Notes under the pieces: generated by a model
Database searches by the model: none
What the model was told of the DNA's origin: nothing
The model's input: only the letters and a program-made list of their open reading frames with translations
Made by a program: the position numbers and the translations under genes
Assembly (NCBI GenBank): GCA_017859785.1
Contig: JAFMMJ010000016.1
Location: forward strand, 1 to 34,911
Length of the DNA stretch: 34,911 nt
Reading direction: 5' to 3'
Origin: Ilumatobacteraceae bacterium
Lineage (GTDB): Bacteria; Actinomycetota; Acidimicrobiia; Acidimicrobiales; Ilumatobacteraceae
Part shown: piece after piece, positions 1-34,911 of the stretch
Layout: each line of letters begins with the position of its first letter
Numbering within the stretch: position 1 is the first letter of the stretch

Positions 1-57
1 TAGCGCACCTGCTTTGGGAGCAGGGGGTCGCGGGTTCGAATCCCGCCTTCCCGACCA
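1..57 (+). tRNA. tRNA-Pro (TGG), 5' end cut off by the window
   Basis: The 3' two thirds of a tRNA are visible. The anticodon stem is 8-12 with 20-24, around the loop TTTGGGA, which puts the anticodon TGG at 15-17. The T stem is 30-34 with 42-46 around TTCGAAT. The 3' acceptor strand CTTCCCG (47-53) is followed by discriminator A and an encoded CCA (55-57). The 5' acceptor strand and most of the D arm lie outside the window. Confidence 0.93.
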
Positions 58-100
58 GTGCGTTCGGGCCATCTGATTCCCGACTGGCAGAATCTCGCCC

Positions 101-1633
101 GTGAGGACGTTCGCCGACCCGCTTCGACGCGGTCTTTGCGTCGCCCCTGACTCACCCGCCGTCGTCGACACCGCCGCGAAGCTCACCCTGACGTTCACTG
201 AGCTCGACCTGCGCTGCCGCTCGATAGCGGGAGGGTTCTCCGCCCTCGGTCTGCGACCGGGCGATCGGGTCGCGTTGCTCATGGCGAACGGCCACACCTA
301 CATCGAGTCGTACGTGGCGCTTCCCGCCGTCGGATTCGTGATCGTGCCGATCAACACTCGCCTCGCCGATCCCGAGATCGAGTACATCCTGCGTGACGCC
401 GGCGTGCGCGCACTGATCACCGACCGTCCACCCTCGGCGATCGAGAACGTCGTCGAGCACGTCATCCGCGTCCCCGACGACTTCGAGCATCTGATCGCCT
501 CGGCTTCAACGCCCACCGAACTCGACGAGCTGCACGCCGTCGACGAGCACGATCTCGCCGGACTCTTCTACACCGGAGGCACGACGGGCCCCTCCAAGGG
601 GGTCATGCTCACCCATCGCAATCTGATCGCGAACATGTGGAACACGATCAACTGCTGCGAGATGCGGGCCGACGACCGCTACCTCGTCATGTCGCCGATG
701 TTCCACGCTGCCGGCACCTACGCGGTACTCGCCTCGCTCGCCCTCGGCGCCACCCAAGTGACCGTGCCGGCCTTCGATCCTGAGGTCGTGCTCGATGTCA
801 TCGCAGCCGAGGGCATCACCACGACCCTCGCCGTGCCAACGATGATGGTCGCGCTGTGTGAGTCGCAGAGTCGGCGTCCCCGCGACTCCACCTCGCTCCG
901 CCTGCTCACCCACGGCGCTTCACCGATCGCCGTCGAGACAGTCCGTCGCTTCCATCAACTGTTCCCTGGCACGGCGATGATCCACCTCTATGGCGCGACC
1001 GAACTATCACCGCTCACCACCGCACTCGCCGACGAGCAGGACGAACTCGGCGGACCGCGGGAGCGCTCATGCGGCCAACCGGTGCTCGGCTGCCGGGTCG
1101 CCATCATCGATTCCGATGGCAATCACCTGCCCGCAGGAGAGAGCGGCGAGGTCGTCGTGCGCGGCGACAACGTCATGGCCGGCTATTGGAACAAGCCCGA
1201 GGAGACCGCCGCCGTGCTCCGCAACGGCTGGTACCGGACCGGCGACGTGGGTTGGATCGACCCTCAGGGCTTTCTGTTCCTCGTCGATCGAGCAAAGGAC
1301 ATGATCGTGTCGGGCGGCGAGAACGTGTACTCAACCGAGGTTGAGCAGGCGCTCATGACCCACCCCGGGGTCCTGGAGTGCGCGGTCTACGGCATCCCAG
1401 ACCCGCGTTGGGGCGAGGCAGTGGCGGCAACGGTCGTCGCCCGCGAAGGAATCGACCTCACCGACACCGAGCTGGTCGAGCACTGCCGTCAGCTGATCGC
1501 CGGCTTCAAGGTTCCCCGGCGCATCGAGGTGATCGCAGATCCCTTGCCGAAATCCGCTGCCGGGAAGATCCTGAAGCGCGAGATCCGTGAGCCCTTCTGG
1601 GAGGGTCACGACGCGCGTGTGTCCGGCGCTTGA
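101..1633 (+). CDS. AMP-forming acyl-CoA synthetase (FadD-like)
   Basis: This 510-residue protein is a member of the adenylate-forming (ANL) superfamily, which activates a carboxylic acid with ATP and transfers it to CoA. The phosphate-binding loop TGGTTGPSKG lies at about 158-167, YGATE at 297-301, YRTGD at 378-382 and the hinge region DRAKDMIVSGGEN at 396-408. The catalytic lysine is K489 in PKSAAGK near the C-terminus. All core motifs are intact and the length is normal. The substrate cannot be read from sequence; medium- or long-chain fatty or aromatic acids are possible. The start is GTG with no Shine-Dalgarno sequence; a hexamer CAGAAT (88-93) ends 7 nt upstream, so the mRNA may be leaderless. 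A PanB-like gene follows 21 nt after the stop. Confidence 0.93.
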   Translation: MRTFADPLRRGLCVAPDSPAVVDTAAKLTLTFTELDLRCRSIAGGFSALGLRPGDRVALLMANGHTYIESYVALPAVGFVIVPINTRLADPEIEYILRDAGVRALITDRPPSAIENVVEHVIRVPDDFEHLIASASTPTELDELHAVDEHDLAGLFYTGGTTGPSKGVMLTHRNLIANMWNTINCCEMRADDRYLVMSPMFHAAGTYAVLASLALGATQVTVPAFDPEVVLDVIAAEGITTTLAVPTMMVALCESQSRRPRDSTSLRLLTHGASPIAVETVRRFHQLFPGTAMIHLYGATELSPLTTALADEQDELGGPRERSCGQPVLGCRVAIIDSDGNHLPAGESGEVVVRGDNVMAGYWNKPEETAAVLRNGWYRTGDVGWIDPQGFLFLVDRAKDMIVSGGENVYSTEVEQALMTHPGVLECAVYGIPDPRWGEAVAATVVAREGIDLTDTELVEHCRQLIAGFKVPRRIEVIADPLPKSAAGKILKREIREPFWEGHDARVSGA

Positions 1634-1642
1634 GGCGCGTCG

Positions 1643-1648
1643 TAGTCT
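1643..1648 (+). promoter_or_regulatory. Candidate -10 box TAGTCT for a leaderless mRNA
   Basis: TAGTCT matches TANNNT and ends 6 nt before the ATG at 1655, where no Shine-Dalgarno sequence is present. The geometry predicts transcription starting at or next to the ATG. No convincing -35 element is visible. Confidence 0.5.
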
Positions 1649-1654
1649 CAGCCC

Positions 1655-2458
1655 ATGAACCGAACGCGCCGCACCGTCGCCGACCTGCGAGCCCTGAAGG
1701 GGGTACGCCAACTCTCGATGGTGTACGTGGAGAACACCGATGAAGCTCGCGCTTGCGCCGAGGCCGGAGTCGATGTGCTGTCGATCGAACGGCACCTCTG
1801 GGATGCCGAGATGCGCGAGGCCGCCGGTGACTGCTTCGTTCAGGTCGGACTCCCCTTCGGCGTGCTCGCGACCACCGATGACTACCTGCGCGCCGGACAC
1901 GACGCGATCCGTTCCGGCGCCGACGCCTGCTACTGCGCCGCGAGCATCGAGGTGATCTCGCGACTGGCTGCCGAAGGGATCCCAGTCGTCGGACATGTCG
2001 GCCTCATCCCATCGCGGCGTACCTGGACGGGAGGCTTCCGGGCAGTCGGCAAGACCGTGGAGTCCGCGCTCGAGGTGTGGAAGGGGGTGCGCGCCCTCGA
2101 GGCCGCCGGGGCCTTCGCTGCCGAGATCGAGGTGGTGCCGCCCGAAATCGCCACTGAGATCTCTCGACGGACCTCGCTCGTCATGTTCTCGATGGGGGCT
2201 GGGGCCGGATGTGACGCGCAGTACCTGTTCTCTTGCGACCTGCTCGGCTACACCCGCGGCCACCTGCCTCGGCACGCCAAGGTGTACCGCGACTTCGCCT
2301 CGGAGTTCGACCGCTTGCAACGCGAACGAGTCGCCGCGTTCTCCGAGTTCATCGCCGATGTCGACTCGGGCGCCTATCCCGAGGAGCAGCACCTCGTTCC
2401 GGTGGACGCAGCCGTGGTCGACAAGTTCCTCAGCGTCCTCGACGCGGAGGAGAACTGA
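1655..2458 (+). CDS. Divergent PanB-fold (ketopantoate hydroxymethyltransferase-like) protein
   Basis: The 267-residue protein aligns by eye with 3-methyl-2-oxobutanoate hydroxymethyltransferase (PanB) and the PEP mutase/isocitrate lyase superfamily. Matching segments are the N-terminal TVADLRALK region, VVGHVGLIP at 111-119, TGGFRAVGK at 125-133, IEVVPPEI at 158-165 and GAGAGCDAQ at 181-189, followed by the DLLG motif at 195-198. The glutamate corresponding to the PanB active-site Glu (E159) is kept. The usual metal-binding segments are not: the expected VGDS is replaced near 41-45 by VLSIE, and the expected ADMPFG by VGLPFG at 64-69. A standard Mg-dependent PanB reaction is therefore doubtful. 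It sits between an acyl-CoA synthetase and a small lipoprotein. The family assignment is firm, the substrate unknown. Confidence 0.8.
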   Translation: MNRTRRTVADLRALKGVRQLSMVYVENTDEARACAEAGVDVLSIERHLWDAEMREAAGDCFVQVGLPFGVLATTDDYLRAGHDAIRSGADACYCAASIEVISRLAAEGIPVVGHVGLIPSRRTWTGGFRAVGKTVESALEVWKGVRALEAAGAFAAEIEVVPPEIATEISRRTSLVMFSMGAGAGCDAQYLFSCDLLGYTRGHLPRHAKVYRDFASEFDRLQRERVAAFSEFIADVDSGAYPEEQHLVPVDAAVVDKFLSVLDAEEN

Positions 2459-2928
2459 TCCAACGCAGCGGGGCCCTCATCGCGCTCGCCGTCGCGGTCG
2501 CTGCCTGCGCTCCATCGCAAACCGCGGGCGTCGAGGACCAACGGCCGCCAACGGCTCCAGAGTCGCTCGTGGTGTGCCTGTCCGCGACGGACGACTACAC
2601 CGAGGCCATCGGTGATCTCACCGGGGCCGACACGCTCTCGGGCGCACTCGAGGCTGTTGGAGTGGCCTTCGACAACTGCTCGATGGCGCGAACCGATGTG
2701 GAGTCCGATGCGGTCGTGCTCTCGCTGGGGGAGGCCGACCGAACCAACCTCCTCGAACCGCTGATCGACCTGCTCGACACGATGTCGCTCCACACCATCG
2801 TGCTCGCTATCGGGGTTGCTGATCCCAGCGTCTTCGATGCCGGGCCGGCCGGAGCGGATGGCTTTCGTCGACCGATCGCTCATCTCGCGGACACGCTTCG
2901 TGACCGCTGGGTGACTCCGACCGGCTAG
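2455..2928 (+). CDS. Small predicted lipoprotein of unknown function, non-standard start codon
   Basis: The frame continues from within the preceding gene, but a typical lipoprotein signal begins only at its end. From CTG at 2455 the N-terminus reads (M)IQRSGALIALAVAVAAC, with lipobox VAAC and the lipidated cysteine at position 18. No ATG, GTG or TTG lies at a suitable place. The nearest candidates are CTG at 2455, overlapping the upstream TGA, or ATC at 2458, both just after a GGAGGAG purine run (2446-2452). The mature part (about 140 residues) is rich in Asp, Leu and Ala and matches no family I recognise. Its TAG stop shares the palindrome CTAG with the stop of the convergent gene. Confidence 0.6.
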   Translation: MIQRSGALIALAVAVAACAPSQTAGVEDQRPPTAPESLVVCLSATDDYTEAIGDLTGADTLSGALEAVGVAFDNCSMARTDVESDAVVLSLGEADRTNLLEPLIDLLDTMSLHTIVLAIGVADPSVFDAGPAGADGFRRPIAHLADTLRDRWVTPTG

Positions 2929-3395
2929 AGCGCGATCGGCCCGTCGACCCTTGGCGCGGGCATCGGCTCGGCTACCCGTTCGGCACGAGGCAACGGCAAC
3001 CCGTGGGCGACGTAGGCGTCGAGGAGCCACCGGCCGGCCTCGGTACCGAGTACCGAGGTGACGATGTCGACATGAGCCCGCCGGAAGCCAGCACCGTGAC
3101 CTGCTGTGAGGCCTGCGAGCACGTGGGCGAGTTCGTGGGTGAGGGTGACCGGCGTCCACTGCGGCGCCGCCAGGCGGATCTCGAGCCCATCGGTGGTGGA
3201 GCGAGCGCAGGAGGAACGCGCATCAGCGCGTGCGGCGACGATCGGCACGACAGGACCGGGCCACCACGGGAGTGACATCGCTTGGAGCGCCAGACGTTCG
3301 AGATGCTCGAACCGGGTGATCGAGTCGAGGGTCGTGCCGCCGAAGGCCGCCTCCTCGGCGGCGTAGACCTGGCTGCGATCAGCGTCAAGCGTCAT
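2925..3395 (-). CDS. Putative zinc metallohydrolase, TIGR04338-like
   Basis: A 156-residue protein carrying the zincin motif HELAH at 87-91, with H100 or H108 as a possible third ligand, inside LTHELAHVLAGLTAGHGAGF. This arrangement and the size match the small actinobacterial putative metallohydrolases of TIGR04338. No signal peptide or membrane segment is seen, so it is probably cytoplasmic. The start ATG overlaps the upstream DUF2786 gene stop by 4 nt (ATGA at 3392-3395), so the two are translationally coupled; actinobacterial genomes often keep these two families adjacent. The substrate is unknown. Confidence 0.8.
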   Translation of the reverse strand: MTLDADRSQVYAAEEAAFGGTTLDSITRFEHLERLALQAMSLPWWPGPVVPIVAARADARSSCARSTTDGLEIRLAAPQWTPVTLTHELAHVLAGLTAGHGAGFRRAHVDIVTSVLGTEAGRWLLDAYVAHGLPLPRAERVAEPMPAPRVDGPIAL

Positions 3396-4135
3396 GATCC
3401 GCGACCGATCGCAGCTCGGCCCCGAAGCCGAACCCGGCCAACATCGGACTCAGCAGCCGCCTGACGGCCCGCCCGCAACCCGTCGCGAACCGCCGGCGCT
3501 GCTGGGCGCGCGGTGACGATCCGGCCGAGGCGCTCCCCCGCGAACTCTCGAACCACGACGTCTTGAGCGCGGAGCGCCGGCACGGTGGATGCAGGGTCGT
3601 CGGTGGCGGCGATCGCTTCGGCCCGCGCGGTTTGCAGCATCGACGCGACCTCGTCCGCGAAGCCGAACATGAACGACCGTCTCCAGCGCTGGGTGGCCGC
3701 CGCGGTCGCCCGACGCTCCAAGGCGGCCCGCTGGGTCATCTGAGAGAGCAGCGACGTGAAGAGCACCCGAACCACCAATGTGTCGCGGCGGTGACCGGTG
3801 ATGTGAGCGAGCGTGCCCCGACCGCCAGTCATAAAGGTGGCGAGGCAGCCGTGGGCCTCGGCGATACCCGCTAAGAGATGGAAGCGGGCTCTCACATAGG
3901 CGCCCCGACCGAGATCGAGCTCGGCGACCTCGAGTTGATCGGGGTCGATATCGCGAAGCGCCGACTCGGTGACGCGGTGCCGGGCGATGAGGTCGGCCGC
4001 CTTGCGAGCGAAGGCGTCGGCCTCCTCGGAATTGTCGGTGCCCTCGGCCATGGCGAGCAGCTTTCGAACCTTGTCGATCACGCGATGATCAGCCTCCGCG
4101 GGGGCGGTGGATGGTGCGTCGGTCATGGACGCCAT
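3392..4135 (-). CDS. DUF2786 domain protein
   Basis: A 247-residue protein with the DUF2786 signature near the N-terminus: KVRKLLAMAEGTDNSEEA at about 23-40, then AFARKAADLIARHRV. A middle helical region (about 75-180) and an Arg/Ala-rich C-terminus follow. The molecular function of DUF2786 is not known. Two ATGs are possible, at 4135 and at 4126 (fourth codon). The hexamer CAGGAT ends 7 nt before the second, which would suit a leaderless start there. It is the first gene of a two-gene operon with the metallohydrolase and is divergent from tRNA-Gly, with a 61-bp gap that holds nothing else recognisable. Confidence 0.82.
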   Translation of the reverse strand: MASMTDAPSTAPAEADHRVIDKVRKLLAMAEGTDNSEEADAFARKAADLIARHRVTESALRDIDPDQLEVAELDLGRGAYVRARFHLLAGIAEAHGCLATFMTGGRGTLAHITGHRRDTLVVRVLFTSLLSQMTQRAALERRATAAATQRWRRSFMFGFADEVASMLQTARAEAIAATDDPASTVPALRAQDVVVREFAGERLGRIVTARPAAPAVRDGLRAGRQAAAESDVGRVRLRGRAAIGRGS

Positions 4136-4196
4136 CCTGACCGAGGGGTGTGACCGAGGGGAGGATGAGGAGCGCCGGATAACGTTGCAGGCACTC

Positions 4197-4271
4197 GCGG
4201 GTGTAGTTCAACGGCTAGAACCTCAGCCTTCCAAGCTGATGATACGGGTTCGATTCCCGTCACCCGCTCCA
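4197..4271 (+). tRNA. tRNA-Gly (TCC)
   Basis: Acceptor arms GCGGGTG (4197-4203) and CACCCGC (4261-4267) pair perfectly. The anticodon stem TCAGC/GCTGA encloses CTTCCAA, giving anticodon TCC. The T loop is TTCGATT. Discriminator T is followed by an encoded CCA (4269-4271). A strong hairpin follows 4 nt downstream. Confidence 0.96.
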
Positions 4272-4275
4272 CGCG

Positions 4276-4305
4276 AAGGAGCCCGGGCCGAGGCCCGGGC
4301 TCCTT
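4276..4305 (+). terminator. Strong hairpin after tRNA-Gly, probable terminator
   Basis: Two perfectly complementary 14-nt arms (4276-4289 and 4292-4305, AAGGAGCCCGGGCC and its complement) are separated by GA. Only a weak T-rich stretch follows (TTGCATGTT). It lies between the convergent tRNA-Gly and rhodopsin genes and can work in both directions. Confidence 0.8.
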
Positions 4306-4316
4306 GCATGTTCGGT

Positions 4317-4340
4317 CTCTGGTCGCCGAGGCGACCAGAG
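4317..4340 (-). terminator. Second hairpin, just after the rhodopsin stop codon
   Basis: Perfect 11-nt arms (4317-4327 and 4330-4340) around a 2-nt loop lie 2 nt beyond the rhodopsin TGA at 4343-4345. With the neighbouring hairpin it forms a double barrier between the converging transcripts. No U-tract follows. Confidence 0.7.
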
Positions 4341-4342
4341 GA

Positions 4343-5053
4343 TCAGGACTCGTTCGCGGTGCGAGCCTTGGCGATCCCGAGGATCATCAGGCCGTAGAGC
4401 GCCTTCGCGGTGATGTCAGCGAAGGTGTAGCCCACCTGACGCAGCACCTCGAGGCCCTCGGAGTTCGCGTCGAACACCGGGAAGAGGTACGCGATCGGGT
4501 AGACGCACCAGGTCACGAGGAGCACCACCGTGGCGTTCTTGATCGCCCCGGCGACGGCACCCGACTCGCGGCTGGACGCCTCCTGGAGCTGCCCATAGAG
4601 CACCCACAGGATGTACACGAACGGGATCATCGCGAGGACCCACCAGAGCCACTTGGTTCCGTTGTCGCTCGAGACCTCTCCCGGGTAGCCGAGAGCGATC
4701 ATGAGGACGGTTGCGGGAACCAGCTTGCGCATGAGGCCCTTGCGAACCTCGTTGGCGACCCCGAGGACAATGAGCAACTCGATGACGAGGAGCGGAACGG
4801 TAATGAGCCAGTCCGCGTAGCGGTAGCCCTCGTTCATCTCGCCTTCGGAGAAGCCTTGCCAGATCCGGTAGTAGTGATAGCCCGCGATACCGACGACGAC
4901 CGCCGAGACAGCGACACCAGAGCGGTAGGCCTTCGCCACGCTGTTGATCTGCGTGAGGAAGTAGACGAAGGCACCCAGCATGACCGCGGTGCCGAAGGAC
5001 AGGGCGTTGTAGACGAGCGTGTAGTTGTCACCCGTCAACATGACTTCATTCAT
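4343..5053 (-). CDS. Proton-pumping microbial rhodopsin, green-tuned (DTE motif)
   Basis: A 236-residue, seven-helix type I rhodopsin. In helix C, RYADWLITVPLLVIE carries the counterion D81, T85 and proton donor E92, the D-T-E triad of outward proton pumps. L89 sits where proteorhodopsin has its spectral switch (L105), predicting green absorption. H60 matches the proteorhodopsin histidine (H75) that pairs with the counterion. Retinal binds K217 in FADITAKALYG, with D213 as second counterion. At the helix E site where xanthorhodopsin has Gly for its carotenoid antenna, this protein has W138 (WLWWVL, 135-140), so an antenna is unlikely. AGGAGG (5059-5064) lies 5 nt before the ATG. The gene is monocistronic; no retinal-synthesis gene is in the window. 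Confidence 0.97.
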   Translation of the reverse strand: MNEVMLTGDNYTLVYNALSFGTAVMLGAFVYFLTQINSVAKAYRSGVAVSAVVVGIAGYHYYRIWQGFSEGEMNEGYRYADWLITVPLLVIELLIVLGVANEVRKGLMRKLVPATVLMIALGYPGEVSSDNGTKWLWWVLAMIPFVYILWVLYGQLQEASSRESGAVAGAIKNATVVLLVTWCVYPIAYLFPVFDANSEGLEVLRQVGYTFADITAKALYGLMILGIAKARTANES

Positions 5054-5058
5054 TTGAA

Positions 5059-5105
5059 CCTCCTAGGTGCCCACGATTGGGCGAAAACACTTTTACACAT
5101 ATCGG
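5059..5105 (-). promoter_or_regulatory. Rhodopsin leader: consensus ribosome-binding site and AT-rich promoter patch
   Basis: Upstream of the rhodopsin ATG on the minus strand are AGGAGG (5059-5064), a small hairpin GCCCA-N4-TGGGC (5069-5082), and an AT-rich patch (about 5086-5101, reading ATGTGTAAAAGTGTTT) that stands out in this GC-rich sequence and probably holds the promoter. I cannot assign exact -10 and -35 boxes. Confidence 0.45.
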
Positions 5106-5145
5106 ATCCCCACCGGTGACTCTTGGCACACGCCGCCGGCCACTC

Positions 5146-6078
5146 CTAGGCAAGGATTCGGGCGAGGGCCGGGCCGGGCTTCGGTCGGGCACCCGGATGC
5201 TCGATCACCCATTCCGCAACCCGAACCGCGAATTCGGCGGCTTCGACCGGATCAGCTCCGCGCAGGAAGCGGGAGAGGAACGCCCCGGCGAAGGAATCTC
5301 CAGCGCCCGTCGCATCGACGAGCTTGTTCGAATGAGGAGGAACATGGTGGACACCACCGGCAGCACCGACGAGCGCCCCGTCGGCGTCAAGTTTCACCAC
5401 GATCAGCGCGCCGGGATACACATCGGCGAGCACTCGACACGCCGACTCGGGATTGTCGGCGCCGGTCAACACCGCCGCCTCCTCCTTGTTCGGAAGGAAG
5501 ACGTCGACTCCGAGATCGGTCGTGACCGAGAGGAAATGATCGACTCCCATCTCCTCGATCATCTGGAACGATCCCGGGTCCAAGCTGATGCGAGCCCCGG
5601 CCGCCTTCGCGATCACGGCGGCCCGGCGAGCTGCTGCCCGCGGGGGGTCAGTGAACAACGACCAGGCGGTGAGATGCAGATGGTCAGTGCTCGAGATCGC
5701 CGCGGAAGGCAGTTCCGAGGGCAGAAGATAGAAGTCGGCACCGTGCCCCGACACCATCGAGCGCTCCCCCGTATGGTCGACGAACACCGCGACCGAGCCC
5801 GTGGCGTGCGCTCCCGACTCGACAAGGTGGTGGGCGACGCCTTCCCGATCGAGGTCTTCTCGGGCGAGGAGCCCCATCTGGTCGCGCCCCACCTTGCCGA
5901 TGAAGGTCGTGGTCAAACCGCAACGGGTCGCCCAGACGGCGACATTGGCACCGCTCCCGCCTGGCAGGAGGACCACCTCGCCGAAGGTGTCTCCACCTCG
6001 GAGCAGCTCGCTATTGGTCCGAATGAGCACATCCCACGCGAAGTCGCCGAGCACACACAGTTTCGGGGAGGCGTCCAC
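5146..6078 (-). CDS. PfkB-family sugar/nucleoside kinase (ribokinase-like)
   Basis: With the GTG start at 6078 this is a 310-residue PfkB-family kinase, which phosphorylates a sugar or nucleoside hydroxyl using ATP. The N-terminal strand KLCVLGDFAWDV starts at residue 6, the first signature PGGSGANVA is at 39-47, and the second signature DATGAGDSFAGAFL is near 255-268, with catalytic base D261. The frame stays open to an ATG at 6150, but those 24 residues do not fit the family, and a TACCGT hexamer lies 7 nt before the GTG, so I prefer the shorter form. The substrate is not clear; ribokinase, adenosine kinase and fructokinase subfamilies are all possible. It lies upstream of rhodopsin on the same strand, with a 92-bp gap. 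Confidence 0.88.
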   Translation of the reverse strand: MDASPKLCVLGDFAWDVLIRTNSELLRGGDTFGEVVLLPGGSGANVAVWATRCGLTTTFIGKVGRDQMGLLAREDLDREGVAHHLVESGAHATGSVAVFVDHTGERSMVSGHGADFYLLPSELPSAAISSTDHLHLTAWSLFTDPPRAAARRAAVIAKAAGARISLDPGSFQMIEEMGVDHFLSVTTDLGVDVFLPNKEEAAVLTGADNPESACRVLADVYPGALIVVKLDADGALVGAAGGVHHVPPHSNKLVDATGAGDSFAGAFLSRFLRGADPVEAAEFAVRVAEWVIEHPGARPKPGPALARILA

Positions 6079-6085
6079 CCGCGCG

Positions 6086-6091
6086 ACGGTA
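6086..6091 (-). promoter_or_regulatory. Candidate -10 box TACCGT for the kinase
   Basis: On the minus strand TACCGT (TANNNT type) is followed by 7 nt and the GTG at 6078. This supports the short form of the kinase and a leaderless transcript. Confidence 0.45.
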
Positions 6092-6157
6092 GTGCGGACC
6101 CAGTCCGGCTCCACCGGCCAGTCGCGCGCAGCTGAGCGCCTGCCGACCATCCACCAC

Positions 6158-6212
6158 TTGTGTAATTGTGATCTCTATTTTGTGCGCTTGTGATCACACC
6201 CTGTGCTCACAA
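6158..6212. promoter_or_regulatory. Candidate operator: paired TTGTG-N3-TTGTGATC repeats
   Basis: An AT-rich patch upstream of the small membrane protein gene carries two copies of TTGTG-N3-TTGTGATC, at 6158-6173 and 6180-6195, in direct orientation 22 bp apart and differing only in the N3. An inverted TCACAA half-site follows at 6207-6212. TATTTT (6176-6181), a good -10 candidate for the plus-strand gene, lies between the two copies. The two-turn spacing suggests a regulator binding one face of the DNA. Which regulator is unknown. Confidence 0.5.
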
Positions 6213-6223
6213 GGAGGTACTCC

Positions 6224-6538
6224 ATGTACACGGTTGCACTGTTCATCACCATGGCGATCCTGCTGGAGGCGGTCATGACCGTCCTCCACAGCATCCTCGG
6301 GACCATCGGACTCTCCGACACCATCGGCAAGCTGCCGATCCTCGGAGCCAACCTCACACTCCTCATCGCCATCCTCATGGTGTGGCTCATGGGCGACGCC
6401 GGCTACGTGCTGGGTGGCTGGGGATGGGTACACGGCGACGATTGGATCAACGTCATCGCCAACGGAGCGATCATCGCGGGCATGATCCCGCTGAAGGACG
6501 CCGTCTTCGGCGCCATCTCCAAGGGCGTACGCGCCTGA
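6224..6538 (+). CDS. Small three-helix membrane protein of unknown function
   Basis: A 104-residue, very hydrophobic protein with probable membrane segments at about 3-20, 40-60 and 76-97. A Gly/Trp-rich loop (GGWGWVHGDDW) lies between the second and third helices, and the C-terminus is short and basic. AAGGAGG (6211-6217) sits 6 nt before the ATG at 6224. The frame opens earlier, at 6203, but that ATG would place the ribosome-binding site inside the gene, so I reject it. I recognise no family. It stands alone between a kinase and a bidirectional terminator, with a repeat-bearing upstream region, so it is likely to be specifically regulated. Confidence 0.82.
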   Translation: MYTVALFITMAILLEAVMTVLHSILGTIGLSDTIGKLPILGANLTLLIAILMVWLMGDAGYVLGGWGWVHGDDWINVIANGAIIAGMIPLKDAVFGAISKGVRA

Positions 6539-6548
6539 GTTGAGGGCT

Positions 6549-6581
6549 CGTGCTCGGCGCGGTCACCCCGCGCCGAGCACG
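6549..6581. terminator. Bidirectional terminator hairpin overlapping the end of the Nudix gene
   Basis: Perfect 14-nt arms, CGTGCTCGGCGCGG (6549-6562) and its complement (6568-6581), surround a 5-nt loop. It separates the convergent membrane protein and Nudix genes; its right arm encodes the last residues of the Nudix protein. Confidence 0.8.
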
Positions 6582-7033
6582 ACACCCGCGATCTGCGGCC
6601 ACGCCGCTGCGAAACCCGCGTGAAGATCCATCGAGGCGACCTGATCCACCGGTATCCACGCCACATCGTCGGTCTCGAAGTTGATCGAAGCCCCGAACCG
6701 CTCCCCCACCTCAACCACCGAGGTCGTATACGACCAATCCAGCGCCGGAGCGAACACCACCTCACCGAGAAGCCGCCATCCGGCCGGCACAGCACCGACC
6801 TCCTCGCTCGCCTCGCGCAGACCTCCGTCGAGCGGTGACTCGCCTTCGTCGAGGGCGCCGCCAGCGCACGACCACGTGCCACCCTCATGAGCGAAGGCCG
6901 AACGTCGCTGCAACATCACCGTCGGCCCCTCATCGCTTCGATGGACGAACACCACGCCCGCCGCGCCGAAGACCCCCCAGCGCACTGCCCCGTCGGAGCA
7001 GCGCATGAACCCGTCACCACTGCGGCTACTCAC
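6563..7033 (-). CDS. Nudix hydrolase
   Basis: A 156-residue Nudix-fold protein. The Nudix box GALDEGESPLDGGLREASEE, followed by VGA, fits the consensus GX5EX7REUXEEXGU exactly, so the metal-binding glutamates are present and the enzyme should cleave a nucleoside diphosphate linked to another group. The substrate (oxidised nucleotides, ADP-ribose, others) cannot be read. The GTG start overlaps the stop of the upstream deacetylase-like gene (GTGA at 7030-7033), so translation is coupled. An internal ATG at codon 10 is an alternative start, giving a shorter N-terminus that still keeps the whole domain. Confidence 0.9.
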   Translation of the reverse strand: MSSRSGDGFMRCSDGAVRWGVFGAAGVVFVHRSDEGPTVMLQRRSAFAHEGGTWSCAGGALDEGESPLDGGLREASEEVGAVPAGWRLLGEVVFAPALDWSYTTSVVEVGERFGASINFETDDVAWIPVDQVASMDLHAGFAAAWPQIAGVVLGAG

Positions 7034-8046
7034 GCGAGAGCCGCCTCTCGCTCGCCAATGGCACGGTCGACCACATCGACACCCACGCGATCGTCTGATA
7101 ACCGCTCAAGGTCGGGCACCTCAGCGCCGACCAGTTGCGCGAGCGTGGCGAGCACCGACCGACCAAGCGCCCCGAGGTCGTAACCGCCTTCCAACACAAA
7201 CGCCAGACGGCGCGGCGCCACGAGGCCGGTTAGGCGACTGGCGAGCGCGGCGAAATCCCCCTCCACGAGCGCCAAGGAAGCGAGTGGATCATCCCGGTGC
7301 GCATCGAACCCCGCTGAGACGAGCAGCCAGTCGGGCTGGAACTCCTGAACAGCCGGCACGACAACACGGTCGAAGGCGGACCGGAGCACCTCGCCTCCCG
7401 ATCCCGCGGGGAGCGGAACATTGACCGTCGCTCCGAAACCATCACCGACGCCGACTTCGCTGGCCCGCCCCGTCCCCGGATAGTGCGGCGCCTGATGGGT
7501 CGACACGTACAGCACATCGCCGCGGTCGTAGAACAGGTCCTGAGTTCCGTTTCCGTGGTGGACGTCCCAGTCGACGATCGCCACCCGGTGCCCGCGAGCG
7601 GCGAGCGAGGCCGCCGCGACCGCCACCGAGTTCACGAGGCAGAACCCCATCGCCGTCGAAGCGAGCGCGTGATGTCCCGGAGGGCGCACCGCCGCGAGCC
7701 CATGATCGGCCTCCCCGCGCTCAAGGGCATCGATCACCTCGAGAAGGGCACCCGCCGCGCGAACAGCCGTGTCATAGGAACCGATTGAGACACCGGTGTC
7801 CGGATCGAGTCGCCCTCCGCCAGTTGCACAGAACGCTTCGAGTCGATCCAGGTGACCGGCCGGATGAATGGCCTCGAGCGCCTCCCGAGGAGCCGGGCCC
7901 GCCTCCATGACCCGAACCGCTTCGGCGATCTCCGGTGCTTGGAGAGCGTCGAGGACAGCCGTCAGCCGTCGAGGGTCCTCGGGGTGACCAGCAGGGGTCA
8001 GATGACGGTCATCGGCAGCGGTGGTCGCTACGAGAATCTCGGCCAT
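7030..8046 (-). CDS. Histone deacetylase-family amidohydrolase (class II / acetylpolyamine type)
   Basis: A 338-residue zinc-dependent deacetylase of the arginase/deacetylase fold. The active-site His pair is in RPPGHHA (H124, H125). Zinc ligands are D160 and H162 in DWDVHHGNGTQ and D247 in SAGFDAHRDD. The catalytic tyrosine is Y288 in EGGYDL. The family removes acetyl or other acyl groups from lysine side chains or polyamines; the bacterial substrate is often unknown. The frame extends 31 codons upstream, but the family N-terminus and the divergent gene at 8100 favour the ATG at 8046. A weak hexamer GAGACT ends 6 nt before it. It is the first gene of an operon with the Nudix hydrolase. Confidence 0.92.
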   Translation of the reverse strand: MAEILVATTAADDRHLTPAGHPEDPRRLTAVLDALQAPEIAEAVRVMEAGPAPREALEAIHPAGHLDRLEAFCATGGGRLDPDTGVSIGSYDTAVRAAGALLEVIDALERGEADHGLAAVRPPGHHALASTAMGFCLVNSVAVAAASLAARGHRVAIVDWDVHHGNGTQDLFYDRGDVLYVSTHQAPHYPGTGRASEVGVGDGFGATVNVPLPAGSGGEVLRSAFDRVVVPAVQEFQPDWLLVSAGFDAHRDDPLASLALVEGDFAALASRLTGLVAPRRLAFVLEGGYDLGALGRSVLATLAQLVGAEVPDLERLSDDRVGVDVVDRAIGEREAALA

Positions 8047-8087
8047 GAGCCCAGTCTCCCAGACACCGACCCCTGACTCCCGACGGC

Positions 8088-8093
8088 TACGGT
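8088..8093 (+). promoter_or_regulatory. Candidate -10 box TACGGT for the aminotransferase operon
   Basis: TACGGT ends 6 nt before the GTG at 8100 and no Shine-Dalgarno sequence is present, so a leaderless transcript is predicted. The 53-bp gap also has to hold the promoter of the divergent deacetylase gene. Confidence 0.5.
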
Positions 8094-8099
8094 CGTGGC

Positions 8100-9320
8100 G
8101 TGCCGAGCAGCTTCCTGCACCCATTTGCCCGCCCTTCACGCGAGGACTTCATCCGGCTGGTCTCGGGCAGCGGATCGACAGTCACCGACGCCGACGGCAA
8201 CGACTACCTCGATGCGATGGCGAGCCTCTGGTACTGCAACGTCGGACACGGACGTCGGGAGATCGCCGAGGCGACCGCGGCCCAGATGACCACCCTCGAG
8301 GCCTACTCCTGCTTCGACCCGTTCACGAACGAGCGGGCCGAGGAACTGACCGCCCGAGTCGCCGATCTCGCCCCCATCGACGACGGCCGAGTGTTCCTCT
8401 GCGGATCGGGCTCCGAAGCGGTCGACACCGCGATGAAGATCGCCCGCCTCACCCAGGTGCTCGCAGGCGATCCCGACCGGAACGTGATCATCTCCCGGAT
8501 GCGGGGCTACCACGGCACCAACTACGGAGGCACCAGCGCCCAGGGCCTGCCGCCCAACAAGGAGGGGTGGGGAGAGTTGCTCTCCGCGGTCATCCAAGTT
8601 CCGGGCGACGATGTCGAGGCGCTCGCCAGCGCCATGGCCGATCACGCTGGACGCGTCGCCGCGGTCATCACCGAGCCGGTCCAGGGCGCCGGTGGGGTGT
8701 GGCCCCCCGCCGAGGGGTATCTCGAGTCGGTGCGCCGACTCTGCGATCAGCACGGCGCGCTCCTCATCTTCGACGAGGTCATCACCGGATTCGGCCGTCT
8801 CGGGGACTGGTTCGGCGCGACCCACTTCGGGGTGACCCCCGACCTCATCTGCTTCGCGAAGGCGGTCACCTCCGGGTATCAGCCCCTCGGGGGCGTGATC
8901 GTCGGTTCGAGGGTTCGGGAGGCACTCGAATCCGACCCCGCCTTCGTTCTCAAGACGGGGTACACCTACTCGGGCCACCCAACGGTCTGCGCCGCCGCGC
9001 TCGCCAACATCGACATCCTCGAACGCGAGGGCCTCCTTGAGCGGGCCACCGCAATCGGAGAACGCCTCTCGGCGGGACTTACCGCGATCGCAGCCGACGG
9101 GCAGGTTGCTGAGGTTCGCGGTCGGGGGGCCGTGTGGGCGGTCGGGCTTCACCCCCACCAGAGCGCGGTGACCGTCCGAGACCGCATGCTCCACCTCGGG
9201 GTCATCACCCGCGCCATCGCCGAGCACTCCAACACCTTCTGCCCTCCCTTGGTCATGACCGACGAGGAGATCGATCGGGTGGTCGACGCCCTCGCCACCG
9301 CCACGCAAGACGATGGGTGA
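8100..9320 (+). CDS. Class III PLP-dependent aminotransferase
   Basis: A 406-residue class III (omega) aminotransferase. PLP forms a Schiff base with K254 in ICFAKAVTSGYQPLGG, and D225 in IFDEVITGFGR binds the pyridine nitrogen. The phosphate-binding GSGSEAVDTA lies at about 102-111. The subfamily resembles omega-amino acid:pyruvate and diamine/polyamine transaminases, as in GABA, beta-alanine, putrescine or taurine use. It does not look like a dedicated BioA or HemL, but I cannot fix the substrate. Start GTG. The end overlaps the next gene by 8 nt (ATGGGTGA). It is the first gene of a four-gene operon and is divergent from a deacetylase that could act on acetylated amines, a possible functional link. 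Confidence 0.93.
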   Translation: MPSSFLHPFARPSREDFIRLVSGSGSTVTDADGNDYLDAMASLWYCNVGHGRREIAEATAAQMTTLEAYSCFDPFTNERAEELTARVADLAPIDDGRVFLCGSGSEAVDTAMKIARLTQVLAGDPDRNVIISRMRGYHGTNYGGTSAQGLPPNKEGWGELLSAVIQVPGDDVEALASAMADHAGRVAAVITEPVQGAGGVWPPAEGYLESVRRLCDQHGALLIFDEVITGFGRLGDWFGATHFGVTPDLICFAKAVTSGYQPLGGVIVGSRVREALESDPAFVLKTGYTYSGHPTVCAAALANIDILEREGLLERATAIGERLSAGLTAIAADGQVAEVRGRGAVWAVGLHPHQSAVTVRDRMLHLGVITRAIAEHSNTFCPPLVMTDEEIDRVVDALATATQDDG

Positions 9321-10098
9321 TCGACCCGTTCAGCGCCTCGCTGACATCGATCTGTCAGCTCGGCTGAGCAATGCCGAGTACGAGGAGCGCCTCTACCGAG
9401 CGCAGCGACGACTCCTCGAATTGCGGCTCCACACCGGCGGGCACCTCGAGAACCCCGCACTCGGCCCCGGTGTGCTCATCGTCATGGAGGGATCGGACGC
9501 CGGCGGCAAGGGCGGGGCGATCAAGAGGATCGTGGAGCCCCTCGACCCCCGTCACTACCGGGTCGCCGTCTTCGCGAAGCCGACCTTCGAGGAGAAGCGT
9601 CGCCACTTCCTCTGGCGTTTCTGGACCGAGGTGCCCGGCCTCGGCGGGTTGGCCCTCTTCGACCGCTCCTGGTACGGCCGAGTGCTCGTCGAGCGGGTGG
9701 AGGGGTACGCGAGTGAGCCGCAATGGCGCCGCGCCTACGACGAGATCGTCCAGTTCGAACGCAACCTCGCCCTCGAAGGTCTCATCATCATCAAGTTCTG
9801 GCTGCACATCAGCCCGGAGGAGCAACTGCGAAGGTTCGAGAAGCGCCGCGACGACCCGCTCCGACGCTGGAAACTCACCGACGAGGACTGGCGGAACCGA
9901 GACAAGATCGACCTCTACGACGCCGCGGTTGATGAGATGCTCCGCCGCACCGACCACGACCTGGCCCCATGGACTCTCGTCTCCGGGGAGCAGAAAAGAT
10001 GGGCGCGAATCCACGTGATTGAGACCGTCGTCGAGCGCCTCGAACGCGGAATCGATGAGTTCGAGCATCCAGACTGGGGAGAGGACGGATATGCCTGA
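9313..10098 (+). CDS. ppk2: Polyphosphate kinase 2 family (PPK2) nucleotide kinase
   Basis: A single-domain 261-residue PPK2 protein. The Walker A loop GSDAGGKGG spans 60-68 (K66) and the Walker B region LFDRSWYGR about 115-123. Further family motifs are the KFWLHIS strand, the RRF/DPLRRWKLT lid segment and the DWRNRDK segment. PPK2 enzymes transfer phosphate between polyphosphate and nucleoside mono- or diphosphates, often making ATP or GTP from polyphosphate. Which nucleotide is used cannot be told from sequence. The ATG overlaps the aminotransferase stop by 8 nt and the stop overlaps the next gene by 8 nt. Its place in a metabolic operon may be only co-expression. Confidence 0.93.
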   Translation: MGDRPVQRLADIDLSARLSNAEYEERLYRAQRRLLELRLHTGGHLENPALGPGVLIVMEGSDAGGKGGAIKRIVEPLDPRHYRVAVFAKPTFEEKRRHFLWRFWTEVPGLGGLALFDRSWYGRVLVERVEGYASEPQWRRAYDEIVQFERNLALEGLIIIKFWLHISPEEQLRRFEKRRDDPLRRWKLTDEDWRNRDKIDLYDAAVDEMLRRTDHDLAPWTLVSGEQKRWARIHVIETVVERLERGIDEFEHPDWGEDGYA

Positions 10099-10897
10099 CA
10101 ACATCAACGGGGTTGCCTGGACGTCACGCCGAGCGATCGTGACCGGAGCGGGAAGCGGAATCGGCGCCGCTACCACCGCCGCCCTGCGCGCGCTCGGAGC
10201 GAGCGTTGTCGCCGCGGATATCGACGCAGATTCCGCTGAAGCAACCGCGGAACGAACCGGAGCCACCCCCGTACGCCTCGACGTCGGAGACTCAACGGCC
10301 TGGACGCGAATCGTCGACGAGCACGGCCCCTTCGACATCGCCGTCCTCAACGCAGGCATCGCGACCAACCAACTCCGCCCCGACGACACGCTCCCCGTGC
10401 TCGGCCTCGATGATGAGCGCTACCGGCGGATCATGTCGGTCAATGTCGATGGCGTCGTACTCGGCTCGCGAGCGGTGCTCGACCACATGGCGGCAACCGG
10501 CTTCGGCGACATCGTGGTCACGGCGTCGATCGCCGGCCTCGTCCCGATCGCTCCCGACCCCGTATACGGACTCACCAAACACGCGGTGGTCGGCTTCGTC
10601 CGCTCGCTCGCGGCGGCCGTCGACAATCACGGCGAACCGCTCGACGTGACGATCAGCGCGGTATGCCCCGGGTTCGCCGACACCGCGATCATCGATACAG
10701 AAACCAAGGATCGGATTACTGAGAACGGCATCGAGTTGCTTACCCCTGAGGCCGTTGCCGAGGTGATGATCCGAGCACTCACCGAACGCCGCAACGGCGC
10801 CCAGTGGGTGCTGTGGCCGGGGCTCGACGCGGCCGAGTACGCCTGGAACGACCCAATCGCGGGCCTCCTCCCGCCTGCACTCGGCGGCGATGACTGA
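10091..10897 (+). CDS. Short-chain dehydrogenase/reductase (SDR)
   Basis: A 268-residue classical SDR. The cofactor loop TGAGSGIG is at 18-25, D43 in AADID suggests NAD(H) preference, and NAG is at 87-89. The catalytic set is N118, S146, Y159 and K163 (TASIAGL and YGLTK). These enzymes oxidise or reduce alcohols and carbonyls; the substrate is unknown. The ATG at 10091 follows a purine-rich GAGAGGA and overlaps the PPK2 stop (ATGCCTGA). The frame is open back to 10019, but that extension is inside ppk2 and is not part of the SDR fold. The following P450 gene overlaps by 8 nt, so an alcohol or ketone made by the P450 could be its substrate (inference). Confidence 0.93.
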   Translation: MPDNINGVAWTSRRAIVTGAGSGIGAATTAALRALGASVVAADIDADSAEATAERTGATPVRLDVGDSTAWTRIVDEHGPFDIAVLNAGIATNQLRPDDTLPVLGLDDERYRRIMSVNVDGVVLGSRAVLDHMAATGFGDIVVTASIAGLVPIAPDPVYGLTKHAVVGFVRSLAAAVDNHGEPLDVTISAVCPGFADTAIIDTETKDRITENGIELLTPEAVAEVMIRALTERRNGAQWVLWPGLDAAEYAWNDPIAGLLPPALGGDD

Positions 10898-12134
10898 GGA
10901 GCGATCCGCGCGACGCGGATCCACCGAACTCTGGCGCCCCGCCGACCCCGCCTTTCGCGCCGACCCCTACCCGTTCTACGAGCGCCTCCGATCCACCGAC
11001 CCGGCGCATCGACTCGACGAGTACACCGTCGTCGTGACCCGGCATGCCGACGTGTCGAGCACCCTCCGCGGCCCCGACTTCGCCCGAGATATCGAACGCC
11101 ACTCGGCGGCACCCGCCATCGATCCAGTCAGCGTTCGCCGCAAAGAGCGCGCCTCAAACGGCGGGCGTTCCATCTTGAACCTCGACCCGCCCGACCACAC
11201 CCGACTTCGGCGACTCGTCACTCAAGCGTTCACGCCCCGCGCCGTGGAGCGCCTCCGAGCGATCACGGAGCGGATGGTCGACGAGGTCCTCGATCGAGCA
11301 GCCGCCGACGGAGGATTCGAGCTCATCGATGATCTCGCCTTCCCGATCCCGTTTCGCGTGATCTCCGAGATGCTCGATATGCCGACCGACCGGAGTGACG
11401 AGCTGAGGGACTGGAGCCAGATCCTCACCGCGACCCTCGAGCCGACGGCGACCCTCGCCGATCTCGACGCGGCCGAAGCAGCGATCGGCGAGCTCATCCC
11501 CTTCCTCGACGGCGTGATCACCGACCGGCGTCGCAACCCAGGGGAGGACGTTGTGTCGGCGTTGCTGGCCGCTGAGGCCGAGGGCGACCGACTCGACATG
11601 GCCGAGTTGATGGCCTTCGTCGTGCTGCTCTACGTGGCCGGGCACGAGACGACGGTCAACCTGATCGGCAACGGAGTGCTCGCCCTGTTACATCACCCCG
11701 ACCAGCTCGCGGCCTGGCGTGACGACCCCGCCCTCGACTCCGTCGCTGTCGACGAACTGCTCCGCTACGACGGCCCCGTCCAACAAACTGTTCGAGCGCC
11801 GCTCCAAACGGTCTCCTACCGAGATGCCGAGGGGGAGGCAGTGGAGGTGCATCACGGCGAGGTCGTGATTACTTGCCTCGGCGCCGCTAACCGCGACCCG
11901 GAGATGTTTCCAGAGCCCGATCGGCTGATCCTCGGCCGGCCGAACGCCAACCGTCACCTCGCGTTCTCCTCAGGAGCGCACTACTGCCTCGGGGCGTCGC
12001 TAGCTCGCATGGAAGCGGAAATCGCTATCACGAGGCTCATCCGACGATTCCCCGACCTTCGCCTCGTGGGCGAGCCACGTTGGAGGGATCGGCTGACGAT
12101 CCGGGGAGTCGACCGTCTCCAGCTCGCCTTCTGA
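10890..12134 (+). CDS. Cytochrome P450 (bacterial class I type)
   Basis: A 414-residue soluble P450. The oxygen-activating I-helix motif AGHETT is at 250-255, ExxR at 289-292 (ELLR), and the haem-binding loop FSSGAHYCLG at 359-368 with thiolate ligand C366. The length and absence of a membrane anchor match soluble bacterial P450s that need separate ferredoxin and reductase partners; none is in the window. It probably hydroxylates a lipid, terpenoid or xenobiotic. Its ATG overlaps the SDR stop by 8 nt (ATGACTGA). It ends the operon, 9 bp from a convergent gene, with no clear terminator between. Confidence 0.95.
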   Translation: MTEERSARRGSTELWRPADPAFRADPYPFYERLRSTDPAHRLDEYTVVVTRHADVSSTLRGPDFARDIERHSAAPAIDPVSVRRKERASNGGRSILNLDPPDHTRLRRLVTQAFTPRAVERLRAITERMVDEVLDRAAADGGFELIDDLAFPIPFRVISEMLDMPTDRSDELRDWSQILTATLEPTATLADLDAAEAAIGELIPFLDGVITDRRRNPGEDVVSALLAAEAEGDRLDMAELMAFVVLLYVAGHETTVNLIGNGVLALLHHPDQLAAWRDDPALDSVAVDELLRYDGPVQQTVRAPLQTVSYRDAEGEAVEVHHGEVVITCLGAANRDPEMFPEPDRLILGRPNANRHLAFSSGAHYCLGASLARMEAEIAITRLIRRFPDLRLVGEPRWRDRLTIRGVDRLQLAF

Positions 12135-12143
12135 ACTGCCCGC

Positions 12144-13016
12144 TCAGGGAGAGCGGAGGAGTTCGATGAGCGAGGAGGTATCCCAACGCGATCCACCGCG
12201 CTGTTCGATCTGGCGATAGAGCTGGTCGACGAGCGCGGTCACCGGAAGCCGGGCGCCGTTGCGGTTCGATTCGGCGAGACAGATGCCGAGGTCCTTGCGC
12301 ATCCATTCCACGGCGAACCCGAACTCATACTCGCCGCGGGCCATCGTGGCGGAGCGGTTCTCCATCTGCCAGCTCTGGGCCGCGCCCTGGGAGATGACGT
12401 CGACGACTTGGTCGACGTCGAGTCCGGCCCGGCGGGCGAAATCGAGCCCCTCGGAGAGTGCCTGAACCAAACCGGCGATGCAGATCTGGTTAACCATCTT
12501 CGTCAGCTGACCAGATCCCGCCGCTCCCAGCCGCCGGCAGCGGCGGGCGTAGGCGTCGATCACCACTTCTGCCCGCTGGAACGCGGCCTCGTCGTCGGCG
12601 CCGCACATGACGGTGAGCTGGCCCGACTCGGCTCCGCCTTGGCCACCCGACACGGGAGCGTCGATGAAGGCCACTCCCCGTTCGGCGCAGGCCGCCGACA
12701 GCTCGCGCGCCAAGTCCGCCGACGCGGTCGTGTGATCGACGAGCACCGAACCCTCAGCCATCGCCTCCAGGCATCCCGCCGGTCCCGTGACCACTTCGCG
12801 AACGTCGTCGTCGTTGCCGACGCAGAGCATCACGAACTCGGCGCCCTCGGCCGCCTCAGCCGGAGTCGGCGCGGCCCGATGACCGTGAATGGCGACCCAG
12901 GCCAGCGCTTTCGACGCGGTCCGGTTGAAGACGGTCACGTCGTGACCGGCGGAAGCGAGGTGACCGGCCATGGGGGCTCCCATGACTCCGAGACCGATGA
13001 AGGCGACGTTGGACAT
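12144..13016 (-). CDS. NAD(P)-dependent beta-hydroxyacid dehydrogenase (3-hydroxyisobutyrate dehydrogenase family)
   Basis: A 290-residue protein with Rossmann motif GLGVMG at 8-13, substrate-binding DAPVSGGQGG from 119, and catalytic K173 in GQLTKMVNQ. The family oxidises 3-hydroxyisobutyrate, tartronate semialdehyde, 4-hydroxybutyrate or related acids. Members acting as imine reductases usually replace the catalytic lysine, so an acid dehydrogenase is more likely here. The hexamer CAGACT ends 6 nt before the ATG. It follows carD on the same strand by 34 bp and could be in the same transcript, but a small hairpin between them suggests partial separation. It differs clearly from the second family member at 33838-34752. 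Confidence 0.9.
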   Translation of the reverse strand: MSNVAFIGLGVMGAPMAGHLASAGHDVTVFNRTASKALAWVAIHGHRAAPTPAEAAEGAEFVMLCVGNDDDVREVVTGPAGCLEAMAEGSVLVDHTTASADLARELSAACAERGVAFIDAPVSGGQGGAESGQLTVMCGADDEAAFQRAEVVIDAYARRCRRLGAAGSGQLTKMVNQICIAGLVQALSEGLDFARRAGLDVDQVVDVISQGAAQSWQMENRSATMARGEYEFGFAVEWMRKDLGICLAESNRNGARLPVTALVDQLYRQIEQRGGSRWDTSSLIELLRSP

Positions 13017-13031
13017 CGCCCGAGTCTGGCA

Positions 13032-13045
13032 CGGCCCGCAGGCCG
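13032..13045 (-). terminator. Weak hairpin between carD and the dehydrogenase gene
   Basis: CGGCC-CGCA-GGCCG forms a 5-bp stem about 6 nt after the carD stop codon. No U-tract follows, so it may act as an attenuator or be incidental. Confidence 0.3.
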
Positions 13046-13050
13046 GAAGG

Positions 13051-13578
13051 TCACTTCTTGGCGGCTGCCTTGGCCTTCTTCGGCGCCTTCAGCACACCCT
13101 TGGCGAGCGCCTCATCAAGATAAATCTCAGCGTCCTCAGCCGAGACCTTGAGCGCCGGCGAGATCTCGCTGATGAGGTTGACCCGAGCCCGCTCGTACAT
13201 CGTGCGTTCGGCCGCGGAGAGGGCCGCGTCGCGATTACGCGCCGCGAGGTTACGAACCACCTCGGCCACCTGATAGACGTCGCCCGACTTCAGCTTCTCT
13301 TGATGGTTCTTGAAGCGGCGACTCCAGTTGGAGGGCACACGCGGATCGGGCTTCGCGAGCACCGACACCAAGTCCTCGAGTTCGTCGGGAGAGACCGGCG
13401 GACGCACGCCGACCTCGTCGGCCTTATCGACGGGCACCTTGAGGACCATCTCGTTGATGACGGTCTCGAGGATGAGATAGTCGCGCTTCTCGCCGAAGGC
13501 CTCCATCTTCTTCGTGCCCTTCACGACGCACGCCCCGTGCTGGGGATAGATGACGGTGTCGCCCTTCTTGAACTTCAC
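13051..13578 (-). CDS. carD: CarD-family transcription factor
   Basis: A 175-residue RNA polymerase-binding protein. The N-terminal Tudor-like RNAP interaction domain (about 1-55) begins with the typical FKKGDTVIYPQHG. The helical DNA-binding domain follows, with W85 in SNWSRRFKNHQEKL, the tryptophan that in mycobacterial CarD wedges into the upstream edge of the promoter bubble. CarD stabilises open complexes, especially at rRNA promoters. The tail is extended and rich in Lys and Ala (APKKAKAAAKK), longer than in the mycobacterial protein (162 residues). GTG start, with AGAGG upstream. tRNA-Arg lies 68 bp upstream on the same strand; the gap holds a tandem GCGCGACCC repeat and nothing else I recognise. 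Confidence 0.95.
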   Translation of the reverse strand: MKFKKGDTVIYPQHGACVVKGTKKMEAFGEKRDYLILETVINEMVLKVPVDKADEVGVRPPVSPDELEDLVSVLAKPDPRVPSNWSRRFKNHQEKLKSGDVYQVAEVVRNLAARNRDAALSAAERTMYERARVNLISEISPALKVSAEDAEIYLDEALAKGVLKAPKKAKAAAKK

Positions 13579-13646
13579 GCGGGACCTCTTCGGGGATTGA
13601 GTTGACGGGGGCGCGCGACCCCTCGCGCGACCCTCGCAGGGTACAG

Positions 13647-13721
13647 CGCCCCTGGCAGGATTCGAACCTGCGCGCTACGGATTAGAAGGCCGTTGCTCTA
13701 TCCGGACTGAGCTACAGGGGC
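13647..13721 (-). tRNA. tRNA-Arg (TCT)
   Basis: Read on the minus strand, acceptor arms GCCCCTG (13721-13715) and CAGGGGC pair fully, the D arm is GCTC-type and the T arm is GCAGG-TTCGAAT-CCTGC. The anticodon loop CTTCTAA gives TCT. The anticodon stem ACGGC/TCCGT has a C-U mismatch at the pair next to the loop (31-39). Discriminator G; CCA is not encoded. Confidence 0.93.
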
Positions 13722-13747
13722 TGGCGGCCAAATCGTACCGCTGGGGT

Positions 13748-15013
13748 TCAGACCTCGGCGGCGAGGAGCGCTCTGCGGAGCAGGTCGAGCGAGGAGATCA
13801 CCGACATTTGCCGCATCGGCTCGCGTTGGCCCGGCAGCCTCAGGGTTCTACTGAGCGACCCTCCCGGCCAGATGGCCGCCACGCAGAGGGTTCCCGCCGG
13901 ACGACCCTCTTGCGTATCGGGGCCAGCGACCCCGGTCACCGCGATCGCCACATCGACGCCGAGCACCGACCGAGCGCCCTCGGCCATCTCGACAGCAGCC
14001 TCCTCAGTCACGACGAGGTCGTAGCCGACGCCGAGCACCGACCGCTTCACCTCGGTTGCGTAGGAGACGATCGAGCCGGCGAACACCTTCGAGGCCCCCG
14101 GAACACCGGTCAGCCGAGCACCGATGAGACCCCCCGTGACCGACTCGGCGCATCCGAGGGTCCAACCTCGCTGGGCGAGCATCCCCAGCACAACCGACTC
14201 CATCGTGTCCTCGTCGAAGCCGAAGACGGTCGCTCCGAGTTCGGCCCGGATGCGCTCCTCGAACGGCGCGAGCTCCGCTCGAGCGGCCGCCGCATCAACC
14301 CCGCGGGCGGTCAGTCGCACCTTGAGCCCCTCCCAGCCGCTCGCCAGGAACGCGAGGGTCGGGTTGCCGCGCGCGTCGAGTTCCTCAATTACTGGCCGAA
14401 GGCGCTCGTCGAGGCCGCTCTCGCTCTCACCCCAGGTGCGAAGCACTCGCGAGACGATCACCGCCTGCTCCCCCGCCCGCGCGTGAAGATCCGGAGCGAT
14501 GGCCCGCTCGAACATGTCGCGCATCTCGTGGGGCACACCGGGAACGGCGTACACGACACGCTCGACCTGGCGGCCGTCCACCGAGACCGTCACCGGGCAG
14601 ATGAGCCCCGGTGCCGTACCCCGCGTCTGCGGGATGATCGTCGCCCCTGCCGGCACCATCGCTTGACGGAGGTTGTTCTCCGGCATCGAGCGACCTCGGC
14701 TCTCGAACATCTCCCGGATCACCGCCCCGATCCCCTCGTCGAGTTCGAGTTCAACGCCCATCACCGCGGCGATCGCCTCCCGAGTGAGGTCGTCGTGGGT
14801 CGGGCCGAGACCTCCGCACATGATCACGGCGTCGGCGTGCTCGAGCATCGAACGCAGATGGGAGATGATCCGGCCGACGTTGTCGCCCACCTTGGTCTGG
14901 GCGAGCGAGTCGATGCCGTGGGCCGCGAGTTGCTCACCGAGCCAGGCTGAGTTGGTATCGACGATCTGACCGAGCAACAGCTCGGTCCCGACCGCCAAAA
15001 CGTCACACCGCAT
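13748..15013 (-). CDS. cinA: CinA-family protein (competence/damage-inducible; NMN deamidase domain)
   Basis: A 421-residue two-domain CinA. The N-terminal MoCF-like domain starts DVLAVGTELLLGQIVDTN and contains GGLGPTHDDLTREA at about 82-95. In some CinA proteins this domain is an ADP-ribose pyrophosphatase. The C-terminal domain contains CAESVTGGLIGARL and AGSIVSYATEVK, the signature of nicotinamide mononucleotide deamidase, which recycles NAD. Both domains look complete and the length is typical. The ATG overlaps the pgsA stop by 11 nt, so it is translated as the last gene of the ftsK-rimO-pgsA-cinA run. recA, often near cinA in other bacteria, is not in the window. Confidence 0.95.
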   Translation of the reverse strand: MRCDVLAVGTELLLGQIVDTNSAWLGEQLAAHGIDSLAQTKVGDNVGRIISHLRSMLEHADAVIMCGGLGPTHDDLTREAIAAVMGVELELDEGIGAVIREMFESRGRSMPENNLRQAMVPAGATIIPQTRGTAPGLICPVTVSVDGRQVERVVYAVPGVPHEMRDMFERAIAPDLHARAGEQAVIVSRVLRTWGESESGLDERLRPVIEELDARGNPTLAFLASGWEGLKVRLTARGVDAAAARAELAPFEERIRAELGATVFGFDEDTMESVVLGMLAQRGWTLGCAESVTGGLIGARLTGVPGASKVFAGSIVSYATEVKRSVLGVGYDLVVTEEAAVEMAEGARSVLGVDVAIAVTGVAGPDTQEGRPAGTLCVAAIWPGGSLSRTLRLPGQREPMRQMSVISSLDLLRRALLAAEV

Positions 15014-15560
15014 CGGGCACCGGCTGGCGTCGACTGGCCGACAGGTAGTTCCAACCGCTCACGAGAGCGAGACCGACAGCGATCCACAACAGACCATTCC
15101 AGAGCCAACGATGGTCGACGGCGAACCACGGCCACAGCGCGAAGCCGACCGCCAACTGTTGGAACACCGTCTTGTACTTCGCGACCTTCGAAGCGGGAAC
15201 ACTGACCCCCTTCGATCCGACGAGGATCCGGTAGACGCTGATCACGAGCTCACGTCCAGTGATGATCGCCACCGGGAGCAACCAAAACACGTCACGAGCG
15301 ACGAGGGTGAACATGGCTCCGAGCACGAGGACCTTGTCGGCGAGCGGGTCGAGGAAAGCACCCGACGAGGTGGTGCCGTGACGGCGCGCGATCCAGCCGT
15401 CGATGCCATCGGAGAGGCTGAGCACGAACCACAGTCCGTAGGCGAGCCACGATCCTCGGTCGTGATCGGGGATCACGAGGAACATCACCGGTGAGAACAC
15501 GAGGCGTCCCGCGGTGATCGCGTTCGCCCACGTGGCGACGGCGTTCGGATCGACAGGCAT
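15003..15560 (-). CDS. pgsA: CDP-diacylglycerol-glycerol-3-phosphate 3-phosphatidyltransferase
   Basis: A 185-residue CDP-alcohol phosphatidyltransferase that makes phosphatidylglycerol phosphate in the cytoplasmic membrane. The signature DX2DGX2ARX8GX3DX3D is present as DGIDGWIARRHGTTSSGAFL followed by DPLAD, starting near residue 51. Several hydrophobic helices surround it (about 20-48, 82-105, 130-175). Length is normal. Start ATG shares one base with the rimO stop (TGATG). In actinobacteria a pgsA homologue commonly lies next to ftsK, which supports this assignment over other CDP-alcohol transferases such as phosphatidylinositol phosphate synthase. Confidence 0.93.
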   Translation of the reverse strand: MPVDPNAVATWANAITAGRLVFSPVMFLVIPDHDRGSWLAYGLWFVLSLSDGIDGWIARRHGTTSSGAFLDPLADKVLVLGAMFTLVARDVFWLLPVAIITGRELVISVYRILVGSKGVSVPASKVAKYKTVFQQLAVGFALWPWFAVDHRWLWNGLLWIAVGLALVSGWNYLSASRRQPVPDAV

Positions 15561-16837
15561 CAGGCCGCGCCCTCCGCGACGAGGTCCGGCCCCTCCGCGT
15601 CGACGATCTGAACGGTGGCGAGTTCGCCGACCTTCAACGAGTCGGACAGGCGGACGACACCGTCGATCTCAGGAGCCTCGCGGAAGGTGCGTCCCTCACC
15701 GACCGAGTCGACCAGGACCTCCACCCGCTCACCGATCAGTGAGTCGCGGCGTTCGGCGGTGATCTCGTCCTGCATCTCCCGCAGCTCCGCCAGCCGCTCA
15801 GCCATTAGACCCGGATTCACCGCGCCGTCGAGGCCCGCCGCGTGGGTGCCCTCCTCCCGGCTGTAGGCGAAGAACCCGCACCAGTCGAGTCGCGCCTCCT
15901 CGACGAATCGGAGCAGAAGATCGTGATCGGCCTCGGTCTCGCCTGGATAGCCGACGATGAAGTTCGAACGGAATGCCGCTTCAGGCTCGCGCTCACGAAT
16001 GTCCTCGATCCGCTTCAAGAACCGCTCGCCGTCACCCCATCGGCGCATCGCCCTGAGCAACGGCTTGCTGACGTGCTGGAGGGAGAGGTCGAAGTACGGA
16101 ACACCCGTCGCGCAGATGGTGTCGATCAAGGCATCGCTGAGGTCGCTCGGATACAGGTAGAGCAGGCGCACCCGATCGACGAGCCGGTCGACCTGCTCAA
16201 CGAGCGGCACGATGGAGCCCCCGCCGAGTTCCTCGGGTCGGTCCGTTCCGAACGACGCGAGATCCTGGGCAACGAGCACGATCTCTCGGGCACCGGTCTG
16301 AGACACCTCGGACAGGATCGAGTCGATGTCACGGCTGCGTTGCGGACCACGAAACGACGGAATAGCGCAGAAACCACACGAGCGATTGCAGCCCTCAGCG
16401 ATCTTCACGTACGCCCACGGCGCGGCCGACGCCGGTCGGGGCAGATTCAGCAGGTCGAGGGTGGGCAGAGGCGCGGCCGCCACCGGGATGCGCTGACGCT
16501 CCGGGGCGATCGGAACTCCGAAGCCGACCACGGCGTCCACCTCGGGCAGTTCCTCAGCGAGTTCCGCGCCGTAGCGCTCCGCCATACATCCTGTAACGAC
16601 GAGCCTCGCGCCCGGGCGCCGCTCCTCAGCGAGCGCCAGAATCGTGTCGATCGACTCCTTCCGGGCCTCCTCGATAAACGCGCAGGTGTTCACCACCACG
16701 AGATCGGCATCGCCGGCGTCCTCCACTGGAGACATGCCGTCGGCGAGCAGGGTGCCGACGAGCTTGTCGGAGTCGACTTGATTCTTCGGGCAACCGAGCG
16801 TCTCGACGTAGAAACGCCCCGTTTCGACCGATCCCAC
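15560..16837 (-). CDS. rimO: Ribosomal protein S12 methylthiotransferase RimO
   Basis: A 425-residue radical SAM methylthiotransferase that adds a methylthio group to an aspartate of ribosomal protein S12. The N-terminal cluster domain has C16 (LGCPKNQVD), C52 (NTCAF) and C84 (TGCMAE). The radical SAM motif CNRSCGFC gives C150, C154 and C157. A C-terminal TRAM domain begins near 365. The LGCPKNQVD start and the GCNRSCGFCAIPSFRG segment fit RimO better than MiaB. GTG start without Shine-Dalgarno sequence; TAGCCT lies 8 nt upstream, so the gene may have a near-leaderless promoter of its own besides read-through from ftsK 34 bp upstream. Confidence 0.94.
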   Translation of the reverse strand: MGSVETGRFYVETLGCPKNQVDSDKLVGTLLADGMSPVEDAGDADLVVVNTCAFIEEARKESIDTILALAEERRPGARLVVTGCMAERYGAELAEELPEVDAVVGFGVPIAPERQRIPVAAAPLPTLDLLNLPRPASAAPWAYVKIAEGCNRSCGFCAIPSFRGPQRSRDIDSILSEVSQTGAREIVLVAQDLASFGTDRPEELGGGSIVPLVEQVDRLVDRVRLLYLYPSDLSDALIDTICATGVPYFDLSLQHVSKPLLRAMRRWGDGERFLKRIEDIREREPEAAFRSNFIVGYPGETEADHDLLLRFVEEARLDWCGFFAYSREEGTHAAGLDGAVNPGLMAERLAELREMQDEITAERRDSLIGERVEVLVDSVGEGRTFREAPEIDGVVRLSDSLKVGELATVQIVDAEGPDLVAEGAA

Positions 16838-16871
16838 AAGTGGCGAGGCTACTCCCGAGCCGGGCCGCCCG

Positions 16872-19238
16872 TTAGGAGCCGTGGAGGGCCTCGAACTCCT
16901 CGACCGTCATGAGCACCTCACGCGCCTTCGATCCTTCACTCGGGCCGACGACGCCGCGCTGCTCAAGCAAATCCATGATTCGCCCAGCGCGAGCGAAGCC
17001 CACTTTGAGCTTGCGCTGCAACATCGAGGTGGAGCCGAGTTGGCTCCGCACCACCAGCTCCATCGCCTGGCGCATAACGACCGTGTCTTCGTCGTCCTCG
17101 CCAGCCGAGAAGGCGTTGGCGTCGGAGGTGACATCGAGATCGAGAGAAGACGGCGTCGAAGATGCCGAGTCGGCCGGCCCTTGGACATCGCCGGAGTAGA
17201 CCGGCTCGGGCGCCTGAGCCCGCCAGTGCTCGACGACGGCGCGAACCTCGTCCTCACTGACGAACGAACCCTGGATGCGGTTGGCCACCGAGGAGTTCCC
17301 CGGCAGCAGGAGCATGTCGCCCTTGCCAACCAGCTTCTCCGCGCCAGGCTGGTCGAGGATGACCCGCGAATCGGTGAGGCTCGACACGGCGAAGGCCATA
17401 CGCGCCGGCACGTTGGCTTTGATCACGCCGGTGATGACGTTGACCGACGGGCGCTGTGTCGCGACGATCAAGTGGATGCCGACGGCGCGCGCCTTCTGAG
17501 CGATACGGGTGATCGACTCCTCGACATCCCGGGCGGCGACCATCATGAGATCGTTGAGTTCGTCGACCACCACGACGATGTAGGGAAGATGCTCGAACTC
17601 CTCGGCGTTCCTCCCGGCCGGCACCTGGAACTTCCCGGTCGCCAACGCGTTGTTGAAGCCGGTCACATCGCGGTAGCCGACCTCGGAGAGCACGTCGTAG
17701 CGACGCTCCATCTCCTTGACCGCCCAGCCGAGGGCGTTCGCCGCCTTCTTCGGGTTGGTGACCGGCTGTGTCAACAGATGCGGGAGCCGCTGGTACTGCC
17801 CCATCTCGACCTGCTTCGGATCGATGAGGATCAGGCGCACATGGTCGGGAGTCGTACGCATCAGCAACGAGGTGATGATGCAGTTGATCCCCGAGGACTT
17901 GCCGGCCCCGGTAGCACCCGCGATCAACAGGTGCGGGGTGGTCGCCAAGTTGAGGAACACGGGACGTCCGGCGATGTCTTTGCCGATCGCCACTTCGAGC
18001 GGATGCTCTGCCGCGGTCGCCTCCGGAGAGTTGAGTAGGTCGCCGAGGGCCACGAGTTGGCGGCGAGAGTTCGGCACCTCGACACCGATCGCGGAGCGCC
18101 CGGGGATCGGCGCGAGAATCCGGACATCAGTGGCAGCCATCGCGTAGGCGATGTCTTTCTGGAGGCTCGTGACCTTCGCGACCTTGACACCCGGTCCGAG
18201 TTCGAGCTCGTACCTCGTGACGGTCGGTCCCACGGTCGAGCCGACGAGTTGGGTCTCGACGCCGTGCTGGGCCAACGACTCTTGGAGCGTGAGGCCTCGT
18301 TCCTCCACCGCGGCCTTGTCGATGCTTTGGGCACCTGTGCGAACCAGCAGGTCTCCGGCGGGGAGCCGCCATTCGCCGGGCTGCACCACCGGTCGCTCGA
18401 CGGCGGGTTCAGCGGCTCGGGCGGCCGGACGACGCGGTTTGCGCTTCGGCTTCGGCGCCTCTTCGGGCTCAGCGAAGTCGTCATCGGCGCCGAGGTCATA
18501 CGGGGCGGGTGCCGAAGCCTCCCCATAGGGGTCGCCAGCGAGTTCGGGGGCCTCGTCATCGTCCCAGTCCTCGACCTCGGCGGCCCGCTCACTCCGCAGC
18601 GTGGAGAGATCCGCCATGGTGCGTTTCAACACGGCAGCAACCGGTCGAGCAGCCGAACGGAGCAGCTTCGCCGTCTGGGGCACCGCCGTTCGTAGGGAGG
18701 AGCCGGTCACGAGGATGAGACCGGCGATGGCCAACAGAAGGAGCAGGGCGAACGCTCCGACCGAGTCGAGAAGACGCTCGAGCGGCTCACCGATAAGCGC
18801 TCCAACCGCTCCCGCCGAGTCGGCGAGGTCAGCGGCGTCGGTCAACGTCGCTGGCGAGTCGACGACATGAACCAAGCCGGTGAGCGCGCACCAGAGCGTC
18901 ACCCACCCGCCGATGAGACGGCGCGGCGAGGCGAGGCGCCCTCCACGGATCACCGTGACCCCGACGGCGACAAGCGCCACTGGGAGTAGCAGACGCGGCC
19001 CGCCGAAGATCCAGCCAAGGAAGGAATCGACGGCGTCGCCGAGCGGTCCGGCGAGCCCCACCCAAATGGCGAGGGCGATCACCACGCCGAGCGCGACCAG
19101 CGCGATACCGATCACATCGTGCTCGTCGTCGGCCTCGGCCTCCGGTGCTGCGGCCGCTTTCCCCCGACGCCCGGACGAGGACGACTCAGCAGCCTTCGAG
19201 CCCTTCGTGGGCTTCTTGGGTGCGCTACGACCGGCCAT
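16872..19238 (-). CDS. ftsK: DNA translocase FtsK/SpoIIIE
   Basis: A 788-residue membrane-anchored DNA pump for chromosome segregation at division. The N-terminus holds about four membrane helices (43-62, 80-98, 108-125, 160-180). A short acidic/proline-rich linker (220-290) follows, then the alpha/beta motor with Walker A GATGAGKSS (441-449) and Walker B VVVVDELNDLM (555-565). The C-terminal winged-helix gamma domain (about 715-788, SMLQRKLKVGFARAGRIMD) reads KOPS-type DNA signals. The linker is much shorter than in E. coli FtsK. No Shine-Dalgarno sequence precedes the ATG; TACCGT lies 9 nt upstream. It follows a lipoprotein gene by 45 bp. Confidence 0.96.
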   Translation of the reverse strand: MAGRSAPKKPTKGSKAAESSSSGRRGKAAAAPEAEADDEHDVIGIALVALGVVIALAIWVGLAGPLGDAVDSFLGWIFGGPRLLLPVALVAVGVTVIRGGRLASPRRLIGGWVTLWCALTGLVHVVDSPATLTDAADLADSAGAVGALIGEPLERLLDSVGAFALLLLLAIAGLILVTGSSLRTAVPQTAKLLRSAARPVAAVLKRTMADLSTLRSERAAEVEDWDDDEAPELAGDPYGEASAPAPYDLGADDDFAEPEEAPKPKRKPRRPAARAAEPAVERPVVQPGEWRLPAGDLLVRTGAQSIDKAAVEERGLTLQESLAQHGVETQLVGSTVGPTVTRYELELGPGVKVAKVTSLQKDIAYAMAATDVRILAPIPGRSAIGVEVPNSRRQLVALGDLLNSPEATAAEHPLEVAIGKDIAGRPVFLNLATTPHLLIAGATGAGKSSGINCIITSLLMRTTPDHVRLILIDPKQVEMGQYQRLPHLLTQPVTNPKKAANALGWAVKEMERRYDVLSEVGYRDVTGFNNALATGKFQVPAGRNAEEFEHLPYIVVVVDELNDLMMVAARDVEESITRIAQKARAVGIHLIVATQRPSVNVITGVIKANVPARMAFAVSSLTDSRVILDQPGAEKLVGKGDMLLLPGNSSVANRIQGSFVSEDEVRAVVEHWRAQAPEPVYSGDVQGPADSASSTPSSLDLDVTSDANAFSAGEDDEDTVVMRQAMELVVRSQLGSTSMLQRKLKVGFARAGRIMDLLEQRGVVGPSEGSKAREVLMTVEEFEALHGS

Positions 19239-19283
19239 GGAGGTTCAACGGTACCAACCCCTCCCGTGGGGGTCGGGGCATCC

Positions 19284-19796
19284 CTACTCGGCCTGAACGC
19301 CGAGAATCCGGCCATCGGCTCCGAGAAGCACGAGAAGGATCCCCCCGCGCGACCCCCGCACCCGAGCGTCGTAGACGGGCTGACCGTCCGGGGAGCCCTG
19401 GATGGCGAGATCGAGCACGGTCGCCGCGTCGAGTTCCTCAAGCACGCGGTCGAAGATTCCCGATGGGTCAAGATCGATTTCAGCGCCGGAGAAGAACGCC
19501 CCGTCGGCCTCGACGGGCTCCGAGATGCGCGCGAGCGTCCCGTCCTCGAATCGGTGGACCTCGGCCAGCACCCCGGAACCGCTCGCGCCGTCATCGGCCG
19601 CGACCTCGACGAGGCGGACCACGAGCGTTACCCCGCTCGCATCGGCAGCGACCTCGAAGTACTCGAGATCCCTCCCAAGTCGCGACACGGCCTCATCGAT
19701 GAGATCGACCCTCGGCAGATCGGTCGGTTCAGCTCCCGTCCCGCAGGCGGACATGACCGCAGCCGCGAGTATTAGCGACGCGAACCGCCTGATCAC
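19284..19796 (-). CDS. Predicted lipoprotein of unknown function
   Basis: From GTG at 19796 the 170-residue product starts MIRRFASLILAAAVMSAC, a short lipoprotein signal with lipobox MSAC and lipidated cysteine C18. The mature domain is acidic. Its pattern (AEVHRFEDGTLARISEPVEA, then VYDARVRGSRGGILLVLLGA) looks like a beta-rich extracytoplasmic domain, but I recognise no family. The GTG overlaps the rnj stop by 4 nt (GTGA at 19793-19796). The frame extends further upstream inside rnj, which I reject because the signal peptide fixes the start. It lies between rnj and ftsK, where actinobacteria often carry small variable genes. Confidence 0.8.
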   Translation of the reverse strand: MIRRFASLILAAAVMSACGTGAEPTDLPRVDLIDEAVSRLGRDLEYFEVAADASGVTLVVRLVEVAADDGASGSGVLAEVHRFEDGTLARISEPVEADGAFFSGAEIDLDPSGIFDRVLEELDAATVLDLAIQGSPDGQPVYDARVRGSRGGILLVLLGADGRILGVQAE

Positions 19797-21493
19797 GTCT
19801 CCATGACGACGGGGACGATCATCGGCCGCCGCCGAGTCCGCTCGTTCACGAACTTTCCAGCCGCGCGCCGAACATCCCGTTCGAGCGCCTCGACATCGCG
19901 AACGCCGCCGCCGAGCGCCCGTTGCACCGCCTCGGCCACCGTGTCGCACGCCTCATCGAGAAGATCCTCGGCTTCGGGTGCGTACACCCATCCACGGGTG
20001 ATGATCTCCGGGCCGGTGACGATCTCGGCGGTCTGAACATCGACGGTCACCACGACCACGACCACGCCCTCCTCGGCGAGCACCCTCCGGTCGCGAATGA
20101 CGCCGGTCCCGACATCGCCGATGATTCCGTCGACGTAGACGTAGCCGGCGGGCACCCGATCGCCGAGACGAAGGCCGTCGTCGTCGATGACAATGACGTC
20201 GCCGTCCTCGCAGAGCATGACTTGATCGGGTGCGACCCCCATTCGACGCCCGAGTGCTGCGTTGGCCACGAGGTGGCGGTACTCACCGTGGATCGGCACG
20301 TACCACTCGGGTTTCACGATCGAGAGGTAGGTCTTGATGTCGTCGGCCTGAGCGTGACCGGTGGCGTGGACATCGGCGACGCCCGAGTGGACCACCCGTG
20401 CCCCGCGCCGCAACAGGCCGTCGATAACCCGGTTGACATTGCTCTCGTTCCCGGGAATCGCGTGAGAGGAGAGGATGACAGTGTCGTGCTCGTCGACGGT
20501 GACGAACCGGTTCTCGCCCCGGGCAAGCAGGGCGAGCGCTGACATCGGTTCACCTTGGCTTCCGGTGGAGATGACGCAGATCTCCTCGGGTCGGTGGCGG
20601 TCGATCTCCTCGATATCGATGAGCGACGACTCGGGGATGTCGAGGACGCCGAGGTCGCGACCCAGCCGGACGTTCTTGCGCATTGAGAGGCCGAGGGTCG
20701 CCACCTTGCGACCCGACGCCACCGCGGCATCGGCGATCTGTTGAATGCGATGAAGGTGGCTCGCGAAACTCGCCGTGATGATCCGCCGGTCACGGTGCTC
20801 GGAGAACAGGTTGTGGAGCACCTGGCCAACGCTGGTCTCACTTGGCGCGAAGCCCGGCTCCTCGGCGTTGGTGGAGTCGGCGAGAAGGACCCGCACCCCC
20901 TCGGTGGAGGCGATCTGTCCGAGCCGGGCGAGATCACAACGTCGGTCGTCGACGGGGGTGAGATCGAGTTTGTAGTCACCCGAATGGAGCACGACCCCCT
21001 GTGATGTGTGCACCGCGATCGCGTGGGCATGGGGGACCGAATGGGTGACCGGCACGAACTCGACCCCGAACGGCCCGATGTCAACCCGATCACCATCGGC
21101 GACCGAGACGAACTCACAGCGCCCGAGGAGACCGGCCTCCTCGATGCGGTTGCGGGCGAGACCGAGCGTCAGCCGCGAGCCGAAGATCGGCAGGGGCGCC
21201 GACCGCACGTCGCCGACCCCATGCTCATCACGCAACAGGAACTGGATGCCTCCGACATGGTCCTCGTGCCCGTGGGTCGCGACGAGTCCAGCGATCTCAT
21301 CAGCGTGCTCGCGTAGGTAGGTGAAGTCGGGCAACACGAGGTCGATGCCGTGCAGGTCGGGCGAGGGGAACATGATCCCGCAGTCGATGATGATCGACGA
21401 ACGGGATGAACCAGTCCCCTGTTCGATGACCATGCAGTTGCGGCCGATCTCACCGAGACCGCCGAGCAGGACGACCCTGACCGGGTCAGCCAC
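19793..21493 (-). CDS. rnj: Ribonuclease J
   Basis: A 566-residue metallo-beta-lactamase/beta-CASP ribonuclease with 5' to 3' exonuclease and endonuclease activity, central to mRNA decay and rRNA processing. The N-terminal GGLGEIGRNC and zinc motif HGHEDH at 74-79 (H74, H76, D78, H79) are intact. The beta-CASP region carries SFASHLHRIQQ, and a later segment reads VDVHATGHA. The C-terminal domain ends with the usual EAVQRALG-type segment. The GTG start overlaps the dapA stop by 8 nt (GTGGCTGA). The dapA-rnj pair is also adjacent in mycobacteria. Confidence 0.95.
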   Translation of the reverse strand: MADPVRVVLLGGLGEIGRNCMVIEQGTGSSRSSIIIDCGIMFPSPDLHGIDLVLPDFTYLREHADEIAGLVATHGHEDHVGGIQFLLRDEHGVGDVRSAPLPIFGSRLTLGLARNRIEEAGLLGRCEFVSVADGDRVDIGPFGVEFVPVTHSVPHAHAIAVHTSQGVVLHSGDYKLDLTPVDDRRCDLARLGQIASTEGVRVLLADSTNAEEPGFAPSETSVGQVLHNLFSEHRDRRIITASFASHLHRIQQIADAAVASGRKVATLGLSMRKNVRLGRDLGVLDIPESSLIDIEEIDRHRPEEICVISTGSQGEPMSALALLARGENRFVTVDEHDTVILSSHAIPGNESNVNRVIDGLLRRGARVVHSGVADVHATGHAQADDIKTYLSIVKPEWYVPIHGEYRHLVANAALGRRMGVAPDQVMLCEDGDVIVIDDDGLRLGDRVPAGYVYVDGIIGDVGTGVIRDRRVLAEEGVVVVVVTVDVQTAEIVTGPEIITRGWVYAPEAEDLLDEACDTVAEAVQRALGGGVRDVEALERDVRRAAGKFVNERTRRRPMIVPVVMET

Positions 21494-22385
21494 GAGCTGC
21501 CACCAGGCGCGCGTGCACGGCTCGAGCCTCGTCCTCGAGACCGGCCGGGGTGTCGCCGAGGGGAAGCCGGCACTGTCCCACCGGAATCCCGAGGGTGCGC
21601 ATCATCGCCTTGGTCGGAATCGGGTTCGGCGCGAGGTCGCCGGTCTCGAAAGCGAAACTCTCCAGCATCCGCGAGTTCACCCGACGGGCGCCGATCACGT
21701 CACCGGCCGCCCACGCGTCGAACATCTCGACGTGGTCCGGCCCAGTCCAGTGAGTGGCGACGCCGATCGTGCCGACAGCCCCGACGGAAAGCAGGGGAAG
21801 GGTGAGCGAATCGTCGCCGCTATACACCTCGAAGCCAGCGGGAGCGGAGGCGATCAAGCGGGCGGTCTCGGCGGGACTCCCGGCGGCATCTTTCACACCG
21901 ACGATGTTCGGCACCTCGTGGGCGAGCCGGAGCAGCACCTCGGTCGACACCTTCCGACCGGTCCGAACCGGGATGTCGTAGACGATCTGCGGCAGGTCGA
22001 CCGCGGCCGCGATCGCCCGCAGGTGAGCCTCGATCCCGGACTGCGAGGGCCGGCTGTAATACGGGCAGAGCGCGAGAATCCCCGACACTCCGACCTCGGC
22101 GGCGCGAAGCGACAACTCGATCGAGTGGGCCGTGTCAGCTCCGACCGTGCCGGCGATGACCGGCACGTCAACGGCTTCGACAACCGCCTTGAACATGGCC
22201 AACTTCTCGTCATCGGACAGGGTCGGCGACTCTCCGGTCGTTCCGCACACCACGAAACCCTCATGCCCCTCGGCGACGAGGCGACGAGCGAGGTCGGATG
22301 CGACCGCAGTGTCGACCGAGCCGTCCTCGGCGAACGGGGTGACGAGAGCGGAGAGGATGCGTCCGAAACGGGGAGAGGCGCTCAT
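21486..22385 (-). CDS. dapA: 4-hydroxy-tetrahydrodipicolinate synthase
   Basis: A 299-residue TIM-barrel lyase of the DapA family, condensing pyruvate with aspartate semialdehyde in lysine and diaminopimelate synthesis. The Schiff-base lysine is K165 in GVKDAAGS. The pyruvate-binding GTTGES is at 48-53, the catalytic tyrosine Y136 in VYDIPVRTG, and the Y110 region (CPYYSRPSQ) contributes across the dimer. Synteny with rnj and nearby dapB supports DapA rather than a paralogous aldolase. The ATG lacks a Shine-Dalgarno sequence; TAGTGT lies 9 nt upstream. It heads the run dapA, rnj, lipoprotein, ftsK. Confidence 0.95.
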   Translation of the reverse strand: MSASPRFGRILSALVTPFAEDGSVDTAVASDLARRLVAEGHEGFVVCGTTGESPTLSDDEKLAMFKAVVEAVDVPVIAGTVGADTAHSIELSLRAAEVGVSGILALCPYYSRPSQSGIEAHLRAIAAAVDLPQIVYDIPVRTGRKVSTEVLLRLAHEVPNIVGVKDAAGSPAETARLIASAPAGFEVYSGDDSLTLPLLSVGAVGTIGVATHWTGPDHVEMFDAWAAGDVIGARRVNSRMLESFAFETGDLAPNPIPTKAMMRTLGIPVGQCRLPLGDTPAGLEDEARAVHARLVAARG

Positions 22386-22430
22386 GCGATCACGACACTA
22401 CCGATCGGCGCTCCCGCCGACCGGAACGGA

Positions 22431-23546
22431 TCAGGCGTTCTCGAGTTCGAACTTGATGTACTCGCTGCCGGTGTCTTCCCAGTCCTCGAACTGGATGACG
22501 TTCATCTCCTCGAAGCGGCGACGGAGCCACTTGTCGTTGCGATCGAGGAGACCGAGCTTCTTGCAGTTCGGAACGATCTTCGAGAAGAGCATCTGCTGGA
22601 AGACGTCGCGGGTGGGGTCGCGGAGCACGAGGGGAACCACGTCCTTCGGGTTGACGCCGTGCTTCTCCCAGACCTCCTGCGAGAGGAAACGGTCGCGCAT
22701 GCGCACGGCGGCCTCAAAGGCGAACTCCTGACGGTCGCGCATCTCCGCGTCGGTCATGCCGTCATAGACCTCTTTCAGCGAGAGCACACCAAAGGCGACG
22801 TGACGAGCCTCGTCGCTCATGACGTAGCGGAGCAGCTGCTTGAGAAGCGGCTCCTCGGTCATTTGGTGCATGAAGCCGAAGGCCGCGAGGGCGAGCCCCT
22901 CAACCATGACCTGCATACCGAGGTAGGTCATGTCCCAGCGGGAGTCCTCGATGATGTCATCAAGGAGCATCCTGAGGTGGGCGTTCACCTGGAATCCTCC
23001 GCCGAGCTTCTCGTCGATGTACCGGTTGAACACCTCAACGTGGCGGGCCTCGTCGACCACCTGTGTCGCGGCGTAGAGCTTGGCGTCATACCACGGCACG
23101 GTCTCCGTGATCTTCGCGGTGCAGAGCAGCGCTCCCTGCTCGCCGTGAAGGAACTGCGAGAGCGTCCAGCGCCGCTGATCGATGCCGAACTCGAGCCATT
23201 CCTTGTCGCCCCACTTCTCGACAACGGTGCCGTCGTAGTGGTTCGGTGACAGCCCGGCGGCGAACGCGGCCTGATCCTTGTTGACCACCTCATCGAGCTC
23301 GACCTCGGTGTCCCAGGGGAGATCGGTGGTGGCGTTCCACTGACCGGTCTTCGCCTTCTCGTACAGCTTGCGAAGCTGCGGCCGAGCCAGCGAGTAGTCC
23401 CAGGTGAAGATGGTGTCGGCGTTGTTCTTGACGACGTGCTCGACCTCGTCGACGTCGACGTTCGAGACCGACAGGATCGCCTCGATGTCATCGACGTTGT
23501 CGCGCCCGATGATCTCGGAGTTCGCGGCGTGCTCAGTGGTGCTCAT
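22431..23546 (-). CDS. Ferritin-like di-iron oxygenase/desaturase-like protein
   Basis: A 371-residue four-helix-bundle di-iron protein. The six metal ligands are visible as two E plus ExxH sets: E136, E166/H169 (VDEARHVE), E216, and E246/H249 (SDEARHVAF). This pattern is shared by ribonucleotide reductase R2-like oxidases, acyl-ACP desaturases and AurF-type N-oxygenases. I cannot choose a reaction, but the adjacent acyl-CoA synthetase and TetR regulator suggest a fatty-acyl or other CoA-activated substrate. The ATG at 23546 has TGAGGAG upstream and lies 8 nt after the tetR stop. The frame remains open far upstream, but there it only runs antiphase through tetR. Confidence 0.85.
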   Translation of the reverse strand: MSTTEHAANSEIIGRDNVDDIEAILSVSNVDVDEVEHVVKNNADTIFTWDYSLARPQLRKLYEKAKTGQWNATTDLPWDTEVELDEVVNKDQAAFAAGLSPNHYDGTVVEKWGDKEWLEFGIDQRRWTLSQFLHGEQGALLCTAKITETVPWYDAKLYAATQVVDEARHVEVFNRYIDEKLGGGFQVNAHLRMLLDDIIEDSRWDMTYLGMQVMVEGLALAAFGFMHQMTEEPLLKQLLRYVMSDEARHVAFGVLSLKEVYDGMTDAEMRDRQEFAFEAAVRMRDRFLSQEVWEKHGVNPKDVVPLVLRDPTRDVFQQMLFSKIVPNCKKLGLLDRNDKWLRRRFEEMNVIQFEDWEDTGSEYIKFELENA

Positions 23547-23554
23547 GGTGCTCC

Positions 23555-24157
23555 TCAGTGGTTGGAGGTTGACGGTGGTGAGAATTCGCGCAGCATGGGC
23601 GCGAGGAACGGGCGGGCGCTCGCCTCGTCGCCGAGATCGACGAGCGGGCTGGGCGCCAAGAAATACGAGATGGTGAGACGGGCGAGCACATCGATGAGGG
23701 CCCGCGACCGGGCCGGGTCGAGATGGTTCGTCACGAGCGGCGTCAGCGAGGCCGTCGCCATTCGAATGATCCGCGGCACACCATCGACGGTGAGCTGGCC
23801 GAGGACCTCGCCAGGTTCCGCGGCGAGCATCGTCGCGAGGTGCTCGTCGTCGCGGAGAGCCCGCGTGGCCCCGACGACCGCTCGCACAACGATGTCGTCG
23901 AGGGTGTCGGCCGTCTCGACCTCGGCTCGAAGGTCGGCGAAGAAGCGGTCGAGCTCGCGGACGCGGAGCGCTTCGAACAGCACCTCCCGGCCTCCTGGAA
24001 AGAGTCGGTAGATCGTCGCCCGCGAGACCCCGGATCGCTCGACGACATCGTCGATTGTCATCCGCTCGTAGCCCCAGCGCTGACTGCACTCGAGGACAGC
24101 GTCGAGGACACGGTCCTCGACACCTGTCGATGCACTCCCCGGTGAGACGTCGGTCAC
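23555..24157 (-). CDS. TetR-family transcriptional regulator
   Basis: A 200-residue TetR repressor. The helix-turn-helix is at about 33-53 (MTIDDVVERSGVSRATIYRLF), and the rest is the all-helical ligand-binding domain. The GTG start lies directly downstream of a perfect palindrome and a TTGACG/TAGTGT promoter whose predicted start point is at the GTG, so autorepression and a leaderless mRNA are likely. It is the first gene of an operon with the di-iron oxygenase (8-nt gap) and so probably controls it. The ligand is probably a lipid or acyl-CoA, judging by the neighbours (inference). A third GTGAGAC half-site lies inside its first codons (24142-24148). Confidence 0.93.
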   Translation of the reverse strand: MTDVSPGSASTGVEDRVLDAVLECSQRWGYERMTIDDVVERSGVSRATIYRLFPGGREVLFEALRVRELDRFFADLRAEVETADTLDDIVVRAVVGATRALRDDEHLATMLAAEPGEVLGQLTVDGVPRIIRMATASLTPLVTNHLDPARSRALIDVLARLTISYFLAPSPLVDLGDEASARPFLAPMLREFSPPSTSNH

Positions 24158-24159
24158 AT

Positions 24160-24188
24160 GTGAGACACTAAGACGCTCAGTGTCTCAC
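24160..24188. promoter_or_regulatory. TetR operator: perfect 10-bp inverted repeat
   Basis: GTGAGACACT (24160-24169) and AGTGTCTCAC (24179-24188) are perfect complements separated by 9 bp. The palindrome fills the spacer and -10 region of the tetR promoter. An extra half-site GTGAGAC lies at 24142-24148, 18 bp from the first. Confidence 0.85.
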
Positions 24189-24194
24189 CGTCAA
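24165..24194 (-). promoter_or_regulatory. tetR promoter, TTGACG - 18 bp - TAGTGT
   Basis: On the minus strand TTGACG (24194-24189) and TAGTGT (24170-24165) are 18 bp apart. The GTG start at 24157 is 7 nt beyond the -10 box, so the transcript should begin at or 1 nt before the start codon. Confidence 0.7.
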
Positions 24195-24220
24195 GAGGTT
24201 TGTCGACCTCGGCCGGCCGC

Positions 24221-25849
24221 TCAGTCGTCGGAGAGCAAGTAATCGGAGAACCGCTCGCGCAGGTCCTTCTTCGAGAACTTCCCGACGCTCGTCTTCGGCA
24301 CCTCGTCGATGAACTCGACCGCATCGGGCACCTGCCACTTAGCGACCCGTCCAGCGAGGTGCGACAGCACTTCCTCAGCGCTGATCTGAGAACCCTCAGC
24401 CCGCACCACACAAGCCAGCGGGCGCTCCGACCACCTCGGATGGGGCACGCCGATCACCGCGGCCTCGGCGACACCCGGATGCGCCATCAGTTCGTTCTCG
24501 AGTTCAACGGAGGAGATCCACTCCCCTCCCGACTTGATGAGGTCCTTCGTCCGGTCGACGAGCCGGATCCGACCGCGGTCGTCAACGGTCGCCACATCGC
24601 CGGTGCGTAGCCAGCCGTCCTCGGTGAAACTCTCCCCCGACCGCGGGTCGTCGTGGTAACTCGCGGCGATCCAGTTCCCTCGACACTGCAGTTCGCCGGT
24701 CGCCTCACCGTCCCATCGGACCGACTCGCCCGAGGACGGGTCGACCACCCGCATCTCGACACCGAAGCTGATCCGCCCGACCATGGTTCGCAGGTCGGCC
24801 TTCGTATCGTCGTCGAGATCCTGCTCATCAGCGTCGAGGTGCGCGACGGCGCAGATAGGACTCGTCTCGGTCATACCCCATGCCTGCAGCAGCGGCAGGC
24901 CGATCTGCGTGCGATAACCCTCCGACAACGCCCTCGGCACCGCGGAGCCACCGCAGGGGATGGCGCGAAGACTCGAGGCGTCGCGGCCGGCGAGTTCAGG
25001 CAGCACCTGCATCCAGATCGTCGGTACGCCAGCCGCGACCGTTACCCGTTCCTCGACGATGAGGTCGGCGAGCCCTCGGCCCGACAGATCGGCGCCCGGC
25101 ATCACGAGGCTGGCGCCGGACGCGACCCCGGCGTGGGCGAGACCCCAGGCGTTCACATGGAACATTGGAACCACCGGCATGACCACATCGGATTCACGCA
25201 CCCCGAGAGAGTCGACCGTGAGCACACCCATCGTGTGTAGGAACGTGCTCCGGTGGGTGTAGACGACGCCCTTCGGGTTGCCGGTGGTACCGCTCGTGTA
25301 ACACATCGATGCCGCCCGGTACTCGTCGACCGGAGACCACTCGACGGGCTCGGACTCAGCGAGGAGCGCCTCGTAATCGAGAAGCTCGAAACGCCCCGTG
25401 TCGACAGGGGCCACCTCTGCCCCGTCCTCCATGACCACAAGATGGCGCAGCCGCTCGAAGGTGCCAAGCAGTGGGGCGAGCAGCCCGAGCAGGGAACGGT
25501 CGACGAAAATCACCTCGTCATCGGCATGGTTCACGATGTAGGTCAACTGTTCGGGGAACAACCGGATGTTGAGGGTGTGAAGCACCCTCCCGGTGCACGG
25601 CGCCGCGAAATAGAGCTCGAGGTGCCGCGCGGAGTTCCACGCGAACGTGGCCACTCGACCCTGCTCGGAGATGCCGAGCCGATCGAGCACCCCACCGAGG
25701 CGGCGGGTCCGCTCCGCCCATTGCGCGTAGGTGCGTCGCTCGCGGCCGCCGGGGATGGCGGTGACGATCTCCTTTCGACCGTGGTATTTCTCAGCGCGGT
25801 CGAACAGGTGACTGATCGACAGCGGAACGTCCTGCATCACTCCCAACAT
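24221..25849 (-). CDS. AMP-forming acyl-CoA synthetase (long-chain fatty acid type)
   Basis: A 542-residue adenylate-forming enzyme. The P-loop TSGTTGNPKG is at 185-194, WGMTET at 324-329, LRTGD at 414-418, hinge DRTKDLIKSGGEW at 432-444 and catalytic lysine K524 in PKTSVGK. The length and the WISSVELEN segment match medium/long-chain acyl-CoA synthetases. The frame extends 61 codons upstream of 25849, but the extension would run into the divergent gene at 25910 and is unlike the family. ATG at 25837 is another possible start. TACGGT lies 8 nt before 25849. It precedes the tetR operator on the same strand and may supply the CoA substrate for the di-iron enzyme (inference). Confidence 0.93.
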   Translation of the reverse strand: MLGVMQDVPLSISHLFDRAEKYHGRKEIVTAIPGGRERRTYAQWAERTRRLGGVLDRLGISEQGRVATFAWNSARHLELYFAAPCTGRVLHTLNIRLFPEQLTYIVNHADDEVIFVDRSLLGLLAPLLGTFERLRHLVVMEDGAEVAPVDTGRFELLDYEALLAESEPVEWSPVDEYRAASMCYTSGTTGNPKGVVYTHRSTFLHTMGVLTVDSLGVRESDVVMPVVPMFHVNAWGLAHAGVASGASLVMPGADLSGRGLADLIVEERVTVAAGVPTIWMQVLPELAGRDASSLRAIPCGGSAVPRALSEGYRTQIGLPLLQAWGMTETSPICAVAHLDADEQDLDDDTKADLRTMVGRISFGVEMRVVDPSSGESVRWDGEATGELQCRGNWIAASYHDDPRSGESFTEDGWLRTGDVATVDDRGRIRLVDRTKDLIKSGGEWISSVELENELMAHPGVAEAAVIGVPHPRWSERPLACVVRAEGSQISAEEVLSHLAGRVAKWQVPDAVEFIDEVPKTSVGKFSKKDLRERFSDYLLSDD

Positions 25850-25897
25850 GGCCCCTGACCGTAGTGCGACGGCTTCGGACCGCCGGAGCGCATCACG

Positions 25898-25903
25898 TAC
25901 CGT
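25898..25903 (+). promoter_or_regulatory. Candidate -10 box TACCGT for the hotdog-like gene
   Basis: TACCGT ends 6 nt before the ATG at 25910; TTCGGA (25874-25879), 18 bp upstream, is a possible -35. No Shine-Dalgarno sequence is present, so a leaderless mRNA is predicted. Confidence 0.5.
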
Positions 25904-25909
25904 CTGGCG

Positions 25910-26602
25910 ATGCCCTCCATCGTGATCCCGGCCCGCTTCGAGGGCCCCTCGGGGAGCGGCCAAGGTGGGTGGACGGCACGCCACCTCGCCTCGCACCTCG
26001 ACGAAATCAGCACGTACGCCCTTCGAAGTCACATTCCGCTCGAGACCGCGCTGACCGTCGACCGAGACCGTTCCGCGCTCATCGGACCAGCCGGCGAACT
26101 CGTGATCGACGCTGCGCCGTGGACACCCGATGTTCCGGAGACACCTCCGGTGTCCATTGACGAGGCAGCCGACGCCCGGGCGCGCTTTGCTCAGTTCCTC
26201 GACCCGAACCCGGTGCCGGACTGCTTCTCGTGTGGATCACGACCGGATTCGATGGGGGTGCACGCCTCACCACTCGGCGACGGCCGATTCGCGACGGACT
26301 GGACGGTGCCCGACTGGGCCGAGGATCCACTGAGCGCCTCAGCCGCGCTGTGGGCCGCTCTCGACTGCACCGCCGCTTTCTACGTCTGCTTCAGTCGCGA
26401 CCACCGACCCGCCTTCACGGTGCAGTACGCGGTCGTCGAACACCGCCCCGTGAGCGCAGGCGAGACGCTCGCGATTGTCGGATGGAACGGCGACTACGCC
26501 TCCTCATGGGACGGTCGGAAACGAGGGGCCACATCCGCTGCCTTCGACGCCTCCGGCGCCCGTGTAGCCGCGGCGAGATCGTTCTGGGTCGCTGCTCCGT
26601 GA
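25910..26602 (+). CDS. Hotdog-fold thioesterase-like protein (tentative)
   Basis: A 230-residue protein. A central CFSCGSRPDSMGVH at about 105-118 is followed by a segment typical of hotdog proteins: strand RFATDWTVPDW (126-136), then a long helix SASAALWAALDCTAAF (142-157), then strands ending in ARSFWVA. The N-terminal 100 residues are less clear and could be a degenerate second hotdog. CoA thioesterase or dehydratase activity would fit the divergent acyl-CoA synthetase, but no catalytic residue can be named with certainty. The CxxC pair may bind a metal or be structural. The next gene follows 18 bp later with its own promoter-like hexamer. Confidence 0.65.
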   Translation: MPSIVIPARFEGPSGSGQGGWTARHLASHLDEISTYALRSHIPLETALTVDRDRSALIGPAGELVIDAAPWTPDVPETPPVSIDEAADARARFAQFLDPNPVPDCFSCGSRPDSMGVHASPLGDGRFATDWTVPDWAEDPLSASAALWAALDCTAAFYVCFSRDHRPAFTVQYAVVEHRPVSAGETLAIVGWNGDYASSWDGRKRGATSAAFDASGARVAAARSFWVAAP

Positions 26603-26607
26603 GCCGG

Positions 26608-26613
26608 TAGCGT
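26608..26613 (+). promoter_or_regulatory. Candidate -10 box TAGCGT for the membrane protein gene
   Basis: TAGCGT ends 7 nt before the GTG at 26621. The 18-bp gap after the preceding gene contains no Shine-Dalgarno sequence. Confidence 0.4.
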
Positions 26614-26620
26614 CACGCGG

Positions 26621-27241
26621 GTGGAGCCCGCCGAGCGTCCGACGTGGGGCCGGTACGCGCTCGCCGGATTTGTCGCCCTCGTCGCGGCCACCAACATCGC
26701 CGGCATCTTCTGGGCACGGTTGGTGGAGGACTCCCCGACCGTCCTCATCGCCCTGTCGAGTCGCAACCGCTACTTGGCGCTCTCCCTCGGCGCTGACCTG
26801 CCGCTCATCTCCTATTGGGTCATCGGACCGGCCCGTATCGCAGCGGCGTTCCTGATCTGTCACGCCATCGGACGCGCCTACCGAACAACCGCCCTCAGTT
26901 GGTTCACCCGTTACCTGGGAGTCGACCAGACCTCCCTCGACTCATTTCAGCGGGGCTTCGACAGAGCCTCCATCGTGATCGTGCCGTTCTTCGTCGGCTC
27001 CAATCTGGTCGCGGCGCTGAGTGGTGTCCGACTCATGCCGCTCACCCGTCTTGTGCCACTTCTCGCGATCGGCATCGTGGCACGGCTCGCGCTCATCCAA
27101 TGGTTCGCCGCCATCTTCGATGAGGAACTCACCGCGTTCCTCGAGTGGCTGCAGCGCTACTCCTGGTGGGCGGTCGGAGCATCCGTGGTGCTGGTTCTCC
27201 TCATCAACACGCGGAACGTGCGCGGCGGCAGCGCGCGCTAA
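26621..27241 (+). CDS. Integral membrane protein, possibly DedA-like
   Basis: A 206-residue protein with about four or five hydrophobic segments: 12-33, 63-84, 117-133, 139-158 and 175-195. The segment NLVAALSGVRLMPLTRLVPLLAIGIVAR recalls the DedA/VTT pattern, in which a conserved arginine precedes a re-entrant loop, but the match is loose. DedA-like proteins are linked to lipid scrambling and envelope integrity. The GTG start lies 18 bp after the hotdog-like gene. It converges with dapB with only 6 bp between the stops, leaving no room for a separate terminator. Confidence 0.65.
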   Translation: MEPAERPTWGRYALAGFVALVAATNIAGIFWARLVEDSPTVLIALSSRNRYLALSLGADLPLISYWVIGPARIAAAFLICHAIGRAYRTTALSWFTRYLGVDQTSLDSFQRGFDRASIVIVPFFVGSNLVAALSGVRLMPLTRLVPLLAIGIVARLALIQWFAAIFDEELTAFLEWLQRYSWWAVGASVVLVLLINTRNVRGGSAR

Positions 27242-27247
27242 CCACCG

Positions 27248-28027
27248 TCAGAGCAGCGAATCGAGACCGACCGTCAGTCCCTCGGTCGACATGACCCGCT
27301 GACAGGCGAGCACCACGCCCGGCATGAAGCTCGTGCGGTCGTAGGAGTCTTGGCGAATCGTGAGCGTCTGACCGGTCGCGCCAAGCACGACCTCCTGATG
27401 GGCCACCATTCCGCGCATCCGCACCGAGTGGATTCGCACCCCGTTCGGACCGAGCCCACCCCGAGACCCCTCGAGTAGTTCGTGGGTGGTGGGGTCGGCG
27501 GCCCACCCGCCCTCACGGGGGATCATCGCTTCCGCGGTCGCGATCGCCGTTCCCGAGGGGGCGTCCACCTTGCGATCGTGATGCGACTCGACGATCTCCG
27601 CCGTGTCGAAGAACGGGGCGGCCATAGCGGCGAATCGCGTCATCAACGCCGCCGAGATCGCGAAGTTCGGGGCGAGGACGCCGTTTACCCCGCCCGAGGC
27701 CAGCGACTCGCGAAACGCGTCAAGGTCGTCACGAGAGAACCCGGAGGTACCGATCACCGCATGGATGCCATGCATCGCGAGGAACGGCACCAGCGCGCGG
27801 GTCGCATCGGCGATCGTGAAATCGACGACCACGTCACAGCCAGTCTCAGCGAAGGCCCGGAGTTCAGTCGCGACCTCGAGACCCGCGATGGTCTCGTGTC
27901 CGGCGGAGCTCGCGACTAGTGCCGCCAACTCGAGCCCTTCGGCCGCTGCGACGGCCTCGCAGACCGCGCGACCCATGCGCCCGGTCGCTCCGTGCACCCC
28001 GACCCGGATCGCGGTTCCGCTCGTCAT
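27248..28027 (-). CDS. dapB: 4-hydroxy-tetrahydrodipicolinate reductase
   Basis: A 259-residue DapB, the second dedicated step of lysine/diaminopimelate synthesis. The N-terminal Rossmann loop GVHGATGRMG is at 10-19. The substrate site ESHHDRKVDAPSGTA at 147-161 holds catalytic H149/H150 and K153. The C-terminal RTSFMPGVVLA segment is typical. It lies after pnp and the M16 peptidase, the usual actinobacterial order, but TAGCGT lies 7 nt before its ATG with no Shine-Dalgarno sequence, so it probably also has its own leaderless promoter. Confidence 0.95.
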   Translation of the reverse strand: MTSGTAIRVGVHGATGRMGRAVCEAVAAAEGLELAALVASSAGHETIAGLEVATELRAFAETGCDVVVDFTIADATRALVPFLAMHGIHAVIGTSGFSRDDLDAFRESLASGGVNGVLAPNFAISAALMTRFAAMAAPFFDTAEIVESHHDRKVDAPSGTAIATAEAMIPREGGWAADPTTHELLEGSRGGLGPNGVRIHSVRMRGMVAHQEVVLGATGQTLTIRQDSYDRTSFMPGVVLACQRVMSTEGLTVGLDSLL

Positions 28028-28034
28028 AGCTGAG

Positions 28035-28040
28035 ACGCTA
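28035..28040 (-). promoter_or_regulatory. Candidate -10 box TAGCGT for dapB
   Basis: On the minus strand TAGCGT is followed by 7 nt and the dapB ATG. The 48-bp gap after the M16 peptidase gene has no Shine-Dalgarno sequence or convincing -35. Confidence 0.45.
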
Positions 28041-28075
28041 ACCGCCGGCCTGCTCCCGGCGCTCGCGCCACCGCC

Positions 28076-29305
28076 TTACTGCGACTGGCTAGGACCGACC
28101 GACACGGCCACGCGAGGACCGCCGAACACTCGCTCAGCTACCCGAGCTACGTCATCGAGTTCGACCGCCGCCCACCGTGCGAGTTGCTCGTCGACCGGTA
28201 CCAGACGGCCGAGCAGAGTCAAGGACCCGCCGAGTCGACTCATCCGAGCCCCCGAGTCCTCCAGACCAAGTTCGAAGGCACCTTGGAGGAATCCCTTCGC
28301 GTCGGCCAATTCCTCCTCGGTGATGCCCTCGTCGACCAGTCGCGAGCACTCAACTTCGATCAACTCCCGCACCGCGGGCGCGGTGGCCGGCTGCGACCCG
28401 GCATAGATCGTCCAAGCGCCGCAGTCCTCGAAGGTGCTGACCGAGGAGAAAACGGAGTACGCAAGTCCGCGCCGTTCGCGGATCTCGTCGAACAGCCGAC
28501 TCGACAGGCCGCCTCCGAGTACGTGGTTGGCGATGTCGAGCGCCTCACGATCCGCGTCGCCGCGCGGAATCGCGCGCCCGCCGAGCACAAGGTGGACCTG
28601 CTCGGTGTCGTCGTCGAGGTGACCTCCCGGATCGATGCTCCCGGGCGCCTCACGAGCGGTGGTGGCACGACCGGGACGGACCGGCGTAAAGGCCTTCTCG
28701 ACCATCGCGATCACCGAGTCAGCGTCGACCCCTCCAGCCACCGAGATCACCATCGATCCGGCCAGATAACGCTCACGGTGGAACTGGCGGATCTGCTCCC
28801 CAGTCATCGCCGCGACGGTCTCCCGCTCCCCCGCGGTGTCTCTGCCGAGCGGATGGTTCGCGAACAGCGCAGAGGAGAACTCGCGGAAGCCGACGTCCTC
28901 AGGAGAGTCATCGTCCATGGCGAGCTCCTCGGAGATCACTTGACGTTCGCTCTCCACGTCGTCTGCTCGCAGCGAAGGCGAGCAGATCACATCGCCGAGT
29001 ATCGAGATGGAGTCGGCGACGTGCCGGGCTGGCACGCGGCAGTGGAACACGGTGTGCTCCTTCGACGTGTACGCGTTGATGTCGCCACCAACACGGTCCA
29101 CCCGTCGGGAGATATCCCGAGCGGTCAGGCGATCGGTCCCCTTGAAGAGCAGGTGCTCGAGGAAGTGGCTGACCCCTGAGGAGGCGTTCGGCTCGTCACG
29201 CGAACCGACGCCGACCCAGACCCCGATCGACGCCGATCTGGTGGACGCCATCTCGTCGATGGCGACCGTCAGACCGGAGTCGAGTCGGACGACCCGTTCG
29301 GTCAT
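28076..29305 (-). CDS. M16-family zinc metallopeptidase (PepR/mitochondrial processing peptidase-like)
   Basis: A 409-residue pitrilysin-family peptidase. The inverted zinc motif HFLEH at 47-51 and the distal glutamate (E126/E127 in ISEELAMDDD) are intact. The second, inactive half carries the usual GGLSSRLFDEIRERRGLAYSV segment. Single-chain bacterial M16 proteins of this size form homodimers and degrade short peptides; the natural substrate is unknown. The gene begins 9 nt after the pnp stop, so the two are co-transcribed; the same pair occurs in mycobacteria (gpsI-pepR). Confidence 0.94.
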   Translation of the reverse strand: MTERVVRLDSGLTVAIDEMASTRSASIGVWVGVGSRDEPNASSGVSHFLEHLLFKGTDRLTARDISRRVDRVGGDINAYTSKEHTVFHCRVPARHVADSISILGDVICSPSLRADDVESERQVISEELAMDDDSPEDVGFREFSSALFANHPLGRDTAGERETVAAMTGEQIRQFHRERYLAGSMVISVAGGVDADSVIAMVEKAFTPVRPGRATTAREAPGSIDPGGHLDDDTEQVHLVLGGRAIPRGDADREALDIANHVLGGGLSSRLFDEIRERRGLAYSVFSSVSTFEDCGAWTIYAGSQPATAPAVRELIEVECSRLVDEGITEEELADAKGFLQGAFELGLEDSGARMSRLGGSLTLLGRLVPVDEQLARWAAVELDDVARVAERVFGGPRVAVSVGPSQSQ

Positions 29306-29314
29306 CGACGTGGG

Positions 29315-31705
29315 TCAGCGGTGACGCCGGCGACCGCCGCCGCCACCGCCGCGACGCTCGGAACCGGGCCCGAGGTCACCGAGCTCACCAGCGAGTTCGG
29401 CGTCGAAGGAGTCGTCGAAGCTGACGGACTCGACGTCGCCGCTCGCGCCAGCACCCTCGGTACGCGATTCGCGGCGCGGGGGCCGGCTCTCGCGCTCGCC
29501 GTCTGAGCCGGAACCACCCGAAGGCGGATCACCAGCGGGCCGAAGGCTCACCTTGCCGCGGTCGTCGATCTCCTCGACGACGACCTCGATCTCGTCACCG
29601 AGCGTGAGGACGTCCTCGACGGCGTTGATCCGCTTGCCACCACCGAGCTTGGAGATGTGAAGCAGACCGTCACGGCCCGGGAGGATGCTGACGAAAGCGC
29701 CGAACTTCGTGATGTTGACGACGCGACCGTTGTAGGTCTTGCCGATCTCAGCCTTCGGCGGGTCGACGATCGCGAGGATCGCCGCCTTCGCCTCCTCCAT
29801 CCGCCAAGCCTCAACGGCGCCGATGGTGACGATGCCAACCGCGCCGTCATCGTCGACGCTGATATCGGCTCCGGTCTCGGCCTGGATCGTGTTGATGATC
29901 TTGCCCTTAGGTCCGATCACCTCTCCGACCTTGTCGATCGGGATGGTGAGCGTGACGATCTTCGGAGCGGTCTCGGCGACCTCGTCACGCGGAGCGCCGA
30001 TAGCGGCGTTCATGACCTCGAGGATCTGCAAGCGAGCCTCACGAGCCTGCTGCAGCGCGGCGGTGAGCACGTCGGCAGGAATACCGTCGATCTTCGTATC
30101 GAGCTGCAAAGCGGTGATCACGTCGGCGGTGCCAGCGACCTTGAAGTCCATGTCACCGAAGGCGTCCTCGGCCCCGAGGATGTCGGTGAGGGTGACGTAG
30201 TTGTCGCCCTCCTTCACGAGACCCATGGCGATACCGGAGACAGCGCCCCGAATCGGGACACCAGCGTCCATGAGCGAGAGGCTCGAGGAGCAGACCGAAC
30301 CCATCGAGGTTGAGCCGTTCGACGACATGACCTCGGACACGAGGCGCAGCGTGTACGCGAAGTCCTCTTGGCTCGGCACCACCGGCAAGACGGCGCGGGC
30401 CGCGAGGGCACCGTGACCGATCTCGCGGCGCTTCGGGGAGCCGACGCGACCGGTCTCTCCGTTCGCCCACGGGGGCATGTTGTAGTGATGCAGGTAGCGC
30501 TTCTCGTTGACGGGCGAGAGCGTGTCGAGCATCTGGTTCATGCGGGGCATAGCCAAGGTGCAGACGTTCATCACCTGGGTCTCACCGCGCTGGAACAGGC
30601 CCGATCCGTGAGCCGTCGGGAGCACGCCGACCTCGGCGGACACCGGACGGAGATCGCGCACTCCACGACCGTCGATGCGGACACCCTCCTCGACGATCCG
30701 CTTGCGCACGAGCTTCTTGGTGAGCGACCGCACGGCCTCCTTGACGGCCTTTTCCTGGCCGGCGAACTCGGCACCGTCGGTGCACAGCGCCGCCACAGCC
30801 TTCGCCGCGGCCGCATCGGTGGCAGCGTTACGGTCCGCCTTGCGGGCGATGGTCACAGCCTCGGCGAGTTCCGCGGCGACCGCCGACTCGACAGCGGCGA
30901 ACACCTCGGGGGTGTAGTCGAGTACCGGGGTGTACTCGAGCGGTTCGATCGGACCGGAGGTAGCGATCACGCTGGCCACCAGCTGGCGCTGGAGGGCGAT
31001 CGACTCCTTGATCCAGATCTTGCATGCCTCGAGCCCTCCGGCGAGAACGCTCTCGTCAACCTTCGGCGCGCCGTCCTCGTAGAAGTAGAAGCTGCGCTCG
31101 GTGCCACCAGCCTCGACCATCATCACGGCAACGTCGCCGTTATCGAGCTCGCGCCCAGCGACGACCAGTTCGAAGGTCGAGGCGTCTGACTCGGCGTAGG
31201 TCGGATGGGGCAGCCACTCGCCGTCGGTCGAGTACGCGATACGCACCGAGCCGAGCGGACCCTCGAAGGGGATGCCCGAGATCATGAGCGCGGCCGAGGC
31301 GGCGTTGATGGAGAGCACGTCGTGAGGGTTCTCCATGTCGACACCGAGCACGGTGGTGACGATCTGGGTCTCGTTGCGGAAACCCTCGGCGAATGCCGGT
31401 CGCAGCGGACGGTCGGTGAGACGACAGGTGAGGATGGCGTCCTCGGTCGGACGACCCTCGCGACGGAAAAACGAACCGGGGATCTTGCCAGCCGCGTACG
31501 ACCGCTCCTCGACGTCGACGGTGAGCGGGAAGAAATCAACCCCCGGTCGCACATCGCGAGCGGCGTTGGCCGTGGTGAGGACTCGGGTGTCGCCGATGGT
31601 GGCGACGACGGCCCCCTGACTTTGCGGGGCGAAGCGCCCAGTCTCGAGAGTGAGGTGACGGTCCGTGCCGGAGATCGGCGCGGACACGCGGATGGGATCA
31701 GCCAT
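29315..31705 (-). CDS. pnp: Polyribonucleotide nucleotidyltransferase (PNPase)
   Basis: A 796-residue PNPase, the phosphorolytic 3' to 5' exoribonuclease of mRNA turnover. Two RNase PH-like domains (about 10-230 and 345-560) flank a helical region. Catalytic acidic residues D514 and D520 lie in TDILGAEDAFGDMDFKVAGT. A KH domain (582-645, GPKG loop at 598-601) and an S1 domain (653-722, GKTYNGRVVNITKFGAFVS) follow. The last 70 residues form an acidic, Gly/Ser/Arg-rich, probably disordered tail ending in a glycine run and RRRHR. The ATG has AGGAG 6 nt upstream, buried in a hairpin. rpsO, often found just upstream of pnp, is absent. Confidence 0.97.
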   Translation of the reverse strand: MADPIRVSAPISGTDRHLTLETGRFAPQSQGAVVATIGDTRVLTTANAARDVRPGVDFFPLTVDVEERSYAAGKIPGSFFRREGRPTEDAILTCRLTDRPLRPAFAEGFRNETQIVTTVLGVDMENPHDVLSINAASAALMISGIPFEGPLGSVRIAYSTDGEWLPHPTYAESDASTFELVVAGRELDNGDVAVMMVEAGGTERSFYFYEDGAPKVDESVLAGGLEACKIWIKESIALQRQLVASVIATSGPIEPLEYTPVLDYTPEVFAAVESAVAAELAEAVTIARKADRNAATDAAAAKAVAALCTDGAEFAGQEKAVKEAVRSLTKKLVRKRIVEEGVRIDGRGVRDLRPVSAEVGVLPTAHGSGLFQRGETQVMNVCTLAMPRMNQMLDTLSPVNEKRYLHHYNMPPWANGETGRVGSPKRREIGHGALAARAVLPVVPSQEDFAYTLRLVSEVMSSNGSTSMGSVCSSSLSLMDAGVPIRGAVSGIAMGLVKEGDNYVTLTDILGAEDAFGDMDFKVAGTADVITALQLDTKIDGIPADVLTAALQQAREARLQILEVMNAAIGAPRDEVAETAPKIVTLTIPIDKVGEVIGPKGKIINTIQAETGADISVDDDGAVGIVTIGAVEAWRMEEAKAAILAIVDPPKAEIGKTYNGRVVNITKFGAFVSILPGRDGLLHISKLGGGKRINAVEDVLTLGDEIEVVVEEIDDRGKVSLRPAGDPPSGGSGSDGERESRPPRRESRTEGAGASGDVESVSFDDSFDAELAGELGDLGPGSERRGGGGGGRRRHR

Positions 31706-31739
31706 GAAAGGCTCCTTTCAAACCCGGAGCGACTCCGGG
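31706..31739 (-). promoter_or_regulatory. pnp leader: hairpin over the ribosome-binding site plus a second hairpin
   Basis: GAAAGG-N2-CCTTTC (31706-31719) is a perfect inverted repeat containing the Shine-Dalgarno AGGAG (31712-31716). Four nt farther upstream CCCGGAG-CGA-CTCCGGG (31723-31739) forms a second stem. This suggests translational autoregulation of pnp. The remaining 31740-31929 is non-coding leader or promoter region without recognisable genes. Confidence 0.6.
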
Positions 31740-31929
31740 CCATGTGGAGCGACCAGCCGGTTCCCAGTTGGCGGACCCGCGATGACGGCCTGCTCGAAGG
31801 GAGCGGCTCAGTCCCACCGGCGGGGCGGGCAACCGGTAACCGACGACGAAGTCGCTCGGTGTTTCGGTGAGGCCTCATTGGACCTCGCGCCGAAGCGTAG
31901 CGGACGGTCGGTCCGGTCCCTCGGATGGG

Positions 31930-33084
31930 TCAGACCGTGGCCACCGCCACGGAGCGCTCCAACACAGCAAGACGTCCGAGCAACTCGTCGATCTCGACGT
32001 AGCAGGACTGCAGATGGCGACCGCCTCCGGAGGTCAGCCCGGTACGCCCGTGCATCACTCGACGGTTATCCACCATGTACATCTCCCCGGCTGCCATCGG
32101 GATCTGGATCCGATACGCGGGATCCTCGCGCATCGCTCCAAAGGTCGTGTAAGCGTCGTAGAGCGCGTCCATCTCGTCGGGATCCACGAGAAAGGGTTGG
32201 CAGGAGTGGTTCGAGTAGCGGACCGACCGCACATCACCTCGGGGGTCGAGCTCAATGGTGGATCCCTCGGCGGTGAGTTCGATGTCCTGATCGCGGAAGT
32301 GGAAACGCATCGTCGTGCGAACGAGCAGGTCGAAGGCCGCCCGATTACTCGACCGCAAATCAGCCGCGACTTTGAATCCGTCGACGAGAGTCGTCGCACC
32401 GCCACCGGCGTCGTTCACGAGGAAGTGCTGCAGTTGAACGGTTGGCGCGGGGTCGCGGTAGCCCTCGTCGGTGTGGAGCACGAGGGGGAGCCCGGTGTAC
32501 GCCACGGAGTTCGCGTTCTCTATCGAGCGAACATCGAAGACCCGTCCCCAACTCGTCGTCCTGACCCGACCGAGGTCCTCTCCGATCTCGGCGACAATCC
32601 CCTCTCGGTGCTCGATACCGGTCAAGATCGCTACACCGTTGGCACGGAACGCGCGGAGCCACGAGATTCGCGCGGACATATCGCTCACGAGCTCAGCGTG
32701 GGAGATCCGGGCGACCCGGTCGGCGAACGTGCCATCCCAGAGTTCTGGCCGGTGTGGCTGCCACCTCGCTCCCGCGGAGTAGTCGTGCACGTTCAACCAT
32801 GCGGACCCGAAGGTGCTTTCGTGTCCATCCGGCCAACGGAGGTGCAACGCACCGTCGACGGTCACTGTGACGCCGTCAGGCTTCAACCAGCGGTCGAGCC
32901 GGGAGGTCTCCTCGACCCGGTGCTGGGTCTGAGGGTGGAGCGCACCAGGTGAGTTGTCCCGCAACCAGCGGTGATGAAAACGACTCGTCGACCCATCGGA
33001 CCAGGTCACCAAGACCTCTCGATCGGCGGTCTCGGCCGCGCTGATGAAGCGGACCGGCATCATCGGATCAGCATCAGTGCGCAT
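31930..33084 (-). CDS. Gamma-butyrobetaine dioxygenase-like 2-oxoglutarate/Fe(II) oxygenase
   Basis: A 384-residue TauD/TfdA-superfamily enzyme with the two-domain layout of gamma-butyrobetaine dioxygenase (BBOX). The N-terminal domain (about 10-105) contains FHHRWLRDNSPGALHPQTQHR, but the cysteines that bind structural zinc in BBOX are missing. The catalytic domain has H204 and D206 (LHTDEGY), the distal H345 (RVMHGR) and R356 (GGGRHLQSC) for 2-oxoglutarate. It should hydroxylate an unactivated carbon; a betaine, carnitine-like or other small acid is possible. The ATG at 33084 overlaps the aldolase stop by 11 nt; ATGs at 33063 and 33060 are alternatives. It is the last gene of its operon. 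Confidence 0.88.
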   Translation of the reverse strand: MRTDADPMMPVRFISAAETADREVLVTWSDGSTSRFHHRWLRDNSPGALHPQTQHRVEETSRLDRWLKPDGVTVTVDGALHLRWPDGHESTFGSAWLNVHDYSAGARWQPHRPELWDGTFADRVARISHAELVSDMSARISWLRAFRANGVAILTGIEHREGIVAEIGEDLGRVRTTSWGRVFDVRSIENANSVAYTGLPLVLHTDEGYRDPAPTVQLQHFLVNDAGGGATTLVDGFKVAADLRSSNRAAFDLLVRTTMRFHFRDQDIELTAEGSTIELDPRGDVRSVRYSNHSCQPFLVDPDEMDALYDAYTTFGAMREDPAYRIQIPMAAGEMYMVDNRRVMHGRTGLTSGGGRHLQSCYVEIDELLGRLAVLERSVAVATV

Positions 33085-33841
33085 AGTCGCTCCCCATCGC
33101 GTCGAGGGCGCCTCGAATCGCGTCGAGGTGCAGCCGGCTTCCCTCTGGGTATTCGAGCCACTGCCGACAGGCGAGTGCCGCCGTGGCGTCGTCAACGAGC
33201 GAGAGTTCGCGGCCGGTCGACAGCGCGATCACCTGGAGTTGCGCCGCCCGCTCGAGGTAGTAGAGGTCATCGAAGGCCTCCTCCACGTTCCGACCGACGA
33301 CGATCACACCGTGGTTTCCGAGGAAGAGGATGTCGTGATGGTCACCGAGCATGTCGGCCACCCGCTCCCCTTCTGAGGGATCGAGCGCCATCCCCGCGTA
33401 GTCGCGGTCGTAGGCGATCCGGCCGTGGAATCGGCAGGCGTTCTGATCGAGCATCAAGAACTCGAAGTCGCGAAGGCAGGTGAGGGCGGTGGCGTACGGC
33501 ATGTGGGTGTGGAGCACGCACCTCGCCCGCGGCACTCGCGCGTGGAGGTGGCCGTGCAACACCCACGCGGTGGGGTCGACGCCGTGCCCGATCGGGTCGT
33601 CGTCGAGACGCTCCGAGTCGACCACCACGAGATCACTGGCCCGGGCGCGCGAGAAGTGCATGCCGCGCGGGTTGATGAGGAATCGCGAGCCGGCAGGGTC
33701 GACGGCCACGCTGAAGTGGTTGGCGACCCCCTCATGCATGTTGAGGTGCGCGGTCCACTGGAAGGCGGCCGCGAGGTCCTCGCGGAGCTCTCTCTCGGTG
33801 ACCGGAGCGCCGCTCGGCAGTTGTGTGTCGAGGGCCGTCAT
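33074..33841 (-). CDS. Class II aldolase/adducin-family protein
   Basis: A 255-residue zinc-dependent aldolase/epimerase-type protein. Zinc ligands H111 and H113 lie in LHTHMPYATAL and H177 in GNHGVIV. The family contains fuculose- and rhamnulose-phosphate aldolases, ribulose-phosphate epimerase and 3-oxo-tetronate-4-phosphate decarboxylases. The glutamate that acts as base in fuculose aldolase has no obvious equivalent in TAWVLHGHLH (91-100), so decarboxylation or another reaction is possible. ATG at 33841 overlaps the upstream dehydrogenase stop (ATGA) and has GAGGAG upstream; the longer open frame to 33922 is rejected. The 3' end overlaps the dioxygenase gene. Confidence 0.9.
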   Translation of the reverse strand: MTALDTQLPSGAPVTERELREDLAAAFQWTAHLNMHEGVANHFSVAVDPAGSRFLINPRGMHFSRARASDLVVVDSERLDDDPIGHGVDPTAWVLHGHLHARVPRARCVLHTHMPYATALTCLRDFEFLMLDQNACRFHGRIAYDRDYAGMALDPSEGERVADMLGDHHDILFLGNHGVIVVGRNVEEAFDDLYYLERAAQLQVIALSTGRELSLVDDATAALACRQWLEYPEGSRLHLDAIRGALDAMGSDYAH

Positions 33842-34752
33842 GTGATCTCCTCTGGGAAACCGGGAGCCCGAAGGTCGGTGGACAGGGCGTCCTCGAGGAG
33901 GCGGACGACCTCCGGAGACCACGCCGATCCGCCATAGGCCTCACGGGCTCTAATGAATGTCTGGTACACGTGTCCGGCCACATCCAGTGGCACACCGGAT
34001 TCACGTCCGAAGGCCATGGCGAATCCAAGGTCCTTCACCGCGAGATCCATGGTGAAGTTGATGTTGTAGGAGCCGTTCAGGATGACCTGGCTCTCGGTCT
34101 CGTGGACGAAGCTGTTGCCCGACGAGTGCTTGATCACCTCAAAGGCCGTGGCGAGATCCACCCCGCTCCGCTTGGCGAGCATGAGCGCCTCGCCGGCCGC
34201 GACGAGGTGAGTCAGAGCGAGCATGTTCGTGATCACCTTGATGGTCGCAGCCGACCCGAGCGGGCCGACGTGGATGACCGGGCTCCCGAGGCTGTCGAGG
34301 ACGTCACGCTGCCGCTCGCGCAACTCGTCGTCGCCGCCCACGAGCACGGTGATCTCGCCCCGCGCGGCCATATGCACGCCGCCGGTGACGGGAGCTTCGA
34401 GCACTGCCACTCCGCGCTCAGCCGCAACCGCCGCAAGCCGCAGGGTCTCCGAGCGGTCGTTCGTGCTGCAGTCGATCCAGCAGGTGCCCTCCCGACCGGA
34501 GAGCGCGTCGAGCACGCCACCCTCGGCCGCTACGACCGCATCGATGACGGCGGGCGAGGGCAGGCAGGTGATCACCGTGTCCGCTGACGCGCACACTTCC
34601 GCGATCGATGCGGCGCCGATCGCCCCATCGGCGACGAGGCCGGCGACCGCGCCAGCGTCGAGGTCATGGACGACGAGCTCGTGACCGCCCCTCAGCACCG
34701 AACGGGCGAGATGGCGACCCACATTTCCGAGACCGATGAATCCAATCGCCAT
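33838..34752 (-). CDS. 3-hydroxyisobutyrate dehydrogenase-family oxidoreductase
   Basis: A 304-residue NAD(P)-dependent beta-hydroxyacid dehydrogenase. The Rossmann loop GLGNVG is at 7-12, the substrate loop EAPVTGGVHMA from 119, and catalytic K172 in TIKVITNMLAL. Related enzymes oxidise 3-hydroxyisobutyrate, D-glycerate/tartronate semialdehyde or four-carbon sugar acids (LtnD). Coupling with a class II aldolase recalls the LtnD-OtnC pair of threonate catabolism, but the OtnK-type kinase of that pathway is not in the window. A good GGAGG lies upstream of the ATG. The region 34753-34843 before it contains only a hairpin. Confidence 0.92.
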   Translation of the reverse strand: MAIGFIGLGNVGRHLARSVLRGGHELVVHDLDAGAVAGLVADGAIGAASIAEVCASADTVITCLPSPAVIDAVVAAEGGVLDALSGREGTCWIDCSTNDRSETLRLAAVAAERGVAVLEAPVTGGVHMAARGEITVLVGGDDELRERQRDVLDSLGSPVIHVGPLGSAATIKVITNMLALTHLVAAGEALMLAKRSGVDLATAFEVIKHSSGNSFVHETESQVILNGSYNINFTMDLAVKDLGFAMAFGRESGVPLDVAGHVYQTFIRAREAYGGSAWSPEVVRLLEDALSTDLRAPGFPEEIT

Positions 34753-34816
34753 CGGGACCTCCGTGCTGAACAGGGCGCCGACGGCGCCGGACCCGCGCAG
34801 TCTGGCAGAAACAGAT

Positions 34817-34837
34817 CGTCGGGCTGATCACCCGACG
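34817..34837 (-). terminator. Hairpin after the truncated upstream gene
   Basis: CGTCGGG (34817-34823) and CCCGACG (34831-34837) pair around a 7-nt loop, just after the stop codon at 34844-34846. No clear U-tract follows on the minus strand, so termination may be partial. Confidence 0.4.
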
Positions 34838-34843
34838 CAAAAA

Positions 34844-34911
34844 TCAGCGGCGCAGACCCTGGTCGGCGACGATCTTGCGATAGCGATCGACGTCGATGGA
34901 GCGCACGTAGT
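34844..34911 (-). CDS. C-terminal end of an unidentified gene, cut by the window
   Basis: On the minus strand an open frame enters from beyond the window edge and ends YVRSIDVDRYRKIVADQGLRR followed by TGA. The spacing to the next gene (91 bp) and normal codon use suggest a real gene end. Such a C-terminus is compatible with a periplasmic substrate-binding protein or an enzyme, but 22 residues are too few for a call. Confidence 0.5.
   Translation of the reverse strand, partial: YVRSIDVDRYRKIVADQGLRR

Follow-up and report, generated by a model that had tools for sequence, protein, structure and literature searches.

A coupled gene trio for a dehydrogenase, a class II aldolase-fold protein and a BBOX-like oxygenase between rpsO and pnp of an uncultured actinobacterium: a possible betaine cassette

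The TmpA/TmpB pathway acts on 2-trimethylaminoethylphosphonate and yields glycine betaine. In this system a 2-oxoglutarate oxygenase hydroxylates a trimethylammonium compound, and another enzyme then breaks the bond that holds its acid group (PMC8177086). Carnitine catabolism employs BBOX, L-carnitine dehydrogenase, BKACE and a thioesterase, while LtnD, OtnI, OtnK and OtnC form a pathway for four-carbon acid sugars (PMC12540250). The class II aldolase fold is shared by POD, an Fe(II) dioxygenase that lacks Glu73 and keeps three His residues (PMC5216522). A gene set related to the one described below is already in print: an Arctic SAR11 genomic island (mBio 2025, PMC12421898) carries genes for HADH (3-hydroxyisobutyrate dehydrogenase), ALDH, two BBOX proteins, a class II aldolase, BKACE, CDH and a glycine betaine transporter, spread across 17-20 genes rather than forming one coupled trio. 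Section 7 of that paper proposes no pathway for the aldolase, and no betaine-cassette interpretation is given in the sections available. A literature search, lying mostly outside the subscription papers, retrieved no proposal of the trio or of a betaine role for class II aldolases among the matches listed.

The stretch of DNA analyzed here (the window; 34 911 nucleotides) contains three genes, all on the minus strand, that sit inside the rpsO–pnp locus of an uncultured actinobacterium. They encode a beta-hydroxyacid dehydrogenase (DH) of the HIBADH/LtnD superfamily (33838..34752; 304 aa; Pfam PF03446/PF14833), a class II aldolase-fold protein (33074..33841; 255 aa; PF00596, E 4.7e-45) and a BBOX/TmpA-family Fe(II)/2-oxoglutarate oxygenase (31930..33084; 384 aa; PF02668 and PF06155). 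The DH and aldolase genes overlap by 4 nt (ATGA), and the aldolase and BBOX-like genes by 11 nt (ATGCGCACTGA). A sequence-only reading of this DNA had described three genes coupled in this way; the ORFs are indeed present, and both overlaps are kept in a related genome (G618). The same reading left the upstream gene cut by the window as of unknown type. It is rpsO (ribosomal protein S15), whose 3′ end lies at 34844..34911 (minus strand) and whose remainder is found on contig C69 of the same genome (locus L003), since the window's final 55 bases recur as the start of this contig (47 checked as an exact match). C69 continues past the window with genes recognized from their translations as rpsO, ribF, truB, rbfA, infB, nusA and rimP. 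In G618 the order rpsO-DH-aldolase-BBOX-pnp is contained in a single contig, indicating that the rpsO-trio join is real and not an assembly artefact.

The 91-nt gap between rpsO and DH (34753..34843, minus strand) contains a terminator-like hairpin (34837-34817), the only one found in the scanned region, in which 1.0 was expected by chance. No promoter was found in a sigma-70 scan. Downstream, the trio is followed by a 224-nt leader (31706..31929, minus strand) and by a gene that we take, by recognition, to be pnp (polynucleotide phosphorylase; 29315..31705, minus strand), the border of the cassette. The pnp N-terminus was matched in all 31 genomes searched, including the window's own. Alignment of the leaders revealed that the two cassette-free relatives included share a similar pnp-proximal part, upstream of which the cassette lies. 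A cmscan of window positions 31600-34911 gave a single sub-threshold match, within the DH gene, and no Rfam leader before pnp.

Most changes between G000 and G618 fall at third codon positions (positions 1/2/3: 12/5/104 in DH, 19/10/85 in the aldolase gene and 31/10/142 in the BBOX-like gene), an excess indicating that all three genes are under purifying selection. The survey of the rpsO border took in 15 relatives from the genus and 3 from the family, 18 in all, and left out the other 12 same-order genomes of the pnp search. In 12 of the 16 genus genomes rpsO immediately precedes pnp; in four, a DH–aldolase pair lies before pnp, accompanied by BBOX in two and by MttB-like and FAD demethylase-like genes in the other two. 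In the latter, congeneric genomes (G617 and G623), the MttB-like and DMGDH-like genes directly precede DH-aldolase, again at the border with pnp. Since BBOX is absent next to DH-aldolase in these two genomes and in G161, it is not an obligate partner of the pair. On the linkage of the dioxygenase to both other genes, as first proposed, the neighbourhoods give a mixed picture: it is true of the window, G618 and Oceanibacterium (L130), but not of the two congeneric genomes or G161; in a Lysobacterales locus (L072), the dioxygenase is linked to the aldolase. L130 (identical to L204, the same genes fetched twice; L082/L205 likewise) has DH, aldolase and BBOX in one row, with an oxygenase of a different BBOX clade, whereas the oxygenase directly after the aldolase in L072 is of the window's clade. 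The SAR11 single-cell genome L147 carries DH, aldolase and BBOX within 11 kb, plus ALDH and BKACE; its oxygenase and aldolase are 30% and 44% identical, respectively, to those of the window. Near DH-aldolase, G161 also contains a galactonate-dehydratase-like gene of the enolase family (273 bits, cut-off 311) and L130 a counterpart 59% identical to it, which a betaine route leaves unexplained.

The PF02668 and PF06155 domains, a conserved Fe triad (His204, Asp206, His345) and, by alignment (site table), Trp/Phe/Tyr at the aromatic cage positions Tyr177/Trp181/Tyr194 of human BBOX (PMC13257696) place the predicted oxygenase in the BBOX/TmpA superfamily for trimethylammonium compounds. TmpA, of the same family, is its nearest solved structure (6npb, E 3e-61; human BBOX, E 1.5e-34) and its best NCBIfam match (NF049936; 310.2 bits, equivalog cut-off 400), ahead of BBOX (TIGR02409; 290.3 bits, equivalog cut-off 414.75). 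Identity with TmpA was rejected on the score, on the presence of Ser/Asn/His at the TmpA residues for the phosphonate, Asn187/Asn287/Arg288 (for the phosphonate-binding Arg288, see PMC9296572), and on the tree, which sets the oxygenase and a single Lysobacterales protein apart in a clade outside that of TmpA. Identity with BBOX was likewise rejected (score, and Ser at the carboxylate site Asn191). The Ser and His at Asn187 and Arg288, together with a Glu following the HTD motif, suggest that the substrate end opposite the trimethylammonium group may not be a plain carboxylate. The structural model, of moderate quality (pLDDT 73.2; residues 190-213 under 50), was used for fold confirmation alone, the cage being taken from the alignment; its fold matches are led by TmpA, human BBOX and DfmD. 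The tree comprised 42 rows and the site table 43, with L203, L209, L213, L221 and L227 in neither (ORF filter) and a fragment from contig C111 of the window's genome excluded from the tree. At E ≤ 1e-60, window-type oxygenases occur in one of 369 genomes in the class of G633 (the genome of L072 itself) and in 16 of 289 in the class of G634 (best identity 41%). Matches at E ≤ 1e-30 were obtained in 48/248 genomes of the order; the highest-scoring one beyond the window has 37% identity, and partial matches of shorter length go up to 44%. Plasmids gave 32 oxygenase records at 1e-40, all <60% identical.

The aldolase-fold protein passes the NCBIfam models PRK07490 (301.8 bits, cut-off 260) and PRK06486 (277.1 bits, cut-off 269), named “hypothetical protein” and “aldolase”. 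In the alignment it retains the metal triad (His111/His113/His177) but has Ala92 at the position of FucA Glu73, a Glu shared by FucA and OtnC (E. coli YgbL); a canonical class II aldolase of the FucA type was rejected on this basis. Counted by motif pattern and not by full alignment, 92/93 sequences carry Ala at this site and one carries Thr. Of the solved structures with a named activity, the model (pLDDT 92.1) is closest to TqaM (Z 29.0), NovR (28.6) and POD (28.3; range for the three 27.8-29.0), with 22-27% sequence identity, then to 4xxf, titled fuculose aldolase (27.4), the pyridine-dicarboxylate decarboxylase 2z7b (26.5), YgbL/OtnC (22.7) and FucA (22.2), although the aligned length (about 246 residues, vs 200 for OtnC/FucA) explains part of the gap to these last two. 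Since 4xxf and 2z7b have nearly equal Z scores, and 4xxf likewise has no Glu there (it aligns as Gly), neither the fold nor the loss of the Glu is proof of an oxygenase. The protein is perhaps an Fe(II) enzyme. The substrates of NovR and TqaM, as well as the pyruvic oxime used by POD, are unrelated to betaines. The aldolase was detected in 11/248 genomes of the order at 1e-40 and in 2/396 of a phylum draw at 1e-55 (own genome included in both); 125 plasmid records at 1e-40 were all <60% identical.

The PF03446 and PF14833 domains and Lys172, which is invariant in 6/6 aligned sequences and which we take to be the catalytic Lys of the family, assign the putative DH to the beta-hydroxyacid dehydrogenase superfamily. 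It is 30% identical to E. coli YgbJ; its best NCBIfam match is ThreonDh (L-threonate dehydrogenase; 177.9 bits, cut-off 350), and the HIBADH score (173.4 bits) is also under the cut-off. Elsewhere in the genome, DMGDH-family genes occur on contigs C43 (37% identity) and C110 (30%), and TmpB-like and TmpA-like domains are combined in a separate ORF on C111. Neither BKACE nor L-carnitine dehydrogenase was matched in the window or L003, but both kinds are encoded on C89, within a second set (DmdA-BADH-BBOX-BKACE-carnitine-DH-like). The C89 BBOX scores 226.7 bits on the BBOX model, less than the window oxygenase; the BKACE of this set reaches no cut-off, and the carnitine DH is truncated at the end of the contig.

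The neighbourhoods of 80 aldolase loci were surveyed among the matches listed in one named-genome scan. The aldolase gene directly adjoins BKACE in 13 of these (9 Burkholderiales, 4 Pelagibacteraceae), while an L-carnitine-dehydrogenase-like gene lies within the locus in 8/80 (one was typed: 605, cut-off 414), an HD gene in 10/80 and a BBOX-family gene in 7/80; 60/80 have no BKACE, HD or BBOX within the stretch examined. On the aldolase tree, the minimum numbers of changes (BKACE linkage at least 2, HD 6, BBOX 6, DH 3) indicate that these links arose repeatedly. The window's clade (17 rows, SH-aLRT 99) has a quaternary-ammonium neighbour in 15/17 loci, a tally that includes the window and G618 through BBOX and G161 and L047 through ALDH and DH alone; no such neighbour was found at the L077 and L079 loci. 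BKACE, carnitine dehydrogenase, BBOX, HD protein and MttB recur in this clade, and aldolase relatives stand beside betaine/carnitine genes in Actinomycetota, Burkholderiales, Lysobacterales and SAR11.

The reading we prefer, at a probability of about 0.5, is that the three genes form a cassette, inserted between rpsO and pnp, for the breakdown of a small acid of the trimethylammonium (betaine) type. It draws on the genes and their coupling, the metal-site residues, the aligned cage, the missing OtnK match (see below) and the recurrence in the aldolase clade; from these we infer a substrate, step order, metal and cleavage chemistry. The BBOX-like oxygenase would hold the trimethylammonium head in its aromatic cage and, using Fe(II), 2-oxoglutarate and O2, add a hydroxyl group to the chain. 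The dehydrogenase would oxidize this hydroxyl to give a keto acid, and the aldolase-fold protein, probably using Fe(II) like NovR, TqaM and POD rather than acting as a Zn aldolase, would break the chain beside the carboxylate to leave a shorter betaine, e.g. glycine betaine. The DMGDH-family enzymes could then demethylate this product. The hydroxylate, oxidize and cleave route for a betaine, suggested by the sequence-only reading, is plausible. One form that we put forward tentatively, and hold to be unlikely, is an alpha-oxidation of trimethylammonium acids: hydroxylation alpha to the carboxylate (TmpA acts at the corresponding position, beside the phosphonate) would be followed by formation of a 2-oxo acid by the dehydrogenase and removal of the carboxyl carbon with O2 by the class II aldolase-fold Fe(II) enzyme. 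Beta-alanine betaine, which corresponds to the TmpA substrate with a carboxylate in place of the phosphonate, would for example give glycine betaine.

A variant of the carnitine (PMC2131755)/gamma-butyrobetaine route is unlikely. In it BBOX would form carnitine (or its D-isomer), DH 3-dehydrocarnitine, and the aldolase-fold protein would decarboxylate the latter without CoA or O2, as OtnC does its phosphorylated substrate. Dehydrocarnitine is a four-carbon beta-keto acid, as is the OtnC substrate. Members of the aldolase clade stand beside BKACE and L-carnitine dehydrogenase in Burkholderiales (9/11 of those in the clade, among the matches listed, lie in such clusters) and beside BKACE in SAR11, and the fold also matches the decarboxylase 2z7b. 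However, the window locus lacks both of these genes and its DH is of another family, the oxygenase falls short of BBOX in score and at Asn191, the aldolase lacks the OtnC Glu, C89 carries an ALDH-BBOX-BKACE-carnitine-DH-like set, and the aldolase and BKACE, where the latter occurs, would be rivals for one substrate. It is improbable that the locus is an insertion-hotspot assortment in which DH and the aldolase cooperate and BBOX is an unrelated neighbour: partners do vary at the same pnp border and BBOX is missing in G617, G623 and G161, but G618 keeps the 11-nt overlap, and BBOX-family genes directly follow the aldolase in Lysobacterales (same clade) and Oceanibacterium (different clade).

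A phosphonate route, in which the oxygenase would hydroxylate 2-trimethylaminoethylphosphonate in the manner of TmpA and DH and the aldolase would stand in for TmpB, is very unlikely. TmpA is the best PDB and NCBIfam match of the oxygenase, and an HD protein weakly resembling TmpB (47.8 bits, cut-off 300) follows its closest extra-genus relative in L072; against this, its score and clade differ from those of TmpA, the phosphonate-binding Arg288 is replaced by His, the cassette has DH and an aldolase-fold protein but no HD gene, and a TmpB-like/TmpA-like ORF is present separately on C111. Least probable is four-carbon sugar-acid breakdown by analogy with LtnD/OtnC, the kinase being unrelated or missing. 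DH and the aldolase fold belong to the same superfamilies as these enzymes, L-threonate dehydrogenase heads the DH matches, and the galactonate-dehydratase-like genes of G161 and L130 lie nearby. However, the “LtnD/OtnC-like duo” first proposed was not borne out: the scores are far under the cut-offs (DH 178 bits vs 350; aldolase 43.9 vs 250), Ala replaces the catalytic Glu, several Fe(II) oxygenases are closer matches to the aldolase model than OtnC is, and the genus's two other cassettes contain MttB-like and DMGDH-like genes. The absence of the kinase itself was corroborated, the OtnK domain PF07005 (DUF1537) giving 0 matches in the 98.8% complete genome and matches in 3/14 control genomes, E. 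coli included; an OtnK-restored pathway was rejected accordingly.

The rpsO–pnp site provides an example of how, among members of a single genus, a catabolic module can vary at a housekeeping locus. Quaternary ammonium compounds are nitrogen-rich osmolytes, and if the aldolase relatives are Fe(II) oxygenases for such compounds, a missing step of osmolyte turnover would become testable with three small proteins. Should the alpha-oxidation proposal be true, class II aldolase-fold oxygenases would be a general, unrecognized part of bacterial betaine/carnitine breakdown, from SAR11 to Burkholderiales.

The window is one entire contig (C80) of genome G000 (1.96 Mb, 98.8% complete). Its minus strand carries three consecutive ORFs, coding for a dehydrogenase (DH) at 34752-33838, a class II aldolase-fold protein (AL) at 33841-33074 and, at 33084-31930, an oxygenase (BB) resembling gamma-butyrobetaine dioxygenase (BBOX). 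The coupling of these genes by overlaps of 4 and 11 nt, as well as their family assignments, both proposed in the sequence-only reading, were confirmed. In G618, a genome of the same genus, the trio has identical starts and retains the overlaps; its proteins share 95% (DH), 91% (AL) and 93% (BB) identity with those of G000, and the DNA differences are concentrated at third codon positions. Elsewhere in the window, at 12156-13007 (minus strand), another beta-hydroxyacid dehydrogenase is encoded, which shares 33% identity with DH.

The final 55 bases of the window are the first bases of another contig, C69. Reading onward, the truncated gene upstream of the trio, previously described as being of unknown type, was recognized as rpsO, followed by ribF, truB, rbfA, infB, nusA and rimP, which were likewise named by recognition. 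Since the gene downstream of the trio is pnp, the cassette is located between rpsO and pnp.

The N-terminus of pnp was used as a query on 30 relatives, and upstream DNA was retrieved for 17 of them; an eighteenth, G617 (Actinomycetota MAG WB4_4_245), was covered as the genome of locus L071. This analysis revealed that, within the genus (16 genomes, G000 included), rpsO immediately precedes pnp in 12 genomes and DH-AL lies before pnp in four, with BB present only in G000 and G618. The order in the other two carriers, G617 and G623, is DMGDH-like and MttB-like genes, DH-AL and pnp, and their cassettes at the pnp border lack BB. The entire rpsO-to-pnp stretch is on a single contig in G618. In G617 and G623 the pnp border alone is demonstrated, because the rpsO contig of G617 stops shortly past this gene and rpsO was not found in G623 (72% complete). 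In all three further family members retrieved, rpsO adjoins pnp. Alignment showed that the pnp-proximal leader is similar in the four carriers and two non-carriers, which places the cassette upstream of the leader. The leader (31706-31929), for which no Rfam match was found, contains the conserved blocks GGTTACCGGTTGCC ... CCAACTGG.AACCG ... GAAAGGAGCC in the six aligned genus members. As judged with a partial query, pnp is 98-100% identical to that of the window in the other carriers and 77-92% identical in the remaining congeners. The simplest history would be one insertion followed by partner exchange.

The trio had been likened to the LtnD/OtnC/OtnK pathway of sugar acid breakdown with the kinase missing. 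Indeed, no OtnK match was found in the G000 genome, but the OtnC likeness of AL was not upheld: AL scores 43.9 bits against the OtnC cut-off of 250, and the site of FucA Glu73, retained as Glu in E. coli YgbL/OtnC, is occupied by Ala (as in 92 of 93 AL proteins, the other having Thr). AL scores above the cut-offs of two NCBIfam models, PRK07490 (“hypothetical protein”) and PRK06486 (“aldolase”), and its metal-binding His 111, 113 and 177 are all retained. Foldseek PDB matches of its AlphaFold model (pLDDT 92.1) were re-examined and compared by Z. High scores were obtained with TqaM (29.0; another TqaM, 26.6), NovR (28.6) and POD (28.3/28.0/27.8), titled “none-heme iron enzyme”, non-haem iron oxygenase and pyruvic oxime dioxygenase, respectively, and with 3ocr, a Pseudomonas syringae aldolase II superfamily protein (28.7); adducin (22.9), YgbL/OtnC (22.7) and FucA (22.2) scored lower, aligned length accounting for part of the gap to OtnC. 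POD, with demonstrated Fe(II)-dependence, has the three His residues and lacks Glu73 (PMC5216522). Given the loss of Glu73, these fold matches and the POD precedent, AL may well be an Fe(II) enzyme instead of a Zn aldolase. Against this, 4xxf (titled fuculose aldolase; 27.4) and 2z7b (pyridine-dicarboxylate decarboxylase; 26.5) score almost equally, and 4xxf likewise has no Glu (Gly in the alignment).

By score, BB is nearest to TmpA (310 of 400 bits; PDB E 3e-61), an enzyme of the 2-trimethylaminoethylphosphonate pathway, and then to BBOX (290 of 414.75; E 1.5e-34); it falls short of both cut-offs. In a 42-row tree, the oxygenases of the window, G618 and the Lysobacterales locus L072 are grouped in a separate clade (100/99), distinct from that of TmpA. 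A site-by-site comparison (43 rows) showed that the iron triad is retained. BB aligns Trp, Phe and Tyr with the aromatic cage of human BBOX, Tyr177, Trp181 and Tyr194 (PMC13257696), and has Ser, Asn and His at the TmpA anion-site residues Asn187, Asn287 and Arg288 (PMC9296572), with Glu directly after the HTD motif. This combination is common to three rows (window, G618 and L072). The loss of the Arg, which in TmpA contributes to phosphonate binding, disfavours a phosphonate substrate. The acid end in human BBOX is held by two Asn, with no such Arg in the description given in one source (PMC9296572), or by Asn191 and the Tyr205 main chain according to another (PMC13257696). Ser at the Asn187 position also occurs in DfmD (PMC9296572).

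A single scan of named genomes yielded at least 80 AL loci, in which neighbouring genes were called by tblastn at 1e-10. Among the 80 loci listed, BKACE (a carnitine-route gene family) adjoins AL in 13, namely nine Burkholderiales pairs in line and four divergent Pelagibacteraceae pairs, a fourteenth (L094) being a weak match far from AL; an L-carnitine-dehydrogenase-like gene is present in 8, an HD gene in 10 and a BBOX-family gene in 7, and DH adjoins AL in 2. Within the stretches covered, none of BKACE, HD or BBOX was detected in 60 of these 80 listed loci; contig ends truncate many of the loci. The carnitine dehydrogenase of one typed Burkholderiales locus scored 604.6 (cut-off 414). AL also lies near GbdR-like regulator and GbcA-like Rieske oxygenase genes in Pseudomonas (L099) and near a CaiD-like hydratase gene in Rhodobacteraceae (L129), all under their cut-offs. 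The window AL falls in a 17-row clade of the AL tree (SH-aLRT 99), in which 15 loci have a quaternary-ammonium neighbour (the window and G618 counted on BBOX, G161 on DH/ALDH) and two, L077 and L079, have none. The minimum numbers of changes on this tree (BKACE 2, HD 6, BBOX 6, DH 3) indicate that the association arose repeatedly rather than through a single inheritance. Near the aldolase and BBOX genes, a family of small HD-domain proteins recurs in L072, L073-L076, L081, L082, L084, L087 and L121; the L072 member, the sole one typed, has a weak TmpB likeness. This family may represent an additional kind of HD oxygenase acting on quaternary ammonium compounds.

The proposed linkage of the oxygenase to the other two genes held in part. 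The complete DH-AL-BB row was found in the window, G618 and Oceanibacterium hippocampi (L130), whose BB belongs to another oxygenase clade, and L072 contains AL-BB-HD a few genes downstream of a BCCT transporter (450.5; cut-off 407.55), but the oxygenase is missing beside DH-AL in G617, G623 and G161. The last genome, from another genus of the family, has the order ALDH-DH-AL-ADH-enolase-FAD oxidase; at 1e-30 it gave no match to BBOX. The enolase-family gene there is similar to galactonate dehydratase (273 bits, below the cut-off of 311) and is also found near DH-AL in L130 (59% identity); a betaine-type reading of the cassette does not explain this gene. An ORF in G161 (L047:1548-2312) has a VIT/CCC1-like start (by eye), and its 3′ end duplicates (87%) the C-terminal part of the adjoining enolase-family gene; it is a chimera or an assembly error.

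The gene content, coupling, conserved catalytic residues and recurrent context of the trio are established. In the betaine-type route proposed, BB would hydroxylate a trimethylammonium acid, DH would convert the product to a keto acid, AL, using Fe(II) and possibly O2, would cleave the latter, and demethylation of the resulting shorter betaine would follow. TmpA hydroxylates adjacent to the phosphonate (PMC9296572) and LtnD oxidizes threonate to 2-oxo-threonate (PMC12540250); by analogy with both, the trio might perform alpha-oxidation of beta-alanine betaine, the carboxylate counterpart of what TmpA hydroxylates, to glycine betaine, a specific assignment that we consider rather unlikely.

The co-occurrence of these families has already been published: in an Arctic SAR11 island they lie beside a glycine betaine transporter, and the island section of that paper proposes no aldolase pathway (PMC12421898). 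A gene set closely resembling this island was also seen in AG-365-D19, a single-cell genome of SAR11 (L228), with divergent aldolase/BKACE, glycine-betaine-type ABC, BBOX, GPDP-like and ALDH genes (named partly by eye); DH lies beyond this set in the same genome (L147). Among the matches listed in the literature searched, neither a link between class II aldolase-fold proteins and betaine breakdown nor the trio itself was found. The trio would represent a new form of BBOX/TmpA-kind quaternary-ammonium catabolism, with a putative part played by an enzyme of the aldolase fold that possibly uses Fe(II).

Four additional BBOX-family genes are present in G000, on contigs C89, C42, C73 and C111. The C89 row (L067) comprises DMSP-demethylase-like (527, cut-off 410), betaine-aldehyde dehydrogenase (717, cut-off 593), BBOX-family (227 of 414.75, below the window BB), BKACE (passing no cut-off) and carnitine-dehydrogenase-like (352 of 592, truncated by the contig end) genes, and adjoins a gene for what looks, by eye, like a peptide-type ABC binding protein. 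On C42 the BBOX-family gene lies beside an HD gene. HD proteins are encoded near a trimethyllysine-dioxygenase-like BBOX gene in G000 (L069:4433-6054) and G134 (L066:2392-5773), the former with no NCBIfam match at 1e-10. A single C111 ORF reaching the contig end (L070:2980-5202) has TmpB-like HD (~265-437) and TmpA-like (~520-740) parts and an N-terminal part resembling the alkaline phosphatase superfamily (by eye), and is possibly a fused phosphonate pathway; in frames of 788-835 aa from G034, G084, G107 and G214 the match is confined to the C-terminal oxygenase part. Two DMGDH-family genes are located on C43 and C110. With several BBOX-family and DMGDH-family genes, the cell appears to have the means to use a number of quaternary ammonium compounds. 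The cassette is thus probably an additional set, not the only carnitine set of G000.
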